Shown here: in pieces, positions 1 to 64,000 of the stretch | How the letters are laid out: the number at the start of each line of letters is the position of its first letter | Position numbering within the stretch: the first letter of the stretch is position 1 | Source: Methanoregula sp. | GTDB taxonomy: Archaea > Halobacteriota > Methanomicrobia > Methanomicrobiales > Methanospirillaceae | Direction of reading: 5' to 3' | Length of the DNA stretch: 64,000 nucleotides | NCBI GenBank assembly: GCA_026625165.1 | Contig: CP112999.1 | Span: 1,054,001-1,118,000, forward strand | Notes under the pieces: generated by a model | Seen by the model: the letters and a program-made list of their open reading frames with translations, nothing else | Database searches by the model: none | Told to the model about the DNA's origin: nothing | Translations under genes and position numbers: made by a program

Positions 1-1
1 T

Positions 2-3000
2 GACCCGCATTACGCCCTGGCCCAGTTCAATCGGGGTATTGCGCTTGTCCGCAAGGGAAACCATCAGCCCGCACTCGACTCGTTTATGAAGGCAACGGCA
101 CTGATGCCAAAATACGCCCCGGCATTTTACGAAAGGGGCCTCGCACAAGCTCTTCTCGGCCTTAACAATGATGCTGCGGAATCGTTTGACCGCGCTCTCG
201 AAATCGATGCCAGCCTCACCGACGCAGCTCTTCATAAAGGACTTGCACTTTTTGAACTGGGGCGGTATGAAGATTCACTTATCGCATTTGAACAGGCAAT
301 CTCGGTCAACAAGAATTTTGCGCTCGCATGGTACTACAAGGGGCGCGCACTTGCAGCACTGGGGCGGGACGATGATGCAGTCCGGGCATTCGATACCTCG
401 CTTGAACATGATAACACAAATGCGCAGGCTTTTTACGACCGGGGAATTGCCCAGATTACCCTTGGTAAATTCACAGATTCAATCGAATCGTTTGACAGAG
501 TCCTGGAATTTATTCCCAATTACTCGCCTGCATTCTTCCACAAAGGACTTGCTCTCACAAAAAGCGGAATGCACGAGGAAGCCGTACTTGCTTTCTCGAT
601 CGCGATAGAGATCAACCCCAAAGACAGTACAGCCCATTTCCAGAAGGGTATGGCACTCGCACAGACCGGTGACCATACGGGAGCTCTGGAATCCTTTGAT
701 GCGGCTCTTGCAATCAGCCCGGATAAAGGCGATGTACTGTACGAAAAAGGACTGTCATTTGCCGAGCTGGGGCGGCACACTGATGCAGTCAGTGCTTTTG
801 ATTCAGTCCTGCAGATCGAACCCGGCAATATTAACGCCCTATACCACCGCGGGTTATCGCTTGCGGAACTGGGATCCTATGCTGACGCGGTCGATGCCCT
901 CTCCCGGACTTTAGACAGTAATCCGAAACTGGCAAACGGGTGGGTGATAAAAGGGATCTGCCTCTTCTCCTTAGAGAGGCACCAGGACGCCCTGCTTGCC
1001 TATGCCGCTGCAATCGAACTGGAACCGTCAAACCCGCACACATGGTATTATCGCGGGAGAGCGCTCCTTGCGCTCGGCAACAGCTCGGAAGCGATCGATG
1101 CATTTGACCACGCGATCTCCCTGCAGCCGGATTTCGGTGAAGCCCATTACCAAAAGGGGCTTGCCCTGTTTAAGCTGGAGAAATTCGATGATGCAAAAGA
1201 AGCGTTTGAAGCGACCCTGGCCCTCATCCCGGACTATCCTGATGCACTTATCCAGATGGGAAGATCGTGCGCAAAAAAAGGAAGTTATGCCGAATCAGTA
1301 CAGGTCTTTGACCGGGTCCTTTTGTCAGACCCGGTAAACATCATTGCTTTATATGGAAAGGCGCGGGCGCTTGACCATCTCGGTGAGTACGACAAGGCTG
1401 TGGCCGCTTATACACGGGTTGTAAAAGCCCGGCCTGAATGCGACCGTGCCCTGTATTACAAGGGATGTGCACTTGCACGGATGGGAAAACATCCGCCTGC
1501 AATCGATACTTTCCGTCGGGCCCTTGATATTAACCCATCATACCGGGAATCGTGGTTTGAACAGGGCAGATCCCTTTTTACCCTTCAACGGTATGACGAG
1601 GCAGCCTCATCCTTTGATCAGGCGCTGGCAATCAATCCTGACGATACAGAATCATCAGTACAGAAAGGGCGCTCCCTTTTCCGTCTTGAACGATTTGAAG
1701 AAGCGATTGCTGCTTTTGATCAGGTGCTTACTGTGCGGCATTCGGATGAAGCCTCACTATACGGGAAAGGCAGGGCGCTTGCACAGGTTGGCAGGTACAA
1801 AGAAGCGATTGCTGTTTTTGATCAGCTGATTGCAGTTGATCCTGATTGCACACCTGCATATTTCCATAAGGGATCGGTCATGGTGGAAATCGGTGAATAC
1901 CGGTCTTCCCTTGAGGTTTTGGAGCAGGCAATTTTACGAAAACCACAAGACTCCTATGCACTCTATGCAAAGGGTTTGGCACTTGCCCATCTCAACCAGT
2001 ACAAAGAGGCAATAGCTGCATTTGATATTGCGATCAGGTACAACCCGCATATGGCGCATGCATGGTTTGACCGGGGAACCGCTTTTGCAGAGATTGGCAA
2101 CGATGATGAAGCGCTCGTCTCATTTGATCGTGCGATTGTCCTGAATCCCAACTACACGAGCGCTTTTTACGACATGGGGCTTGTACTCATGCGCCAGTCC
2201 CGGTTTGCTGATGCTGTCAGGGCATTTGACAGTGCGCTTGCGATTGATAAAAATTTTGTACAGGCATCTTTTGACAAGGGACTGGCTCTTATTGCGCAAA
2301 AAAAGTATGAAGCTGCAATTACCGCATTTGACCGTGTGATCGAGATCACCCCGGAGAATGCACGGGCATGGTTTGAAAAGGGCAAAGCTCTCGCATGTAC
2401 GACAGAATATTATAATGCGCTTGACGCGTTTGACCATGCAATCACAATCGACCCTTCTTATGCCGGGGCCCTGTTTGAAAAAGGCAGGAGCCTGTCTGCA
2501 CTCGCCCGGTACCACGATGCAATTCCTGTATTTGACCAGTGTATTTCCCTTGAACCAAAATACTCCGGTGCATTCTATGAAAAAGGGCTGGCGCTATCAA
2601 GTATCCAAAGGTATGACGACGCGGTAAGTGCATATGATCGGGCACTTGTCCTTGCCCCGTCAGACACCCGGGTTCTTCTTGAAAAGGGACATGCATTGTA
2701 CAAGCTCCGCAGGTTTGATGATGTTGTTGATACATGTGACCGTGCAGTTGCTGTTACACCGGATAACTCCGGTGTGCTCAGTCTTAAAGGACGGGCACTT
2801 GTCCGGCTGGGCAGATTTGAAGATGCGGTAATCGCAATTGAACAAGCACTGGAACAGGAAGGTGCAAGTGCCCTGCTCTGGGGGTGTAAAGGATATTCCC
2901 TCTACCGTTTGCAGCGTTACAAGGAGTCTGTCGAATCATTTGCAAAAGCATTAAAAAGGGAACCATCCCATATTTTCTCTCTCTACTACCGTGGAAAATC

Positions 3001-6000
3001 ATATTTCAGGCTCGGCCGTTACAACGAAGCGCTCGGCATGATTGACCGGTTGCTTGCGCAGGATAACCGGCACACGGACGGTTGGTATTATAAGGGCATG
3101 GTGCTCGTGCTCCTGTCACGCTACACCGAGGCCCTGCCTGCACTGGACACTGCGCTTGACCTTGACGCAACCTGTGCCCCGGCATGGTACCAGAAGGCTA
3201 TCATATTCAATACCCTTGGCCGGTATGATGAAGCGGTACAGGCGGCAGAATCTGCTATAAAATATTTCCCCGCCCTGCCCGGGTGTGCATACCAGAAAGG
3301 GTTTGCGCTGTCACGACTCGGGCACCACAAAGAAGCAATCGATGCCTTTGAAGCCGAACTTGTTGTCAGTCCCGATGATGTTGATGTCCTCTACAGGAAA
3401 GGTAAATCATTGCATGCCCTCGGGCAGCACCGGGATGCGGTTCCGGTACTGGAACATGCCCTTGCAATAGACCAGAACCAGGCATCGGCAGCATATCTCC
3501 TCGGAGAATCACTGTCTTTTCTGGACCGGCATGAAGAAGCAATCGTCGCATTCGACCGTGCTGTTGTACTTGACCGTTCATGTGCGAGAGCTTCGTTTGG
3601 CAAAGGCAGGGTACTCTTTACCCTTGAACGCTGGGATGATGCACTGGCAGCTTTTGACGATGCAATTGCCGCTACTCCGTCATTTGGCGAGCCGGCATTT
3701 TATAAAGGACTCGCACTTGCATGCCTTAACCGTCATAAAGAGGCTATTAAGGCGTTTGAGTACGTGCTGGGACTTGACGAGAACGATGCCCCTGCATATT
3801 ATCATCTCGGTCTTTCCTTTGCTGCACTGGGCAGGCATGAAAAGGCAATCAGTTCATTTTCGCATGCACTCACGATTGACCCCTCACTTAGTGATGCTGC
3901 ATATCATTCGGGAATTGCCTATATGAACCTCGGTAAGTACAGCAATGCGCTTGCTGCGTTTGAGCATGTTCTCGGGCAGATTCCGGCACATGCCCCCCTT
4001 CTGTTTAATAAAGGAAAAGCACTTGCAAAACTTTCCCGGCTCGAAGAATCGTTAAAGGATCTCGATGCGGCGCTCCTTTTGGAAAACAATGATGCGCAGG
4101 TATGGACACTGCAGGGGAGCGTGCGCTTTGAACTCGGAATGTTCTCGCAATCACTGGAATCTTTTGACCGTGCGATTGTACTGGAGCCTGAAAACATCCA
4201 TGCATGGTACTTTAAAGGCAAGGCGCTCTTCGAGCTGGGCAGGATAGCGGAATCTATCCCCTGCTTTGAGAAAGTGATCGGGCTGGATCCGGCATGTGCC
4301 ATGGCATGGATCCGGAAAGGGGCTGCAAATGCAAGTCTTAAGGATTATCAAGCAGCAATCGAAATGCTGCAAACCGGCCTCCGGCTCAAACCCCGATATG
4401 CGAACGGGTGGTATGACCTTGGGGTTGCATACGCAGAACTTGAACAGTTTGAAGCGGCGGTAACGGCATATGATCATGCACTCAGGATTAACCCGAACTT
4501 TACAAATGCCTGCTATGACCGGGGGCTTGCTCTTGAACACCTCAGGAGGTTTGATGAGGCGGTTGGAGCGTTTGACGCAACCGTCCGGATTGATCCGGCT
4601 TTTGCCGATGCATATTATCACAAAGGCATGTGCCTTGCAGAGCTCAACAGGAAATCTGATGCAGTTGCTGCATTTGATGCAGTGATTGCCATTGATCCCA
4701 ACCCGGCAGGAACCTATTTCCGGAAAGGGACTGCACTGCTTGACCTTGGGAAATATGGCGATGCAGTCCGGGCATTTGACCTCGCACTTAAACGCGATCC
4801 TTCAATGACTTCGGCTCACCTGAAGCGGGGTTATGCACTGACCACCCTTGGCCAGTATGAGGAGGCAGTCGCAGCATATGACAGCACAATCATGCTCGAT
4901 CCCGATTCCTATACTGCCCATGAACAGAGGGGGATTGCGCTTGTCCGGATTGGTAACTTTGAACAAGCAGTCGTTTCACTGGAAAAAGCACGTTCACTCG
5001 ATGCAACAGACAAAGAACTCCATTTCGAACTTGGCATGACATACCTGTCACTTGGCAGGTACAATGACTCAATCGGGGCATTTGACCGTGTAATTGAACA
5101 GGATTCCGTCTATGCTGATGCGCATTTCAACAAGGCGCTCGCACTGGAGCATCTGGGAAAGGATACCGGGGCTATCGTGGAATTTGATGCGTTTCTCAAG
5201 CTTAATCCATCATCTGCGGAAGCATGGTATCACAAAGCCCAGGCATTTATCCGGCTTGGGCGTGATGGGGATGCTGTTGCAGCATTTGAACAGACGCATC
5301 TTCTTGACCCCTCCAATGCCGACGCCCTGTACTGCGGGGGGGCTGCTCTAACCCGGCTTGGGCGGGATGATGAAGCGCTTATACTCCTCAATAAAGCGCT
5401 CGCAATCCAGCCGGATCTCGCAGATGCTGTCCTTGAAAAATCAAAAGCACTGGCCCGGCTTGGTCGTCACAAGGAGGCAGTCGAGGCATTCAGGTGCGCT
5501 TCCACCCTTATCCCGGATAACGCTGATGCATACTATCGTGAAGGGCTCTCCCAAAGCATGATCGGACAATATCACGACGCAATCAGTGCATTTGACCGTT
5601 CGCTTGCACTCATTCCTTCAAATGCACCAGCTCATTACGAGAAAGGACTGGCACTGTACCGGCTCGGACGATATGAGGATGCACTGCTCTCATTTGATGC
5701 CGCAATCAGCCAAAAATCCGACTATGGTGCTGCATATCTTGGAAAAGGCAGGGCCTTTGTCGCTTTGGACCGATACGATGAAGCAGTCGATGCCTATAGT
5801 CATGCAGCAGATCACCTTTCCGACGATGCCGAAGTATTTTTTGAAAAAGGGATAGCACTGCAAAAAACCAGTAAATACGAGGAAGCGATCCGTGCATTTT
5901 CACAGGTGCTTAAGATTGATCCCGGTCACACCGGAGCACTTTACGAGGCAGGTACGACCTGTGTCGCCCTGCGCCGGTATTCGGATGCCGTACAACTTTT

Positions 6001-8770
6001 TGACCGGCTGCTTGCCATTACACAGGAAAATGCTGACGTATTTTATGAAAGAGGGATTGCACTTTCACGGTTAAAACGGCATGAAGACGCGATCTCTTCG
6101 TTTGAACAGGCGATCAGGATCAGGCCTGATCATTTCGATGCTCTCTATCACCGTGCCCGGTCGGCTGCATTGCTCGGACAGTCGGACGACGCTGTCCTCG
6201 CATACGATGATGTATTGAAGGTAGAACCGGCACATGCACCCTCGCTCCACCAGAAAGGAGTGGAACTTGTCCGGCTTGGACAGCACCAGGAGGCGATAAA
6301 ATCATTCGACCGTGCGCTTGATGCAGATCCCCAGTTTGCAGATGCCCACTTTGACAAGGGCAGGGCACTGCTGGCGCTGGGTATGTTCCGGGAAGCGGTC
6401 AAAACATTTGACCGGGCAATTGCCCTTGACAAGAGCAACGCTGGCATCCATTTCCATAATGGTATCGCACTCCAGTCTCTGGGAAGGAACGAGGATGCAA
6501 TCATTGCGTTTAATAAGGCTATCGATCTCGATGCCGGTAATGCAGATGCCCATTTCCACCGTGGGGTGTGCCTCACGGCAACCGGGCGCCACAAGGATGC
6601 GGTCGAAGCATTTGACGAGGCATTACACCTGTCGCCAAAGTCTATCGGGATCTGGATCGTACGGGGGGCGGCACTTGCATCACTGGGAAAGAACAATGAC
6701 GCAATCGAATCATTTGTCAAAGCCATTGAGCTCGATCCTGCGAATGCTGATGCATGGTTCCAGAAAGGTATCACGTTCTTTTCCATGGCGAATTATGACG
6801 ATGCGATCGAGGCATTTAACAAGGCAATCGAGACCCGGCCGGATAATGCACTGGCATACCATTACAAGGGGCAGTCCCTTTCCCGGATCGGGATGTTTAA
6901 GGAAGCGGTTATATCCTTTAACAATGCCCTTGCAGTCCAGCCGGGTTTTGTAGAGGCACTGGAGCAAAAAGGCAGGGCACTCATCAGGCTCGGCGAATAT
7001 AAGGAATCAGTTGAGAGCCTCAACATTGCGCTCAAAGTCAGGCCGAATGTCGCGTCTCTCTGGACGACAAAAGGGATTGCCCTATCGAAGCTTGGAAATT
7101 ATTCAGAAGCTGTTGCCTGCTACAACAAGGCACTGGGTATCAATACAAAAGACCCGGGGGCATATTATCACCGCGGCGTCTCATACTTCCATCTTGGCAG
7201 GTACCAGGACGCAATAAAAAGCCTTGATGCAGCACTCCTCCAGAAACCCGACTGTGCCGAGGCATTTTACCATAAAGGAAGGGCGCTGTCCGGTCTCTCA
7301 ATGCACCAGGAAGCAATCAGCGCATATGCTACAGCGATCAGTACAAAAAACCAGTATCCGGAAGCGTTTCTGTTCAGGGGAATCGCCCAGAACAACCTTG
7401 GCAGATTTGAAGAAGCGATTGACTCATTCAACCATGCAACAGCCATCAATGCTTCCTGCACACCTGCCTACCTCTATAAAGGGATCTCCTTTGCCCGCCT
7501 TAACCGGTTCACGGAAGCCATAGAATCATATGACAAGGCGCTGTCCCTTGACCCGGACCTTCCTGATGTATATTACCATAAAGGGGTTGCACTGGAGCAC
7601 TGCGGAAGATCCGACGAGGCACTCAAAGCATATGACAATGCAGTCTCCCTCAATACCGGATTTGCTGCCGCCCACCATCACAGAGGTGTTGTTCTCGTGC
7701 AGATGCGACGCTTTGATGAGGCGATCTCAGCATTTGATGCGGCACTTGCTATCCAGCCGGAGTTCCCGGAAGTATTTTTTGAGAAAGGTAAAGCCCTTGC
7801 ACTGAGCGGTGCTCCCGTTGATGCTATCGCTGCTTTTGATCAGGCCCTCGCAGCGCATCCCGGCTTTTCAGACGCGATCTTTGAGAAAGGAAAGGCTTTG
7901 TTTGAGACCGGAAACTTTGAGAACGCCATCGCTGCTTTTGACCGTGCACTCGAGAATCAGCCCGACTGCCACCAGGCATTATTCATGAAAGGGCGTGCAA
8001 ATTTTGAACTTGGCAGGTTTGAAGACGCAATCACATGCTACACTCATGCCCTTGAGATCAGCCCCCGGTCTGCAAAAGTGCATTTTTTCAAGGGTGTGGC
8101 ATACGCGGCAGGGGAACAGCACAAGGAAGCGGTCCAGTCCTATGACCGGGCGCTCGAACTGGATCCCGCATACGCAGCAGCCTTCAGTCACAAGGGAGTC
8201 TCGCTTGCCGAACTCGGAATGTCAAGGGATGCAATCGACGCGTTCGACCGGGCGCTTGAACATGACCGGACATATGCAGACGCGTACCTTGGCAAAGGTA
8301 ATGTGTACTATGATATCGGCCGATCCGGTGATGCACTCATAAATTATGAGAAAGCACTGGAACTGTCCCCCGAGAATGCAGTTGCATGGACCCGGAAAGG
8401 AATGGCGCTTGCCGACCTCCATAAATATGAGGATGCCATTACATCATACGACCGGGCACTCACGCTTGACCCTTCATTTGCCATTGCATACTTCACCAAG
8501 GGAAGCGCACTCGACGAACTTGGCAGGTTCCGTGAATCGGCATCTGCCTATGAAGCGATGATCGGCATCCAGCCGGACTTTATTGACGCATGGATACGCA
8601 AAGGGCGGGCACTCAAGCGTGAAGGAATCTATCAGGACGCGCTCGCCTCCTTCAAACATGCTCTCGAGCTTGACCCCTCACAGAGGAGTATCTGGAATGA
8701 TATCGGGGATATTTTAGAAAAACTCGGGAAACATGAGGAGGCGCGGATCTGCTATTCAAAAGCCGCATGA
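2..8770 (+). CDS. Giant tandem TPR protein (5' end outside the window)
   Basis: The frame is open from base 2, so the true start lies to the left; the ATG at 86 is only the first internal one. About 2,922 codons are visible. The protein is an unbroken chain of 34-residue tetratricopeptide units with the usual pattern (aromatic at 4, Gly at 8, Tyr or Phe at 11, Ala at 20, Phe at 24, Ala at 27, Pro at 32). The unit Gly at residue 18 (counted from the ATG at 86) and that of the last unit at residue 2874 are exactly 84 x 34 apart, and one more unit precedes, giving 86 units without net insertion or deletion. No catalytic domain, signal peptide or membrane segment is seen; the missing N-terminus could carry one. 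TPR superhelices bind proteins, so a scaffold role is inferred; partners are unknown. Confidence 0.93.
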   Translation, partial: DPHYALAQFNRGIALVRKGNHQPALDSFMKATALMPKYAPAFYERGLAQALLGLNNDAAESFDRALEIDASLTDAALHKGLALFELGRYEDSLIAFEQAISVNKNFALAWYYKGRALAALGRDDDAVRAFDTSLEHDNTNAQAFYDRGIAQITLGKFTDSIESFDRVLEFIPNYSPAFFHKGLALTKSGMHEEAVLAFSIAIEINPKDSTAHFQKGMALAQTGDHTGALESFDAALAISPDKGDVLYEKGLSFAELGRHTDAVSAFDSVLQIEPGNINALYHRGLSLAELGSYADAVDALSRTLDSNPKLANGWVIKGICLFSLERHQDALLAYAAAIELEPSNPHTWYYRGRALLALGNSSEAIDAFDHAISLQPDFGEAHYQKGLALFKLEKFDDAKEAFEATLALIPDYPDALIQMGRSCAKKGSYAESVQVFDRVLLSDPVNIIALYGKARALDHLGEYDKAVAAYTRVVKARPECDRALYYKGCALARMGKHPPAIDTFRRALDINPSYRESWFEQGRSLFTLQRYDEAASSFDQALAINPDDTESSVQKGRSLFRLERFEEAIAAFDQVLTVRHSDEASLYGKGRALAQVGRYKEAIAVFDQLIAVDPDCTPAYFHKGSVMVEIGEYRSSLEVLEQAILRKPQDSYALYAKGLALAHLNQYKEAIAAFDIAIRYNPHMAHAWFDRGTAFAEIGNDDEALVSFDRAIVLNPNYTSAFYDMGLVLMRQSRFADAVRAFDSALAIDKNFVQASFDKGLALIAQKKYEAAITAFDRVIEITPENARAWFEKGKALACTTEYYNALDAFDHAITIDPSYAGALFEKGRSLSALARYHDAIPVFDQCISLEPKYSGAFYEKGLALSSIQRYDDAVSAYDRALVLAPSDTRVLLEKGHALYKLRRFDDVVDTCDRAVAVTPDNSGVLSLKGRALVRLGRFEDAVIAIEQALEQEGASALLWGCKGYSLYRLQRYKESVESFAKALKREPSHIFSLYYRGKSYFRLGRYNEALGMIDRLLAQDNRHTDGWYYKGMVLVLLSRYTEALPALDTALDLDATCAPAWYQKAIIFNTLGRYDEAVQAAESAIKYFPALPGCAYQKGFALSRLGHHKEAIDAFEAELVVSPDDVDVLYRKGKSLHALGQHRDAVPVLEHALAIDQNQASAAYLLGESLSFLDRHEEAIVAFDRAVVLDRSCARASFGKGRVLFTLERWDDALAAFDDAIAATPSFGEPAFYKGLALACLNRHKEAIKAFEYVLGLDENDAPAYYHLGLSFAALGRHEKAISSFSHALTIDPSLSDAAYHSGIAYMNLGKYSNALAAFEHVLGQIPAHAPLLFNKGKALAKLSRLEESLKDLDAALLLENNDAQVWTLQGSVRFELGMFSQSLESFDRAIVLEPENIHAWYFKGKALFELGRIAESIPCFEKVIGLDPACAMAWIRKGAANASLKDYQAAIEMLQTGLRLKPRYANGWYDLGVAYAELEQFEAAVTAYDHALRINPNFTNACYDRGLALEHLRRFDEAVGAFDATVRIDPAFADAYYHKGMCLAELNRKSDAVAAFDAVIAIDPNPAGTYFRKGTALLDLGKYGDAVRAFDLALKRDPSMTSAHLKRGYALTTLGQYEEAVAAYDSTIMLDPDSYTAHEQRGIALVRIGNFEQAVVSLEKARSLDATDKELHFELGMTYLSLGRYNDSIGAFDRVIEQDSVYADAHFNKALALEHLGKDTGAIVEFDAFLKLNPSSAEAWYHKAQAFIRLGRDGDAVAAFEQTHLLDPSNADALYCGGAALTRLGRDDEALILLNKALAIQPDLADAVLEKSKALARLGRHKEAVEAFRCASTLIPDNADAYYREGLSQSMIGQYHDAISAFDRSLALIPSNAPAHYEKGLALYRLGRYEDALLSFDAAISQKSDYGAAYLGKGRAFVALDRYDEAVDAYSHAADHLSDDAEVFFEKGIALQKTSKYEEAIRAFSQVLKIDPGHTGALYEAGTTCVALRRYSDAVQLFDRLLAITQENADVFYERGIALSRLKRHEDAISSFEQAIRIRPDHFDALYHRARSAALLGQSDDAVLAYDDVLKVEPAHAPSLHQKGVELVRLGQHQEAIKSFDRALDADPQFADAHFDKGRALLALGMFREAVKTFDRAIALDKSNAGIHFHNGIALQSLGRNEDAIIAFNKAIDLDAGNADAHFHRGVCLTATGRHKDAVEAFDEALHLSPKSIGIWIVRGAALASLGKNNDAIESFVKAIELDPANADAWFQKGITFFSMANYDDAIEAFNKAIETRPDNALAYHYKGQSLSRIGMFKEAVISFNNALAVQPGFVEALEQKGRALIRLGEYKESVESLNIALKVRPNVASLWTTKGIALSKLGNYSEAVACYNKALGINTKDPGAYYHRGVSYFHLGRYQDAIKSLDAALLQKPDCAEAFYHKGRALSGLSMHQEAISAYATAISTKNQYPEAFLFRGIAQNNLGRFEEAIDSFNHATAINASCTPAYLYKGISFARLNRFTEAIESYDKALSLDPDLPDVYYHKGVALEHCGRSDEALKAYDNAVSLNTGFAAAHHHRGVVLVQMRRFDEAISAFDAALAIQPEFPEVFFEKGKALALSGAPVDAIAAFDQALAAHPGFSDAIFEKGKALFETGNFENAIAAFDRALENQPDCHQALFMKGRANFELGRFEDAITCYTHALEISPRSAKVHFFKGVAYAAGEQHKEAVQSYDRALELDPAYAAAFSHKGVSLAELGMSRDAIDAFDRALEHDRTYADAYLGKGNVYYDIGRSGDALINYEKALELSPENAVAWTRKGMALADLHKYEDAITSYDRALTLDPSFAIAYFTKGSALDELGRFRESASAYEAMIGIQPDFIDAWIRKGRALKREGIYQDALASFKHALELDPSQRSIWNDIGDILEKLGKHEEARICYSKAA

Positions 8771-8789
8771 GAGGTCTCACATCTTAAAA

Positions 8790-8827
8790 AGTAAAGGATA
8801 ATAAAAAATGAATTATCTCCTCCTTTT
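8790..8827. terminator. Possible shared terminator between convergent genes
   Basis: Between the stop of the giant TPR gene and the stop of the minus-strand TPR gene, AGGATAAT (8795-8802) can pair with ATTATCTCCT (8812-8821, one bulge), with A/T runs on both sides. The arrangement suits termination in both directions. The stem is short, so this is tentative. Confidence 0.3.
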
Positions 8828-9502
8828 ATGAGCATATATCCACCAGCCAGAACCAGCACAAATAAGGAAAAGAAGGACAAGCCATTGGCCGTATTTTACA
8901 TAAAATGGCTTTTGTGATTCAGCAAGTATTCTTGCATTTTTAATATTGCCTTCAAGGTATGGATAACCTGGATCAAGTTCCCCGACCCGTTCAAATGCCA
9001 GAATACCTTCACTGCATCTCCCCATCCCGCATAATGCATATCCTTTATTGAACCATGCTTCGGCATTTTCAGGATCAAGTGCAACTGCCTTTTCAAATGC
9101 TGCCAGTTGTTCATTATAATACGCATCAGCCTTTTTTGCATCATGGAACTGGTCCTCATACATAAATCCCAGGCTGTAAAGGATCTGCCCCCGGTTTATC
9201 CACCCTTTAACATAGGAGGGATTTATCTGAAGCGAATTGTTGGATGCAGCCAGTGCCAAGGGATAGTCGTGAGCCCGGTTGAGGGCATCAGCCTTGCCAT
9301 CCCAAGCTTCAAAATACCCGGGCTCCCTTTGGATTGCCTGTTCAAACGATCCCACTGCCTGTGAATAATTCCCGTATGCAAGCAGGGAAACTCCCTGATC
9401 ATAGAACCCAACTGCTTCACCAGAGTAAGCAGTCGCGGGAAAGATTATGACAATTGCGGACAGGATGATCAAAAGAATTCCCGTGGGGTTATAATTGTTC
9501 AT
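8813..9502 (-). CDS. Exported, membrane-anchored TPR protein
   Basis: This 229-residue protein starts with a hydrophobic signal or anchor segment (about residues 8-26), followed by TPR-like units (about 30-100 and 130-185) and a C-terminal membrane helix (about 202-220) ending in KRRR. The TPR part should therefore lie outside the cell, held by the C-terminal anchor. GAGGT stands six bases before the ATG and supports this start. It converges with the giant TPR gene but is short, divergent and membrane-bound, so it is not simply a broken piece of it. Function is unknown; a role in surface protein assembly is only a guess. Confidence 0.8.
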   Translation of the reverse strand: MNNYNPTGILLIILSAIVIIFPATAYSGEAVGFYDQGVSLLAYGNYSQAVGSFEQAIQREPGYFEAWDGKADALNRAHDYPLALAASNNSLQINPSYVKGWINRGQILYSLGFMYEDQFHDAKKADAYYNEQLAAFEKAVALDPENAEAWFNKGYALCGMGRCSEGILAFERVGELDPGYPYLEGNIKNARILAESQKPFYVKYGQWLVLLFLICAGSGWWIYAHKRRR

Positions 9503-9556
9503 GTCAACCTCGAATAAAATTCGAACCGGTATTTGATAAACATAACAGCGTTGTTT

Positions 9557-10528
9557 TTACTCAAGCACAAGAATTTTCCGTGTCAGGCTCTTGTGCACCC
9601 GCTGCTCATGACGCTGTACCACATCCATATACCGGGACGCAATACCGCTGATGTCCTGGTGGGTGACAACAACAGCACGCCTCCTTTGTTTCAGCACCCT
9701 GTGCAGTTCTTCAAGCGCGTCATTATAGAGCTGCTCCATCGTGTTTTCTTTTTTAATGGAAACTGACTGGCCGTACGGGAAGTCTGTAACAACGGCGTCA
9801 ACCGATGAATCGCGCAGGGGCAGGCAGGTTGCATCCCCAACCAGCAGATCACATTCCGGCACATTCTGCCGGCTGCCATCAATCATCAGCGGATCGCAAT
9901 CACTTCCGACTGCTTCGATGCCCAGTATTTTCGCCTCGATCAGGGTGCCACCCGTGCCGCAGAAAGGGTCAAGGAGGAGATCTCCTTTCTGTGCACAGGA
10001 TATATTGACGAGCGCCCGCGCCATGCGTGGCATCATCACACCTGGATGGAAAAATGCCCGTTTGCCGGGATTTCGCTTGTCGTAGCGTCCACGGCCAATA
10101 GAAAAGAGGAGCCTGCCAAAATAACACTTGTCTTCGGATAGGATTGCCCGGAACTCCTCTTTGGGATTTTTTAAGTCTACGGGTCCGTTGATCATCGTCC
10201 CGATGAGCTTTTCAAACTCCCGCTGGGAGCATTGCTGAACAAGCGTTGTATTACCGGCATGTATCTTCCTTACACGTCCGGAAAACGTCGGTTCTGTCTT
10301 TATGGCACAGTCACTCAGCAACCGCCGGAATGAGTCGATATCGGGGGCGCATTCACCGAGATATTCACAAACACCATGAGACATGGCGAGCCGGTGGGCG
10401 GCATGAGGATTTGGGCACTCTGCCACAGCTACCTGAGCCCGATGGTCAAGAACTGTGCCAACACATTCGAGTTCTGCAAAAGGGAGCGTGGGGTTTTCCC
10501 CGGAGAGCTCGAAAATCAGCTTCATCAT
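9557..10528 (-). CDS. tRNA (guanine-N2)-methyltransferase, Trm-G10 type (THUMP + methylase)
   Basis: The 323-residue protein has an N-terminal THUMP-like half (about 1-155) and a C-terminal Rossmann methylase. The SAM motif DPFCGTGGTLIEA lies near residue 190 and the catalytic motif IV is DFPYG near 250, in place of the usual (D/N)PPY. This matches the archaeal TRM11/Trm-G10 family, which methylates G10 of tRNA to m2G and m2,2G. Two adjacent ATGs could start it and no clear ribosome site is present. It stands alone between the TPR gene and dnaJ, in the same direction as both. The exact modified base is taken from the family and is not visible in the sequence. Confidence 0.82.
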   Translation of the reverse strand: MMKLIFELSGENPTLPFAELECVGTVLDHRAQVAVAECPNPHAAHRLAMSHGVCEYLGECAPDIDSFRRLLSDCAIKTEPTFSGRVRKIHAGNTTLVQQCSQREFEKLIGTMINGPVDLKNPKEEFRAILSEDKCYFGRLLFSIGRGRYDKRNPGKRAFFHPGVMMPRMARALVNISCAQKGDLLLDPFCGTGGTLIEAKILGIEAVGSDCDPLMIDGSRQNVPECDLLVGDATCLPLRDSSVDAVVTDFPYGQSVSIKKENTMEQLYNDALEELHRVLKQRRRAVVVTHQDISGIASRYMDVVQRHEQRVHKSLTRKILVLE

Positions 10529-10598
10529 TTAAGGATAGAACATGAAAATGGAAATAGATTGATGTAAGTAAAAATTTTTAAAAATGAGTGAAATTTAA

Positions 10599-11723
10599 TC
10601 ACTTCTTCTCTTTTTTCTTCCCTATGAAGCCGGAAAAGAAACCTTTTTTTCCACCATGTTTACCTTCAATGGCAAGGATCTTCTCGTAGAGTTCCTTCTC
10701 TTCATTGCCAGGATGTCTGGGCGTGACAATTTTTACCCGTACAAGCAGGTCTCCGGGATGCCCGCGCCGTTTAACCCCCTCGCCCGGCACTTTCAGCGCG
10801 GTATTATACTGGACACCGGCGGGCACGTTCAGTTCGATATGGCGCCTGTCCATGGTCTCGATCTCAATTGTGGTACCCATTACTGCCTGTGCAGGCGAGA
10901 TCTCGATGATGGTCTCGAGCGTGTCCCCTTCCCTCGTGAACCGTTCATGGGGCTGGACATACACTTCGATGAACAGGTCACCGTTCCGGGCACCGAAATC
11001 CCCTGCTTCGCCATATCCCTCCATCCGCAGGCGCATGCCGCTTTCTATGCCGGCAGGAATATGGATAGTCACTTTCCGTTTGGCCCTTGTATGGCCGGAA
11101 CCCCGGCAGTCCCTGCATAACTTCTCCGGGGTTTTCCCCTTTCCGCCGCACTGGGTACAGGTGGTCATACGGATAAACTGCCCGAAGGGTGACTGGGACG
11201 CCTGGCGCATCTGGCCGTTCCCGCCACACCGTGGGCATGTGTTCTGTTTTTTAGTCTCGCTCCCCGACCCGGCGCACGAGGGACACGGTTCAGTGTGCAT
11301 CACCTCGATATCCCGGTCAGTCCCCGCAACCGCATCCTCGAGAGGGATGGAAATACGTGTCAGGAGGTCTGCACCCGTTTGCGGACCAGACCGCCGGTAA
11401 CCGCCGCCGAAGAAATCAAAGATATCACCGAACCCTGAGAAGTCGGTGGAGAACCCTCCGCCAAATCCGCCGCCCCCGGTGTACGAACCTTTCGAGGCAT
11501 TGGTATAGGTCTCGTGTCCCATATTGTCATACTGTGCCCGCTTCTGGGTATCCGAAAGTACACTGTAAGCTTCGTTGATCTGCTTGAACTTTTCTTCAGC
11601 CCCGTGGTCTTTGCAGACATCCGGATGGTACTTGCGGGCAAGGTTGCGGTACGCCTTCTTGACTTCCTTGTCATCGGCATTCCGGGGTACGCCAAGGATG
11701 TCGTAGTAATCGGAAGAGCCCAT
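10599..11723 (-). CDS. dnaJ: Chaperone DnaJ (Hsp40)
   Basis: Type I DnaJ of 374 residues and co-chaperone of DnaK: a J domain with the HPD motif (YHPDVC, about residue 35), a Gly/Phe-rich stretch (about 70-100), four CxxCxGxG zinc repeats (about 140-210, including CPSCAGSG and CPRCGGNG), and the C-terminal substrate-binding domains. I chose the ATG five bases after the dnaK stop, giving [15 protein letters not shown] nine bases upstream, overlapping the dnaK stop by 4 bases, would add three residues. The C-terminus is unusually basic (KKKEKK). It is the last gene of a grpE-dnaK-dnaJ operon and should be co-transcribed with the other two. Confidence 0.96.
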
Positions 11724-11728
11724 CAGGG

Positions 11729-13576
11729 TCACTCGTCTTTGACCTTGTAATCTGCGTTGACGACGTTGTCATCCTGTTTCTTTTCTGCCTCACTGGAACC
11801 GGATGCACCTGTCTGCTGCTGCGCTGCCTGCTCTGCCTGCGCTTTCTGGTAGAGTTTGGTCGTGGCAGCGTAGACAACTTCAGTGAGTGATTCCATCGAT
11901 TTTTTTATCTCCTCAAGGTTGTCATCCGCAAGCGCCTTTTTGACTGCAGCTGCCCCTTCCTCAATCTTTGTCTTATCTGCAGGCTCGATCTTGTCACCGC
12001 TCTCTTTTAACATCTTTTCTGCTGCAAAGACTGCCATGTCCGCCTGGTTATGCAGTTCGATCTCTTCCCGTTTCTTCTTGTCTTCGGCTTCGAATTTTTT
12101 GGCGTCCTCGGTCGCACGCTTGATATCGTCTTCAGAGAGCTTCCGGTCCCCTTTGATGGAGATCGCCTGCTGGTTGCCACTGCCAAGGTCTTTTGCAGAG
12201 ACGTGAATGATACCGTTGGAATCAATATCAAAGGTTACATCAATCTGGGGAATACCCCTCGGTGCCGGTGGTATGCCGGTGAGCTGGAACCTGCCGAGTG
12301 TGAAGTTGTCCTTTGCAAGCGCACGCTCCCCCTGCACAACATGGATCTCAACACTGGTCTGCCCGTCTGCTGCAGTCGAAAATATCTGGCTTTTCCTTGT
12401 AGGGATTGTGGTATTACGTTCAATGAGCTTGGTCGCAATGCCACCCAGAGTTTCGATTCCGAGAGTGAGTGGCGTTACATCGAGCAACACGATATCCTTA
12501 GTCTCGCCTGTCAGCACTGCACCCTGTATCCCCGCCCCGAGCGCAACACATTCATCAGGGTTAATTCCCTTATCCGGCTCTTTTCCCAATATCTTTTTGA
12601 CCGTATCCTGTACGAGAGGGGTCCGGGTCGATCCCCCGACAAGCAGTACATGATTGATATCCTTTGGTTCAAGTTTTGCATCAGAGAGGGCCTGCTTAAC
12701 CGGGCCGACTGTAGATTCAATAAGATCTCCGATAAGCTGCTCGAGTTTCGAGCGCGTTAAGTCGATGTTTAAAAATTTCGGACCACTGGAATCGGTCGTG
12801 ATATACGGGAGATTGATATTGGTGGACTGGCGTGACGAAAGCTCGATCTTTGCGTTTTCGGAGGCATCGCGCAGCCGCTGCATCGCAAAGGGGTCGTTCT
12901 TTAAGTCAATGCCCTCTTTTTTCTTAAACTCCTCGACAAGATAATCCGTCACTCGTTTGTCAAAGTCGTCGCCTCCGAGGTGGTTGTTGCCTGCTGTTGA
13001 TTTGACTTCAAAAACCCCGTCACCCAGCGTAAGGATAGAGACATCGAATGTACCGCCGCCAAGATCATAGACAAGAACTGTTACATCCGCCTCTTTGTCA
13101 ATGCCGTATGCAAGAGCGCTTGCGGTTGGCTCATTAATGATCCGCAGGACGTCAAGTCCGGCAATCTTCCCGGCATCTTTTGTTGCTGTCCGCTGGGAGT
13201 CATTGAAATATGCAGGGACGGTAATAACGGCTTTTGAGATCTTCTCACCCAGATATGCTTCGGCATCGATCTTCATTTTCTGCAGGATCATTGCCGAGAT
13301 TTCCTGTGGAGAATACTCCTTGTCATCGATCCTGATCTTCTCGGTTGTCCCCATTTTTCGCTTGATAGACTGGATCGTGCGTTTCGGGTTGGTGACTGCC
13401 TGGCGTTTCGCAAGGCTTCCTACGAGGCGTTCCCCGTCCTTTGTAAATGCAACAACTGACGGGGTTGTACGCCCTCCTTCTGAATTTGGGATGACGATCG
13501 CCTTTCCGGCTTCCATAATAGACATACAGGAAAATGTCGTGCCCAGATCAATTCCCAGAACTTTTTCCTTTGCCAT
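11729..13576 (-). CDS. dnaK: Chaperone DnaK (Hsp70)
   Basis: Full-length Hsp70 of 615 residues. The actin-like ATPase domain carries the phosphate motif [12 protein letters not shown] near the N-terminus, [12 protein letters not shown], and the adenosine motif [12 protein letters not shown]. The linker and substrate-binding part contain [13 protein letters not shown]. The C-terminus is a Gln/Ala-rich tail ending in KVKDE. A GAGG ribosome site inside the end of grpE precedes the ATG, so translation is probably coupled. DnaK folds and protects proteins with DnaJ and GrpE. Hsp70 is patchy in archaea and is usually regarded as acquired from bacteria; the start ACMS-like region (Cys in FSCM) resembles that of Gram-positive-type DnaK. 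Confidence 0.97.
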
Positions 13577-13579
13577 AAT

Positions 13580-14137
13580 TTAGTCCTCACAATTTTTTTT
13601 GTTTCCTTTTCCTTTTGATACTGCGACTTTTGCAAACCTTATTATTCTGTCATGCATGCGGTACCCACGGGCAATTTCATCGATCACGACACCTTCCTCG
13701 CAATCCGATGGAACGTGTGCAATCGCTTCATGCTCCGCAGGATCAAATTTTTTTGTCAGTACGTCAATAGGGGTTATGCCGTGGCGCTGCAGTACTGCAG
13801 AGCAGAGCTCCTGTATCCTAGCAAGGCCTTCACGCAGTGAGGCATCATCCGCCTTGGCAGCACGGTCGAGATTATCCAAAACCTCCAGCATGTCAACAGC
13901 GAAACGTTCGTTTGCAAATTGCAGGATGGTTTCGCGTTCTCGTGCAGACCGTTTCCTGAAGTTGTCAAAATCTGCAGCAAGCCTCAGGTACCGATCGTTC
14001 AGTTCATCGTACTGCTTTTTCTGCTCGTCAAGCCCGGATGGTTCTGGTGCCGGTTGCCCGGGCGCCATTTCCGTACCTGCAGGAGCTTCTGCCTGTTCTG
14101 GAGCGTCGTTGTAATCATCCAACATGCTACATCCCAT
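13580..14137 (-). CDS. grpE: Nucleotide exchange factor GrpE
   Basis: This 185-residue protein has an acidic, proline-rich N-terminus (about 1-35), a long helix with the GrpE signature DNFRKRSARERE (about 57-68), and the C-terminal beta domain with GVVIDEIARGYRMHDRIIR (about 150-168). It releases ADP from DnaK. It is the first gene of the heat-shock operon, three bases before dnaK. Two starts are possible: the ATG at 14137 (used here) and one four codons later at 14125. Neither has a strong ribosome site, and a TATA-like box only about 35-45 bases upstream suggests a very short leader. Confidence 0.95.
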   Translation of the reverse strand: MGCSMLDDYNDAPEQAEAPAGTEMAPGQPAPEPSGLDEQKKQYDELNDRYLRLAADFDNFRKRSARERETILQFANERFAVDMLEVLDNLDRAAKADDASLREGLARIQELCSAVLQRHGITPIDVLTKKFDPAEHEAIAHVPSDCEEGVVIDEIARGYRMHDRIIRFAKVAVSKGKGNKKNCED

Positions 14138-14142
14138 TTGAT

Positions 14143-14200
14143 GTTCTATTATCTATTGTATTGTAGTTCTATATAAATATTCACTCACTAACAATAGAAC
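14143..14200 (-). promoter_or_regulatory. grpE-dnaK-dnaJ promoter with repeated operator-like motif
   Basis: On the minus strand an AT-rich TATA-like box (ATATTTATAT) lies at 14171-14180. The heptamer GTTCTAT occurs at 14143-14149 and 14166-14172 on the plus strand, and in inverted form (ATAGAAC) at 14194-14200. The outer copies extend to an 8-base inverted repeat GTTCTATT/AATAGAAC flanking the TATA-like box. This layout fits a repressor site for the heat-shock operon, but no regulator gene is adjacent; the function is inferred. Confidence 0.45.
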
Positions 14201-14430
14201 AAGACTCAATTCACCCTTATTTTAAATAAAGAGAACAGAATTTGCCGATAATTGATGTTTAAATCAAAATTTGCGATTTTAGATCACCACTGATTTTTTA
14301 GAATACGGGATTTTTTTATTTTTTTAAATTTTCATTGTATGTTCAAAAATCGGATAAGAGGCCTGTTCTGGCATTTTTACTCCAGGCCAACTCCATACCT
14401 TTTTTTCCCCGCTTTGCATAATAATTGTCC

Positions 14431-15915
14431 ATGAAGTGGGCACTGCTTTCAGTATGGGACAAAACGGGAATTATCGAACTGGCAAGGGCACTTACAGAGT
14501 CCAGGTTCAGCATTATGAGTTCCGGGGGGACGGGGAAAGAGCTGGCAAATGCCGGCATAAAATTTACTGAAGTGTCAAATTACACCGGATTTCCCGAAAT
14601 GATGGACGGGCGTGTTAAAACGCTCCATCCAAAAGTTCACGGCGGCCTTCTGGGACGCAGGCATATCGATGATGCTGTAATGGCAAAGCATGGGATCAAC
14701 CGGATAGACCTGCTGGTCGTAAACCTCTATCCTTTTGAGGTAAAGTCCGGACAGGCAATGGAACTTGAAAAACTCATTGAATTTATCGATATCGGAGGGC
14801 CGGCAATGATCCGTGCTGCCGCGAAAAATTATAAGGATGTGGCTGTTGTTGTCGATCCATCAGATTACCCGTTGATTGCCCGTGTGCTGAAACAGGGAGA
14901 TATACCTGCAGACTTCAGACTCTCCCTTGCAAAAAAGGCATTTGCCCGGACTGCAGCTTATGATGCTGCCATCAGCAATTATCTCTACAGGATTGATACG
15001 GATTTCCCTGAAATTCTTACCGTCCAGTTCACGAATGGCAGGGTGCTCCGCTATGGTGAGAACCCTCACCAGAAAGCAGCCGTGTACGGAAAGACAGGTA
15101 TTGCCGGTACCGAACCTTTACAGGGCAAACAGATGTCATATAACAATTACCTTGACCTGAATGCTGCAACCGCATTATCCCGGGAATTTAATGAAACTGC
15201 AGCAGTCATTGTCAAACACAATAACCCGTGTGGTGTTGCAACCGGGGAATCTTTGCTTGATGCATATATCACAGCACGCGAAGTAGATCCCGAATCTGCC
15301 TACGGTTCCGTGGTTGTCTGTAACCGTGAAATAGATCCGGCTGTTGCCGCAGAACTTTCAAGAACTTTTGTTGAGGTAGTCGCTGCACCCTCGTTTTCTA
15401 CAGAAGCTCTTGCGATCTTAAAGAAGAAAGAGAACATGCGGGTACTTTTAGTTCCCTTAAAAGTTGATGCCGATGAAATCCGGACAATCAATGGAGGGGC
15501 ACTTGTCCAGCGGACCCCGCCCCACCAGGAGCACTGGAAGGTGATCACTGACCGTGATCCTACGGCAGATGAGTTTTTGGCACTCCAGTTTGCTTGGAAG
15601 GTCTGCAAACACACACGGAGCAACACGATCATCTTTGCTGACAAGCGCAGGACGCTGGGTATCGGGGCAGGGCAGATGAGCCGGGTCGATGCGGCGAAGA
15701 TCGCAATCCAGAAAGCCTGCGCCCCGCTCACCGGGTCCGCAATCGCTTCCGACGCGTTCCTCCCGTTCCCGGACACGCTTGAAGTCGCGGCAAAAGCCGG
15801 TGCAACGGCCCTTGTCCAGCCAGGTGGATCTATCCGTGATGATGAAGTGATCGCTGCTGCAAACCGGCTACACATGGCAATGATTTTTACGGGCGTACGG
15901 CACTTCAGACATTGA
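14431..15915 (+). CDS. purH: Bifunctional AICAR formyltransferase / IMP cyclohydrolase PurH
   Basis: The 494-residue protein performs the last two steps of IMP synthesis. The N-terminal MGS-like cyclohydrolase domain (about 1-190) has SVWDKTGI and GRVKTLHPKVHGG. The C-terminal AICAR transformylase domain has VKHNNPCGVA with the catalytic Lys-His pair, RSNTIIFA and GAGQMSRVDAA. Many archaea use PurP and PurO instead, so a complete bacterial-type PurH is notable. I chose the ATG at 14431; a TTG six bases upstream is also in frame. It is transcribed away from the heat-shock operon and no partner purine gene is adjacent. Confidence 0.96.
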   Translation: MKWALLSVWDKTGIIELARALTESRFSIMSSGGTGKELANAGIKFTEVSNYTGFPEMMDGRVKTLHPKVHGGLLGRRHIDDAVMAKHGINRIDLLVVNLYPFEVKSGQAMELEKLIEFIDIGGPAMIRAAAKNYKDVAVVVDPSDYPLIARVLKQGDIPADFRLSLAKKAFARTAAYDAAISNYLYRIDTDFPEILTVQFTNGRVLRYGENPHQKAAVYGKTGIAGTEPLQGKQMSYNNYLDLNAATALSREFNETAAVIVKHNNPCGVATGESLLDAYITAREVDPESAYGSVVVCNREIDPAVAAELSRTFVEVVAAPSFSTEALAILKKKENMRVLLVPLKVDADEIRTINGGALVQRTPPHQEHWKVITDRDPTADEFLALQFAWKVCKHTRSNTIIFADKRRTLGIGAGQMSRVDAAKIAIQKACAPLTGSAIASDAFLPFPDTLEVAAKAGATALVQPGGSIRDDEVIAAANRLHMAMIFTGVRHFRH

Positions 15916-15954
15916 TATACTCTTTCTATTTTCAGTTTGAGACATTTTTAGCCG

Positions 15955-15967
15955 ATATATTTATATT
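15955..15967 (+). promoter_or_regulatory. TATA box for the DUF4013 pair
   Basis: The sequence ATATATTTATATT is a strong archaeal TATA-type box. Initiation about 25 bases further on would give a leader of roughly 55-60 bases before the ATG at 16048. It is the only good box between purH and the first DUF4013 gene. Confidence 0.5.
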
Positions 15968-16047
15968 CTGCGAAGTTGTTAGCTTCCTTAAATCGTTTGT
16001 GGCTGGATCAGTCACGGATGATTATAACCTAAGACCGGTGAATGTTC

Positions 16048-16704
16048 ATGGATTATGGTGGTATGGTAGGTGAGTCCTTTGCCTATGCAAAGGACGGTGT
16101 CTGGGAAAAGTGGAACAAATGGCTGATGCTGATCATCGCCACTATACTGCTGGGTATCCCTCTTGCAGGATACTGCCTGAAGGTACTTCGCGGCGAAAAG
16201 CCCGCCCCGGAAGTCACAGACTGGGGGACACTTTTTGTTGACGGTATCAAGGCAATCATTGTCGTGCTCATTTATGCGATTCCGATCATTATAGTTGAAG
16301 TCCTGATGATCGGCGGTATGGCTGCGGGTGCGATGTCTGGCGATCCAAACGCGATGATGGCAGCAATCGGTGCGATGTTAATCGGGCTTCTTATCGTCGT
16401 TATACTCGCAATCATCATTGCCATCTTTGAAATTATCGGAATTATCCGTTTTGCCCGCACCGGAAGCATCGGCGAGGCGTTTAATTTTGGCGCAATTCTC
16501 GCAACAATCGCGAAGATTGGCTGGGTTACCTACATCATCGCCCTCATCGTCTACGTAATTGTAGCCGTAATCTTCGGTATCGTCGTAACAATCCTGATGA
16601 TGATCCCGATCCTCGGATTCATACTCTATCTTTGCCTGATCCCACCCTGGGCATTGCTCGCTGCACGGTACTTCTGCCTTATTTACGACACCGCAGGCGC
16701 GTAA
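16048..16704 (+). CDS. DUF4013-type multi-pass membrane protein (copy 1)
   Basis: This 218-residue integral membrane protein has about five to six hydrophobic segments. It carries the family signatures of DUF4013: an MDYG start, SFAYAKDGVW, a Lys-Pro-Ala-Pro-Glu segment after the first helix, and FARTGSIGEAFNFGAIL in the second half. The start at 16048 was preferred over the ATG six bases upstream because GGTGA stands six bases before it, exactly as in its neighbour. It forms a tandem pair with the next gene, clearly by duplication. Function is unknown; the family is common in methanogens. Confidence 0.8.
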   Translation: MDYGGMVGESFAYAKDGVWEKWNKWLMLIIATILLGIPLAGYCLKVLRGEKPAPEVTDWGTLFVDGIKAIIVVLIYAIPIIIVEVLMIGGMAAGAMSGDPNAMMAAIGAMLIGLLIVVILAIIIAIFEIIGIIRFARTGSIGEAFNFGAILATIAKIGWVTYIIALIVYVIVAVIFGIVVTILMMIPILGFILYLCLIPPWALLAARYFCLIYDTAGA

Positions 16705-16791
16705 TCTCAATATATCTTTTTTTATTCCAAAAGTATCAACCATTATTTTTTATGGCAGGCGCGTCTATCAATTTTGGAACAGGTGATCGTC

Positions 16792-17544
16792 ATGGATTAT
16801 GGTTCAATACTTATCGATTCATTTTCTTATGCAAAAGACGCGGTCTGGTGTAATGCAAAACGTTGGTTCCTGCTACTAGTATGCCTTATCATCTTTCCAT
16901 TTATTCTAGGGTACATAGTCAGGATTTATCGTGGTGCCAAACCGGCACCGGAACTGGAACAGTGGGGTAGTATGTTTGTTGACGGGTTGAAACTCTTCGT
17001 TATCCAGATCATTTACGCAGCACCGGTACTACTTCTGATCATTGCTGCATTCCTTCCATTTTTCTCAACCCTCTTTGCCTCCGGACTGCTTACGGAAAAC
17101 ACTACTACGATGTCCGAAGCCCAATTGGAACAGTTTTTTGGATCCAATCCGGAGATTCTGTCTGCACTGGGCATGATGATTATTTTCCTCGCTCTTGCAG
17201 TCATCCTTGCTATTGTAATCGGCATATTCTCGTTCATCGGGTCAGTCCGGTTTGCCCGCACCGGATCCATAGCTGAAGGGTTCAATTTCGGCGCAATTCT
17301 TGCCACAATACGGAAGATTGGCTGGATCAATTACCTGCTCGCCCTGATCGTTATCGGAGTAACCGGCATGGTGTATGGATTTTTAATGAATTTTGTCATG
17401 ATGATTCCTTTCATAGGCTTCATCATCTGGTTCATATTATATCCCCCATTCATCCTTTTTGGGGGCAGGTACGCTTCACTTGTGTATGATGAAGGGGAAC
17501 GGGAAGTTATCGTGCAATCAAACCTGTCCGGGCAGACACATTGA
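16792..17544 (+). CDS. DUF4013-type multi-pass membrane protein (copy 2)
   Basis: A 250-residue paralogue of the preceding gene, sharing MDYG at the start, SFSYAKDAVW, GAKPAPELEQWG, FARTGSIAEGFNFGAIL and a C-terminal hydrophobic segment near PPFILFGGRYASLVYD. It has a longer central loop (Thr/Met/Glu-rich, about 95-120) than copy 1. The start at 16792 follows GGTGATCGTC, the same ribosome-site layout as copy 1; an in-frame TTG at 16774 is less likely. The 87-base spacer between the genes suggests co-transcription. Function is unknown. Confidence 0.8.
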   Translation: MDYGSILIDSFSYAKDAVWCNAKRWFLLLVCLIIFPFILGYIVRIYRGAKPAPELEQWGSMFVDGLKLFVIQIIYAAPVLLLIIAAFLPFFSTLFASGLLTENTTTMSEAQLEQFFGSNPEILSALGMMIIFLALAVILAIVIGIFSFIGSVRFARTGSIAEGFNFGAILATIRKIGWINYLLALIVIGVTGMVYGFLMNFVMMIPFIGFIIWFILYPPFILFGGRYASLVYDEGEREVIVQSNLSGQTH

Positions 17545-17611
17545 TAAAACAAATATCTTTTTACAGGACAGTATCGTTACCAAAAAAATTGTCTGGCGAT
17601 AGTATTTTTTA

Positions 17612-19255
17612 TTACCGCTGCACCGCACCGGTATCTGCCTGTTCAACGGTCTTTGCATACCGTGCAAGCACGCCTTTGAGCGGTTTTATTGGAGGCTTCC
17701 AGTTCTTCTTTCGTTTCTGGATCTCCTTTGCATCAACACGCAGGTCAATTTTTTTCTTATTGAGATCGACTTCAATCTGATCGCCATCCTGCACAAAAGC
17801 GATCGGTCCGCCGATAGCAGCCTCTGGTGCAACATGCCCGATGCATGGCCCACGGGTGCCTCCGGAAAAACGCCCATCGGTTACGAGCACGACTTTTTTA
17901 TATCCCAGGCCCATCAGCGCCGATGTGGGGGAGAGCATTTCCGGCATCCCGGGGCCGCCCCGTGGTCCCTCATACCGGATAACGATCACATCGCTTTCCC
18001 GGATCTTGCGGGCGAGAATCGCTTTCATCGCAGGTTGTTCGCCATCAAAGACCCGCGCCGGTCCCGTATGTTTCCACATTGCCTCAGGCACCGCTGCACA
18101 TTTCACTACAGCACCATCAGGAGCCAGTGAGCCTTTGAGAATCTTCAGCCCGCCAGCTGCATGTACAGGTTTTGCAATACTCCGTATCACCGACTCATTT
18201 TTTATGATGGCCGCCCGGGCAATCTGACGAGTTGTTTTTCCGGTTACCGTGGGGCAATCATCAATGTACTTTTCAAGCTGCCCAAATACTGCCGGGATGC
18301 CTCCTGCCCGGTATAGTGTCTGCATTGAATGCGGGCCGGATGGCTGCATATCACAGATATGGGGCACCTTGTCTGCAAGCGTGTTAAAGTCTTCAAGTGT
18401 CAGGGGGATACCGGCTTCGGTTGCGATTGCCATGAGATGAAGGACGGTATTTGTTGATCCCCCAAGCGCCATGTCAACCCTTATTGCGTTCCTCAGGCTC
18501 TTTTTTGAAATAATATCGCACGGTCTGATATCCTCATTCACAAGGGCAAGAACCGCTTCACCGCTCTCGCGGGCGATGCGGAGTTTTGCCGCATCAACAG
18601 CAGGGATGGCAGCACACCCGGAAAGCGACATCCCCATCGCCTCGGTCATGCAAGCCATCGTATTTGCTGTATATAATCCCTGGCAGCTCCCGCATCCGGG
18701 CATGGCGGCGCACTCCAGCGTGCAGAGCGCCTCTTCTGTCATCGTGCCCGCCGCTACTCGTCCCACACCTTCAAAGACATCGATGAGCGAGAGCTCCTTA
18801 CCTTCCTGGTACCCGGAAAGCATCGGGCCACCGGTGAGAACAACTGTCGGGATATTGCACCGGGCTGCTGCCATCAGCATGCCGGGTACAATCTTGTCGC
18901 ATGTACCGACACAGACCATCCCGTCGAACCGGTGAGCATCCACCATCAGCTCGATTGAGTCAGCGATATTCTCACGTGAGGGTAATGATGAACGCATCCC
19001 TTCGTGCCCCATGGCAATACCATCGCAGATCCCGATGGTGCCAAATTCAAACGGCACTCCACCCGCGGCCGCAATCCCTTCCCTGACTTTCTCAGCGAGC
19101 TGCCGGAGGTGGACATGCCCGGGAACAATAGTGTTGTATGCATTGGCAATCCCGATAAACGGCTGGCCCATTTCGCGATCGGTCACACCCAAAGAGCGGA
19201 GCAGCGAGCGGTTTGGTGCCCGCGAATAACCGGATTTGATTTCGTCACTGCGCAT
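17612..19255 (-). CDS. ilvD: Dihydroxy-acid dehydratase
   Basis: IlvD (547 residues) dehydrates 2,3-dihydroxy-acids in valine, leucine and isoleucine synthesis. The iron-sulfur ligands sit in [12 protein letters not shown] and [15 protein letters not shown], and the C-terminal signature [18 protein letters not shown] is intact. The length fits the archaeal and bacterial family. An AGGTGAG ribosome site stands seven bases before the ATG. The gene stands alone, with convergent transcription towards the DUF4013 pair. Edd (6-phosphogluconate dehydratase) is a related family, but the shorter length and motifs favour IlvD. Confidence 0.95.
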
Positions 19256-19410
19256 AGCTCACCTTTTTTTGCTGTCTTTACCCGGTATATATGTATCCGC
19301 TCGTATAAAACCAGCACGAGTTTTTTTTTAAAAATTATTAAAAAGAGTGCGACAAAAATTCTATAAAATAATCAGGACCAAACAAAAACAACAGGATGCC
19401 CGACTTATTG

Positions 19411-20739
19411 TCAGGCAGTCTCCCACTTCTTCATATTGTCTAATAAATTTTTGATAAAAACACCTGAGAAATAAGCATGAGTATAAGTTCCGATTGTATT
19501 GTTGTTAACAAGCCCGTCGTTTCCATCTGCAATACCTTTTCCCCTGACAAGCCGGAACGCGTACCGGGCATCAGGTTGGGCAACTATTTTTGAGTAATGG
19601 AACTCGTGTCCGAACAGGGGCAGACCGGGTTTGAGAAATGATCGTCCTCCAATGCTCTCTCCCTGCACGTACCCGAGCGCCTGCAGCTTTTTTGTCATCT
19701 CTGTGGTAGCTGATAATGCCCCGCACAACGGGTAAGTCTGATCTGACACTATCTCGTCTGTAAGGTACATAAGACCGCCACATTCTCCATAGATTGGCAT
19801 ACCCGCATCTGCAGCTTTTCTGATATCCAGCCGGCAGGGGGATGAGCTCAGCCCTGAAAGGTGCAGCTCAGGATATCCCCCTCCAATATACAACCCCTGC
19901 ACATCGGGTAACTTGTCACAAAGTGGTGAGAAAAACACCAGATCGGCACCGGCAAAGCGGAGCCGGTCAAGGTTGTCCATATAATAAAAACAGAATGCCG
20001 GGTCCCATGCCACCCCGATTTTCACAAGAGGAGATCGGTTTTTAATTTTACGTGGCTCATCAAAAAAAGGTGGTGCATCCCGGGCAGTCTTCAGCATAGC
20101 ATCAAGATCACAATTTTCACTGATGACTGTACCTATTTCGGACCGGGCGCCGGTTTCGTGCGCCATCTCAAGCCCGAGGTGCCGGCTTTTCAGGACGATC
20201 TGCTCTTTTATCGGGATCCAGCCAAAAGCCGGTACAGAAAGGGAGGACGCGATCATCTGACGGTGCCGGTCACTTCCAATCCTGTTGAAGATAACGCCCG
20301 CAATACTCAATGATGGATGAAATGTTGAAAAACCATGGATCAGCGCCTGTGCACTTCTCGACATCCCTTTGGCGTCAACTACAAGGACAACAGGCGCGTC
20401 AAGTATTGAGGCCACATGGGCGGTGCTTGAACGTTCGGTCCCATCAATCCCGTCATATAATCCCATGACACCTTCAATAACTGCAATGTCAGCACCCGCG
20501 GTTGCGCGCAGGAAGGTGTCCTGTATCCCTTCCTCTCCCATCATGAACGGATCAAGATTGCGGGATGTCCGTCCGCATATCTTCGTGTGGTGCGTTGGAT
20601 CGATGAAATCCGGACCAACTTTGAATGGCTGAACCTGCAATCCCCGTGCAACTAATGCAGCCATGACACCGGTCGCGACGGTTGTCTTCCCGCAGCCGCT
20701 ATGCGTCCCTGCAATCACAATTCGTGGTATCTTTATCAT
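19411..20739 (-). CDS. CbiA/CfbB-type a,c-diamide synthase
   Basis: The 442-residue amidase has an N-terminal ATPase domain with P-loop GTHSGCGKTT (about 10-19) and a C-terminal class I glutaminase domain with GGGYPELH, the nucleophile Cys in YGECGGLMYL, and GHEFHYSKI. The family amidates the a and c side chains of cobyrinate (CbiA, B12 path) or of Ni-sirohydrochlorin (CfbB, coenzyme F430 path). Methanogens may carry one or two such proteins, so the substrate cannot be settled from this sequence. I chose the ATG 10 bases after the cbiO stop (start MIKIPRIVIAG); an upstream start would overlap cbiO. It is the last gene of the cbiMNQO operon, which links it to cobalt or nickel supply. Confidence 0.85.
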   Translation of the reverse strand: MIKIPRIVIAGTHSGCGKTTVATGVMAALVARGLQVQPFKVGPDFIDPTHHTKICGRTSRNLDPFMMGEEGIQDTFLRATAGADIAVIEGVMGLYDGIDGTERSSTAHVASILDAPVVLVVDAKGMSRSAQALIHGFSTFHPSLSIAGVIFNRIGSDRHRQMIASSLSVPAFGWIPIKEQIVLKSRHLGLEMAHETGARSEIGTVISENCDLDAMLKTARDAPPFFDEPRKIKNRSPLVKIGVAWDPAFCFYYMDNLDRLRFAGADLVFFSPLCDKLPDVQGLYIGGGYPELHLSGLSSSPCRLDIRKAADAGMPIYGECGGLMYLTDEIVSDQTYPLCGALSATTEMTKKLQALGYVQGESIGGRSFLKPGLPLFGHEFHYSKIVAQPDARYAFRLVRGKGIADGNDGLVNNNTIGTYTHAYFSGVFIKNLLDNMKKWETA

Positions 20740-20749
20740 AGTTGCCTTG

Positions 20750-21952
20750 TCATGGTTGCTGCTGAAATTCATCGGTTTTCTGAACAATTCCCTTGGTCAG
20801 TGGTTTAACTGCGATCTGCATACCGCTTTCTTTTCCATAGGATTCTACCCGTTTATACACTCGATCAACCATGCTTTCTGTCGTCATAATTAGGGTATCC
20901 TCTCCCAAAAGTGCCTTAAGAATGCATTTGTCAATGACTCCATAGGTAAAATCAAGCCGTATATTTTCATAAAATGCCATTTGTTTCGCACGGGTTCCCA
21001 TTGCTCCGACAGATAATTTTGGTTTAGAGGTAAACCATGCCGCCAATGATTCCTGATTATCCTTATCGACATTGCAGATCGTTATCACTCCAGGGCTGAC
21101 CGGGCTGCAGGTTTTCTGGAACAAAGTTTCGATGATATGCATCATGTCCAGCACCGTCCGGGGTTTCTTTTGAGGCATTGGAAAACCACGTATTTTCAGC
21201 TCGGTATATAGTTCAAGGAGGGTGGGCAGGGAAAGATGCGCCTTTCGCACGCATTCCGGATTGCCAAATGCCACTTCGGGAATATCTTCCCGCAGGATTT
21301 TTCCCTCAAGCATCAGTATGGCACGATCAGCCCACGGGTAGACAAGTTCGACATCATGAGTGGATATAATGATTGTTTTTCCTCCGTGATGCAGTTCATC
21401 CAGCAGTTCCATTATATCTTCCGAACCGGAGGGATCCAGGCCGGTTGTAGGTTCGTCAAACACAAGCACGTCGGGATCCATCGCAAGCACCCCGGCAATT
21501 GCCACTCGCTTCTTTTCCCCGCCCGAAAGCTGATAGGGGGGACGACGTTCAAATCCTTCCAGCCCGACATGGTGCAGGGCTAAAGTGACTGCTTCCTTAA
21601 CTTCGCGTTCATGATAACCGAGATTGGTCGGCCCGAATGCAACATCCTGGTAAACCGTAGGTGCAATGATCTGCCGGTCCGGGTTCTGGAGAACAAAACC
21701 GACACGTTTGCGCAGAATCCGCAAGGATGATTTATCATACCGGATTGGTTCATTGTCAAAGAGCAATATTCCTGAGTCGGGGCGGATCATCCCGTTAAGC
21801 ATCGCGAGGAGTGTTGATTTACCTGCACCGTTGGGTCCGACAAGTGCGATCTTCTCCCTTTTTTTAACATGAAAACTGATCCCGCAGATCGCCTCCATGC
21901 CACGGGGGTAACGATACCGGATATCCCGTGCTTCAAGGATGATGCTGCTCAT
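20750..21952 (-). CDS. cbiO: Cobalt/nickel ECF transporter ATPase CbiO with a C-terminal extension
   Basis: This is an ABC ATPase with Walker A GPNGAGKST (39-47), Q-loop LQNPDRQI, signature LSGGEKKRVAIAG (about 143-155) and Walker B VLVFDEPTTGLD. It energises Co2+/Ni2+ uptake with CbiM, CbiN and CbiQ. At 400 residues it is well above the usual 270-285; residues from about 262 form an extra domain with GAMGTRAKQMAFY and DTLIMTTESMVDRVYKR that I do not recognise. The gene lies 10 bases after cbiQ and 10 before the amidase gene, so it belongs to one operon. Confidence 0.93.
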   Translation of the reverse strand: MSSIILEARDIRYRYPRGMEAICGISFHVKKREKIALVGPNGAGKSTLLAMLNGMIRPDSGILLFDNEPIRYDKSSLRILRKRVGFVLQNPDRQIIAPTVYQDVAFGPTNLGYHEREVKEAVTLALHHVGLEGFERRPPYQLSGGEKKRVAIAGVLAMDPDVLVFDEPTTGLDPSGSEDIMELLDELHHGGKTIIISTHDVELVYPWADRAILMLEGKILREDIPEVAFGNPECVRKAHLSLPTLLELYTELKIRGFPMPQKKPRTVLDMMHIIETLFQKTCSPVSPGVITICNVDKDNQESLAAWFTSKPKLSVGAMGTRAKQMAFYENIRLDFTYGVIDKCILKALLGEDTLIMTTESMVDRVYKRVESYGKESGMQIAVKPLTKGIVQKTDEFQQQP

Positions 21953-21962
21953 GCTATACGTC

Positions 21963-22751
21963 CTATATCAGGGTGATATCCCTTGAAAAAATCACAACCG
22001 CCAATGATAATGAAAAAAAAACAATAACGGCAATCAGCGGTATACGCTCAACTGGCCGGGTCTCTCCCAGCAGTGCAAATTTCCCGTCATAACAGCGTGC
22101 ATCCATGGCCCGTATCAGGTCTTCTCCTGCGTCCCAGCTCGCAATGAATGCAGCACCGCACATGGATGCAAAAGAGTGGATGGATTCACGCCATGTTGAA
22201 TAGCCAAGGCGCATCACCTGCGCATTGTGGATCTGCCGTACCTGGTTAATAAGAATGAAGATGGTCCGGTAGATTATCATGGCAAGATCGATCACAAAAT
22301 CCGGGACCCTGCACCTCCTCATCACGATGAAGAGATCGGTCATGGGAGTGGTGAGCGCAATGAAACAGACTGCTGACATACCCCCAATCACACGACAGAG
22401 GATAAAAAAACCATCATTGATACTCCCGCGGCTGACGGATAGCGAGAGATATGGCAGGGGGCTCCAACTCCAGTACACATGGTCCCCGCCCGAGATCAGA
22501 ACGATGACAGCAGCACTAAAGATGGCAAACCATAACGGGACAATGAATAGTTCCGCATAGGTCTTCAAATCAACCTTTGCAAGCAGGATCACTGCAGCGG
22601 ATAACATGAGAGCGATGATGAGCGGGGCAGGATATCCTGATGAAATCAGACAGAGAAAGATCCCCAGAAGACCGGCTGCCAGCTTGACAGAGGTGTTTAC
22701 TTCCCGGAGGCCGTTTTTCTGGGCGATATCTTCCAGCAGCTCATCAAACAT
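21963..22751 (-). CDS. cbiQ: ECF transporter T component CbiQ
   Basis: The 262-residue protein has five to six membrane helices and the EcfT coupling motif RAMDARCYDG (Ala-Arg-x type) in the C-terminal cytosolic loop, which docks on the ATPase. I chose the start MFDELLEDIAQ at 22751, which gives the normal CbiQ N-terminus; a longer in-frame extension is open upstream but would add about 35 Arg-rich residues unlike the family and overlap cbiN. It follows cbiN by 25 bases. It connects CbiM and CbiN to CbiO. Confidence 0.92.
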   Translation of the reverse strand: MFDELLEDIAQKNGLREVNTSVKLAAGLLGIFLCLISSGYPAPLIIALMLSAAVILLAKVDLKTYAELFIVPLWFAIFSAAVIVLISGGDHVYWSWSPLPYLSLSVSRGSINDGFFILCRVIGGMSAVCFIALTTPMTDLFIVMRRCRVPDFVIDLAMIIYRTIFILINQVRQIHNAQVMRLGYSTWRESIHSFASMCGAAFIASWDAGEDLIRAMDARCYDGKFALLGETRPVERIPLIAVIVFFSLSLAVVIFSRDITLI

Positions 22752-22776
22752 GGATCTATATCTTCCGCTGTGCCGA

Positions 22777-23082
22777 TTAGGCTTTCTTCTTCTGCCCCAT
22801 CCAGAAACCAAATACCCCGCCCACAAAAATACCCCCGACAGCGGCCTGCAGGGCAAACAGGCAGGCTTCGATCTCCCCGCTTGGCGGCTCCCACTGGGGG
22901 ATTAGGGGGGCGAAATCATCAACGGATTTTCCGGATAATTCTGCGATAAGTCCCGAACCCACGTTATCTGAACCGGCAAATTCTGCGCCTTTTATGACTG
23001 AACTTGTATACAGGAACAGAAGGCAGAATGCGATGATCGCACCTGCAGTGAGGATCTCCAGCATGTACCGGTGTGCCATCAT
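22777..23082 (-). CDS. cbiN: Cobalt transport protein CbiN
   Basis: A 101-residue protein with two membrane helices (about 8-28 and 76-95) and an extracytoplasmic loop containing EFAGSDNVG and FAPLIPQWEPPSGE, as expected for CbiN, the small subunit that loads the metal site of CbiM. Its ATG overlaps the cbiM stop by four bases, so translation is coupled. A second ATG directly follows the first. Confidence 0.9.
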   Translation of the reverse strand: MMAHRYMLEILTAGAIIAFCLLFLYTSSVIKGAEFAGSDNVGSGLIAELSGKSVDDFAPLIPQWEPPSGEIEACLFALQAAVGGIFVGGVFGFWMGQKKKA

Positions 23083-23771
23083 GCATCTCCCCGTGCAGCA
23101 TTGATCTGGGCGTCAGAGAAGATCTTCAGCCGCACCAATATGTCGGGTTTGAGGGCTATGATGTACTTGAAGACCAGTGCAAGGACGATCCCTTCGACGA
23201 TCGCAAGCGGCACCTGTGTCACCGCAAATATCCCCATGAACAAAACAAACGAGCTGCCAACACCGCCAATCTCAGCGGGATACGCAAGCGCAAGCTCAAG
23301 GGAGGTTGTCACATACGTAAACATATCGGCAAGTGCAGTTGCGAGAAAAACCGTCAGGTATATATTGACCGTTGTATCCCTGAGCGCCCGGTATACGATA
23401 TAGCCGACAACCGGGCCGACAATGCCCATCGAGAAAATATTTGCGCCGAGCACCGAGAGCCCGCCATGAGCCAGAAAGAGGCTCTGGAACAGTAGCACAA
23501 TAGCGCATATCACCGAGGTGATCCATGGCCCGAAACAGATTGCGGAGAGACCGGTCCCTGTCGGGTGGGAGCAGCTCCCGGTAACAGATGGAAGTTTCAA
23601 CGATGATAAAATAAAAATAAATCCACCGGTTACTCCCAGCAGGGGGAGCGCCTCACGATCTTCATCCATGACTTTTTTCAGATTATGAACACCAAATGCA
23701 AGGCAGGGCAGGGCGATAAGCCACCACACGATGCACCATTGCCAGGGCAGGAAACCTTCCATGATATGCAT
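23079..23771 (-). CDS. cbiM: Cobalt/nickel ECF transporter substrate-binding protein CbiM
   Basis: The 230-residue, six-to-seven-helix S component binds Co2+ or Ni2+. I place the start at the ATG giving Met-His-Ile-Met-Glu-Gly, because the family needs His as residue 2 for metal binding; a TTG nine bases upstream would destroy this. Other conserved parts are SLKLPSVTGSCSHPTG (first metal loop region, about 60-75) and VTQVPLAIVEG. It is the first gene of the cbiM-N-Q-O-cbiA/cfbB operon. The metal (Co or Ni) cannot be decided from the sequence. Confidence 0.95.
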   Translation of the reverse strand: MHIMEGFLPWQWCIVWWLIALPCLAFGVHNLKKVMDEDREALPLLGVTGGFIFILSSLKLPSVTGSCSHPTGTGLSAICFGPWITSVICAIVLLFQSLFLAHGGLSVLGANIFSMGIVGPVVGYIVYRALRDTTVNIYLTVFLATALADMFTYVTTSLELALAYPAEIGGVGSSFVLFMGIFAVTQVPLAIVEGIVLALVFKYIIALKPDILVRLKIFSDAQINAARGDA

Positions 23772-23813
23772 AAATTTCAACTCAACTTAATTTGTTTTAA
23801 TGTAATTTTTTTT

Positions 23814-23851
23814 TAGTTAACTAGGTTATCTCATGAGTATTTATATTTTAT
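23814..23851 (-). promoter_or_regulatory. cbiM promoter with palindrome at the expected start site
   Basis: On the minus strand a TATA-type box (TAAAATATAAATA) lies at about 23839-23851. About 25 bases downstream, where transcription should begin, lies the perfect 10-base palindrome TAGTTAACTA (23814-23823). This is a plausible operator for metal control. It does not look like the known NikR site. Confidence 0.4.
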
Positions 23852-23973
23852 TTTCAGTTTGATTTTTGGGTTCATTTTGTAACTGGCAACATATAAAAAT
23901 CAGAGAGCAGTAAAAAAGAAAAAAATAATTTGATTATACTTGGATCAATTATCCTGGAAAATTGTAGTGAAGT

Positions 23974-25269
23974 TCAAATACCCTTTTTCCTGAATTTATA
24001 TACCGCATACACAATCCCGATTATTACAGCGATAATGACACTCACCATGATTGGGTTTGATAAAAGAGCCGAAATCCCGGTCTGTGCCGTGACGTTAACC
24101 CGAACCTTCATGGTATCGGATATGTACGAGTTATCGAGTGCATCGCGGTAACGGATTTCAGAGTCAAGGCCATATTCCTTGACAGTTGCAGCACGGTCAA
24201 CGCTCATCTCGTACGATGCTGTCACGGATTCACCGGGCTTGATCTCCCCCAGATATGCAATATCATCATTGCTGGTGAACGGGTTCACCGCGCTGATCCG
24301 CCCCTGGGCAGAATATACGGCTGTATCGCCGGTATTTTTATACTCCACAGAGATTACTTTCTTGTTCCCCGGGTTCATCTCGGCGGGTGCAGAGATGATT
24401 GCAAAATCGATTTTTCCGCTGACAGGTACCCCGATGGTGTCGCTGCGTGAAGTAACTGTATCGCCGTCTTTGTTCACGTAGACCACCGCAACGTCGACAG
24501 GATATATGGAACGCTCTGCATCTTTTGCCACCGATACTTTGTACCTGCAATCCACGGTGGAACCCGAAGGGAAATCGCCGACATATACGCTGCTGTCGGT
24601 AGGAATGACAGGGCTGTTACCGTTGCGGATGACCTTTATAACCGCTTTTGTTCCGTCCTCGTAGCCGGTATTTTTTATCTTTAAATTCAGGTAGCCTTCG
24701 GTTCCCACGTTGAGATGATCGGATTGCGCCGACAATACATCAATGGAGATGTCGGGCTTAATTTTAATTATGAGGGGCACGTTTGCATTGGTTGCCTTGT
24801 AGTAATATTGGATTGCATCGGTCCCGTATTGTTCAGCGTACTGCAGGTAGGTATACCTGATATCGACAGGAAGGGTGTATGTTCCCGACCGGGCATCCGA
24901 CAAAATCTTAATATTAAAGCTGCTCGTCACCGTATTTCCACCTTTAAGATCACCAACCATCTGGGGATCCGATTTGACGATGAGCGGGGCATCCCCCGCC
25001 GACAATGACACCATAAGAAGTTTGGCGGTGTTGGGAAGGTCATCACGGTCAATAAAGCCGGACTGGATCATCTTGAATTCGTTCAGCCCGCTGTTCTCAA
25101 TGACAATGGTAAGGGTAGCGTCGGAACCGGGGGAGAACTCGTTAGTACCTGAGATATATGCCGAGAGTTGGGGGCTCCCTGACATATACTTGGTCCCTGC
25201 CGATACGTGAGTCATCAATAAGGCACAAAATACCGCAAAGATGATAATCCACTTACCTGCAATTTTCAT
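23974..25269 (-). CDS. Surface protein with NEW3/CARDB-like beta domains and C-terminal anchor
   Basis: This 431-residue protein has a signal peptide (about 6-24), three or four Ig-like beta domains and a C-terminal membrane helix (about 407-424) followed by KFRKKGI. Repeated phrases such as TIVIENSGLNEF, NLKIKNTGYEDG and SVEYKNTGDTAV mark COG1361-type (S-layer related, alpha-galactosidase NEW3-like) domains that are anchored outside the cell. I chose the ATG at 25269 because GAGGT stands five bases before it and it opens directly with the signal peptide; a frame 34 codons longer exists. Its ligand is unknown. It is divergent from the lipoprotein gene. Confidence 0.75.
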   Translation of the reverse strand: MKIAGKWIIIFAVFCALLMTHVSAGTKYMSGSPQLSAYISGTNEFSPGSDATLTIVIENSGLNEFKMIQSGFIDRDDLPNTAKLLMVSLSAGDAPLIVKSDPQMVGDLKGGNTVTSSFNIKILSDARSGTYTLPVDIRYTYLQYAEQYGTDAIQYYYKATNANVPLIIKIKPDISIDVLSAQSDHLNVGTEGYLNLKIKNTGYEDGTKAVIKVIRNGNSPVIPTDSSVYVGDFPSGSTVDCRYKVSVAKDAERSIYPVDVAVVYVNKDGDTVTSRSDTIGVPVSGKIDFAIISAPAEMNPGNKKVISVEYKNTGDTAVYSAQGRISAVNPFTSNDDIAYLGEIKPGESVTASYEMSVDRAATVKEYGLDSEIRYRDALDNSYISDTMKVRVNVTAQTGISALLSNPIMVSVIIAVIIGIVYAVYKFRKKGI

Positions 25270-25465
25270 TTTAACCTCATTATAATGAATATCGCAAAAT
25301 TGTTTGATGTAGTAGTTGATAGGATGATCGTTTGGTACTGTGGTATTTGAAAATTTTTCTTTATCGCTCATCTGAAACGTGAATAAAATAATGTCTAATC
25401 ATGCATACTTTCAAATTATTAGAAAGATTGTGACAAAAAGAAAATGTGCGAAAACGGGTGAATAA

Positions 25466-25477
25466 ACATAAATATCG
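25466..25477 (+). promoter_or_regulatory. TATA box for the lipoprotein gene
   Basis: ACATAAATATC lies about 25 bases before the ATG at 25497. At this distance transcription would begin at or near the start codon, so the message may be leaderless; no ribosome site is visible. Confidence 0.4.
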
Positions 25478-25496
25478 TGATTTGTAATAACGTGTA

Positions 25497-26243
25497 ATGA
25501 AAAACCTGAAAGCAAAAATACTTATTATTTTCATGGTCTGTTCCCTGTGTATCGCGGGCTGCGTTGCACCTCCGAAACCCGGTTCTTCATCATCACCCCC
25601 GGGTTCATCTCAATCTGGTGACGGGCAAGGTGTTGGGACAAGTACAACAACCGCAATGTACGTAACTCAGGCTACTCCATTCCAGACTGAAACAACCATG
25701 GGTCAAGGATATAACATATTCACTCCGGCGCCAACATATGTCGCTGATTTGTATTGTCCAATTTATACCACAACAGAAGTATACGCATACAACACAACTG
25801 CATTTAATTATAATCTGACAACTCCACCGATGTATATCACATTTTCTGTCATCCCGACAAATATAACCAAAACCAAAGTTATTTCATCCCGTTCTGGAAC
25901 AAAAGAAGATATTACAATTGAATGGTCTGATTATAGTCCCGTTTCCTGGTTTGAAGTAACAATACGGAACAAACAGAGTGGTGTAATTTATGAACAGAGT
26001 GGGTTTGGTAAAAGCTACGGGATATACTTAAATCGAACTTTGAAAACTCTAAAACGAGATGATTTTCTGATTGAATTGAAAGGTAATGATATTACCGCGA
26101 CCACGAATGTATGGGTAAAACCCGAAGGTAATTTTGATAACCCACAAGATTTGTATAATGACAGATGTGTTTATTTTGAGGGGCAACCTCGGGATTCTCT
26201 ATCCTATGCCACTGCAACCCCCACCCCTTCTTATCCAGGATAA
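25497..26243 (+). CDS. Predicted lipoprotein of unknown function
   Basis: The 248-residue protein begins with a signal peptide and lipobox (SLCIAGC, Cys at about 22), then a Pro/Ser/Gly/Thr-rich linker (about 25-75). The rest is a Tyr/Thr-rich beta domain with TITIEW-like phrases (DITIEWSDYSP) and EVTIRNKQSG, resembling an Ig or Fn3-like fold. I recognise no enzyme motif. The 3' end is again Pro/Thr-rich. It is probably on the outer face of the membrane. Base composition is more AT-rich than in the flanking operons, which suits an accessory gene. Confidence 0.7.
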   Translation: MKNLKAKILIIFMVCSLCIAGCVAPPKPGSSSSPPGSSQSGDGQGVGTSTTTAMYVTQATPFQTETTMGQGYNIFTPAPTYVADLYCPIYTTTEVYAYNTTAFNYNLTTPPMYITFSVIPTNITKTKVISSRSGTKEDITIEWSDYSPVSWFEVTIRNKQSGVIYEQSGFGKSYGIYLNRTLKTLKRDDFLIELKGNDITATTNVWVKPEGNFDNPQDLYNDRCVYFEGQPRDSLSYATATPTPSYPG

Positions 26244-26340
26244 CCTTTTTAGATGATTGCTTAATATTATCCATTACCAAGAATTAGAAATTTAATCGGA
26301 TTAAAAAATTCACGAATAAAAAAAGTCTGCATTAATATCA

Positions 26341-26493
26341 ATGGATTCTGGTCCTTTTGTCAAAGAGATTCTGATGAAATATCACGGGGTTGTCCCGGGT
26401 AAATTCCCGCTCTGCCTCAAAGAACCGGAATTCAGGTATAATTACCGTAACAGTGATCTATTCGATAGATTTATCTTTCAGTTGAAAACATGA
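26341..26493 (+). pseudogene. Remnant of an ISXO2/IS1595-type transposase (C-terminal tip)
   Basis: A 50-codon frame reads KYHGVVPGKF, then LCLKEPEFRYNYRN and FDRFIFQL before a TGA. The phrase KEPEFRYNYRN and the spacing match, from memory, the C-terminus of ISXO2-like DDE transposases (IS1595 family), where (K/E)EFRFNxRN is conserved. An in-frame stop at 26317 closes the upstream side, and neither the catalytic core nor terminal inverted repeats are seen. It is a dead fragment in the 418-base gap between the lipoprotein gene and the kinase gene; the rest of that gap shows nothing else I can support. Confidence 0.55.
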
Positions 26494-26661
26494 TGCCGGG
26501 TGAATGTTATAGAGGAATCCCCATTTATTAATCCCTAGATCATCTCCTGTTTTAATCATGTCAAAAAATTGCGTTTTTAAAAATGAAAAATAACGGGCAG
26601 ATTAGGTTATTTATACCATTTTTTCACTTATATATCACAAAGAGCAAAAGTCTTGTTTTAT

Positions 26662-28707
26662 TCAGAATTTCTCCGGAAACACAATCTCAAACCGTGCCCC
26701 CTTCTCACTTGTAACCTTCATCTCTCCTCCAATCTGACGCACAAGGACATTGACAAGCTGCATTCCCAGGGTTGCCGTACTCCTGGAGTCATAATCTGCG
26801 GGCAATCCCGCACCGTCATCTGCAACTATGAGCGTAAACTTGTGGTCAGTGCCGAGGTGCAGATCCAGCGAGATCGTACCTGCAGATCTGTCTTTGAAGG
26901 CGTATTTGAGAGAGTTTGTCATCAGCTCATTGATAATCAGACCGCAGGGGATAGCTGTATCAAGGTTGACACTGACATTATCGACATTCACCCTGACATC
27001 GACGGCCGTATTGATGGAATACGAATCCATGAGGTCAGAAACAAGACTTTTGATATAATCAGCTGTATTGATGAACTCAAGGCTCTTGGACTGGTAAAGT
27101 TTCTCATGAACCAGCGACATGGTTTTCACACGACGCTGGCTCTCGTTGAGTTTCTCAATGGCAACCGGGTCATTGATATAATTCGATTGCAACTGGAGGA
27201 AACCGGAGATGACCTGCATGTTGTTCTTTACCCGGTGGTGGACCTCTTTAATGATTACCTCTTTTTCCCGGAGTGATGCCTCGAGCCTGTTTGCATATCT
27301 CCTCCGTTCAGTGATGTCGAGGTGGATACCGACCCATGAGATTACCCGTCCTTGTTCATCATAAAGGGGGGAACCGCGTGAAAGGATAAATTGTTCCTTT
27401 CCGGCACGATCGATTATGCGGTATTCGTAATCCCAGATACAACCGGTCTGCACACACTGCTTCCAGTCTGATATTGTGCGCTCCCGATCAGCCGGGGGAA
27501 TACGTTGCACCCATCCAAATGAGCTGCACTCGGGAAGAGTAAGCCCAAGCAGGTCAAGGAATGAATCAGAAAGGAATGTGAAACTGCCCTGGGAATCACA
27601 CATCCAGACTCCATAGGGGATTAGTTCACCTACCATGCGATATCGTTTCTCACTCTCCATGACTGCAACCTCTGCCTGTTTACGGTCAGTGATATCCCGT
27701 ACCATACTCATAATGGCACTACCGCCCCGGTACTGGATAGAGCGGCTGCTCACTTCAATTGGGATCAGGCGACCATCCCTGCTCCGGTGAACAGTCTCAA
27801 AAATCGTGGTGACAGGGTCGTGAATGTTCTTGATCAGGTTTGCCTGCATATGGGAATATGCCAAATCGTCAAGATCTTTAAATGTTAATGTAACAATTTC
27901 TTCGCGGGTATACCCCAATCTGTCACATGCAATCTGGTTTGCCTCAAAAATTCTGCCGTCAAGGTCATGGATGAAAATTGCATCACTTGCGGAATCAAAC
28001 AGGGTCCGGTACCGTATTTCCGATTCATCGATGATATCCTTCATCCGTTTCCGTTCTGTAATATCGAGAACAGAACAGACCACGAGGGACTCGGTGCCAA
28101 TGGATGCAGTAAACAGCGCCCAGAGGATTTTTTCATCTTTTCGGGAGAATACTATTTCGGTATCAGTGATCTGGTGCTCTGATTTTAACCGTGAGATGAA
28201 CCCTTCGCGCTCCTGAGCATCGGGCCAGATCTTCGAGATTGATGTATTATGTAGTTCATCGGGTTCATACCCAAACAGATGTGCGGCTCTCTTGTTGATC
28301 TCCTTGATCAGACCGGTTTCCAGATCAAAGGTGAATATTCCTGCCTGTGAATTTGTAAAGATCTCACGGAATATTTTATCTTGCTTGAGGCTGTCTGCCA
28401 TGGAGGAGATGACAACACCAATTGTGACAAAGATATAGAACCATGCGACACTGGTGGCAAACAACCTGATATCGTGAGGGCCGTAAAAATACACAAGCCC
28501 AAGGTAAATCCATCCCAGAACGATCGTGAAATATATGGCAAAACGCGGGTGAAGCCGTGCAAGCAGGACAATTGGGAGAATATACAAGTAAGGAAAAATC
28601 TCCAAAATTCCGCTGGACAAAGAAAAAAATGTTACGACGATTATCTCGCATGTAAAAAGAACAATCATGTAGAGCCAGAAAAGTTTCCACCATGATATAT
28701 TTTTCAT
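26662..28707 (-). CDS. Membrane sensor histidine kinase with three PAS domains (HisKA_2 type)
   Basis: The 681-residue protein has four to five N-terminal membrane helices (about 8-115), three PAS domains (about 125-235, 230-350 and 355-470, each closing with a D(I/V)T(D/E)R(K/R) motif) and a C-terminal kinase core. The phospho-acceptor box EVHHRVKNNMQVISG (His at about 490) and the ATP-binding N box NELMTNSLKYAF, DDGAGLP and TLGMQLV mark the HisKA_2/HATPase_c_2 family. It should autophosphorylate and pass phosphate to receiver proteins; three are encoded within 4 kb. A ribosome site AGGTG precedes the ATG. The sensed signal is unknown; the PAS domains show no clear heme or flavin residues that I can name. 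Confidence 0.88.
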   Translation of the reverse strand: MKNISWWKLFWLYMIVLFTCEIIVVTFFSLSSGILEIFPYLYILPIVLLARLHPRFAIYFTIVLGWIYLGLVYFYGPHDIRLFATSVAWFYIFVTIGVVISSMADSLKQDKIFREIFTNSQAGIFTFDLETGLIKEINKRAAHLFGYEPDELHNTSISKIWPDAQEREGFISRLKSEHQITDTEIVFSRKDEKILWALFTASIGTESLVVCSVLDITERKRMKDIIDESEIRYRTLFDSASDAIFIHDLDGRIFEANQIACDRLGYTREEIVTLTFKDLDDLAYSHMQANLIKNIHDPVTTIFETVHRSRDGRLIPIEVSSRSIQYRGGSAIMSMVRDITDRKQAEVAVMESEKRYRMVGELIPYGVWMCDSQGSFTFLSDSFLDLLGLTLPECSSFGWVQRIPPADRERTISDWKQCVQTGCIWDYEYRIIDRAGKEQFILSRGSPLYDEQGRVISWVGIHLDITERRRYANRLEASLREKEVIIKEVHHRVKNNMQVISGFLQLQSNYINDPVAIEKLNESQRRVKTMSLVHEKLYQSKSLEFINTADYIKSLVSDLMDSYSINTAVDVRVNVDNVSVNLDTAIPCGLIINELMTNSLKYAFKDRSAGTISLDLHLGTDHKFTLIVADDGAGLPADYDSRSTATLGMQLVNVLVRQIGGEMKVTSEKGARFEIVFPEKF

Positions 28708-28725
28708 GATAACACCTGAACTTCG

Positions 28726-28756
28726 GGACCAGAGCAGGTCCGGAACCTTTCGTTCC
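28726..28756 (-). promoter_or_regulatory. Two abutting hairpins in the kinase leader
   Basis: GGACC-N6-GGTCC (28726-28741) is followed directly by GGAAC-N5-GTTCC (28742-28756). Both lie just upstream of the ribosome site of the kinase gene, in its likely leader, since a TATA-like box (minus strand GTATATTTAATAAATC) lies at about 28825-28840. They could affect translation, but five-base stems also occur by chance. Confidence 0.3.
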
Positions 28757-28996
28757 TTTCGCAGCTCACGGGTAAAATGGTACCTGATAACCCGATATTC
28801 TTTATGGTGATATCTGCAGGAGCAGATTTATTAAATATACCTGTTCGTGCCTGAAATCAGAGAACGCGCTAAAAGTTTCGAACTCCGGTACCCGATGATG
28901 ACAGGACGTGAACACCCGAGGATTTTTAAAAAATAAAGATTAAAAAGGGAATCCTCTTCATCACAGATGGATTCCGGATCTGTCCGCTGATATTTG

Positions 28997-29010
28997 AAAA
29001 ATATAAATAG
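28997..29010 (+). promoter_or_regulatory. Promoter TATA box for the receiver-PAS gene
   Basis: AAAATATAAATAG is a near-ideal archaeal TATA box with a purine/A-rich TFB element just before it. It lies about 70-80 bases before the ATG at 29079. The 371-base divergent gap 28708-29078 contains this promoter, the opposite kinase promoter and no gene. Confidence 0.55.
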
Positions 29011-29078
29011 GTTCTCATCGTTATACCTGATATCGTAAACCGGGACACTTCAAAATGTTTGAATAAACCCGTGCCGGG

Positions 29079-29876
29079 ATGATTGTTATGCAGCCAAAAA
29101 AAATACTGATTGTCGAGGATGAGGGTGTTGTCGCACTTTCATTGCAGGCAGTACTGAACAAGATGGGGTATATGGTTGTGGGTATTGCCATCACCGGCAA
29201 TGAAGCGATCAGGATGACAACCGAGCTGCGTCCTGATGTTATCCTCATGGATATTCATATCAAGGGGGATAAGGACGGTATCCAGACAACTGAGAAGATC
29301 AATGAAGTTTCCGATGTCCCGGTCATTTACCTAACCGCGTATGCCGATGACGAAACCGTAAACCGGGCATTAAAGACCCGGTCCCACAGTTATCTTGTAA
29401 AACCCTACAATCCCCGTGAACTCTATTCCAATATTGAGTTTGCAATTTACAAGCGGCGGTTAAAAGACCGGATCGGAACATACAGGGAAAATCTCGAACT
29501 GCTGCTCACCAAGGTTCCTGATACCGGGATTATCATTGATATGAATAGTAAAGTTGTGTACCTCAACTCGGTTGCAGAAACGCTGACCGGATGGAAAAGC
29601 GATGAGCTCATCGGGAGGAACGTTTTTGATATCTTAAATATCAGTGTTTCCCAGGTGGACGATATCATTGATGACACCCTTTCCCGGATGCTCTCACTTG
29701 GCGCTATAAACTACCTTCCTCCCGTTGCCACTATCCAGACCAAAGGAGGAAAGACACGGAGGGTTGACCTGAAAACGGGACTTGTCAAAGACGACTCCGG
29801 TGAACATAAATTCATCGTTCTCCTGTTAAAGGAACATGCGGCGGGTAACGTGGATCAGATATCCTTAAAAAAATAA
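29079..29876 (+). CDS. Response regulator with receiver and PAS domains, no DNA-binding output
   Basis: Of 265 residues, about 1-125 form a CheY-like receiver (acidic pair in VEDEG, phospho-Asp at about 58 in VILMDIHI, Thr in YLTAYA, Lys in YLVKPYNP) and about 130-250 a PAS domain (GIIIDMNSKVVYLNSVAE). There is no helix-turn-helix or kinase. Single receiver-PAS proteins are frequent in Methanomicrobiales and are thought to work in multi-protein relays. The receiver closely resembles that of the next gene (EDE, AITGNEAI against AITGEAAI), suggesting duplication. A second ATG at 29088 is an alternative start. Confidence 0.85.
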   Translation: MIVMQPKKILIVEDEGVVALSLQAVLNKMGYMVVGIAITGNEAIRMTTELRPDVILMDIHIKGDKDGIQTTEKINEVSDVPVIYLTAYADDETVNRALKTRSHSYLVKPYNPRELYSNIEFAIYKRRLKDRIGTYRENLELLLTKVPDTGIIIDMNSKVVYLNSVAETLTGWKSDELIGRNVFDILNISVSQVDDIIDDTLSRMLSLGAINYLPPVATIQTKGGKTRRVDLKTGLVKDDSGEHKFIVLLLKEHAAGNVDQISLKK

Positions 29877-29897
29877 TTCTGTTAGTCTGTATAAGCA

Positions 29898-31736
29898 CTA
29901 CTTTTTTGAATTTCCCGATCCGATATCATAATATTTTTTAAGAAACGTCCGGATCTTTTCCGACTCAAGCCAGCCGCGGTCCAGTAAGTTGATGATCCGG
30001 TCAATTTCAAGCGCCTGTTTTAAGATCTTATCTTTATTTGAGCACGCTCCCATCTCCACAAGCATCATAATGACTGTCAGGGGATTCCTGATATGGTCAT
30101 TGAGAACTGCAAACTGCTGGAGGTTGTTCTCGATCTGCTCGTAGGTCTCCTTCTGGATCCTTTCAATCTCCTTGCGTTCGGTGGTGTCTCGCCCTACGGA
30201 CTGGTACTCGGTAACAAGACCGTTACGGTCAAAGAAAGCGCGGTTGTTCCAGTGCTGCCACCGCTCTGAACCATCCGGCATGATAATACGGTGCTCGATA
30301 GAGGCAACCGGATTTTCGACGCTGAGGGACTCAAAATGCTCCCTGATTTTTGCCCGGTCATCCGGGTGCACTGATGGCCTGAAAATATACCCGATGGTGT
30401 CTGCAGCTTTTTTATTGAAATAGGTCAGGAATGCCTCATTTGCAAACACGACGGTCTGATCAGTCCTGAACCGGTAAATCAGTTCTGTCTGGTCCTGGAC
30501 AACTGCCCTGAACCGCTGCTCACTTTCCTGCAGGGCTTCTTCTGCATGAATACGCTCGGTAATATCCAGCATAACACCGATCAGTCCTGCGATAGTCCCG
30601 TCAGGGTTATTGAACGTTGCCCGTTTGAAGATCACATCGCGGATGGACCGGTCTCCGTGCAAAAACTTGGCCTGGTAAACCTGGATCCCACGGTTTTTCA
30701 ACAGGAATGCATCCTTCATCTGGGAAATTTCGGCCAGATCCTTTGGCAGGAGTTCTGCATCTGTTTTATGGACAATCTCTTTTCTGGAAAAACCGGTATA
30801 GGACTCAAAGGCATTGTTGCACCCGATATAGAAGCCCTCGGGATCCTTGTAGAAAATCGGGCTGGGGATTGTATCGATCAACTGCTGGAGGAACTGGAGC
30901 TGCTGGTTGAGGGACTCTGTCCGTTCACGTACCCTTTTTTCCAGTTCCTCATTCATCTTTTTTAATAACTCTTCTGCCTGGCGTCGTTCCGTGATATCGT
31001 ACCGCGCGCCCTGAATATAACGCGGATTGCCCGAAGCATCTGCAATTGTCTGGACAAGTTCAAGAATCCACCGTACTGATCCGTCTTTGCGAACAATCCG
31101 GTAATCCCGTGAACCTGAATAGCCGGAGACTGCCCTGATCTTCTGGTTCTGTTCCCGCACCGCGCGTGCGTCTTCAGTATGGATGATGCTTTCCCATGAG
31201 GGGGTTTGCGCCTTGAATTCCTCTTCGGAAAACCCGGTTATGGATGTTGTTGCCCCATGTAAAAATACAGGGGAGAAATCGAGATTGAGCCGGAATGCAA
31301 TGCCAAGGAAGTTCTGGACAAAACCGCGGTACCGTTCCTCGCTCTCCTTTAATTTTTTATTCAGGGCGTGTTTATAGATGGCAATCTCGATCGAAGTGCG
31401 GAGCTCCCGTTCATCATAGGGTTTGAGGATGTACCCGTAAGGTGCCGTAACCTTGGCACGCTCGACAATCTGAGCGTCGGCAAAAGCTGTCAGAAAGATG
31501 ATAGGTATGTCATACAACGGGCCGATCTTTTCCGCGGCTTCAATACCGTTCATCGGTCCTGCAAGGAAAATATCCATCAGGATAAGATCGGGGCGGTGTT
31601 CACCTGCTTCTTTTATCGCAGCTTCTCCGGTAATAGCGATAGCCGGAACATCATACCCGAAATGGAGGAGCGCTTCCCGCATATCCTCGCCGACAATCCG
31701 TTCATCCTCAACAATGAGGATCGATCGCTTCTCCAT
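29898..31736 (-). CDS. Receiver plus three PAS domains and a kinase stub without ATPase
   Basis: In 612 residues: a receiver (1-125, phospho-Asp at about 55 in LILMDIFLAG), PAS 1 (about 135-250), a coiled coil (about 250-280, RVRERTESLNQQ), PAS 2 (about 285-400), PAS 3 (about 405-520) and a C-terminal helical region with NDHIRNPLTVIMM resembling a HisKA dimerisation box. The chain ends there; no ATP-binding domain follows. It may therefore be a phosphate-accepting hub rather than a kinase. It converges with the receiver-PAS gene and diverges from the small regulator at 32064. The His in the stub (NDHIRNP) sits where the phospho-His would be. Confidence 0.85.
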   Translation of the reverse strand: MEKRSILIVEDERIVGEDMREALLHFGYDVPAIAITGEAAIKEAGEHRPDLILMDIFLAGPMNGIEAAEKIGPLYDIPIIFLTAFADAQIVERAKVTAPYGYILKPYDERELRTSIEIAIYKHALNKKLKESEERYRGFVQNFLGIAFRLNLDFSPVFLHGATTSITGFSEEEFKAQTPSWESIIHTEDARAVREQNQKIRAVSGYSGSRDYRIVRKDGSVRWILELVQTIADASGNPRYIQGARYDITERRQAEELLKKMNEELEKRVRERTESLNQQLQFLQQLIDTIPSPIFYKDPEGFYIGCNNAFESYTGFSRKEIVHKTDAELLPKDLAEISQMKDAFLLKNRGIQVYQAKFLHGDRSIRDVIFKRATFNNPDGTIAGLIGVMLDITERIHAEEALQESEQRFRAVVQDQTELIYRFRTDQTVVFANEAFLTYFNKKAADTIGYIFRPSVHPDDRAKIREHFESLSVENPVASIEHRIIMPDGSERWQHWNNRAFFDRNGLVTEYQSVGRDTTERKEIERIQKETYEQIENNLQQFAVLNDHIRNPLTVIMMLVEMGACSNKDKILKQALEIDRIINLLDRGWLESEKIRTFLKKYYDIGSGNSKK

Positions 31737-32063
31737 TAATTATCTCCTTTTAGTCCCTGCTGTCATCTTTTTTAAGAATCAAAACCTGATCCCAAAAAAG
31801 ACTTTCAAGGTTTTATTCGTGGAACGATGAATCGTACTCATCATTATTATATAGCAGTTTGCCTTCTTTGACAGGATCTTTTAAATTATACTTCGGATGG
31901 GACATTCATAATTTAATTGTCTTAAATTTTAAAAATTACCTTTTGGGAGAGGAGCCACAGACTGTATATGCCGGTAATGTAAACAATAATTTAAAGCCTT
32001 ACCCCGTAACGCCCTTAAAAAATCCTTTAAATATGAACAGAGAAAAAGTCAGAGAGAGTGTGT
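31737..32063. other. Divergent intergenic region with two promoters
   Basis: This 327-base AT-rich gap contains no gene I can support. A minus-strand TATA-like box (CTATATAATAATGA) at about 31842-31855 suits the long receiver-PAS gene, and TTTAAATATG at 32027-32036 suits the regulator at 32064. Confidence 0.4.
32027..32036 (+). promoter_or_regulatory. TATA box for the small response regulator
   Basis: TTTAAATATG lies 28 bases before the chosen ATG at 32064, which implies initiation close to the start codon and a very short leader or leaderless message. No good ribosome site is present. Confidence 0.45.
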
Positions 32064-32648
32064 ATGCCCAAAATCCTCGTTGTGGACGACAACCCTGACC
32101 TTGTCGAACTATTTGATATTGTCCTCACCCGCAAGGGTCATATAGTGACGAAGGCCGGGGGAGGCTCGCAATGCCTTGAAATTTTAAAAACATCAATTCC
32201 GGACCTCATACTACTCGATATCATGATGGAACCGATGGATGGGTGGGAAACTTTAAAACGGATCAAAAACAATGCCCGGACAAAACCTGTTCCGGTTATC
32301 ATGCTCACCGGAAAACCACCCACATGGGATGAGATACTCTCACATATGGACGATATCGAGGACTATACCATTAAACCCGTGACTATGGAAGGTCTGACAT
32401 CCATGGTCCGGAATTTTTTCCGGGACCAGGAATCGATAGCCCTCGAACTCGCAAAAGCTGAATCTGCCGGTGCCGATGCATCGTTTCTTGAAGAATACCG
32501 GAACCTGAAGCGTTCAATCACTTCCGGGAAAACCATGCAGAAGATCATTGGTCACCAGAAAGATACAATCGATAAAGTGCTTGCAGAAAAGGATGAACGG
32601 TTACGCTTCCTGCAAAACAAGTACCACGTCAGCGAACCCGCATCGTAA
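32064..32648 (+). CDS. Stand-alone response regulator with coiled C-terminal tail
   Basis: The 194-residue protein has a receiver domain (1-115: acidic pair in VVDDNPDL, phospho-Asp at 52 in LLDIMMEP, Thr in MLTGKPPT, Lys in TIKPVT) and a charged helical tail (about 120-190, with LEEYRNLKRSI and LAEKDERLRFLQ) in place of a DNA-binding domain. I chose the ATG at 32064; a GTG two codons upstream is also in frame. It may control a protein partner directly. It is the fourth signalling gene of this cluster. Confidence 0.83.
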   Translation: MPKILVVDDNPDLVELFDIVLTRKGHIVTKAGGGSQCLEILKTSIPDLILLDIMMEPMDGWETLKRIKNNARTKPVPVIMLTGKPPTWDEILSHMDDIEDYTIKPVTMEGLTSMVRNFFRDQESIALELAKAESAGADASFLEEYRNLKRSITSGKTMQKIIGHQKDTIDKVLAEKDERLRFLQNKYHVSEPAS

Positions 32649-32986
32649 ACCGGGCAATACTACGTCTGACTTTCTTAGATAACGTGTGTGCTTTCCCTGG
32701 GTTTCTGTTTCCTTTTTAAAAAACCGGGGCGTGAAAATCTCCGGTAAAAATTTTTTTCGCCAAAAAACCGGCTGAAAAGTTTCAATCACAAAATATTTTA
32801 ATTGAAAAAATCACGCGTAAAAAAATCAAAAATTTGAAAAAAAATTTAATTGCTAAAAATTATCGCCGCAAAAAATCCCGTTCAAAATGGTTCAACGGCA
32901 GGAATATCCCCCACTATAGTTTCCTGTAGAACTGGTATTATGAGCCTGAGAACTGAGGCACATTTTCAACACTTTGCATAAGGGAA

Positions 32987-33262
32987 CTCTCCGACGGTAG
33001 CATGATCCGGAGATTGTCCCGGAAGCACGGTCCGGGCCCGGATTCCGGGCATAATTCGCGAAAAAGCGGTAATAATTCGCACTTTTCCACCATTTCTCCG
33101 ACGTAAAATTCAGGACGCAAATAGCGCTAATTGCGGGCACGATCTCGGGCCGGATCGGACTATAGCCCGTGAAAACAGAAAGAACCCCTATTTTGGGGGT
33201 AAGATCCGTATTTTTCCATCGACGGACTCCGACGTGGATTTTGGGTATAGGTCAGGCAAGTG
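32987..33262. repeat. Intergenic direct repeat, copy A
   Basis: Copy A matches copy B at a constant offset of 343 bases from CTCTCCGACGG (32987) to at least 33160, and at 341 afterwards (GATTTTGGG at 33237). The core 33037-33158 is nearly identical, including ATAATTCGCG and TAGCGCTAATTGCGGG. The octamer CTCCGACG recurs three times in the copy (about 32989, 33097, 33227). Small self-complementary parts such as CCCGGATTCCGGG are present. Function is unknown. Confidence 0.85.
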
Positions 33263-33329
33263 TCTGACAACCCATATGTACGGGGAGCTGAGAAAAGCCT
33301 GGGAGAGAGCAGTACTTTTCCGGACTGCA

Positions 33330-33595
33330 CTCTCCGACGGTGGCATTATCTGGGGGGTGTCCCTGATACATCATCCGGCCCCGGATTCCGGGCATAATTC
33401 GCGAAAAAGCGGTAATAATTCGCACTTTTTCACCATTTCTCCGACGTAAAAGTCAGGACGTAAATAGCGCTAATTGCGGGCACGATCTCAGCCCGGATCG
33501 GGTTGTACTACCCAGAAGGGAAAGGAACCCCTTTTTTCCCCTTATTCCGGAGATTCTCAGCGTCAGACACCGACGAAGATTTTGGGGGTAAGTAT
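33330..33595. repeat. Intergenic direct repeat, copy B
   Basis: This is the second copy, 343 bases after copy A, with the same order of landmarks (CTCTCCGACGG, CCCGGATTCCGGGC, TAGCGCTAATTGCGGG, GATTTTGGGGGTA). Substitutions are scattered and no indel occurs over the first 170 bases. It contains CTCCGACG at about 33332 and 33440 and a degenerate form at about 33570. Confidence 0.85.
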
Positions 33596-33887
33596 ATAAA
33601 TGGGGGTACGAGGGGGTGGGGACGCAGTTATCTGCAATGATTGCATAAAAATTTTTACCGGAAAAAATCCGGTGGAGTTTGTTAAAAAAATTTGAGTATG
33701 AATTTTTCTCTAAAAATTCTTTCGCACGGAAATTTTTTCGTTCTGCTTTAGATGAATCGGTCTTCAACCCGAGCCATGCACCGCTGCCATGTGAAGCTGA
33801 TAAAGGATACAAAGCAGCGGTGGCAGACAATAGGATGGCAGTATTACCCGGTCTGTGGGCTGATGCAAAAAGTTACTGAAAATATCG

Positions 33888-34712
33888 TTACGTAACAATA
33901 ATATAGCAAACTTTACGATTCTGTGATTGTGGGTCATAAAAACTGATGACGGTTCTGCCTAATTTTGAAAATGTGTAGCTCAAAGTCTGACCAGCGGGAA
34001 GTTGGCCGATAGTCGTTGGCGCGTTTCCAGATTCGGATGCTATTGTATACCAAAATGTATCTTCGTTTCTCCATTCTACCATTGTTCCAACCTTGATATT
34101 CACGGTTTCAGGGATACAGCTAGCGCCTTTAATCCTGATATACGATATGGGGGGGGCGGTTGGGGTTGGTGGAATTAATGTCAGAGTTGGATTTAAATTT
34201 GGATTTACATTGAAATAAACAAATGGGCCATTAGATCCTTTCCCGCTAGGGCCACCAAAATTAAATCTTACTTTTGAACCTTGACTAGTTTGAGGGATAT
34301 TCACATAGATTGTAGGTGTTTTCGATTGCATTGGATCCAAATCGCAACCGGGCTTATAATATAGTCCAAAGTCAAACGACTTTCCTTTAACAGGATATTG
34401 CTGACCGGTATTATCAATTATCAAAAAATCTTCTTCGAGAATTTGTATCTTTTTATCTATCTGTAAGTTCTGCACCTTTAATTGGACATAAAATTCTTTA
34501 TTATTCCCCTCAGTCCGATCACCATCCCATGATTTGAGTACAGTTAGTTGTAAGTTTTCATCCATTGCGGGTTCGTTGATATGATAAGTTTTTACAGATG
34601 GAGTTGGCGGGGGTGTTAACGGTGGAGTTGGGGGAGATATTGAGGATGGAGAGATACAGCCCGATACAATAAGGAGGAAAATTACAGGAAGCACAAAAAA
34701 ATGAATTTTCAT
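33888..34712 (-). CDS. Lipoprotein with DUF4352-like and degenerate cupredoxin-like domains
   Basis: The 274-residue protein has a signal peptide with lipobox (LIVSGC, Cys about 19), a Pro/Ser/Thr linker (about 20-40), a DUF4352-like beta domain (about 45-170: LTVLKSWDGD, EFYVQLKVQNLQ), a second Pro/Thr linker (about 175-190), and a C-terminal domain of cupredoxin type (about 195-274: NIKVGTMVEWRNEDTFWYTI, then LSYTFSKLGRTVISFYDP). The copper-binding His after the NED turn is Tyr, and the C-terminal Cys/His ligand loop is missing, so copper binding is unlikely. It is probably anchored outside the membrane. Function is unknown. Confidence 0.72.
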   Translation of the reverse strand: MKIHFFVLPVIFLLIVSGCISPSSISPPTPPLTPPPTPSVKTYHINEPAMDENLQLTVLKSWDGDRTEGNNKEFYVQLKVQNLQIDKKIQILEEDFLIIDNTGQQYPVKGKSFDFGLYYKPGCDLDPMQSKTPTIYVNIPQTSQGSKVRFNFGGPSGKGSNGPFVYFNVNPNLNPTLTLIPPTPTAPPISYIRIKGASCIPETVNIKVGTMVEWRNEDTFWYTIASESGNAPTTIGQLPAGQTLSYTFSKLGRTVISFYDPQSQNRKVCYIIVT

Positions 34713-35267
34713 AATTCTATCTTGATATTTTATACAAATAATTATTTTGTATTGAGATTACTTTCACCCTTCACTCACTTTTCGTTAACACCCTCAATTT
34801 TTTATTACTTACACATTATGGACGGTCAGTATATCTCCTGACAAGTGTCCTGCCATCACTTATGGATCTACATGAGCATTCGGCTTGGAAGCTTGGCACG
34901 ATCAAGGTGACCGGTAAAAGTGGAAGGTCCAAAATACGGAGCGAAAGTGGTGATGGATATAAGGGATGCAAAATAATTTTGTTAAAACTATCACGCTATA
35001 AGAACTGGTCTTCAACGCTATTGCATGGAAGGAAGGTTATTGGTTCTTCGGCTGCTCACGGGATTTATCGAAAGATGTGAGAAGGCCGAAAAAAGATAAA
35101 CGTCCCTATATTTGGCTTTGTACAACAATACACCGGCCAGACCGGGGATACGGAGAAAATAAAATCATTCGGAAAAATCCGGCATTAAAATTTATAACCT
35201 GAAAAAGAATAATTAAAAGGATTATCATAAAAATTGTTGATAAAATTGAATGAAATGAAGTGAACAA
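34713..35267. other. Intergenic stretch before the orphan membrane gene
   Basis: The 555 bases are moderately AT-rich. A 72-codon frame (34862-35080, plus) has no recognisable features and I do not call it. TTAAAATTTATAACC near 35186-35200 is a possible TATA element for the gene at 35268. Nothing else is supported. Confidence 0.4.
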
Positions 35268-35804
35268 ATGGAACCCTCTGTTGAATCAAAAATACAACGA
35301 GATGATGAAGAAAAGCGAATTCAACTTTTAATTCAAATTGGAAGAGAATCTCACGAGAATCATTATAAAAAAGTGAGTAATGCAATAACAACATCTGGGT
35401 TTATAATAACCGTTAATGGGATTATTATTTTAGCGATTATAAATCTTATACAATTTACTATTGACAAAAATAATTTATTTCTTCACCCAAAAGGGCTTTT
35501 ATTAATTTCAATAATTTCGTTGTTTTTATCAATGCTATCAATTTTCTGCTCTATTTCTTTCATTCATATGATAAATCCCGTTCCTCATGATTTGAGTTCT
35601 TTCTCTAATTTATTAAAACCAATACCATATGATGACTTATTAAAGTTGGAATATGAGACTTTATTTAAAATATCACAAACAAATTATGAAAAATTTAATG
35701 AATATCGTGATAAGTTTTATCAATGGGCGCTAATTTTTCTTGGAGGTTCTATTGGCTCTTTAGGGAGTTTAATCATTATAATTAATTTATTCAATATAAT
35801 CTAA
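35268..35804 (+). CDS. AT-rich orphan protein with three membrane helices
   Basis: The 178-residue protein has a charged, helical N-terminus (about 1-38), two membrane helices (about 42-64 and 78-102), a second cytosolic helical part (about 105-150, EYETLFKISQTNYEKF) and a third helix (about 152-176). Its codon use is strongly AT-rich (TTA, AAA, ATT) compared with all neighbours, pointing to transfer. The order helix pair, soluble helices, last helix recalls SLATT/Pycsar-type membrane effectors of defence systems, but I see no diagnostic motif; that comparison is speculative. It lies about 110 bases from a tRNA gene, a common integration site. Function is unknown. Confidence 0.65.
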   Translation: MEPSVESKIQRDDEEKRIQLLIQIGRESHENHYKKVSNAITTSGFIITVNGIIILAIINLIQFTIDKNNLFLHPKGLLLISIISLFLSMLSIFCSISFIHMINPVPHDLSSFSNLLKPIPYDDLLKLEYETLFKISQTNYEKFNEYRDKFYQWALIFLGGSIGSLGSLIIIINLFNII

Positions 35805-35912
35805 AAATCGATAACAAATTTCTATGGTAATAAGTTCTATTCATTATTCATTACTCGGCTGTTATAATCGACAATTCAAAAGAGTGTAAGCGTCTTGAAC
35901 CTCAAAACAGAA

Positions 35913-35984
35913 TGCGCCGACCGGGACTCGAACCCGGGTTTAGGCGTTGGCAACGCCTAGTGATAACCACTACACTATCGGCGC
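35913..35984 (-). tRNA. tRNA-Gly (anticodon GCC)
   Basis: The reverse strand folds as a complete cloverleaf: acceptor GCGCCGA/TCGGCGC with discriminator A, a short D stem, anticodon stem AGGCG/CGCCT with loop TTGCCAA (anticodon GCC), variable loop AAAC, and T arm CCGGG-TTCGAGT-CCCGG. No CCA is encoded and no intron is present. A TATA-like AT-rich element lies about 35-45 bases upstream on the minus strand (near 36020). The rest of the gap to 36232 carries only two short direct repeats: GATTGTCAA twice near 36104-36120 and TTTTTCCGGCGGA twice near 36162-36188. Confidence 0.96.
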
Positions 35985-36232
35985 AGGATGCGCTTTTGCG
36001 CTTTTATTGGTGGGAATTCAAAGAATAAAAGTATATCGTAATCCGGAAACAAAGCACCCACGATTTGACACAAGCGAGGTAAAAACTGACCTGGTTGTTA
36101 ACGGATTGTCAATAGATTGTCAACGGTTCGGCTCACGGCATCCCGATTGTTTTCTGATAAATTTTTCCGGCGGATTTTTCCGGCGGATAATCCAACACCT
36201 TAAAGTAACGCAATTGCGAATCTAAGTACCTG

Positions 36233-36859
36233 ATGATCCCTCTCTTTGTCGATCTCAGGGCAAAACATGTCGTGATCTTTGGAGGGGGCGAGGTTGCCGG
36301 CCGCAAAGCAGCTTATTTTGCGCATGAAGCAGATGTGGCCGTATTCAGCAGGTCATTTTCAAAAAAGATTGCCGCACTTCCGGTTAAACGCAAGAACATT
36401 GATGTGGCAGATGCGTCCGATAAAGAACTCGGTGATATCGTAAAGGGTGCCGATATCTGCATTGCAGCGCTTTCCGATACTGGACAGAACAACAGGATCG
36501 GCAGGATCTGCAGGCAAAAAAAAATATTGTTCAACAACGCGGATGGAGAATCCGGGGACATCATTATCCCTTCGGTAATCAGGGGCAAACAGTACCAGAT
36601 TGCCATAAGTACCGACGGGAAAAGCCCGGCCGTCACCCGGTTTATCCGGGAAGACCTTGAAACACGATGGGCAAATCTGGATGCGATGATTAAATTGCAG
36701 GAGCAACTAAGGAAAAGACTGAAAAAAATCGAGCCTTCCCAAAACCGACGCAGTGAAATCCTCAAGGAAGTGCTGGACGATCATGATGTGTGGGACGCAC
36801 TTTCGCGATCGAAGAAAGAGGCCGAACAGCTCGTGAACCGGAGATACCTCAATGAATGA
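36233..36859 (+). CDS. Precorrin-2 dehydrogenase (siroheme synthase N-domain type)
   Basis: The 208-residue protein has an N-terminal NAD-binding fold with IFGGGEVAGRKAAYF (about 16-30) and a helical C-terminal half, like Met8p, SirC and the CysG N-domain. It oxidises precorrin-2 to sirohydrochlorin, the branch point to siroheme, B12 and F430. There is no methyltransferase domain; that is encoded separately by cobA downstream. Its stop overlaps hemA by eight bases, so the two are co-translated, which matches the same arrangement in other methanogens. Confidence 0.88.
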   Translation: MIPLFVDLRAKHVVIFGGGEVAGRKAAYFAHEADVAVFSRSFSKKIAALPVKRKNIDVADASDKELGDIVKGADICIAALSDTGQNNRIGRICRQKKILFNNADGESGDIIIPSVIRGKQYQIAISTDGKSPAVTRFIREDLETRWANLDAMIKLQEQLRKRLKKIEPSQNRRSEILKEVLDDHDVWDALSRSKKEAEQLVNRRYLNE

Positions 36860-38144
36860 CTTTTTGAAGGCGCCAATTGCAGTTGCCGGGATCAGCCACC
36901 ATACCGCAAATGTGACGGCACTTGAGGAATTCCGGTTTCCTGATGAGCGCGGTTTTCTCACAATGGCCGCAGACCGGTTCAAGGGAGTGGCCATCCTCCA
37001 GACCTGCAACCGCGTGGAAGTGCTTGTCGAAGGCGAAGCGGTAGCGCTCTCAGACTTTCTGGAGGAGCACAACCGGTCCGGGTTCTTTGCACTGGAAGGA
37101 GTCGAGGCAATCCGGCACCTCCTGCTGCTTGCATCCGGCATAGACTCGATGATTGTGGGCGAAGACCAGATCATCGGACAGTTAAAAAAAATGCTTGCAG
37201 ATGCACAGGAGGCAAAGACCATCAGCAGCCTCCTTGAACTCTGCATCAACAAAGCGGTGCATGTCGGGATTGAAGTCCGCAGGCGCACCGAGATCAACCG
37301 TGGGGCCGTTTCGGTCGGATCGGCAGCGGTCCTGCTCGCCGAATCCCAGATCGGGAGCCTTGAGGGAAAACACATCCTTGTGGTCGGCAGCGGGGAGATG
37401 GGCTTATTAGTAGCCCAGGCACTCGCAGCAAAACACCTCACGGCAATGTACGTGGCGAACCGGACATTCGGCCGGGCAAAGATCCTTGCCGAAAAGATCG
37501 GGGGAAAGGCAGTCCGGTTCCGCGAACTTTACCATTACATCTCGCTTTCCGATGTAGTCATCTCATGCACTTCTGCACCCCACCCCGTCATCCACTGCGA
37601 ACAACTAAAAGAAGCCATGAAGGAACGGTGCTGGCCCGTAGAGGGGCATCCCCGCCCGCTCATCCTCATCGACATTGCCCAGCCGCGGGATGTAGAGCCG
37701 GGCGCGGAGAATATTGACGGCGTTCGGCTCTTTTCCATTGACAACCTGCGTGTCATCAACGAGCAGACCATGAGTAACCGGAAAGCAGAGGCAGAACGGG
37801 CGCGGCAGTTCATTGACGATGAACTCTCCATCTTCCTCCGCCAGCTGAACCGGAAAACCGCCGACGATATCCTTGCTGCACTCCACACGTGGGCAAAAGC
37901 GGTCAGGACCCGGGAAAGGGACAAAGCGGTTGCGCGACTGGGGACTTCAGATGAGCGGATCGCAGAGGTTATCGATGATCTCACGCACGTCCTCTCAAAG
38001 AAACTGTTAACGGACGCGACATTCGCCATACGCGCAAGTGCCGAGGCAGGAGATCTCGAAGCGGCAGAGGCGCTCCTCAAGGCAATCACCCATGGGGAGC
38101 GGTTCTCCTGCAAACGCCCTGCACCAGAGAAACGCCATAAATGA
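36852..38144 (+). CDS. hemA: Glutamyl-tRNA reductase
   Basis: HemA (430 residues) reduces glutamyl-tRNA to glutamate-1-semialdehyde, the first committed step of tetrapyrrole synthesis. The nucleophilic Cys is in LQTCNRVEV (Cys at about 52), the NADP motif is VVGSGEMGLL (about 177-186), and the C-terminal dimerisation helices follow. GISHHTA near the N-terminus and GEDQIIGQLKK are family signatures. It overlaps the upstream dehydrogenase gene by eight bases. It is separated from hemB by two other genes. Confidence 0.96.
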   Translation: MNDFLKAPIAVAGISHHTANVTALEEFRFPDERGFLTMAADRFKGVAILQTCNRVEVLVEGEAVALSDFLEEHNRSGFFALEGVEAIRHLLLLASGIDSMIVGEDQIIGQLKKMLADAQEAKTISSLLELCINKAVHVGIEVRRRTEINRGAVSVGSAAVLLAESQIGSLEGKHILVVGSGEMGLLVAQALAAKHLTAMYVANRTFGRAKILAEKIGGKAVRFRELYHYISLSDVVISCTSAPHPVIHCEQLKEAMKERCWPVEGHPRPLILIDIAQPRDVEPGAENIDGVRLFSIDNLRVINEQTMSNRKAEAERARQFIDDELSIFLRQLNRKTADDILAALHTWAKAVRTRERDKAVARLGTSDERIAEVIDDLTHVLSKKLLTDATFAIRASAEAGDLEAAEALLKAITHGERFSCKRPAPEKRHK

Positions 38145-38200
38145 TTAATTTTTCAACCATGTCAGGAAAAAAATAAGATCCGGCGGGAATGAGAGGAGGG

Positions 38201-38506
38201 TTATTTATGAGGGGATGATGATGTCCTCTGATCCTGTTCGGATCCCCGTATGCAATAGTATCCTTTCTGTAGTCCAAGGGTGAATTTCACCGGGCACATC
38301 GGGCAGATGCATGCCTTTTTCTCGAACGTACAAACCGGACTGCGCCCGGTGATGCAATAGAACACCTCGCCTTTCTCGCGCATGCACTCGTTATATGTCG
38401 GGCAAACGCCGCACGCACAGCGATCTTTTTGTCCGGCAATTGTTACCGCCCGCCGCACCCCGTCCATCGCCGCAATGTTCTTTGAGAATTCCTCAAACTT
38501 GTCCAT
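38201..38506 (-). CDS. Cys-rich DUF2769-type protein
   Basis: A 101-residue protein with about ten Cys in clustered pairs: CACGVC, a Cys in NECM, one in FYC, one in PVC, then ACICPMC and a late YYC. This matches DUF2769, a small methanogen family presumed to bind metal or an iron-sulfur cluster. It lies antisense between hemA and a flavoprotein gene, 59 bases from the latter's start (divergent). Function is not known. Confidence 0.72.
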   Translation of the reverse strand: MDKFEEFSKNIAAMDGVRRAVTIAGQKDRCACGVCPTYNECMREKGEVFYCITGRSPVCTFEKKACICPMCPVKFTLGLQKGYYCIRGSEQDQRTSSSPHK

Positions 38507-38564
38507 GCACCACCCGACTTGTTGTGGAATAAGTAAATAATCAAAAATAGGGATATTTTAATGC

Positions 38565-39302
38565 ATGCCTGCCCCAATTGTCGGACGAAAGTTTGGTATC
38601 CATGCGATCCCTCCAATCACCAGAGAGCAATGCAGGACGATCAAAGTCCTCGGCATATCAGGGTCGAGCCGCCAGCAGCCCGGCATGAGCAAATCCGAAC
38701 GGCTCCTCTTGCGTGCCCTTGAACAATACAAGGAGTATGGATGTGAAACAACCTTTATCCGGTTAAAAGACCTCATCATCCATGACTGCGAGGGGAATTA
38801 TTCAGAGAACCCGGCGTATTGCACCTACCCCTGCCAGAGCTCGATGAAGTATGATGATGACCAGATGCAGATTGTGTACGATGCAATCTTAAAAAACGAT
38901 ATCCTGATCCTCGCCACACCAATCAGGTGGAATAACCATTCGGCATTAATCCAGAAATTTGTTGAACGGATGAATACAATCGAGAACCAGTATGCCTGGT
39001 ATGGAGTCCAGATGATAAAAAACAAAGTCGCCGGGCTCATCATCATCGGGCATGTCGATGGTGTCCAGCATGTAGCCGGGAATCTCCTGAATTTTTTTTC
39101 ATGGCTCGGGTTCCATATCCCCGAGGATGCGATCGCTTCGTGGGTGGGCGAGAATGATGAGGATACCACCAAGGACTGGGGGCTTATCGAGCAGAACAAA
39201 TATACTCAGGAAGACCTTGCGAACCTGATCACCGGGGCTTTGCTGCTCGCGTACCAGTTGAAAAATGCCTGTGCCGACGAAAGATCCGGCCACGAATTGT
39301 AA
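38565..39302 (+). CDS. Flavodoxin-like NAD(P)H-dependent FMN reductase family protein
   Basis: The 245-residue protein begins with a short extension (about 1-25), followed by a flavodoxin fold: VLGISGSSRQQPGMS (phosphate-binding loop, about 28-42), LILATPIRWNNHSALIQKF (about 110-128) and GLIIIGHVDGVQHV (about 147-160). A Cys group (DC, YC, PC between 69 and 86) recalls iron-sulfur flavoproteins of methanogens, but the compact CxxCxxC of Isf is not present. It may transfer electrons with FMN; the donor is unknown. The gene sits between hemA and hemB. A near-leaderless start is likely as no ribosome site is seen. Confidence 0.78.
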   Translation: MPAPIVGRKFGIHAIPPITREQCRTIKVLGISGSSRQQPGMSKSERLLLRALEQYKEYGCETTFIRLKDLIIHDCEGNYSENPAYCTYPCQSSMKYDDDQMQIVYDAILKNDILILATPIRWNNHSALIQKFVERMNTIENQYAWYGVQMIKNKVAGLIIIGHVDGVQHVAGNLLNFFSWLGFHIPEDAIASWVGENDEDTTKDWGLIEQNKYTQEDLANLITGALLLAYQLKNACADERSGHEL

Positions 39303-39366
39303 ACAATAAATAGCATTGCTCCTTAAGAATGGTAACAGAAGAATCATTTTTGGGGTTGGTGACGTC

Positions 39367-40353
39367 ATGGTGTTTCCTGCACGACGGATGAGAAGGTCAA
39401 GGTCTCGGACAGTCCAGCCGATGCTGCAACAGGGCCGGCTTGCAAAAACGGATCTGATCGTCCCCATCTTTGTGGACGAAACGCTGTCCAAAAACAAACC
39501 GATAGCCTCGATGCCAGGACAGGTACGGTATTCTCCTGACGGGATCTCCCGTGTCGCAGAGAAACTCTGGGATGCCGGGCTCCGGTCTGTCCTAATATTT
39601 GGCATCCCGGAAAAAAAGGATCCGGAAGCAAGCAGCGCGTACGATGACAAAGGGGTTGTCCAGCAGGCTGTCCGCAGGATCAAAAAAGCGGTCCCGGACA
39701 TGGCTGTCATCACTGATGTCTGCGCCTGTGAATACACAGACCATGGGCACTGCGGGATTGTTGGAGAATCACGGTACGGTACCGACCTGCTCAACGATCC
39801 CTCGCTTGAGCTGATGAACCGGATAGCGGTCAGTCATGCAAATGCGGGAGCTGATATCGTTGCCCCCTCGTGCATGCTCGACGGGATGGTAGGCTCGATA
39901 CGGTCGGCGCTCGACGATGACGGGCTTGACGAGGTGCTGATCATGTCTTACTCGACCAAATTTGCATCTGCTTTCTACGGGCCGTTCCGCGAGGCTGCGG
40001 ATTCGGGTTACTCTTTTGGAGACCGATCGACCTACCAGATTCATCCGGCAAATGCACGCGAGGCGTTCCTCGAATCCCAGCTTGATGTTAAAGAGGGTGC
40101 AGATATCCTTATGGTCAAACCTGCAGGGTTTTACCTTGATATCGTTGCCGAAATCGCAACACTCGGGCTTCCTGTTGCCGCATACCAGGTCAGCGGTGAA
40201 TACGCGATGATCAAAGCGGCAGCCGGGCGGGGCTGGATAAATGAAAAAGAGGCGGTGATGGAAAGCCTCACATGTATCAGGCGTGCCGGGGCTGACTTGA
40301 TCATCTCCTATTTTGCTCCGGATGTTGCGGGGTGGATGGATGAAAAGCAGTGA
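39367..40353 (+). CDS. hemB: Delta-aminolevulinic acid dehydratase (porphobilinogen synthase)
   Basis: HemB (328 residues) condenses two 5-aminolevulinates to porphobilinogen. The two catalytic lysines are in [14 protein letters not shown] and [12 protein letters not shown], and the Cys-rich loop [14 protein letters not shown] marks the zinc-dependent type. I chose the ATG at 39367 because GGTGA precedes it by four bases and it opens with [12 protein letters not shown], as is usual for the family; a TTG 17 codons upstream is less likely. It overlaps hemL by 14 bases. Confidence 0.96.
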
Positions 40354-41581
40354 CCTGTTTGCCCTGGCACAGGCAATAATTCCCGGGGGGGTTTCCAGTC
40401 CGGTCCGTGCCATCAAACCATACCCTTTCTATACTGCCCGGGCACAGGGTCCAAACCTTGTTACTGTAGACGGGCAGCAGCTGACAGACTGCTGTTGTGC
40501 CTACGGCCCGCTCATTCTCGGTCATGCTCACCCGGCGATCAAAAGGGCGATTGCGGAACAACTGGAAGGTGGCTGGCTCTATGGTACGCCGGTTTCCTCT
40601 GAACCGGAGTTTGCCCGCCTTATTACGGGCGACCACCCCGGCATGGACATGGTCCGCTTTGTATCGAGCGGTTCGGAAGCCACCATGGCGGCAATCCGTC
40701 TTGCGCGGGGTTTTACAAAGAAAAAGGACATCGTGAAAGTTGAGGGAGGGTTCCATGGCGCACATGACGGGGTGCTCGTAAAAGCCGGATCCGGTGCAAC
40801 AACGCTCGGCATCCCGGATTCTGCCGGGGTTCTCGCGGATGTAGTCGCCCACACACGACAGGTCCCGTACAATAACCATGAAGCGCTGGAATCGCTGCTT
40901 GCAAAAAATGATGATATTGCAGCGATGATTGTCGAGCCGGTGCTGGGAAACATCGGCCTTATCCCTCCCGACAATAATTATCTGCAGGAAATCCGGTCGA
41001 TCACCCGTGCACATGATGTCCTTTTGATTTTTGATGAAGTGATCACCGGATACAGGCTCGGTATAGGCGGAGCTCAGGTGAAGTACGGGGTCAGACCGGA
41101 TCTGACTACGCTGGGCAAGATTATTGGCGGCGGGCTTCCAATCGGCGCTTTTTTGGGGAGAAAGGAGATCATGGAACTGACAGCCCCCTCAGGCCCGGTC
41201 TACCAGGCAGGTACGTTTTCGGGAAACCCGCTCTCGCTTGCGGCAGGTATTGCCACTGTCCGATGGTTGCATGCCCACAGGAATGCATACGACGAACTCG
41301 ACAAAAAAACGCGTGCCATTGAGGATGGGTGCTCCGGTAAGACCAACGGCTCGTTCATCCATCTTGGATCAATGTTTACGTATTTTTTCCGGCCGAAACC
41401 ACCATGCAATTATAAGGAAGTAAAGGAATGCGATACCGCTGCGTTCCAGCAGTTCTGGAACCGGATGCTTGCCTCGGGCATTTTCCTGCCGCCTTCCCAG
41501 TTTGAAACCAATTTTTTATCGGTTGTTCATTCCGATGCAGACATTGAAAAGATCATCATGGCGTACCGATCATGTCTTTAA
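40340..41581 (+). CDS. hemL: Glutamate-1-semialdehyde aminomutase
   Basis: HemL (413 residues) is a PLP enzyme converting glutamate-1-semialdehyde to 5-aminolevulinate. Signatures: [11 protein letters not shown] at the N-terminus, [29 protein letters not shown] and the PLP-lysine motif [16 protein letters not shown] chose the ATG giving [10 protein letters not shown], which overlaps the hemB stop; a frame nine codons longer is possible. It overlaps hemC by 10 bases, so hemB-L-C-cobA form a tightly coupled operon. Confidence 0.96.
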
Positions 41582-42456
41582 AAATCGGCACACGGGGCAG
41601 CAAGCTCGCGCTCGCACAGGCCGATACGGTCTGCAGGAAGCTTACTGCGATGGGGATCGGGGTAGAGCAGGTCGTCATCACCACTCAGGGCGACACAAAC
41701 CATGGTGTACCGCTGCACGAGATTGGCGGACAGGGTGTATTTGTCCGGGCGCTTGATGATGCAATCCTTGATGGTGAGATTGACTGTGCAGTGCACAGCA
41801 TGAAGGACATCCCTGCAATCCGTCCATCCGGTCTCGTCACCGCTGCCATCTTAAAACGGGATTCTCCTGCAGATTATATCACATACACCTCTGCACTACC
41901 GGTTGTGAGAGTGATTGGCACTTCAAGTACCCGGAGGCGGGCCCAGCTCCTCCGTCATGACCCTGGCATCACTATCAAAGACCTGCGGGGCAATATCGAT
42001 ACCCGGCTCCGAAAACTCAATGCCGGGGAGTACGATGCGATCATACTTGCAGAGGCCGGCCTGGTACGGCTTGGGATCCGGGTACCCGGTGAGCGCCTGC
42101 CAATAGAGAAGTTTGTCCCGTCCCCCAACCAGGGCACCATCGCAGTGGTAAGCCGGGCAGACCCTTCGCTTGTTAAGACACTTGCTGCGCTTGACCACCC
42201 GCAGTCCCGTACTGATGTAATGATCGAGCGCGCAGTCATGGAGCAGCTTGGTGGCGGATGTTTTACCCCGCTGGGAATTTACAGCTGCGCCGGCCACCTG
42301 ATTGCTGAAGTGCTTTCCCTTGACGGCAGCCGTACAGAACGGATCGAAACGGATGTTTTGAGCATTCAAAAAGCGTGTGACCAGGGCCGGATACTAAAAA
42401 GGCGTGCACAGGATCTCATTGATGATGCGTACGCGAAGCTGAGGATTGTACCATGA
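41572..42456 (+). CDS. hemC: Porphobilinogen deaminase (hydroxymethylbilane synthase)
   Basis: HemC (294 residues) polymerises four porphobilinogens. Signatures are [14 protein letters not shown] at the start, HSMKDIPA near 82, [11 protein letters not shown] and the dipyrromethane cofactor Cys in GGGCFTPLG in the C-terminal part. It overlaps hemL by ten bases and cobA by four (ATGA). The uroporphyrinogen-III synthase (hemD) that should act next is not in this window. Confidence 0.96.
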
Positions 42457-43214
42457 CCGGCAAAGTCTATCTTGTAGGTTCAGGACCCGGTGCCATAGGG
42501 CTCCTTGCACAACGGGCCCGGAACGTGATCGATGGTGCCGATGTAGTGCTCTATGACCAGCTGCCCGGAGAGGAGATCCTCGCCACCCTGCCGGAACATG
42601 CAGAGAAGATTGATTGCGGGAAATATGGTGGGAAGCACACGCTCGAACAGGATGAGATCGAGGCGCTGATGATCGACCGCGCACAACGGGGCAAGGTCGT
42701 TATCCGGCTTAAAGGAGGCGATCCTTTTATGTTTGGGAGGGGAGGAGAAGAACTGGAAACATTACGGGCTGCCGGCATCGAAGTTGAAATGGTACCGGGA
42801 ATTTCCAGTGCCCTTGCAGTTCCCGCATCTGTGGGCATCCCGCTCACCCACCGGAGCTATGCATCTCAGGTGACTATCCTTACCGGGCACGAAGACCCGA
42901 CCAAACCAGAACCGGCGCTTGACTGGAAACTCCTTGCGCAGAGCCGTGGTACAATCGTGATCCTGATGGGGGTTGCAAATCTTAAAAAAATTGCATTCGC
43001 CCTGGTGAAGAATGGCAGGAGCAAAAAAACCCCGGTTGCCATTATCGAGCGTGGCCTGCGCACGGATCACCGGGTGACAACCGGCACGCTCGATACAATC
43101 GCAACAAAAGCCAAAAAAACCGGAGTCAGACCACCTGCCGTTATTGTGATCGGTGATGTGGTAAAGTTATATGATCCAAACGCGCCGGATTTAATACCGG
43201 TTGGTGAGGAATGA
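42453..43214 (+). CDS. cobA: Uroporphyrinogen-III C-methyltransferase
   Basis: The 253-residue SUMT makes precorrin-2 by SAM-dependent methylation at C2 and C7. Signatures are LVGSGPGAIGLL (Gly-rich loop, about 6-17), VLYDQL, RLKGGDPFMFGRGGEE and PGISSALAVPASVGIPLTHR. It is a stand-alone methyltransferase with no fused HemD domain. The ATGA overlap with hemC shows translational coupling. Its product feeds the dehydrogenase at 36233 and the cbi genes. Confidence 0.96.
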   Translation: MTGKVYLVGSGPGAIGLLAQRARNVIDGADVVLYDQLPGEEILATLPEHAEKIDCGKYGGKHTLEQDEIEALMIDRAQRGKVVIRLKGGDPFMFGRGGEELETLRAAGIEVEMVPGISSALAVPASVGIPLTHRSYASQVTILTGHEDPTKPEPALDWKLLAQSRGTIVILMGVANLKKIAFALVKNGRSKKTPVAIIERGLRTDHRVTTGTLDTIATKAKKTGVRPPAVIVIGDVVKLYDPNAPDLIPVGEE

Positions 43215-43220
43215 TAAACA

Positions 43221-43676
43221 ATGCTGGAACTTGTCGATAAATTTGAACGAATCGTTTATGCAGTCCTGATGCTCCTGCTCATGGTCGTGCTCCTGTTCGC
43301 CATCGGGGAATTGTGTTATCTTCTTATTTCAAGCCTGACAAACCCTCCTCCCATGCTGCTCGAAAACCACGAGCTAACGAATGTTCTTGGGGTATTCCTG
43401 CTGATACTGATTGGAATTGAACTGCTCGATACCATCAAGGCGTATTTTTTGGAGAATGCAATCCATTTCGAGATCGTCATCCTGCTGGCAATTGTCGCCA
43501 TTGCCCGTAAGGTGATCCTGCTCGACCCCGCTTCAGCACCGAACCCGGAATTTATTGGCATGGAACTCATTGGAATCGGAGTTGTGGTACTCGGCCTTGC
43601 CGGAGCATATTTCCTCATTAAGAAAGCCGGGGGAATTGTGGTTGGCGGGCATGTGGAAGGGAAGCCCCCCGTCTGA
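43221..43676 (+). CDS. PsiE-like membrane protein
   Basis: The 151-residue protein has four membrane helices (about 12-38, 52-75, 80-98, 115-135), with LLENHELTNVLGVFLLILIG and IELLDTIKAYF typical of the PsiE (phosphate-starvation-inducible E) family. It starts six bases after cobA, so it is in the hem operon, but a tetrapyrrole role is not known for this family. Function is unclear. Confidence 0.75.
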   Translation: MLELVDKFERIVYAVLMLLLMVVLLFAIGELCYLLISSLTNPPPMLLENHELTNVLGVFLLILIGIELLDTIKAYFLENAIHFEIVILLAIVAIARKVILLDPASAPNPEFIGMELIGIGVVVLGLAGAYFLIKKAGGIVVGGHVEGKPPV

Positions 43677-43809
43677 TTTTTTCCCTTTTTTATCCCGGAT
43701 TGTGTGATCAAAGCCGGTAATCGATACTCCGGTCATACACGAGCGGTAATGAATCCAATTCTCTTCTAAAACAAGTCTTAATACGTTAACACAACTAAAG
43801 TTTGGAAAG

Positions 43810-44352
43810 ATGAGCATATCGAAGCTACCGGGCGGTCCGACACAGGATGAAGTGATGGCTGTAACGCTTCTTAAGCTCGGTCTGCGTGATAGGGATCTGA
43901 TGCTGGATATCGGTTGCGGTACCGGGAAGGTTTCGATCGCCGCTGCAAAAAGGAGCATTCATGTCGTCGCTGTTGACCGGAGGGCTGAAGCGATCCGGTT
44001 CGCCCGAAAAGAAGCGATGAAAGAAGGCATGGAAACGATTGAATTTACCTGCATCGGGGCATATGATTTTCTTGCAAACGACAACCGCATATTCGACTGT
44101 GCATTTATCGGAGGCTCTCACGGCATTGGTGAATTTTTACCGGTGCTCGCAAAACGGGTCCGTCGCAGTATCGTCATAAACGCGGTAATGGTCTCAACAC
44201 TGGAGACGGCGGTACGTGCAATGCAGGATCTTGGGATATTTTCCGAAGTCATCCATGTCCAGATCGCACGCTCGCACAATATCGCAGGGAGCATCATGTT
44301 CAAACCCATCGATCCGATCTATGTGATTGTCGGAAAAGGTGCGGCATGCTGA
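43810..44352 (+). CDS. cbiT: Cobalt-precorrin-6B/7 C15-methyltransferase (decarboxylating) CbiT
   Basis: CbiT (180 residues) methylates C15 and decarboxylates the acetate on C12. It has the Rossmann SAM motif LDIGCGTGKVSIAAA (about 37-51), AVDRRAEAI, and FIGGSHGIGEFL in place of the common FIGGS(G/R). GGPTQDEV near residue 9 matches the family N-terminus. It opens the cobalamin gene run cbiT-L-F-G-H-C-D-E, 133 bases after the PsiE-like gene, and overlaps cbiL by seven bases. No clear TATA box was found in the short gap. Confidence 0.9.
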   Translation: MSISKLPGGPTQDEVMAVTLLKLGLRDRDLMLDIGCGTGKVSIAAAKRSIHVVAVDRRAEAIRFARKEAMKEGMETIEFTCIGAYDFLANDNRIFDCAFIGGSHGIGEFLPVLAKRVRRSIVINAVMVSTLETAVRAMQDLGIFSEVIHVQIARSHNIAGSIMFKPIDPIYVIVGKGAAC

Positions 44353-44951
44353 TCGGACTGGGACTTGGCCCGGGAAACCCGGAACTCCTTACATTGCGGG
44401 CAGTCCGCCTCATAAAAGAAGCGGATGCAGTTTTTGTACCCGGCCGGATTGCATATGACCTTATCAGACCTTACCGTGAACCGGTTATGCTCGATTTTCC
44501 GATGACTGATGACGAAACCCGTATCACGGTAAGCATTTGTGAAAATGCCGCATTGATTGCTCAGGCGGCAAAGACGGGTTGCGCAGTGTTTGGCATCCTT
44601 GGAGACCCCAACTTTTTCTCAACCTTCACCCGGCTCTGTGACGTTATGAAAGAAAAATATCCCGAGGTGGAATGCCGTACTGAACCGGGTATTTCTGCAA
44701 TCACCGCATTTGCGGCAGCAGCAAATCTTTCCCTCTCCCAGGGGTTCATTGTCTCCGATGGCGGTATTCCTGACACTCGTATTCTTTTAAAAGTACGACG
44801 CCCAAAGAAACGTGCTGCAGAACTGCAAAAAGAAGGCTATCGCACATTCGTGCTGGTCGAACGGATGTTTTTCCCTGATATGAAGGTTTACCGTGACGGG
44901 GATTTGCCGGAGAGAAGCGACTATCTCAGTGTCATGTATGCGAGGCGGTAA
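44346..44951 (+). CDS. cbiL: Cobalt-precorrin-2 C20-methyltransferase CbiL
   Basis: This 201-residue tetrapyrrole methylase has a Gly-rich loop GLGLGPGNPELLTLRA at the N-terminus (about 3-18), GDPNFFSTFTRL and EPGISAITAFAA. It is the first methyltransferase of the anaerobic pathway, working after cobalt insertion. It is somewhat shorter than the usual 220-240 residues, mainly near the C-terminus. The order T-L-F-G-H supports CbiL over other family members. Confidence 0.88.
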   Translation: MLIGLGLGPGNPELLTLRAVRLIKEADAVFVPGRIAYDLIRPYREPVMLDFPMTDDETRITVSICENAALIAQAAKTGCAVFGILGDPNFFSTFTRLCDVMKEKYPEVECRTEPGISAITAFAAAANLSLSQGFIVSDGGIPDTRILLKVRRPKKRAAELQKEGYRTFVLVERMFFPDMKVYRDGDLPERSDYLSVMYARR

Positions 44952-44952
44952 G

Positions 44953-45681
44953 ATGGCGCATCAAAAAGAGCCGGTCGTTTATTTTGTTGGTGCCGGGCCC
45001 GGAGATCCCGAATTAATCACAGTCAAAGGTAAGAATCTTCTTGAGCGGGCTGACGTACTGATCTATGCCGGGTCACTGGTGAATCCTAAACTCGTAGATC
45101 AGTCAGATGCACCCGTCCGTATTGACAGCTGGGGAATGAAGCTCGAAGAGATCGTCATGGTAATGGAACAGCACGCAAAATCCGGCAAGACCGTTGTCCG
45201 GCTCCATTCGGGTGATCCCTCTCTCTTTGGCGCAATTATCGAGCAGATGGCAGAACTGAAACACAGGGGTGTCACCGCAAAGATTGTCCCTGGTGTTTCC
45301 TCGCTGTTTGCTGCAGCCGCGGCGCTCCAGATCGAACTGGTGCTCAATGGAATCACTGATGCACTGGTAATTACCCGCCCTGCCGGAAAGACCCTTGAAC
45401 AAGACCACATTTCGGAGCTTTCGGGATCCGGTGCAACGATGGCAGTATTTCTGGGCACCGATCGTTTTGAGGAAGTCACCAAAAAGTTCACCTGTCCGCC
45501 CGATACCCCGGCCGCAGTGGTCTATCATGCATCATGGGATGACCAGAAACTTATCCGGGGAACTGTTGGTGACATCGCACAAAAAGCAAAAGATGCCGGT
45601 ATCACAAAGACTGCATTGTTGATTATCGGACATGTTGTCGACCCGCAGAATCAGTTCAGGAGGTCGCATCTTTATTCATGA
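44953..45681 (+). CDS. cbiF: Cobalt-precorrin-4 C11-methyltransferase CbiF
   Basis: CbiF (242 residues) has VYFVGAGPGDPELITVKG at the N-terminus, VLIYAGSLVNP, RLHSGDPSLFGAI and PGVSSLFAAAAAL. I chose the ATG one base after the cbiL stop (start MAHQKEPV); an in-frame upstream extension would overlap cbiL by some 60 bases. The stop overlaps cbiG by four bases. The family methylates C11 after C17. Confidence 0.94.
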   Translation: MAHQKEPVVYFVGAGPGDPELITVKGKNLLERADVLIYAGSLVNPKLVDQSDAPVRIDSWGMKLEEIVMVMEQHAKSGKTVVRLHSGDPSLFGAIIEQMAELKHRGVTAKIVPGVSSLFAAAAALQIELVLNGITDALVITRPAGKTLEQDHISELSGSGATMAVFLGTDRFEEVTKKFTCPPDTPAAVVYHASWDDQKLIRGTVGDIAQKAKDAGITKTALLIIGHVVDPQNQFRRSHLYS

Positions 45682-46550
45682 CCGGGACTGTTGTCATCGC
45701 GTTTCCACGGTCATTTCCGCAGGCACGGCGGATTGCAGAACATCTCAATGCAACTTTGCTTCCGTACGATGCCGAGGTCTTTGCACGGACTTTTGAATCG
45801 GCGCAGCGGATCGTCGCGTTGATGGCCGCAGGTATTGTGGTTCGTTCAATCGCTCCTTTACTGGAAGATAAGTGGGTGGATCCCGCAGTAGTTGTGGTGA
45901 GCCCGGACCTTTCCTACTCTATCCCCCTTATTGGCGGGCACCATGGGGCCAACGAGCTTGCAAAGGAGCTTGCTGTTCTGGGCATCAGACCGGTCATCAC
46001 AACAGCTACTGAAAGCACAGGCAGGGAATCGGTTGAGATGATGGCAAAAAGATCTGGTTGCGATATTGTTAACCGTGATTCCACCCGCACGGTCAATGCT
46101 GCAATTATTGATGAAAACGTGCCCGTACTTGCTGTCAGGGGGCCGGCAGTAGTGATTGCCGGCACACGCGTTTCAGTTCTTTTCAACAAAGGAACATATA
46201 CCGTTGGTATAGGGTGCCGGAAGGGAATAAAAAAAGAAGAAGTGCTTGCCGCGATCCGGCAGGCACTGGATACATGCAGGATTTCTCCTCATGAGGTATT
46301 TGCATACGCAACAACAGCAAAGAAATATTCTGAAACCGGGCTTACCGAAGCGATCGCATCAATTCCAGCCGGATTGATATTTCTTGATGATGAAATCATT
46401 AACGCGCAACCCCTGCGATCGCCATCAAGGGCAGGGAGGATCGGGCTGCCGGGTGTTGCAGAACCCTGTGCCCTTGCCCTCTCAAAACACAAGGAACTTC
46501 TCATGGAAAAAACTGTATTCGGGAGGGTGACCATTGCGATTGCCCGATAA
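45678..46550 (+). CDS. cbiG: Cobalt-precorrin-5A hydrolase CbiG
   Basis: CbiG (290 residues) opens the delta-lactone and removes the C20 two-carbon unit as acetaldehyde. The N-terminal part has VALMAAGIVVRSIAPLLEDK and PLIGGHHGANELA; the C-terminal domain has GIGCRKG and GLPGVAEPCALA. The ATGA overlap with cbiF and a 17-base overlap with cbiH support one operon. Its length is typical for archaeal single-domain-pair CbiG. Confidence 0.93.
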   Translation: MTGTVVIAFPRSFPQARRIAEHLNATLLPYDAEVFARTFESAQRIVALMAAGIVVRSIAPLLEDKWVDPAVVVVSPDLSYSIPLIGGHHGANELAKELAVLGIRPVITTATESTGRESVEMMAKRSGCDIVNRDSTRTVNAAIIDENVPVLAVRGPAVVIAGTRVSVLFNKGTYTVGIGCRKGIKKEEVLAAIRQALDTCRISPHEVFAYATTAKKYSETGLTEAIASIPAGLIFLDDEIINAQPLRSPSRAGRIGLPGVAEPCALALSKHKELLMEKTVFGRVTIAIAR

Positions 46551-47316
46551 CCAGAAAGGTTCTCTCGCGATTGTGGGGATAGGGCCCGGGAGCCGTGACC
46601 AGATGACTGCACGGGCACTCAAGGTGATTGCTGGAGCGGAGATCATCATTGGCAATGACACGTACCTTGACCAGCTCGAACCCCTTCTGGCAGGAAAAAA
46701 TGTTATCCGCAGTTCGATGGGAAAGGAGGTCGAGCGTGCCAAAACCGCCATTAAAATGGCACAGAAGCGCCGTGTCGTGATGGTCTCCGGTGGCGATGCC
46801 GGGGTGTATGGGATGGCGGGTATCGTTCTTGAGGTTCTTGAACACGAGAAGATTGCAATTCCGGTCGATATCGTGCCGGGTGTGACTGCTGCCACGGCTG
46901 CAGCATCACTGGTCGGCTCACCTCTATCCGGGGATTTTGCAGTTATCAGCCTCTCGGATCTTCTGACCCCCTTTGAAGTCATCGAGAAAAGACTTGAAGC
47001 TGTTTTCTCAGTTGGGATCCCGGTAGTCCTCTACAATCCCAGAAGCCGCGGCAGACCGCATAACTTTTCTGCAGCTGTTGCCATTGCACGAAAATACCTT
47101 GTGGAACATACACCGGTAGCCCTTGTCAGGAATGCATTCCGGGAGGGAGAGGAGATCACCATCACAACGCTTGGTGAAATTGAACCGTACTGTGATGTTG
47201 TGGATATGCACACCACGGTCATCATTGGCGGTGCAGAGAGCAGGATCTGGAGGATGGGACAGAATGTCAAAGGAATCATCACGCCACGGGGATACCACCG
47301 GAAGTACGTATACTGA
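46534..47316 (+). CDS. cbiH: Cobalt-precorrin-3 C17-methyltransferase CbiH
   Basis: CbiH (260 residues) methylates C17 with ring contraction. Signatures are AIVGIGPGSRDQMTARA, GNDTYLDQL, VVMVSGGDAGVYGMAG, and PGVTAATAAASLVGSPLSGD. No ATG lies near the expected N-terminus; a TTG at 46534 is preceded by GGAGG seven bases upstream (inside cbiG), which I take as the true start. It overlaps cbiC by 53 bases. Confidence 0.93.
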   Translation: MRLPDNQKGSLAIVGIGPGSRDQMTARALKVIAGAEIIIGNDTYLDQLEPLLAGKNVIRSSMGKEVERAKTAIKMAQKRRVVMVSGGDAGVYGMAGIVLEVLEHEKIAIPVDIVPGVTAATAAASLVGSPLSGDFAVISLSDLLTPFEVIEKRLEAVFSVGIPVVLYNPRSRGRPHNFSAAVAIARKYLVEHTPVALVRNAFREGEEITITTLGEIEPYCDVVDMHTTVIIGGAESRIWRMGQNVKGIITPRGYHRKYVY

Positions 47317-47950
47317 TCCGGGCGCGGAAACGCGCGAAGCATACGAGATCTCAAAAAAATCACGGATGCTGGCAAGGTCGGTGATCGGTAACAAATCACC
47401 AGAAGACCGGATCCGGCAACGGTGCTCGATTGCGGTTGGGGATTTTTCTTTTGCCCCGCTCATGCGGTTCTGCCATAAACCTGTTGAATCTGTTCGCTCT
47501 GCGCTCGAAAAAAATGCTTTGATTATCACCGATATCAGGATGGTGCAGGCAGGAATTCAGAAAAAAGGGCATTGTTCCGAAGTGATCTGTGCGCTTGATT
47601 ACGGAACAGATCTTGCTATTGAACGGGAGATCACCCGGACATCAGCCGGATTTTTCTCTCTGGAGAATCGCATCACTGGTTCAATTATTGTTATCGGTAA
47701 CGCTCCATCTGCCCTCCTTGCTGTAATCGATATGGTCGGGCGGGGAATACGGCCGGCGGTGATCATAGGTACCCCGGTAGGTTTTGTAAACGCTGCGGAA
47801 TCAAAAGAATTACTCCGGACACTCCCCGTCCCCTCCATTTCAAATGAGGGGACACGAGGTGGAACACCGGTGGCAGTGGCTGCAATAAACGAGTGCATCA
47901 CGATATATTCAGAGGGAACAACGCATGCGGGATCCGGTCACCGGGTTTGA
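47264..47950 (+). CDS. cbiC: Precorrin-8X methylmutase CbiC
   Basis: CbiC (228 residues) moves a methyl group from C11 to C12 to give cobyrinate. I chose the ATG at 47264 with GGAGG 10 bases before; a longer frame opens upstream but its first 47 codons only shadow cbiH. Conserved parts are DIRMVQAGI, VIGNAPSALLAVIDMV and GTPVGFVNAAESKELL. Where many family members read QR(I/M)(I/V)HATGD with the catalytic His, this protein reads QRCSIAVGD, with Ile at the His position by eye (see findings). It overlaps cbiD by 26 bases. Confidence 0.92.
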   Translation: MSKESSRHGDTTGSTYTDPGAETREAYEISKKSRMLARSVIGNKSPEDRIRQRCSIAVGDFSFAPLMRFCHKPVESVRSALEKNALIITDIRMVQAGIQKKGHCSEVICALDYGTDLAIEREITRTSAGFFSLENRITGSIIVIGNAPSALLAVIDMVGRGIRPAVIIGTPVGFVNAAESKELLRTLPVPSISNEGTRGGTPVAVAAINECITIYSEGTTHAGSGHRV

Positions 47951-48929
47951 ATACCCAAAAGAATGGCAGGATAAGTGCCGGTCAAAGAAGAAACTTGGGG
48001 ATGTAAAAAAGGGACTGGCTGTCCTGACATCTTCAGGAGTGGTCCTGCGCCGCGGATTCACAACCGGGACAACCGCAGCCGCTGCATGTAAAGCTGCTGT
48101 TCTCTCGCTTCAATCGGATGTTTCATCAGTTCAAATCACCGTGCCCTGCGGATTGATTGTGGAAGTTCCCGTCACTGCGAAGGGGGGGCGGGCGAGCGCG
48201 AAAAAATTTTCCGGGGATTATCCCACAGATGCAACGGCTGGTTGTGAATTTATTGCCCTTGCAAAAAAAAAGGAAATCGGTATCGGACTTGTGCCCGGGA
48301 GAGGGATTGGGACGTTTGCCCGCACCACACCCCGTTTCTCTAAGGGTACACCTGCGATAAACCCGCTTCCCCTTACCTGCATCCTCCAGTCAATTCAGGA
48401 AGCGCTCGATCAAACCGGGTTTTCGGGTATCACCATTACCTTATCCGTCCCAAAAGGGACAGAAGTAGCAAAAAGGACACTCAACTCCCGCGTTGGTGTA
48501 AAAGGAGGGATCTCGATTCTCGGCACCACAGGTCTTGTAGAACCCTGGGACGACCACCTGGCCGAATCCATGATGGACCGGATCTCAAAATCCGGAAATA
48601 TTGTCCTGACCACCGGTCGGACCGGGCTCCGGTACGCCCGCCTGAGGTACCCGGATCATGATATCGTTTTGGTTGGTTCAAAGATCGGTGATGCGTTATC
48701 TGTTGCCCGTGTTCCGGTGATACTGTTCGGACTGCCTGCCCTGATCCTCAAATTCCTCAAACCGGATATTCTCAATGGTACAGGATTTTTAACAGTAGAA
48801 GAACTGGGAGCCTCACCCCGTTTCGGCGATATGACAAAGGCTATTCTTTTATCCTGCAGGAAAACCTATCCGGCTGTTCACGTGGTGATTGTGAACAGGG
48901 ATGGAGAGATTATCGGAGAGACTCCATGA
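47925..48929 (+). CDS. cbiD: Cobalt-precorrin-5B C1-methyltransferase CbiD
   Basis: CbiD (334 residues) methylates C1 in the anaerobic path. Signatures are RRGFTTGTTAAAACKAA (about 42-58), SGDYPTDATAGCEF and GVKGGISILGTTGLVEPW. A basic 35-residue extension precedes the core. It overlaps cbiC by 26 bases and cbiE by four. It is not related to the other methyltransferases by fold. Confidence 0.94.
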   Translation: MRDPVTGFEYPKEWQDKCRSKKKLGDVKKGLAVLTSSGVVLRRGFTTGTTAAAACKAAVLSLQSDVSSVQITVPCGLIVEVPVTAKGGRASAKKFSGDYPTDATAGCEFIALAKKKEIGIGLVPGRGIGTFARTTPRFSKGTPAINPLPLTCILQSIQEALDQTGFSGITITLSVPKGTEVAKRTLNSRVGVKGGISILGTTGLVEPWDDHLAESMMDRISKSGNIVLTTGRTGLRYARLRYPDHDIVLVGSKIGDALSVARVPVILFGLPALILKFLKPDILNGTGFLTVEELGASPRFGDMTKAILLSCRKTYPAVHVVIVNRDGEIIGETP

Positions 48930-49507
48930 AGATCGTTGGTGTTGGCTGTGGTCCCGGTTTACTCACGGAAGAAGCAATACAGGTTATCCGGTCAGCAACC
49001 CTGATCTATGGATCGGACCGGGCAATTGAGATCTGCCGTCCGTTCATACCTCCGGGCTGCATGGTCAAAACCATTGACGACTTTAAAGCGCTGCACACGC
49101 TCCCGGATGACGCGGTTGTCCTCTCTACGGGGGACCCTATGCTTGCCGGACTCGGATATCTCAAGGGCGACGTGGTACCGGGGATTTCATCCCTTCAGGT
49201 TGCCGCGGCACGGTTGAGGATCCCGCTGGCACGGATCGTTCCTGTTGTAGCCCATGGTACCGGCCACGACAAGGGAATGAACGACACCCTTGACGAAGTG
49301 CTATGTAAAAAGATCGTCTTTCTCATCGCTGATCCAAAATTTGATACTTTGGAACTGTACAGAAAGCTCCAGGCACTAAATATTCCGATGAAGGTGGCAG
49401 TCTGTGAAAACCTCGGCTATCCGGATGAGAGAATTTTAGTAGATACTCTCGAATCTCCACCGCCGGTTACTTCAGCTATGTATTCGCTTATGATCGGTGA
49501 CTTTTGA
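48926..49507 (+). CDS. cbiE: Cobalt-precorrin-7 C5-methyltransferase CbiE
   Basis: CbiE (193 residues) has a Gly-rich loop VGVGCGPGLLTEEA (about 4-17), YGSDRAIEI, VVLSTGDPMLAGLG and PGISSLQVAAARL. It methylates C5; with CbiT it completes the C5/C15 methylation. It is the last cbi gene here (ATGA overlap with cbiD). The reductase CbiJ and the late genes (cbiP, cbiB and others) are not in the window. Confidence 0.93.
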   Translation: MKIVGVGCGPGLLTEEAIQVIRSATLIYGSDRAIEICRPFIPPGCMVKTIDDFKALHTLPDDAVVLSTGDPMLAGLGYLKGDVVPGISSLQVAAARLRIPLARIVPVVAHGTGHDKGMNDTLDEVLCKKIVFLIADPKFDTLELYRKLQALNIPMKVAVCENLGYPDERILVDTLESPPPVTSAMYSLMIGDF

Positions 49508-49585
49508 TTATACACCTCGTTTTTGGCCGGACAACCAAAAGCCTTTTTCGCCACCGGTTGATATTGTGTACAGGAGACGTTATCT

Positions 49586-49762
49586 ATGGATAAGGCAACT
49601 AAAAGCCAGATCAGCCTCGGACTTTTCGCCGTCGGTTTTATCATGATCTTTATTCAGGACTTAAAAAGGCTGGATACGATTAACCTTGGGTTTTCCTGGC
49701 CTTTTGCGATCATGTTCTACCTTGGACTCGCCTTCATGGCAATCGGATATTACCTCAAATAG
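49586..49762 (+). CDS. 58-residue membrane protein
   Basis: A short frame begins at the ATG 49586, preceded by GGAG about 11 bases upstream. It encodes a Lys/Thr N-terminus, a first membrane helix (about 9-24, LGLFAVGFIMIF), a charged turn QDLKRLD and a second helix (about 36-56, PFAIMFYLGLAFMAIGY), ending in YYLK and TAG. The hairpin of two helices and the ribosome site suggest a real gene. It follows cbiE by 78 bases. I do not recognise the family. Confidence 0.6.
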   Translation: MDKATKSQISLGLFAVGFIMIFIQDLKRLDTINLGFSWPFAIMFYLGLAFMAIGYYLK

Positions 49763-49956
49763 AATGAATCAATCAACTCCCTGATTTTGGGGCAGGGTTT
49801 GGTCCCGGTCGGGTTCATTGCCAGTCTTATCTTTTTTATATATAACTTGCGTTGATTTCACCCCCAAACGATGGCATACCTTATGGAATACCCGATACGC
49901 AATGGATGCCGGTACAATCAGGATAGACGTTATCCGCATGTTCTCAGCAAGGCAGC

Positions 49957-50949
49957 ATGAGACGATTTCTCCATCCTAATTTAAAAGGGTATATATTATG
50001 CGATGACGAGACTGATTCATCGATGAGTGAACATTTAAAAGCCAAGCACGGCAGCAGGTATGACCGGTTACAGGGGCGGGTCTATTTCCTTCTCGAATCA
50101 CCGGCAAAAGAGAACACAGCCCGAAAGATCGTCATCTATTTTATCGCAGGAATGATCCTGCTTAATGTCGCTGCAGTGATCCTTGAAACAGAAAATAAAA
50201 TATTCATTGAGTATGCACCATATTTCCATCTTATCGACTTTGTTTGTGTCGTGGTATTTTCAATTGAATATGTTCTCAGGGTCTGGTGCTGTGTCAGGAA
50301 CCCGGCCTATTCTCTTCCGGTAACTGGCCGTTTGCACTACATGATGTCGCCGCTGGCGCTTATTGACCTGCTTGCGATCACGCCCTTTTACCTCCCGTTT
50401 ATAATTCCGGTTGAACTCCGGTTGCTGAGGTTATTGCGCCTGTTAAGGATATTCCGGGTTCTCAAGCTTGGCAGGTATTCAAATGCCTTTGATACATTCG
50501 CAGCTGTCCTTAAGGAGAAAAAAGAGGAGATTGTCATTGCCGTGATCATGGCATCGCTTGTTCTCGTCCTCTCTTCAAGCGCCATGTATTTTGTTGAGCA
50601 TGAAGCCCAGCCGGAAAAATTTTCCAGTATTCCAGGCTCGATGTGGTGGGGGGTAGAAACGCTTACAACTGTCGGGTACGGGGATGTATATCCGGTCACA
50701 GCAGCCGGAAGAGTGATCAGTGCCATTGTTGCGCTCTCTTCAATCGGCCTGTTTGCCCTCCCTGCAGCCATCCTTGCTTCCGGGTTTGTAGAGAGCATCA
50801 AAAAACGGCATGCAAAACACAGCACTACTATAATCATTTGTCCCAGATGCAAGGAGGAGATTGACCTGCACCCTGATATGGTTCCGGGTATCTCCAATAA
50901 TGATGTGGAAGCAGCGCCGCACAGTCATACCAAAAAAAGGATGGATTGA
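49957..50949 (+). CDS. Voltage-sensor type potassium channel with Cys-pair tail
   Basis: The 330-residue protein has a cytosolic N-terminus (about 1-55), six membrane helices S1-S6, an Arg-rich S4 (RLLRLLRLLRIFRVLK, about 150-165), a pore helix and filter with TLTTVGYGDVYP (about 232-243), and a cytosolic tail. The tail carries CPRCKEEIDLHP (about 295-306), half of a zinc ribbon. The filter TVGYGD specifies K+. The start at 49957 follows AAGG; a second ATG at codon 23 is possible. It stands alone and its physiological role is unknown. Confidence 0.92.
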   Translation: MRRFLHPNLKGYILCDDETDSSMSEHLKAKHGSRYDRLQGRVYFLLESPAKENTARKIVIYFIAGMILLNVAAVILETENKIFIEYAPYFHLIDFVCVVVFSIEYVLRVWCCVRNPAYSLPVTGRLHYMMSPLALIDLLAITPFYLPFIIPVELRLLRLLRLLRIFRVLKLGRYSNAFDTFAAVLKEKKEEIVIAVIMASLVLVLSSSAMYFVEHEAQPEKFSSIPGSMWWGVETLTTVGYGDVYPVTAAGRVISAIVALSSIGLFALPAAILASGFVESIKKRHAKHSTTIIICPRCKEEIDLHPDMVPGISNNDVEAAPHSHTKKRMD

Positions 50950-51085
50950 GCAGATTCGGGTGCAGGGGGCGTACCTTTTTATTTTAGAGCCAGACTTATT
51001 CATAAAATTTGCCTGAAAGGTTCTGCATTTTTTCCCCGTTTTTTAAAAATAAAATTAAAAATCGTGATGAGCCGATAAAACCGGT

Positions 51086-51613
51086 TTATGAAGCACCTTT
51101 TTTTGGCTCTCTTTTGTTACTCTCTTCTTTGTCAACCTTGATTTCGCACTGCCGGTCACCCATGCACATCGCCCTCACAAACCGGGATTTATATTTGGGG
51201 TTCAGGTTCTTCTGAGTGCTCAGGGTGAAGGCAAGGCAGCGTTTAAACGCACGGTCAGGAGAAGCGCCCATGCTGGCTGCCTCCTCGACAAACGGGCAGT
51301 GTTTGACGATGACAACCGATCCATCCTCGCCGACGTCCATCACCTCGTCCTTGTAGTCCGGGCCAAACAGGATTGCCCTCACATTACTCATGCTTTGAGC
51401 AAGGTCCTCTGCATTCGCGAGCGGCAGTTTGAGCGAACGGGCGATATCCAACCCGAATTTTGAGAACTCAACCCAGATCTCCTGTTCCAGTTCGTCATAC
51501 CGGTCCCCGACTACCGGGGAGAAGACAACTTCATACATCGCAGTAAGCCGTGCGGCGCCCCGCGCCGAAATCTTCCATTTCACATCATCGGGAATCGATC
51601 TAAGGTCCCGCAT
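51086..51613 (-). CDS. ATC-hydrolase-like Cys-containing protein
   Basis: The 175-residue protein has a helical first half and a C-terminal part with KHCPFVEEA, FKRCLAF, LNPKYKSRFVRAMCMGD and RQCEIKV. The Cys order with a late CMGDxxCE resembles the ATC_hydrolase (L-2-amino-thiazoline-4-carboxylate hydrolase-like) family of archaea, which shares a fold with V4R-type proteins; the true substrate is not known. The start codon is the ATG at 51613. The tail is Lys/Glu-rich. It faces the K+ channel gene. Confidence 0.6.
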   Translation of the reverse strand: MRDLRSIPDDVKWKISARGAARLTAMYEVVFSPVVGDRYDELEQEIWVEFSKFGLDIARSLKLPLANAEDLAQSMSNVRAILFGPDYKDEVMDVGEDGSVVIVKHCPFVEEAASMGASPDRAFKRCLAFTLSTQKNLNPKYKSRFVRAMCMGDRQCEIKVDKEESNKREPKKGAS

Positions 51614-51760
51614 CCACCTATTCTCCCTGATCGAGTTTATGGTTGCGGCGTGGATATCAAACCATAGGTAAGGAGCCTTTTGAACCGGGCGATTTTAAAA
51701 AAAATACAAGGAGCAACTACAAAGATTTAATAGAGTTTATTTCTATTTACTCATCTGTAT

Positions 51761-52092
51761 ATGATCCTTGATCATGAAAAGATCTCGAGAATCAAAACTG
51801 CTCCTAAATCCCATAAAAAAGGGATGAGCATCTCGGAGATCGCACGTCAGCTCAAAATGAACCGCAACTCTGTTGCAAAATATCTCGAGATCCTGCTGAT
51901 ATCCGGACAGGTCGGGGCAACGAAGTAGGGCATCTCAAAGATCTATACGCTCTCCCGGCGTGTGCCGGTATCGGCAATGATGGATTTTCTTCAGTAATAT
52001 CCATCATCGATAAAAGTGGTTGGATCATTCATGCAGATGACCGTTTGATTCAGTTCGTATGTATCCAGCGTGAAACACTGAAAGCAGGTTGA
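51761..52092 (+). pseudogene. Broken HTH-PAS regulator
   Basis: From the ATG at 51761 the frame encodes a helix-turn-helix (MSISEIARQLKMNRNSVAKY, then LEILLISGQV) and stops at TAG 51926-51928. The same frame continues with ISKIYTLSRRVPVSAMMDF to about 51989, after which the meaning moves to another frame, with SVISIIDKSGWIIHADDRL (start of a PAS domain), and ends at TGA 52090. HTH plus YTLSxRVPVSAM plus PAS is the layout of a regulator family common in Methanomicrobiales. One stop, one frameshift and a truncation show it is dead. It lies 236 bases before fdhA; the remaining gap 51614-51760 has nothing else I can name. Confidence 0.8.
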
Positions 52093-52274
52093 CCCGGGTC
52101 ATTTCAGTCAAAAAACCACAATTCTGGCTGCCATTTGGTATTATAATCCTGCGTTTCGCTCCGTTACCAATGATTCTTTATTTTTTAGCTAATTCCATCA
52201 CGTTAATTTTGATAGCAAATAAAGTATTCAGTCATTTGAAAACCGCCATTCTGACGGATATTTTCACATTCAAA

Positions 52275-52321
52275 CCATAAAGTTTAACATGGGTTGTTCT
52301 GATTTTCCGTTTGTAGGAGGT
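52275..52321 (+). promoter_or_regulatory. fdhAB promoter and ribosome site
   Basis: CCATAAAGTTTAA (52275-52287) is a TATA-like element about 40-50 bases before the ATG at 52328, and GTAGGAGGTAAG (near 52313-52324) is a strong ribosome site six bases before it. The ribosome site decides the start in favour of 52328 over an in-frame upstream ATG at 52289. The TATA assignment is less certain; another AT-rich element (GCAAATAAAG) lies near 52216. Confidence 0.5.
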
Positions 52322-52327
52322 AAGATT

Positions 52328-54391
52328 ATGGACATGAAATACGTACCAACAACATGCCCGTACTGTGGTTGTGGCTGCGGCTTCAACCTTGTTGTCGTAG
52401 ACAAGAAGGTTGTCGGCGTCGCACCATGGCAACGTGCTCCTGTCAACGAGGGCAAGCTCTGCCCCAAGGGGAACTACGCGCATGAATTCATCAACAGCCC
52501 TGACCGGCTGACAAAGCCGCTGATCAAGAAGGACGGCAAGTTTGTCGAGGCAAGCTGGGACGAGGCATACAAGCTGATCGCCGAGAAGTTCAAGAAGTAC
52601 CAGGGTGAACAGAGTGCCTGCCTTGCTTCTGCACGTGTCTCCAACGAGGAGAACTACTTAATGCAGAAGTTCGCACGGGCTGTCTTGAAGACTCCCAATA
52701 TCGACCACTGCGCCCGGCTCTGCCACGCATCGACAGTTGTCGGGCTTGCCGGAACCTTTGGATCCGGTGCAATGACAAACTCGATCGGTGATATCGGCGA
52801 GTCCAAGTGCATCTTTGTTCTTGGCAGCAACACGTTTGAGCAGCACCCGCTGATCGGGCGCCAGATCATGCTCGCCAAGAAGCGCGGCGGCAAGCTGATC
52901 GTTGCTGACCCCCGGTTCACCCCGACGGCAAAGCAGGCTGACCTGTACATGCCGTTTGACTCGGGCACTGATGTCGCGATCCTCAACGGCCTGATGCAGT
53001 ACATCATCAAGAACGGCTGGGAGAACAAGGACTTCATCGCAAAGAGGACCAAGGACTATGATAAACTAAAAGAAGTCGTGATGAAGGATACCTACAGCCT
53101 TGAGAACGTCTCCAAGATCAGCAAGATTCCGGCAAAGGACCTCGCGACCGCTGCAGAATGGATTGCCAAGGCAGAGTCCAGCAATGTCCTCTACTCGATG
53201 GGCATCACCCAGCACACCACCGGTGTGGAGAATGTCAGGTCCGTTGCCAGCCTCCAGATGCTGACCGGCCACCTCGGCAAGCGGGGCGGCGGTGTCTGCG
53301 CACTGCGTGGCCAGAACAACGTGCAGGGAGCCTGCGACATGGGAGCGCTCGCAAACGTGTACTCCGGGTACCAGGCAGTCATCGTTCCCGAGATGAAGAA
53401 GAAGATGGAGGACGCGTGGGGATGCACGATTGCCGAGGGTAAAGTCGGCCTGACCGTCACCAAGCTGATCAACACGCTCGCTGACGAGCCCGGCAAGGTC
53501 AAGTGCGTCTATATCATGGGCGAGAACCCGATGATCTCCGACCCTGACCTCCACCACGTGGAGAAGGGAATGAAGAACGTCGAGTTCATGGTCGTGCAGG
53601 ACATCTTCATGACCGAGACCGCAGCGCTTGCAAATGTTGTACTCCCGGCAGCCTGCTATGCTGAAAAGGACGGTACCCAGACCAATACCGAACGCCGCGT
53701 CCAGAAGTGGAGAAAAGCCCAGAACCCGCCCGGTGAGGCAAAGGCGGACTGGCAGATCTTCTGCGAACTCGCCAAGTACATGGGATACGAGAAACAGTTC
53801 CCGTATAAGAGCGCCGAGGAGATATTCACTGAGATCTCAAAGGTAACACCATCCTATGGCGGCATGACCTATGCACGCCTCGAAAAGCCTGAAGCGCTCC
53901 ACTGGCCCTGCCCGACTGCAGAGCACCCGGGGACACCGATCCTGCACAAGGAGAAGTTCACACACCCGGACGGGCTGGGCATCTTCATCCCCTGTGAGTT
54001 CAAGTACCCCGCGGAAGTGCCAGACAAGGACTACCCGCTCATCATGACCACCGGGCGCTGCCTCTGGCAGTGGCACACCGGCACGATGACCCGCAGGTCA
54101 GAGAGCCTCGAGCGCGAGGAGCCGACCGGCTGGGTCGAGATCAATCCCGAGGATGCCAAGGCACTCGGTATAAAGGACAAGGAGAAGGTACGCGCCGTCA
54201 CCCGCCGCGGACAGATCGAGATCGGGGCCCGCGTAACAAAGGACATCAAGAAAGGCGTGGTCTTCATGCCTTTCCACTACGCGGAATGTGCCGCTAACGT
54301 GCTCACCAACAACGCTCTCGACCCGTTTGCAGCTATTCCTGAGTTCAAGGCCTGTGCTGTTAGGCTCGAGAAGATCGCGGAGGCGAAGTAA
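52328..54391 (+). CDS. fdhA: F420-type formate dehydrogenase, alpha subunit (molybdopterin)
   Basis: FdhA (687 residues) oxidises formate to CO2. The N-terminal 4Fe-4S motif has Cys 10, 13, 17 and 45 (CPYCGCGCG, KLCPKG). The active-site residue is Cys at 132 in DHCARLCHAS, aligned with the Sec of E. coli FdhF, so this is the cysteine form. Later molybdopterin-binding parts include TQHTTGVENVRS, GGGVCALRGQNNVQGACDMG, MGENPMISDPD and NTERRVQ. Codon choice is strongly biased to AAG, CTG/CTC and GAG, unlike the neighbours, as expected for a highly expressed gene. The next gene encodes the F420 subunit, one base on from the stop. Confidence 0.97.
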   Translation: MDMKYVPTTCPYCGCGCGFNLVVVDKKVVGVAPWQRAPVNEGKLCPKGNYAHEFINSPDRLTKPLIKKDGKFVEASWDEAYKLIAEKFKKYQGEQSACLASARVSNEENYLMQKFARAVLKTPNIDHCARLCHASTVVGLAGTFGSGAMTNSIGDIGESKCIFVLGSNTFEQHPLIGRQIMLAKKRGGKLIVADPRFTPTAKQADLYMPFDSGTDVAILNGLMQYIIKNGWENKDFIAKRTKDYDKLKEVVMKDTYSLENVSKISKIPAKDLATAAEWIAKAESSNVLYSMGITQHTTGVENVRSVASLQMLTGHLGKRGGGVCALRGQNNVQGACDMGALANVYSGYQAVIVPEMKKKMEDAWGCTIAEGKVGLTVTKLINTLADEPGKVKCVYIMGENPMISDPDLHHVEKGMKNVEFMVVQDIFMTETAALANVVLPAACYAEKDGTQTNTERRVQKWRKAQNPPGEAKADWQIFCELAKYMGYEKQFPYKSAEEIFTEISKVTPSYGGMTYARLEKPEALHWPCPTAEHPGTPILHKEKFTHPDGLGIFIPCEFKYPAEVPDKDYPLIMTTGRCLWQWHTGTMTRRSESLEREEPTGWVEINPEDAKALGIKDKEKVRAVTRRGQIEIGARVTKDIKKGVVFMPFHYAECAANVLTNNALDPFAAIPEFKACAVRLEKIAEAK

Positions 54392-54392
54392 C

Positions 54393-55544
54393 ATGGCAAA
54401 GAAAGGCGACATGCTCTACGCGTGGACCAATGACGCAGAGATCAAGAAGAAGGCTGAGCTTGGCGGTGCAGTTACCGGGCTCTGGAAACACGCACTTGAA
54501 TCCAAGATGGTCGATGCCGTATTAGCTGTAAAGAAAGGCGTAGATCTCTATGATGCACAAATGGTTCTCATCACGAACCCTGCAGACCTGAAAAACACGG
54601 CCGGGTCGCTCCACTGCGGGACGCTGCTTCTCTCCAAGGTCGTGAAAAAATATCTTGATGGTGCAAAGGGCAAGAAACTCGGTATTACTGTCAAGGGCTG
54701 CGATGTTATGGGGCTGATTGAACTTGCGAAACGCAAACAGGTTAACCTTGATAACATCCTCATGATTGGCGTGAACTGCGGCGGTTCGGTCAGCCCGGTC
54801 TCCGCCCGGAAGATGATCGCTGAAAAATACGGCGTCGACCCGGACAAGGTGCACAAGGAAGAGATCGACAAGGGCCAGTTCATCATCGAGTACGAGGGAG
54901 GGCACAAGGGCATCTCCATTGACGAGCTTGAGGAACAAGGCTTCGGCCGCAGGTCCAACTGCCGCCGGTGCAAGATGAAAGTCCCCCGCCAGGCGGACCT
55001 TGCCTGTGGGAACTGGGGTGTCATCGGTGACAAGGCAGGCAAGGCAACCTTTGTCGAGGTCTGCAGCGACAAGGGTGCAAACCTTGTCAACGGGGCAGTG
55101 AAAGCAGGCGTCCTCGCAACCGAGGTACCGAACCCGAAGGGGCTCGAGATGCGCGGAAAGGTCGAGGGCGCGATGCTCAAGCTGGGAGACAAATGGAGGA
55201 AGAAGGATTTCACAGCACTCGGGGCAAACATGTGGGAGACGATCAACAAAGAGACATCACGGTGCATCAAGTGCTATTCATGTATCGAGAACTGCCCGGT
55301 GTGCTTCACTGCAGCCGATGAGCTGAAAAAGGGCTCCCTTATGGTCAGGCCCGGGGAAGTCCCGCCGAACTCGATGTTCCATTTAAGGAGGTTCGCTCAC
55401 ATATCAGACAGCTGCATCAACTGTGGTCAGTGCGAGGAACTCTGTCCGATGGACATTCCGCTCGCGCTCTTCTCACATGCGATCCGTGTCGAAGGTGATG
55501 CGACCTTTGAACCGAAGCTGGGTAAGGCAGCATATACCAATTAA
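54393..55544 (+). CDS. fdhB: F420-type formate dehydrogenase, beta subunit
   Basis: FdhB (383 residues) reduces coenzyme F420 with electrons from FdhA. Domains are the FrhB/FdhB N- and C-halves (about 10-280), with GLWKHALES, TVKGCDVMGLIELAKR and the Cys group in GRRSNCRRCKMKVPRQADL and ACGNWG, and then two 4Fe-4S motifs: CIKCYSCIENCPVC (about 290-303) and CINCGQCEELCPMDIP (about 337-352). The ATG lies one base after the fdhA stop, with GGAGG 10 bases upstream. Codon bias is like that of fdhA. Confidence 0.96.
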   Translation: MAKKGDMLYAWTNDAEIKKKAELGGAVTGLWKHALESKMVDAVLAVKKGVDLYDAQMVLITNPADLKNTAGSLHCGTLLLSKVVKKYLDGAKGKKLGITVKGCDVMGLIELAKRKQVNLDNILMIGVNCGGSVSPVSARKMIAEKYGVDPDKVHKEEIDKGQFIIEYEGGHKGISIDELEEQGFGRRSNCRRCKMKVPRQADLACGNWGVIGDKAGKATFVEVCSDKGANLVNGAVKAGVLATEVPNPKGLEMRGKVEGAMLKLGDKWRKKDFTALGANMWETINKETSRCIKCYSCIENCPVCFTAADELKKGSLMVRPGEVPPNSMFHLRRFAHISDSCINCGQCEELCPMDIPLALFSHAIRVEGDATFEPKLGKAAYTN

Positions 55545-55953
55545 TTTTTTACTCTCTGTACAAGCAGATGGATCCCAGAATATACAATCAGACAAAGGCA
55601 CGACTGGAGGGTATCTACACGAACATTGCGTTCCCTGAAGAATGGTAGGAATCAGATTTCCCCCCCGGTTCGGCTAATTGGGGGTACAGGATGGGGCGGG
55701 GAATCATCTCTGGAGTAGTTTTACACCGTGTCAAGGTGAGTGTCAGGGCATTATTCGCCTCTAGTCCTGATCCTCATTCCCTGCCTTATGACGCAACGCA
55801 TGAACACCCTTTTAAGAACTGTTCTATCCTGTTTTTGACATTCATGAAAAATCATTGAAAATGTCTTATGCTCTCATAACCTTGTTACGTGATACTTGGA
55901 TGTGGTAGTATTGTCCCTGATGTGAGGTACAATCCATCGTGTGTTCACTCCTC
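55545..55953. other. Non-coding stretch after fdhB
   Basis: The first bases hold the fdhB end and a T-rich stretch (ATTTTTTAC) suitable for termination. A 26-codon frame at 55568-55648 (MDPRIYNQTKARLEGIY and on to FPEEW) looks protein-like but has no ribosome site. A CCCCC-N13-GGGGG inverted repeat lies near 55661-55684. Nothing else is supported before the hairpin array. Confidence 0.45.
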
Positions 55954-56053
55954 TTTCACCCGATGAATAAAAGGGTAAGGGGTCATTCCAGTCCCCATTT
56001 TTTCTTGGGTGTTCGGTAGAATCAGCTCGATTATGACGCTCTTGGGGGAATTA

Positions 56054-56331
56054 ATCCTCGCTGGAAAGCGAGGATCGATTGAAGAAACCATATCAATGGT
56101 TTCGATTTTTTTGCCGTTCCCGCAGGGATGGGCAAACTGAAGAAGATATCCGTCAGGGCATCTTCGATATGCGACTGCAAGGATGCACTGGAAGATGTCC
56201 ATCAGGGCATCTTCGATTTACATTCCCCCGCCGCTATGGCAAACCCGGAAATATTCTGTCGAATATTTCCTGGCTATCCTGTCCTGTCTTTTGGATACGA
56301 CAGACACCCCCCATGATGCGATAGTAGGATA
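56054..56331. ncRNA. Candidate structured RNA: array of seven hairpins
   Basis: Seven hairpins follow one another: A 56054-56075 (9-bp stem, GGAA loop), B 56084-56103 (8 bp, ATCA, then T-run), C 56110-56136 (6 + 4 bp around an internal loop), D 56142-56165 (6 bp, mismatch, 3 bp, GTCA), E 56191-56214 (10 bp, ATCA), F 56247-56270 (10 bp, TGTC) and G 56284-56303 (5 bp), the last inside an outer 6-bp stem 56275-56280/56326-56331. D and E are copies of one 27-base element 49 bases apart. No gene covers this stretch and both flanking genes end towards it, so it would need its own promoter; on the minus strand ATTTAAGTA at about 56339-56347 is a possible TATA. Strand, ends and function are unknown. 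Confidence 0.5.
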
Positions 56332-56474
56332 CGAGGTTTACTTAAATCTGTAGAATTATCATTGTAATCTTCATCACTTTTTTCTTTACAATTTCAGGAA
56401 TGGTATTTTAACACAAAATTCGTAGTTGATTTAGTAAAATATTTGGGGCTAAAATAGTACTTTACCCGTAATTT

Positions 56475-58280
56475 TTATGTCCTCTTAAACATCGCATCCA
56501 GTTGTTCACGCGTAAACCTGACCATTGTTGGTCTCCCGTGAGGGCAGGAGAAGGGGTTATGTGCAAGCCGGAGCTGCTGGAGTAGGCGGCGGCACTGTTC
56601 GGGCGTGCAGGCAGTACCGGCCTTTATCGCGCTGCGGCAGGCGATGATACGCGTAATGCGCTCACGGCTGCTGACAGACCGGGAGGTATCTTCCCGGCTG
56701 AGGTCATCCACAATCTCATTGACCAGATTAGAGTGTTCGAGCGCCCCCAGCACCACCGGTACTGCCCGTACCAGGAACGTATCTTTCCCGAAGTCCTCAA
56801 TTTCAAACCCTTCTTCTGTAAGCGATGGCAGCAGTTCCCGCAGGACGGCAGAGTCCCGTGCGGAACGGTGAAGGAGGACCGGGGCGATAAGTTCCTGTGA
56901 CTGCCGGGCCGACTCCCTCTTTGCGCTCACCATCTCATACATGATCCGTTCGTGGGCAGCATGCTGGTCGACAAGGATCAGGTCCCCGGACCGTGTAGCG
57001 GCGAGGATATAAATCCCCCCGATCTGACCTATGACATCCATATCGGGGACGATGTTTGCATCCGGAAGGATTCCCGTCGGAAGTTCTGACTGGCGGAGCT
57101 GGCGATCCGTGGTGATGATACCAGCATGGGTAGGTTCCAGTGCCGGTTCGCTGACACCGTACGCACGACCCGGTTCAACGTCGTAGGACGCATGAGCATC
57201 CCCATGCCCTGTCTGTACCGTGGGGAACGGGTTATCAGGTGCCTGTGCAGCAGGAATAAGGTCAGATCTGAGCAGTGCACCCGAAATTGCCTGACGGACT
57301 GCGATGCATATCTCGCGTTCCGGACCCAGCCGCACCTGTTTTTTTGCCGGGTGGACATTCACATCCACAAGGGCAGGATCGATTACAAGGAAGAGAAATA
57401 CAACCGGAAACCGTTCCTTTGAAAGGAGTGTCCCGTACCCTTCAAGAATTGCTGAATTTATCGGAGATGATGAGACATAACGCCCGTTGATTGAGACGAT
57501 GATACGCTTTAAGTTTTTCCGGAAGAGGGAAGGGCGGGAGATATACCCGTTGATCAACACCACCGGGTTTTCATGTTCAACCGGAATCAGATATGGAACT
57601 ATGTCACTGCCAAAGAGGCGTGCGATAGCGTCAAGGAGCCTGGATGATTGTTCTGTAGTTATGATTTCCTTTCCGTTATGGGTCAGGAACACCGAAATTT
57701 CAGGATGAGCCAGCGCGAGCCCTTCAATGATACCGGTAATATGGGCCAGCTCTGTACCAAGGGTCTTTAAGAATTTTTTTCTTGCAGGAGTGTTAAAAAA
57801 AAGGTCCTGAACAAGGATATTTGTGCCTTCCGGGGTGCCTATCTCTCCGTGTTCCCTGATTTCCCCGGCTTCAACAACCACTTTTGTGCCTGAGATTGCC
57901 GGACTCTTGTGTGGTTTTGTGCAAAGGGTTACCCGGGAAACTGCAGCGATGCTTGCCAGTGCTTCGCCACGGAATCCAAGGGTCCTGATACCATCAAGAT
58001 CTTCAATTGTGGCAATTTTGCTGGTTGCATGAGGAGTAAATGCAAGTACAGCATCATCAGGTGACATACCAATCCCGTTATCAATCACTTGGATTGTGGT
58101 GATCGACCCTTTCGATGATGACAGATCGACCCGGATGGTCCGGGCTCCCGCATCTATTGCATTCTCAAACAACTCCTTGACAACAGAGGCAGGGCGTTCG
58201 ACTACCTCGCCGGCAGCGATCTGATTAACTGTAGCAGGATCCAGGATATGGATAGTCCTGTTACCGGCATCCGTATTCAT
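56475..58280 (-). CDS. mutL: DNA mismatch repair protein MutL (endonuclease type)
   Basis: MutL (601 residues) has the GHKL ATPase motifs IAAGEVVERPASVVKELFEN, DNGIGM, TLGFRGEALASI and the C-terminal endonuclease motif VDQHAAHERIMYE (DQHA-x2-E-x4-E), together with ACRSAIKAG and CPHGRP. The endonuclease motif means it nicks DNA by itself, as in mismatch repair systems without MutH. Its start and the mutS stop share a base, so the pair is translationally coupled. MutSL is rare in archaea outside some methanogens and haloarchaea and is taken as transferred from bacteria. Confidence 0.96.
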   Translation of the reverse strand: MNTDAGNRTIHILDPATVNQIAAGEVVERPASVVKELFENAIDAGARTIRVDLSSSKGSITTIQVIDNGIGMSPDDAVLAFTPHATSKIATIEDLDGIRTLGFRGEALASIAAVSRVTLCTKPHKSPAISGTKVVVEAGEIREHGEIGTPEGTNILVQDLFFNTPARKKFLKTLGTELAHITGIIEGLALAHPEISVFLTHNGKEIITTEQSSRLLDAIARLFGSDIVPYLIPVEHENPVVLINGYISRPSLFRKNLKRIIVSINGRYVSSSPINSAILEGYGTLLSKERFPVVFLFLVIDPALVDVNVHPAKKQVRLGPEREICIAVRQAISGALLRSDLIPAAQAPDNPFPTVQTGHGDAHASYDVEPGRAYGVSEPALEPTHAGIITTDRQLRQSELPTGILPDANIVPDMDVIGQIGGIYILAATRSGDLILVDQHAAHERIMYEMVSAKRESARQSQELIAPVLLHRSARDSAVLRELLPSLTEEGFEIEDFGKDTFLVRAVPVVLGALEHSNLVNEIVDDLSREDTSRSVSSRERITRIIACRSAIKAGTACTPEQCRRLLQQLRLAHNPFSCPHGRPTMVRFTREQLDAMFKRT

Positions 58281-60952
58281 CAGGGATTGTCTCCGTTCAA
58301 AATTCGCTTTTTCAGTTCGTGAAGTGTCGTGAGCGCCTGAAGAGGGGTCATTTCATCGATCCGGATCGCCCCGATCTCATCAATGATTGGATCAGGTTTT
58401 AAGAAAGGGGTTTTGCAGGTGTCATCGGCAAGGAGCAACTGGGTATAGCGCTGGACTTTTTGGGAAGGTACAGAGGTCCTACCCATAGTCTCCGTGAGGA
58501 TTGAATCAGCACGCTCCGTGACTTTTTTGGGAATGCCTGCCAGACGCGCAACATGAATACCATAACTCTTGTCAGTTGCCCCGGGGATAAGTTTGCGCAA
58601 AAAGATTACATCACTCTTTGTTTCCCGGACTGCAAAATGGAAGTTCTTTACCTTTTTGAGTCGAAATTCAATATTTACGAGTTCATGGAAATGTGTGGCA
58701 AAGAGTGTCTTTGGCCCGGTTCCGACTCTCCCATGCAAAAATTCCACGACTGCCTGTGCGATCGCATACCCATCAACGGTGCTTGTACCCCTGCCAATTT
58801 CATCGAGAATGACAAGACTCCGGTCAGTCACGTTGTTGAGGATATTTGCAAGTTCCAGCATCTCCACCATGAATGTGCTCTGCCCGCTTGCAAGATCATC
58901 AAACGCGCCAACACGGGTGAAGATACGGTCAAGCACACCAATCCGTGCATGGGCTGCGGGCACAAAGCAGCCCGACTGTGCCATGATGCAGATGAGCGCC
59001 ACAGCCCGCATATACGTGGATTTCCCTGCCATGTTGGCGCCTGTAATGATCATGATCCGGGTCCCGGTTCCGGATATGTCTGTATCATTTGGTACAAAAC
59101 CACCAGATACGCTCCGTTCGACTACCGGGTGCCGCCCTTCACGGATCAGGATATGATCCTCCTCGTCGGGCACCGGTCTCGCATAATTATGGGCTTGAGC
59201 CACCTCAGCGAGTGCGCAGTACACGTCAAGTTCGGCGATGCCCTGGGAGATCAACTGGAGATCCGGGACTGATGGTCTGAGTTTGTCAAGAAGGGCGCTG
59301 TAGAGGTCCCGTTCAAGAGAGAGGACGCGCTCATCCGCATTGGTTATCAGCGCCTCTTTTTCTTTGAGTTCGGGGATTGTGTACCGTTCACCGCCAGCGG
59401 TTGTCTGCCGGCGCTCGTAATGTGAGGGGACAAGGGAGATGTTGGACCGGGTCACATCAATATAATACCCGAAAATCCTGTTATACCCGATTTTTAAGGA
59501 TTTTATACCGGTACGATCGCGCTCTTTTTCCTGCAGTTGGACGATCCAGTCCTTTCCCGAAGCAAGGATGGTCACAAGCTCGTCCAGTTCTGCTGAGTAC
59601 CCTTCCCTGATGATGCCTCCGTTTTTTGCTGTTGCGGGAGGATCATCAACGATCGCCTTTTTTATGAGGGCGAGAGTATCCGGGAGTTCATGGAGATCGA
59701 GGATTGCATCCCTGACAAGAACCGGGAGTCCATCTCCCTGCCCGCTGACAAGACCTTGGATCTCCGGGACCATGCCAAGCGATACTGTCAGTGCCATCAG
59801 GTCGCGGGGACCGGCATTCCCATATGCGATCCGTCCGGCAATCCGCCCGATATCAGCCATCCGGTCCATCAGGGCACGCAGGGAAATGCGGATCGTTGGC
59901 CTCCTGATAAAAAATTCTACTGCATCAAGCCGGCGGTTAATCTCGTTGGGATCGATTAGCGGGCGTACTATCCTGATATGGAGCAGCCGTGAACCCATCG
60001 CTGTTTTTGTACAATCAAGACAGGAAAGCAGATTTGTGCCTTTTGCCATGGTGCGGATGCCCTCGGTGATCTCAAGATTGCGCAACGTTGTCGCATCCAG
60101 CATCATGCACTGAGCGGTTGAACGGGTGGACAACCCGCTGATATGGGGAAGCGTGGAGTTCTGGGTCTCCTGTGCATACCGGAGGGCAGCGCCTGCAGCA
60201 CCCAGTGCTGCGGGGATATCCTCACACCCGTATCCGGCAAGTGAGGATACATGGAAGTGTCCGGCAAGTGTGCTCCTGGCGTTCTGTTCCTCAAATGCAT
60301 CGTCACGGTAGGGGTTAACAGCCACCGCAAGGTTCCTGATCGCGGCGATGATCTTTTCAGGGAAGCCGGAGGGGACGATACATTCCGCAGGATGATACCT
60401 TGCAATTTCGGAGATTAGGTCCTGCAGGGGATTTCCGGCAGCTATACTCTGGACAAAAAACTCCCCGGTTGAGATATCGAGAAATGCAAGCCCCCAGTCC
60501 GCTTTGCCTGCGCCCGGGCAGACTGCCATCAGGTAACATGCACCTGTTGACTGGATTATTGAAGGATCGATTACGGTACCTGGCGTGATCACGCGCACGA
60601 CATCCCGCCTGACTATCCCTTTTGAATTTTTTGCATCTTCCAGCTGGTCGCAGACGGCTACGTTGTAACCTTTCTGCACAAGTTTTGCGATATATCCCTC
60701 CGCTGCATGGTACGGGACCCCTGCTAACGGTACGCGGGAGTTGCTTCCTTTCGAGCGTGAAGTGAGCACGATGTCCAGTTCGCGGGAGACCAGTTCGGCA
60801 TCAGCGAAAAAGGTCTCGTAAAAATCACCGATATGGAAGAAGAGTACTGCATCGGGATAGCGCGCTTTAATAGACATGTACTGGCGCATTCCGGGTGAGA
60901 GATTTCCGGCAGTTTCCAACCCTGATATATCCCCTGCCTTCGTTTTTTTCAT
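58280..60952 (-). CDS. mutS: DNA mismatch recognition protein MutS
   Basis: MutS (890 residues) has the mismatch-binding motif GDFYETF near residue 41, the connector, core and clamp domains, and a C-terminal ABC-type ATPase with Walker A TGANMAGKSTYMR, DEIGRGTSTVDG and FATHFHEL. The Phe-Tyr-Glu wedge identifies the MutS1 repair protein rather than MutS2 or MutS4. There is no Smr or nuclease domain. It should work with the adjacent MutL. Confidence 0.97.
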   Translation of the reverse strand: MKKTKAGDISGLETAGNLSPGMRQYMSIKARYPDAVLFFHIGDFYETFFADAELVSRELDIVLTSRSKGSNSRVPLAGVPYHAAEGYIAKLVQKGYNVAVCDQLEDAKNSKGIVRRDVVRVITPGTVIDPSIIQSTGACYLMAVCPGAGKADWGLAFLDISTGEFFVQSIAAGNPLQDLISEIARYHPAECIVPSGFPEKIIAAIRNLAVAVNPYRDDAFEEQNARSTLAGHFHVSSLAGYGCEDIPAALGAAGAALRYAQETQNSTLPHISGLSTRSTAQCMMLDATTLRNLEITEGIRTMAKGTNLLSCLDCTKTAMGSRLLHIRIVRPLIDPNEINRRLDAVEFFIRRPTIRISLRALMDRMADIGRIAGRIAYGNAGPRDLMALTVSLGMVPEIQGLVSGQGDGLPVLVRDAILDLHELPDTLALIKKAIVDDPPATAKNGGIIREGYSAELDELVTILASGKDWIVQLQEKERDRTGIKSLKIGYNRIFGYYIDVTRSNISLVPSHYERRQTTAGGERYTIPELKEKEALITNADERVLSLERDLYSALLDKLRPSVPDLQLISQGIAELDVYCALAEVAQAHNYARPVPDEEDHILIREGRHPVVERSVSGGFVPNDTDISGTGTRIMIITGANMAGKSTYMRAVALICIMAQSGCFVPAAHARIGVLDRIFTRVGAFDDLASGQSTFMVEMLELANILNNVTDRSLVILDEIGRGTSTVDGYAIAQAVVEFLHGRVGTGPKTLFATHFHELVNIEFRLKKVKNFHFAVRETKSDVIFLRKLIPGATDKSYGIHVARLAGIPKKVTERADSILTETMGRTSVPSQKVQRYTQLLLADDTCKTPFLKPDPIIDEIGAIRIDEMTPLQALTTLHELKKRILNGDNP

Positions 60953-61134
60953 ACCTTATGAAAGGTATCGGTTTTGGGAAGATTAATACCGATCTGATCC
61001 GTTTTTGAGCCGACAAATCCGATTGGCATGGGAATTAATCCGACATTTCTTTGTCCCCCATCGGCAGTCATCATTGCTACCTGATTTCCGACGACGACCT
61101 GAAAGACAGTTAAATATTTGAGGGAAGGAATCAA
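60949..61134 (-). CDS. Doubtful small reading frame before mutS
   Basis: A 61-codon frame ends in an ATGA overlap with the mutS start, which is typical of operon genes. It begins with TTG and has no ribosome site; an internal ATG pair (MMTADGGQRNVG) is an alternative. No recognisable domain is present. The codons look plausible but the stretch is short, so it may be a chance frame in the mutS leader. Confidence 0.25.
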   Translation of the reverse strand: MIPSLKYLTVFQVVVGNQVAMMTADGGQRNVGLIPMPIGFVGSKTDQIGINLPKTDTFHKV

Positions 61135-61153
61135 TTGCAGGATCTTTCTTCAA

Positions 61154-61882
61154 TTAAGTTGTTCGTAAGGCATATATCATGACAAACGGGAGAGCAACAA
61201 GCACTGTGATAATTTCAAACATAAGACCTATTGAAAAAGCGGTGATCATGGGAGCAACGAACAAAGAGATAAGTGATATCCCCTGCTCAAATCCGCTATT
61301 AACAATAAGAAGGAAGAACACCAGGAGAGCGCCTATCCCGATTGCGGCATTCTTAAAATCCTGGCCGCTGGGAGCAAGGGAGAGGACGATGCTGCCGCAC
61401 AAATAGAGATATAAAAAAAACCAGCCGTTGGGATGGACAATAAGATTCTGTGAAAATATTGTGATGACGTTTTTGAATATATCTTCACTTCCCGCAACCA
61501 GATCTCCTGTCAATGGGATAACCTGGGGAACAAAACAGCCAAAGTAAGTCCCGAAAACCAAGGTCAGTCCGGCAAGGATAAGCGGGAGGAAAAAGAGTGG
61601 CGCAGTACTGATGATCACCGTCCCAAGGATCGGGATTTTGGATTCCGAATATGTGACCGATCCCCCTTCTTTTGAGAAATACACGACTTTTCTTATCTCT
61701 GCACCTGTCAGCAGGCACCCAATCATATGAGATATTTCATGCAGGACAACTCCGGGCAGACGGATCGCATAATACAGTGTCCGGAACGGGACAACCTGTG
61801 CAAAGAGCCGGTCGAGTCCGGCCGATATCAGGATCACCATGACAGCAAGGACGATGAACTGGAAAAACCCTGATATGTCCAT
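61154..61882 (-). CDS. M50-like membrane metalloprotease
   Basis: The 242-residue protein has six or seven membrane helices. The zinc motif HEISH is at about 48-52 within LPGVVLHEISHMIGCLLTG, and LAPSGQDFKNA near 180 could give the third ligand Asp. This fits the site-2 protease-like M50 superfamily (YugP/DUF3267 style). Substrates are unknown; site-2 proteases cut membrane-bound regulators. The gene is separated from mutS by about 200 bases. Confidence 0.72.
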   Translation of the reverse strand: MDISGFFQFIVLAVMVILISAGLDRLFAQVVPFRTLYYAIRLPGVVLHEISHMIGCLLTGAEIRKVVYFSKEGGSVTYSESKIPILGTVIISTAPLFFLPLILAGLTLVFGTYFGCFVPQVIPLTGDLVAGSEDIFKNVITIFSQNLIVHPNGWFFLYLYLCGSIVLSLAPSGQDFKNAAIGIGALLVFFLLIVNSGFEQGISLISLFVAPMITAFSIGLMFEIITVLVALPFVMIYALRTT

Positions 61883-62101
61883 GGTGAAAAATCCGTACTA
61901 ATGATAATTTTTAGATCGCAAAAATAGTGTGTTTTAAATCCGGCTATTCAAGGAAAGAGTCTGTACCTTCCACAGCACGCAATAAATCCGGTACATTGGT
62001 ACCACATTGGAGAAAAACAGGAAAGTTAAACCGTACAGCACCCAGGAAAGCATTAACCCGCGCACTGGTAAAAATGGGATTATTCAGGGGGACAATCGCC
62101 C

Positions 62102-62578
62102 TTAAAGGTTTTTCAATGCCACAAGGTCTTTGACCCCGACAAGTTTCCAGACAAGTGACCGCTCCTCCTCCGCAATTGCCGCCGGGGCGTCCTCAGGTGA
62201 ATGCCCGAGTGCTGCAAGGATATTGCAGGAAAGATCGCGCTCGACAATCAGGTCAACGAATTTTTCGCGTATCAGTTTCTTTTCAATTGAGTCATGGACT
62301 TCTTCCAGATATCCCTGCAGCGTGACAAACATATAGGAGGAAAGATCTTTTGAATACCGTTCAACTTCTACGGAAACATATGGGCTTTTCCGGAAATATT
62401 CCAGTTTTTTCCCATATTTTGTAGAGAGGAAATACAGAAAGGACCCATCGAAAACATAGAGAAATGGTGCAATATACGGGTACTTTTCACCCTGGAATGC
62501 GATCCGGCAGATATATCCCTTGTCAATCAGCCGGTCGTACTCTTTTTTTTCCATCCGAGGGATCTTAACAATCTCCAT
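62102..62578 (-). CDS. Pyridoxamine-phosphate-oxidase-like flavin split-barrel protein
   Basis: The 158-residue protein has a short helical start (IPRMEKKEYDRLIDKGYICR), split-barrel strands (IAFQGEKYPYIAPFLYVFD, FLYFLSTKYGKKLEYF) and a helical C-terminus. This matches the NimA/PPOX-like FMN-binding family, which is common in methanogens. The basic YGKK segment lies where the family binds the FMN phosphate. The physiological reaction is unknown. It follows the next gene on the minus strand by 73 bases. Confidence 0.8.
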   Translation of the reverse strand: MEIVKIPRMEKKEYDRLIDKGYICRIAFQGEKYPYIAPFLYVFDGSFLYFLSTKYGKKLEYFRKSPYVSVEVERYSKDLSSYMFVTLQGYLEEVHDSIEKKLIREKFVDLIVERDLSCNILAALGHSPEDAPAAIAEEERSLVWKLVGVKDLVALKNL

Positions 62579-62650
62579 GAATATACACCATCTGATACGA
62601 ACGGAAGATGATAAACCTTATCAAATATCGTTTGAATACAAGCAAAAAAA

Positions 62651-64000
62651 TTAAGGGGACTTTTCAACAGGAAATCCGGCACGAACCCACGCCTGCATTC
62701 CACCCAGGACATTGGAAATGTCGTGGTACCGGTTCCTTGCAAGAATGCTCGCCGCGAGGCTCCCCTTGTATCCGGCATCGCAGCAGATCACAACGTGTTC
62801 ATTTTTCGGGATTTCTGCCAGCCGTTGCGGCAGCTCCCCGACATATATATGGTGCGCCCCACGAATATGTCCCACAGAATTATAATTTTTTATATCACGG
62901 ACATCAAGGATATAGGGTGTTTCTTTCTCCAGCCGTCCTTTAAGCTGCTGCACTGAACAAGTGTCAATCACAGCAATCTCCTGTGCCCCCCTGGACCATG
63001 CAGGAAAACCTCCCGCAAGGTAACCGGTGATATTGTCATATCCAAGCCTTCCGAAGTGCCGGAAGACCATGTCAAGCCCAACATTGAAATCATCTACAAG
63101 AATGATCGGTTTTTCATATGAAAGGAACCATCCGGCAAATGCCGGGATGCCTTCCCTCCAGATCGATAAACTGTCTCTGATATACCCCCCGGAAAAAGAG
63201 GTAGGTGACCTGATATCAACTATCTGTGCGCCTGATTTCATCAGATCGTGGACCTGTGAAATTCCCAACGGCCGGGAATGGGAAACATCTCCGGTGGCGT
63301 GTCCTTCGCCCAGGTTATACTTTTCCATGTGACGGAAGTACGGGGGAACATATGGGGATTCAGTAACCCGCTGCCGGATAAATGCTTCCCTGCCCATTTT
63401 GATCTGCCGGTTGGTCCTCCGCTCATAGCCAACAGTCGTAAATAAATGATCGGTAATCTCCCCCCCACAGACTGAACCGGCACCATGCGCTGGACAGATG
63501 ATAACTCCGTCCCCAAGTGCGAGGATCTTGTTGTTAATGGAATCAAAAATTTTAGCAGCCATCTCTGCATTCCGGTCTTTTCCAAAAAAATCAGTCCGGG
63601 CAATATCTCCGGAAAAGATAGTGTCGCCGGAAAAGATCATGTATGGATCAGGAGACACAGCAAGGTCTCGTAATACAAGCGAGATGCTCTCCTCAGTATG
63701 GCCGGGGGTTTCGAGCACCGCAATCTCAAGAGATCCAAACCTGAACCGGTCCCCTTCCTTGACCGGGACGCCATAAGCAAACGGGAGTTGTCTTCCATGA
63801 TAGATCCCGGCACCGCACCGCGCTGCAAGGTCCCTTGAACCGACAAAATAGTCCTCGTTGCGATGAGTTTCAAAGATATGGGTGATTACGGTTTCTGACT
63901 GATCTGCAATATCGAGAAACACTTCATAATCTCGGCGGGGATCGATGACCGCGGCAACACCGCCCGAACCCACGATATACGAATTATGGGCAATCCCCTC
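62651..64000 (-). CDS. MBL-fold/rhodanese fusion, persulfide dioxygenase-like (5' end outside)
   Basis: The frame is open to base 64000 (the last nine codons read EGIAHNSYI), so the start is missing; about 449 residues are visible. An N-terminal metallo-beta-lactamase domain with FETHRNEDYFVGS in place of HxHxDH, then ETPGHTEESISL, is followed by two rhodanese domains. The second has the catalytic Cys in VVICCDAGYKGS; the first (SGAQIVDIRSPTSFSGGY, LSYEKPIILVDD) has no Cys at that position. Such fusions oxidise or move sulfane sulfur. The changed zinc motif is shared, from memory, by a subgroup of this family. It may detoxify sulfide or serve sulfur transfer. Confidence 0.85.
   Translation of the reverse strand, partial: EGIAHNSYIVGSGGVAAVIDPRRDYEVFLDIADQSETVITHIFETHRNEDYFVGSRDLAARCGAGIYHGRQLPFAYGVPVKEGDRFRFGSLEIAVLETPGHTEESISLVLRDLAVSPDPYMIFSGDTIFSGDIARTDFFGKDRNAEMAAKIFDSINNKILALGDGVIICPAHGAGSVCGGEITDHLFTTVGYERRTNRQIKMGREAFIRQRVTESPYVPPYFRHMEKYNLGEGHATGDVSHSRPLGISQVHDLMKSGAQIVDIRSPTSFSGGYIRDSLSIWREGIPAFAGWFLSYEKPIILVDDFNVGLDMVFRHFGRLGYDNITGYLAGGFPAWSRGAQEIAVIDTCSVQQLKGRLEKETPYILDVRDIKNYNSVGHIRGAHHIYVGELPQRLAEIPKNEHVVICCDAGYKGSLAASILARNRYHDISNVLGGMQAWVRAGFPVEKSP

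Follow-up and report, generated by a model that had tools for sequence, protein, structure and literature searches.

Hairpins between fdhB and mutL in Methanoregula are probably the interior of an old copy of a modular MITE

A hairpin block between convergent genes

What explains a dense run of hairpins where no gene is apparent? In the window (the whole stretch of 64,000 nucleotides analysed here), fdhB ends at 55544 and mutL ends at 56475 on the opposite strand, and seven hairpins lie in between. The first-pass annotation took them for a candidate undescribed structured RNA. All seven are present, at the positions it gave or a few bases away, and with the loops it listed (GGAA, ATCA, GTCA, ATCA, and TGTC). 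Hairpins D and E, described there as related copies, are 93% identical over 27 nt at a spacing of 49 nt, and the A.C mismatch of D is G-C in E.

The density was said to exceed chance, and folding bears this out. Against dinucleotide shuffles (200 per strand), the RNA fold of 56040-56335 is -117.7 on the plus strand (shuffles -85.0 +/- 5.5, z -5.9) and -119 on the minus strand (shuffles -83.4 +/- 5.6, z -6.4); 0/200 shuffles match it on either strand. The whole 495-bp element folded as DNA has a z of -4.6. The statement that no gene explains the hairpins also holds, as none of the three overlapping ORFs examined has a Pfam match. A search with Rfam covariance models, proposed as a check, matched no family in the element (at the gathering threshold or E<=1) or in related copies (E<=0.5).

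The feature is larger than first described. It runs from 55973 to 56467, its ends (GGGTAAGG... and ...CTTTACCC) are 495 bp apart, and the hairpins are its interior. We consider it very likely that the seven hairpins, which are real, belong to one old gene-less transposon copy and do not form a stand-alone RNA gene. Its parts are as follows.

55973..56467, plus strand: whole element, probable MITE in an IS1595-type frame ('type II'), 495 bp
55973..55996, plus strand: left terminal inverted repeat GGGTAAGGGGTCATTCCAGTCCCC, degenerate; resembles IS1595-type insertion sequence ends in G001:C102
56035..56048, plus strand: core 5' part GACGCTCTTGGGGG; fits the 53-nt core consensus (alignments A1/A2)
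56054..56075, plus strand: hairpin A, core loop 1; also in G000:852198, 862673, and 1299609
56084..56103, plus strand: hairpin B, loop ATCA
56110..56136, plus strand: hairpin C, GTTTGCC-type module
56142..56165, plus strand: hairpin D, loop GTCA
56191..56214, plus strand: hairpin E, loop ATCA, duplicate of D
56225..56241, plus strand: core middle, CCCCC, the small hairpin GCC-GCTAT-GGC, and A; core consensus
56244..56273, plus strand: hairpin F, loop TGTC, second insertion position; related F/G pair in G005:C60
56284..56303, plus strand: hairpin G
56307..56324, plus strand: core 3' part CCCCCCATGATGCGATAG; core consensus
56445..56467, minus strand: right terminal inverted repeat, reverse complement GGGTAAAGTACTATTTTAGCCCC, degenerate

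The hairpin modules are lodged in loops of the core. The stretch from GGGGG (56044-56048) to the first CCCCC (56225-56229) encloses hairpins A-E, and F and G are enclosed by the small GCC/GGC hairpin on one side and the second C-run (56307-56312) on the other. The single GGGGG is able to pair with either CCCCC run, and both pairings occur among folds of the window copy. The left part (55974-56043) has 89-90% identity to G006:C230 and G005:C9, and the right part 85-87% identity to G000:852198 and G006:C56.

Upstream of the element, a rubrerythrin-like gene has left a 3' remnant at 55592-55646, recognised from its LEDIYTNMAFPEAW-type ending; intact versions of the gene are present in G007, G010, G022, and others. 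The next 130 bp are conserved (73-76%) in just two further genomes of the genus, lying behind the intact gene in G007 and behind fdhB plus a remnant in G004, and include a conserved stem, GTCAGGAC...GTCCTGAC. We regard 55592-55780 as a second, separate candidate for a conserved non-coding RNA or 3' region.

Related copies and their transposon frames

Searched at the DNA level, the element's own 2.17-Mb genome (G000) and congeners contain further copies. Related elements occupy about 20 places in G000 and dozens in congeners, range from 93 to 495 bp, and contain no transposase gene; with a shorter query the matches numbered 20 in G000 and 23 in G006. A pattern derived from the element and run over a named genome collection matched ten stretches, all in one Lac Pavin Methanoregula MAG.

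Most related elements in G000 and congeners carry what we call type I ends, and the better-preserved copies start and end with GGCTCTGTAGAAAT / ATTTCTACAGAGCC. Type I ends also bound a 1009-bp insertion sequence that has seven nearly identical copies in G000. Each copy keeps a 304-aa transposase reading frame open, identical throughout except for one residue close to the end of a single copy, and perfect 8-bp target duplications flank five of the seven. The G004 homologue of this transposase contains a DDE_Tnp_1 domain and belongs to the IS5 family (NCBIfam NF033579, 204 bits, cut-off 140). The non-autonomous type I elements form a size series: 93-94 bp, 142-156 bp with the bare GC-rich core, and 205-462 bp with hairpin modules. 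Many are flanked by 8-bp target duplications (for example, TTGGTTTG at G000:1241416 and GAACTAAG in G001:C33).

The degenerate inverted repeats of the window copy resemble the ends of an IS1595-type insertion sequence, GGGTAAGGTACCATTCC. These type II ends also flank an element of 852 bp in G001:C102, in which a fragment of an IS1595-type transposase (ISXO2-like, PF12762) is encoded. A type I identity for the window copy was rejected, as no GGCTCTGTAGAAAT end occurs nearby within 3 mismatches and the flanks match IS1595-type ends.

Like MITEs, these elements share their ends with autonomous insertion sequences (type I with the IS5 family, type II with IS1595) and are short, multicopy, and free of a transposase gene. 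Counted against this reading, the window copy has degenerate ends and no target duplication, and no empty site at fdhB-mutL could be demonstrated because the neighbour synteny is not conserved. We regard it as highly probable that a modular MITE with a foldable core, an archaeal BOX-like mosaic repeat moved in trans, left this old copy, which looks immobile. Transposases of the full-length insertion sequences (IS5- and IS1595-type) would act on the ends and move the elements; we infer movement in trans from the shared ends and the 8-bp target duplications.

Type II elements that have the core and no hairpin arrays occur at G000:1359264 and 160774 and in G001:C28, C109, and C120. Some copies are chimeric. 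G000:852198 combines type I on the left with type II on the right, and in G001:C44 and G001:C28:1319 the arrangement is reversed, with type II on the left and type I on the right, so frames have swapped the core block. In G157 the core is carried by a third frame (GGYGATTCMTCAWTTG..., 228-265 bp, with several 8-bp duplications), for which no transposase was found. The core is therefore present in at least three unrelated transposon frames. Recombination between copies, as the chimeras show, has moved the same core into different frames. In about half of the core copies tested, neither known end type turned up nearby, a further point against the MITE reading.

A conserved core in the Methanomicrobiales

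The core is GC-rich and 53 nt long, with the consensus GACGYTC-YTGGGGG-CTTCG-CCCCC-GCCRCTGNGGC-A-N-CCCCC-...TGCGATA (in short form, GACGYTC-YTGGGGG...CCCCCGCCRCTGNGGCANCCCCC...TGCGATA). Of 150 Methanomicrobiales genomes scanned with a covariance model, 37 have the core, and these represent 14 of the 35 genera. Strong matches fall in three families and single, weak ones in two others; three genomes have at least 38 copies. The window copy escapes the model, since its core is split up by the inserted modules.

Among 134 aligned matches, 97.7% of stem cells pair. Covariation in the core stems is modest (5 cells) because the stems hardly vary. Bases outside the stems are also nearly invariant (GACG.TC and the GA of TGCGATA). 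Core conservation across genera and frames is stronger than a purely passive passenger would need, which also counts against the MITE reading. One alternative, which we hold to be rather improbable, is a Methanomicrobiales-wide structured module with a function for the host or the element, such as a two-way transcript end, an insulator, or a protein-binding site, spread by repeated frame swaps, for which the hairpin arrays growing in its loops would be tunable extensions.

Cores also occur in other arrangements. At G015:C46:52888-54016, six tandem cores with a spacing of about 215 bp form a satellite-like array. In G019 (e.g. L306 1382-1569), cores occur in BIME-like inverted pairs about 80-110 bp apart.

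Growth of the hairpin array

The modules vary by tandem duplication. G000:1299609 has four tandem copies of a 49-bp E unit, and in G005:C34 a 57-bp C-D unit is duplicated. Copies have the E unit 0, 1, or 4 times and the C-D pair 0, 1, or 2 times, the variable tandem stem-forming modules of a BOX-like element. In G006:C50 an unrelated hairpin, CAGTCATGCC-ATCG-GGCATGACTG, takes the place of C.

Pairing is kept while the modules diverge. Among 28 distinct D/E hairpins, 95% of cells are paired (36-51% in slid registers). The covariation that the first-pass annotation proposed to look for is seen in the D-stem, where 14 cells are changed on both sides against 4.7 in shuffles, and 0/500 shuffles reach 14. 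Independent compensatory events are few, because ten of the 14 both-side changes fall at one pair (G-C, A-U, U-A).

Under the MITE reading, hairpin modules have accumulated within the two loops of the core in Methanoregula. They arise by tandem duplication of 49- or 57-bp units, as the duplicated E and C-D units show, and then diverge with their stems still paired. The stems probably stay paired either because imperfect palindromes undergo template-directed repair when DNA is replicated or repaired, or because the fold is under selection; the data fit both.

Enterobacterial REP/BIME elements are short GC-rich palindromic units that lie between genes, often as inverted pairs, and those with RAYT have an associated Y1 transposase and a 5' GTAG-type tetranucleotide. 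The elements here are similar in having short GC-rich palindromic units between genes, in inverted pairs in G019. They differ in that terminal inverted repeats and 8-bp duplications tie most type I copies to DDE transposases. Two tandem E-like units occur outside the recognised frames at G000:1210395-1210498, just upstream of an aIF5A-like gene. Such free-standing units (G000 1210395-1210498 and G004:C23:4083), together with the BIME-like inverted core pairs of G019, would fit REP-like hairpins that are independently mobile through a single-strand (Y1) transposase and inserted into the MITE. We find this highly improbable, since the modules multiply as exact tandem copies that share their linkers, for which ordinary slippage suffices.

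Strand and gene context

In the structured RNA reading, the block would be transcribed and would act as a non-coding RNA, either in trans or as a device in a 3' UTR. Strong folding and compensatory changes speak for it. Three terminator-like sites on the plus strand (0.7 expected) and a slight excess of G.T over A.C mismatches also favour an RNA. However, both strands fold equally, copies have no preferred orientation to genes, no Rfam family matches, and the unrelated hairpin of G006:C50 occupies one module position. Over 99 distinct hairpins, mismatches are 14 G.T, 6 A.C, and 59 other, so non-wobble mismatches exceed wobbles; the difference of 14 to 6 is not significant and does not point clearly to selection acting on a particular RNA strand. 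We judge a structured RNA very unlikely as the explanation. The structure beyond chance, the covariation among copies, and the lack of an Rfam family and of a gene agree with the first-pass annotation. Its dedicated RNA gene is not supported, as the region belongs to a mobile repeat that is dispersed in the genome, has terminal inverted repeats, and has relatives flanked by target duplications; both strands fold equally, the mismatches leave the strand unclear, and orientation to genes is absent. A functional RNA is possible but unsupported.

For gene context we used 77 core copies, nearly all from other genera, with genes from a simple longest-ORF caller. Of these, 33 are between convergent genes, 10 between divergent genes, and 18 and 14 in the two co-directional orders. 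Core copies avoid promoter regions and have no orientation preference. That the elements trail co-directional genes was ruled out (18 vs 14).

In G000, 12 of the first 13 copies are on the plus strand. We do not take this bias as meaningful, because an inversion between insertion sequence copies at 911 and 1208 kb would turn the three copies inside. G000:911197-1208605, which includes the whole window, has inverted insertion sequence copies at its ends, and the halves of their target duplications are swapped (GAAAAATC/GTTTTTTT and GATTTTTC/AAAAAAAC). This is the mark of a ~297 kb inversion by recombination between the copies, or of misassembly.

Enrichment between convergent genes also bears on whether the core serves the host as a protein-binding or insulator module (e.g. 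a two-way transcript end), selected and hitch-hiking on several transposons. The near-invariant bases outside the stems (GACG.TC, GA of TGCGATA), the occurrence in at least three frames, and the tandem array at 215-bp spacing in G015:C46 are consistent with such a module. But purging of harmful promoter insertions would also lead to convergent enrichment, and copies differ among species and sites. We see such a putative module as a rather improbable explanation. Under the MITE reading, copies persist mainly between convergent genes, where the counts are highest and harm is least, and the fold may serve there in a mild role as a two-way transcript end or stabiliser.

Comparison with known repeats and significance

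BOX elements of Streptococcus pneumoniae and S. suis are modular and MITE-like, with fixed ends and variable tandem stem-forming internal modules, and in S. suis different end modules can flank the same boxB modules (PMC3049150). The elements here also have fixed ends and variable stem-forming modules, and their core in different frames parallels boxB between different ends. Unlike BOX, they have an archaeal host, frames tied to two identified insertion sequence families, and modules inside loops of a GC-rich core. The likeness means 'works like', not membership, and rests on organisation rather than sequence homology. BrickBuilt of Porphyromonas gingivalis is a MITE that encloses a tandem-repeat array or minisatellite of 23-bp repeats (PMC4596501). 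It shares internal tandem repeats with the element here, but has no separate hairpin modules and no conserved core common to several frames. A 2024 review of MITEs in prokaryotes lists several archaea as hosts and reports Methanobacterium thermoautotrophicum as without them (PMC10969869). Our search of the open-licence literature found no description of this repeat family.

The locus is a caution that excess folding and covariation alone do not prove an RNA gene. It is also a natural case in which to separate selection on folding from template-directed palindrome repair. The repeat appears to be an undescribed family of methanogenic archaea, with at least 38 copies in some genomes, in which one structured core is swapped among unrelated frames and grows by hairpin duplication.
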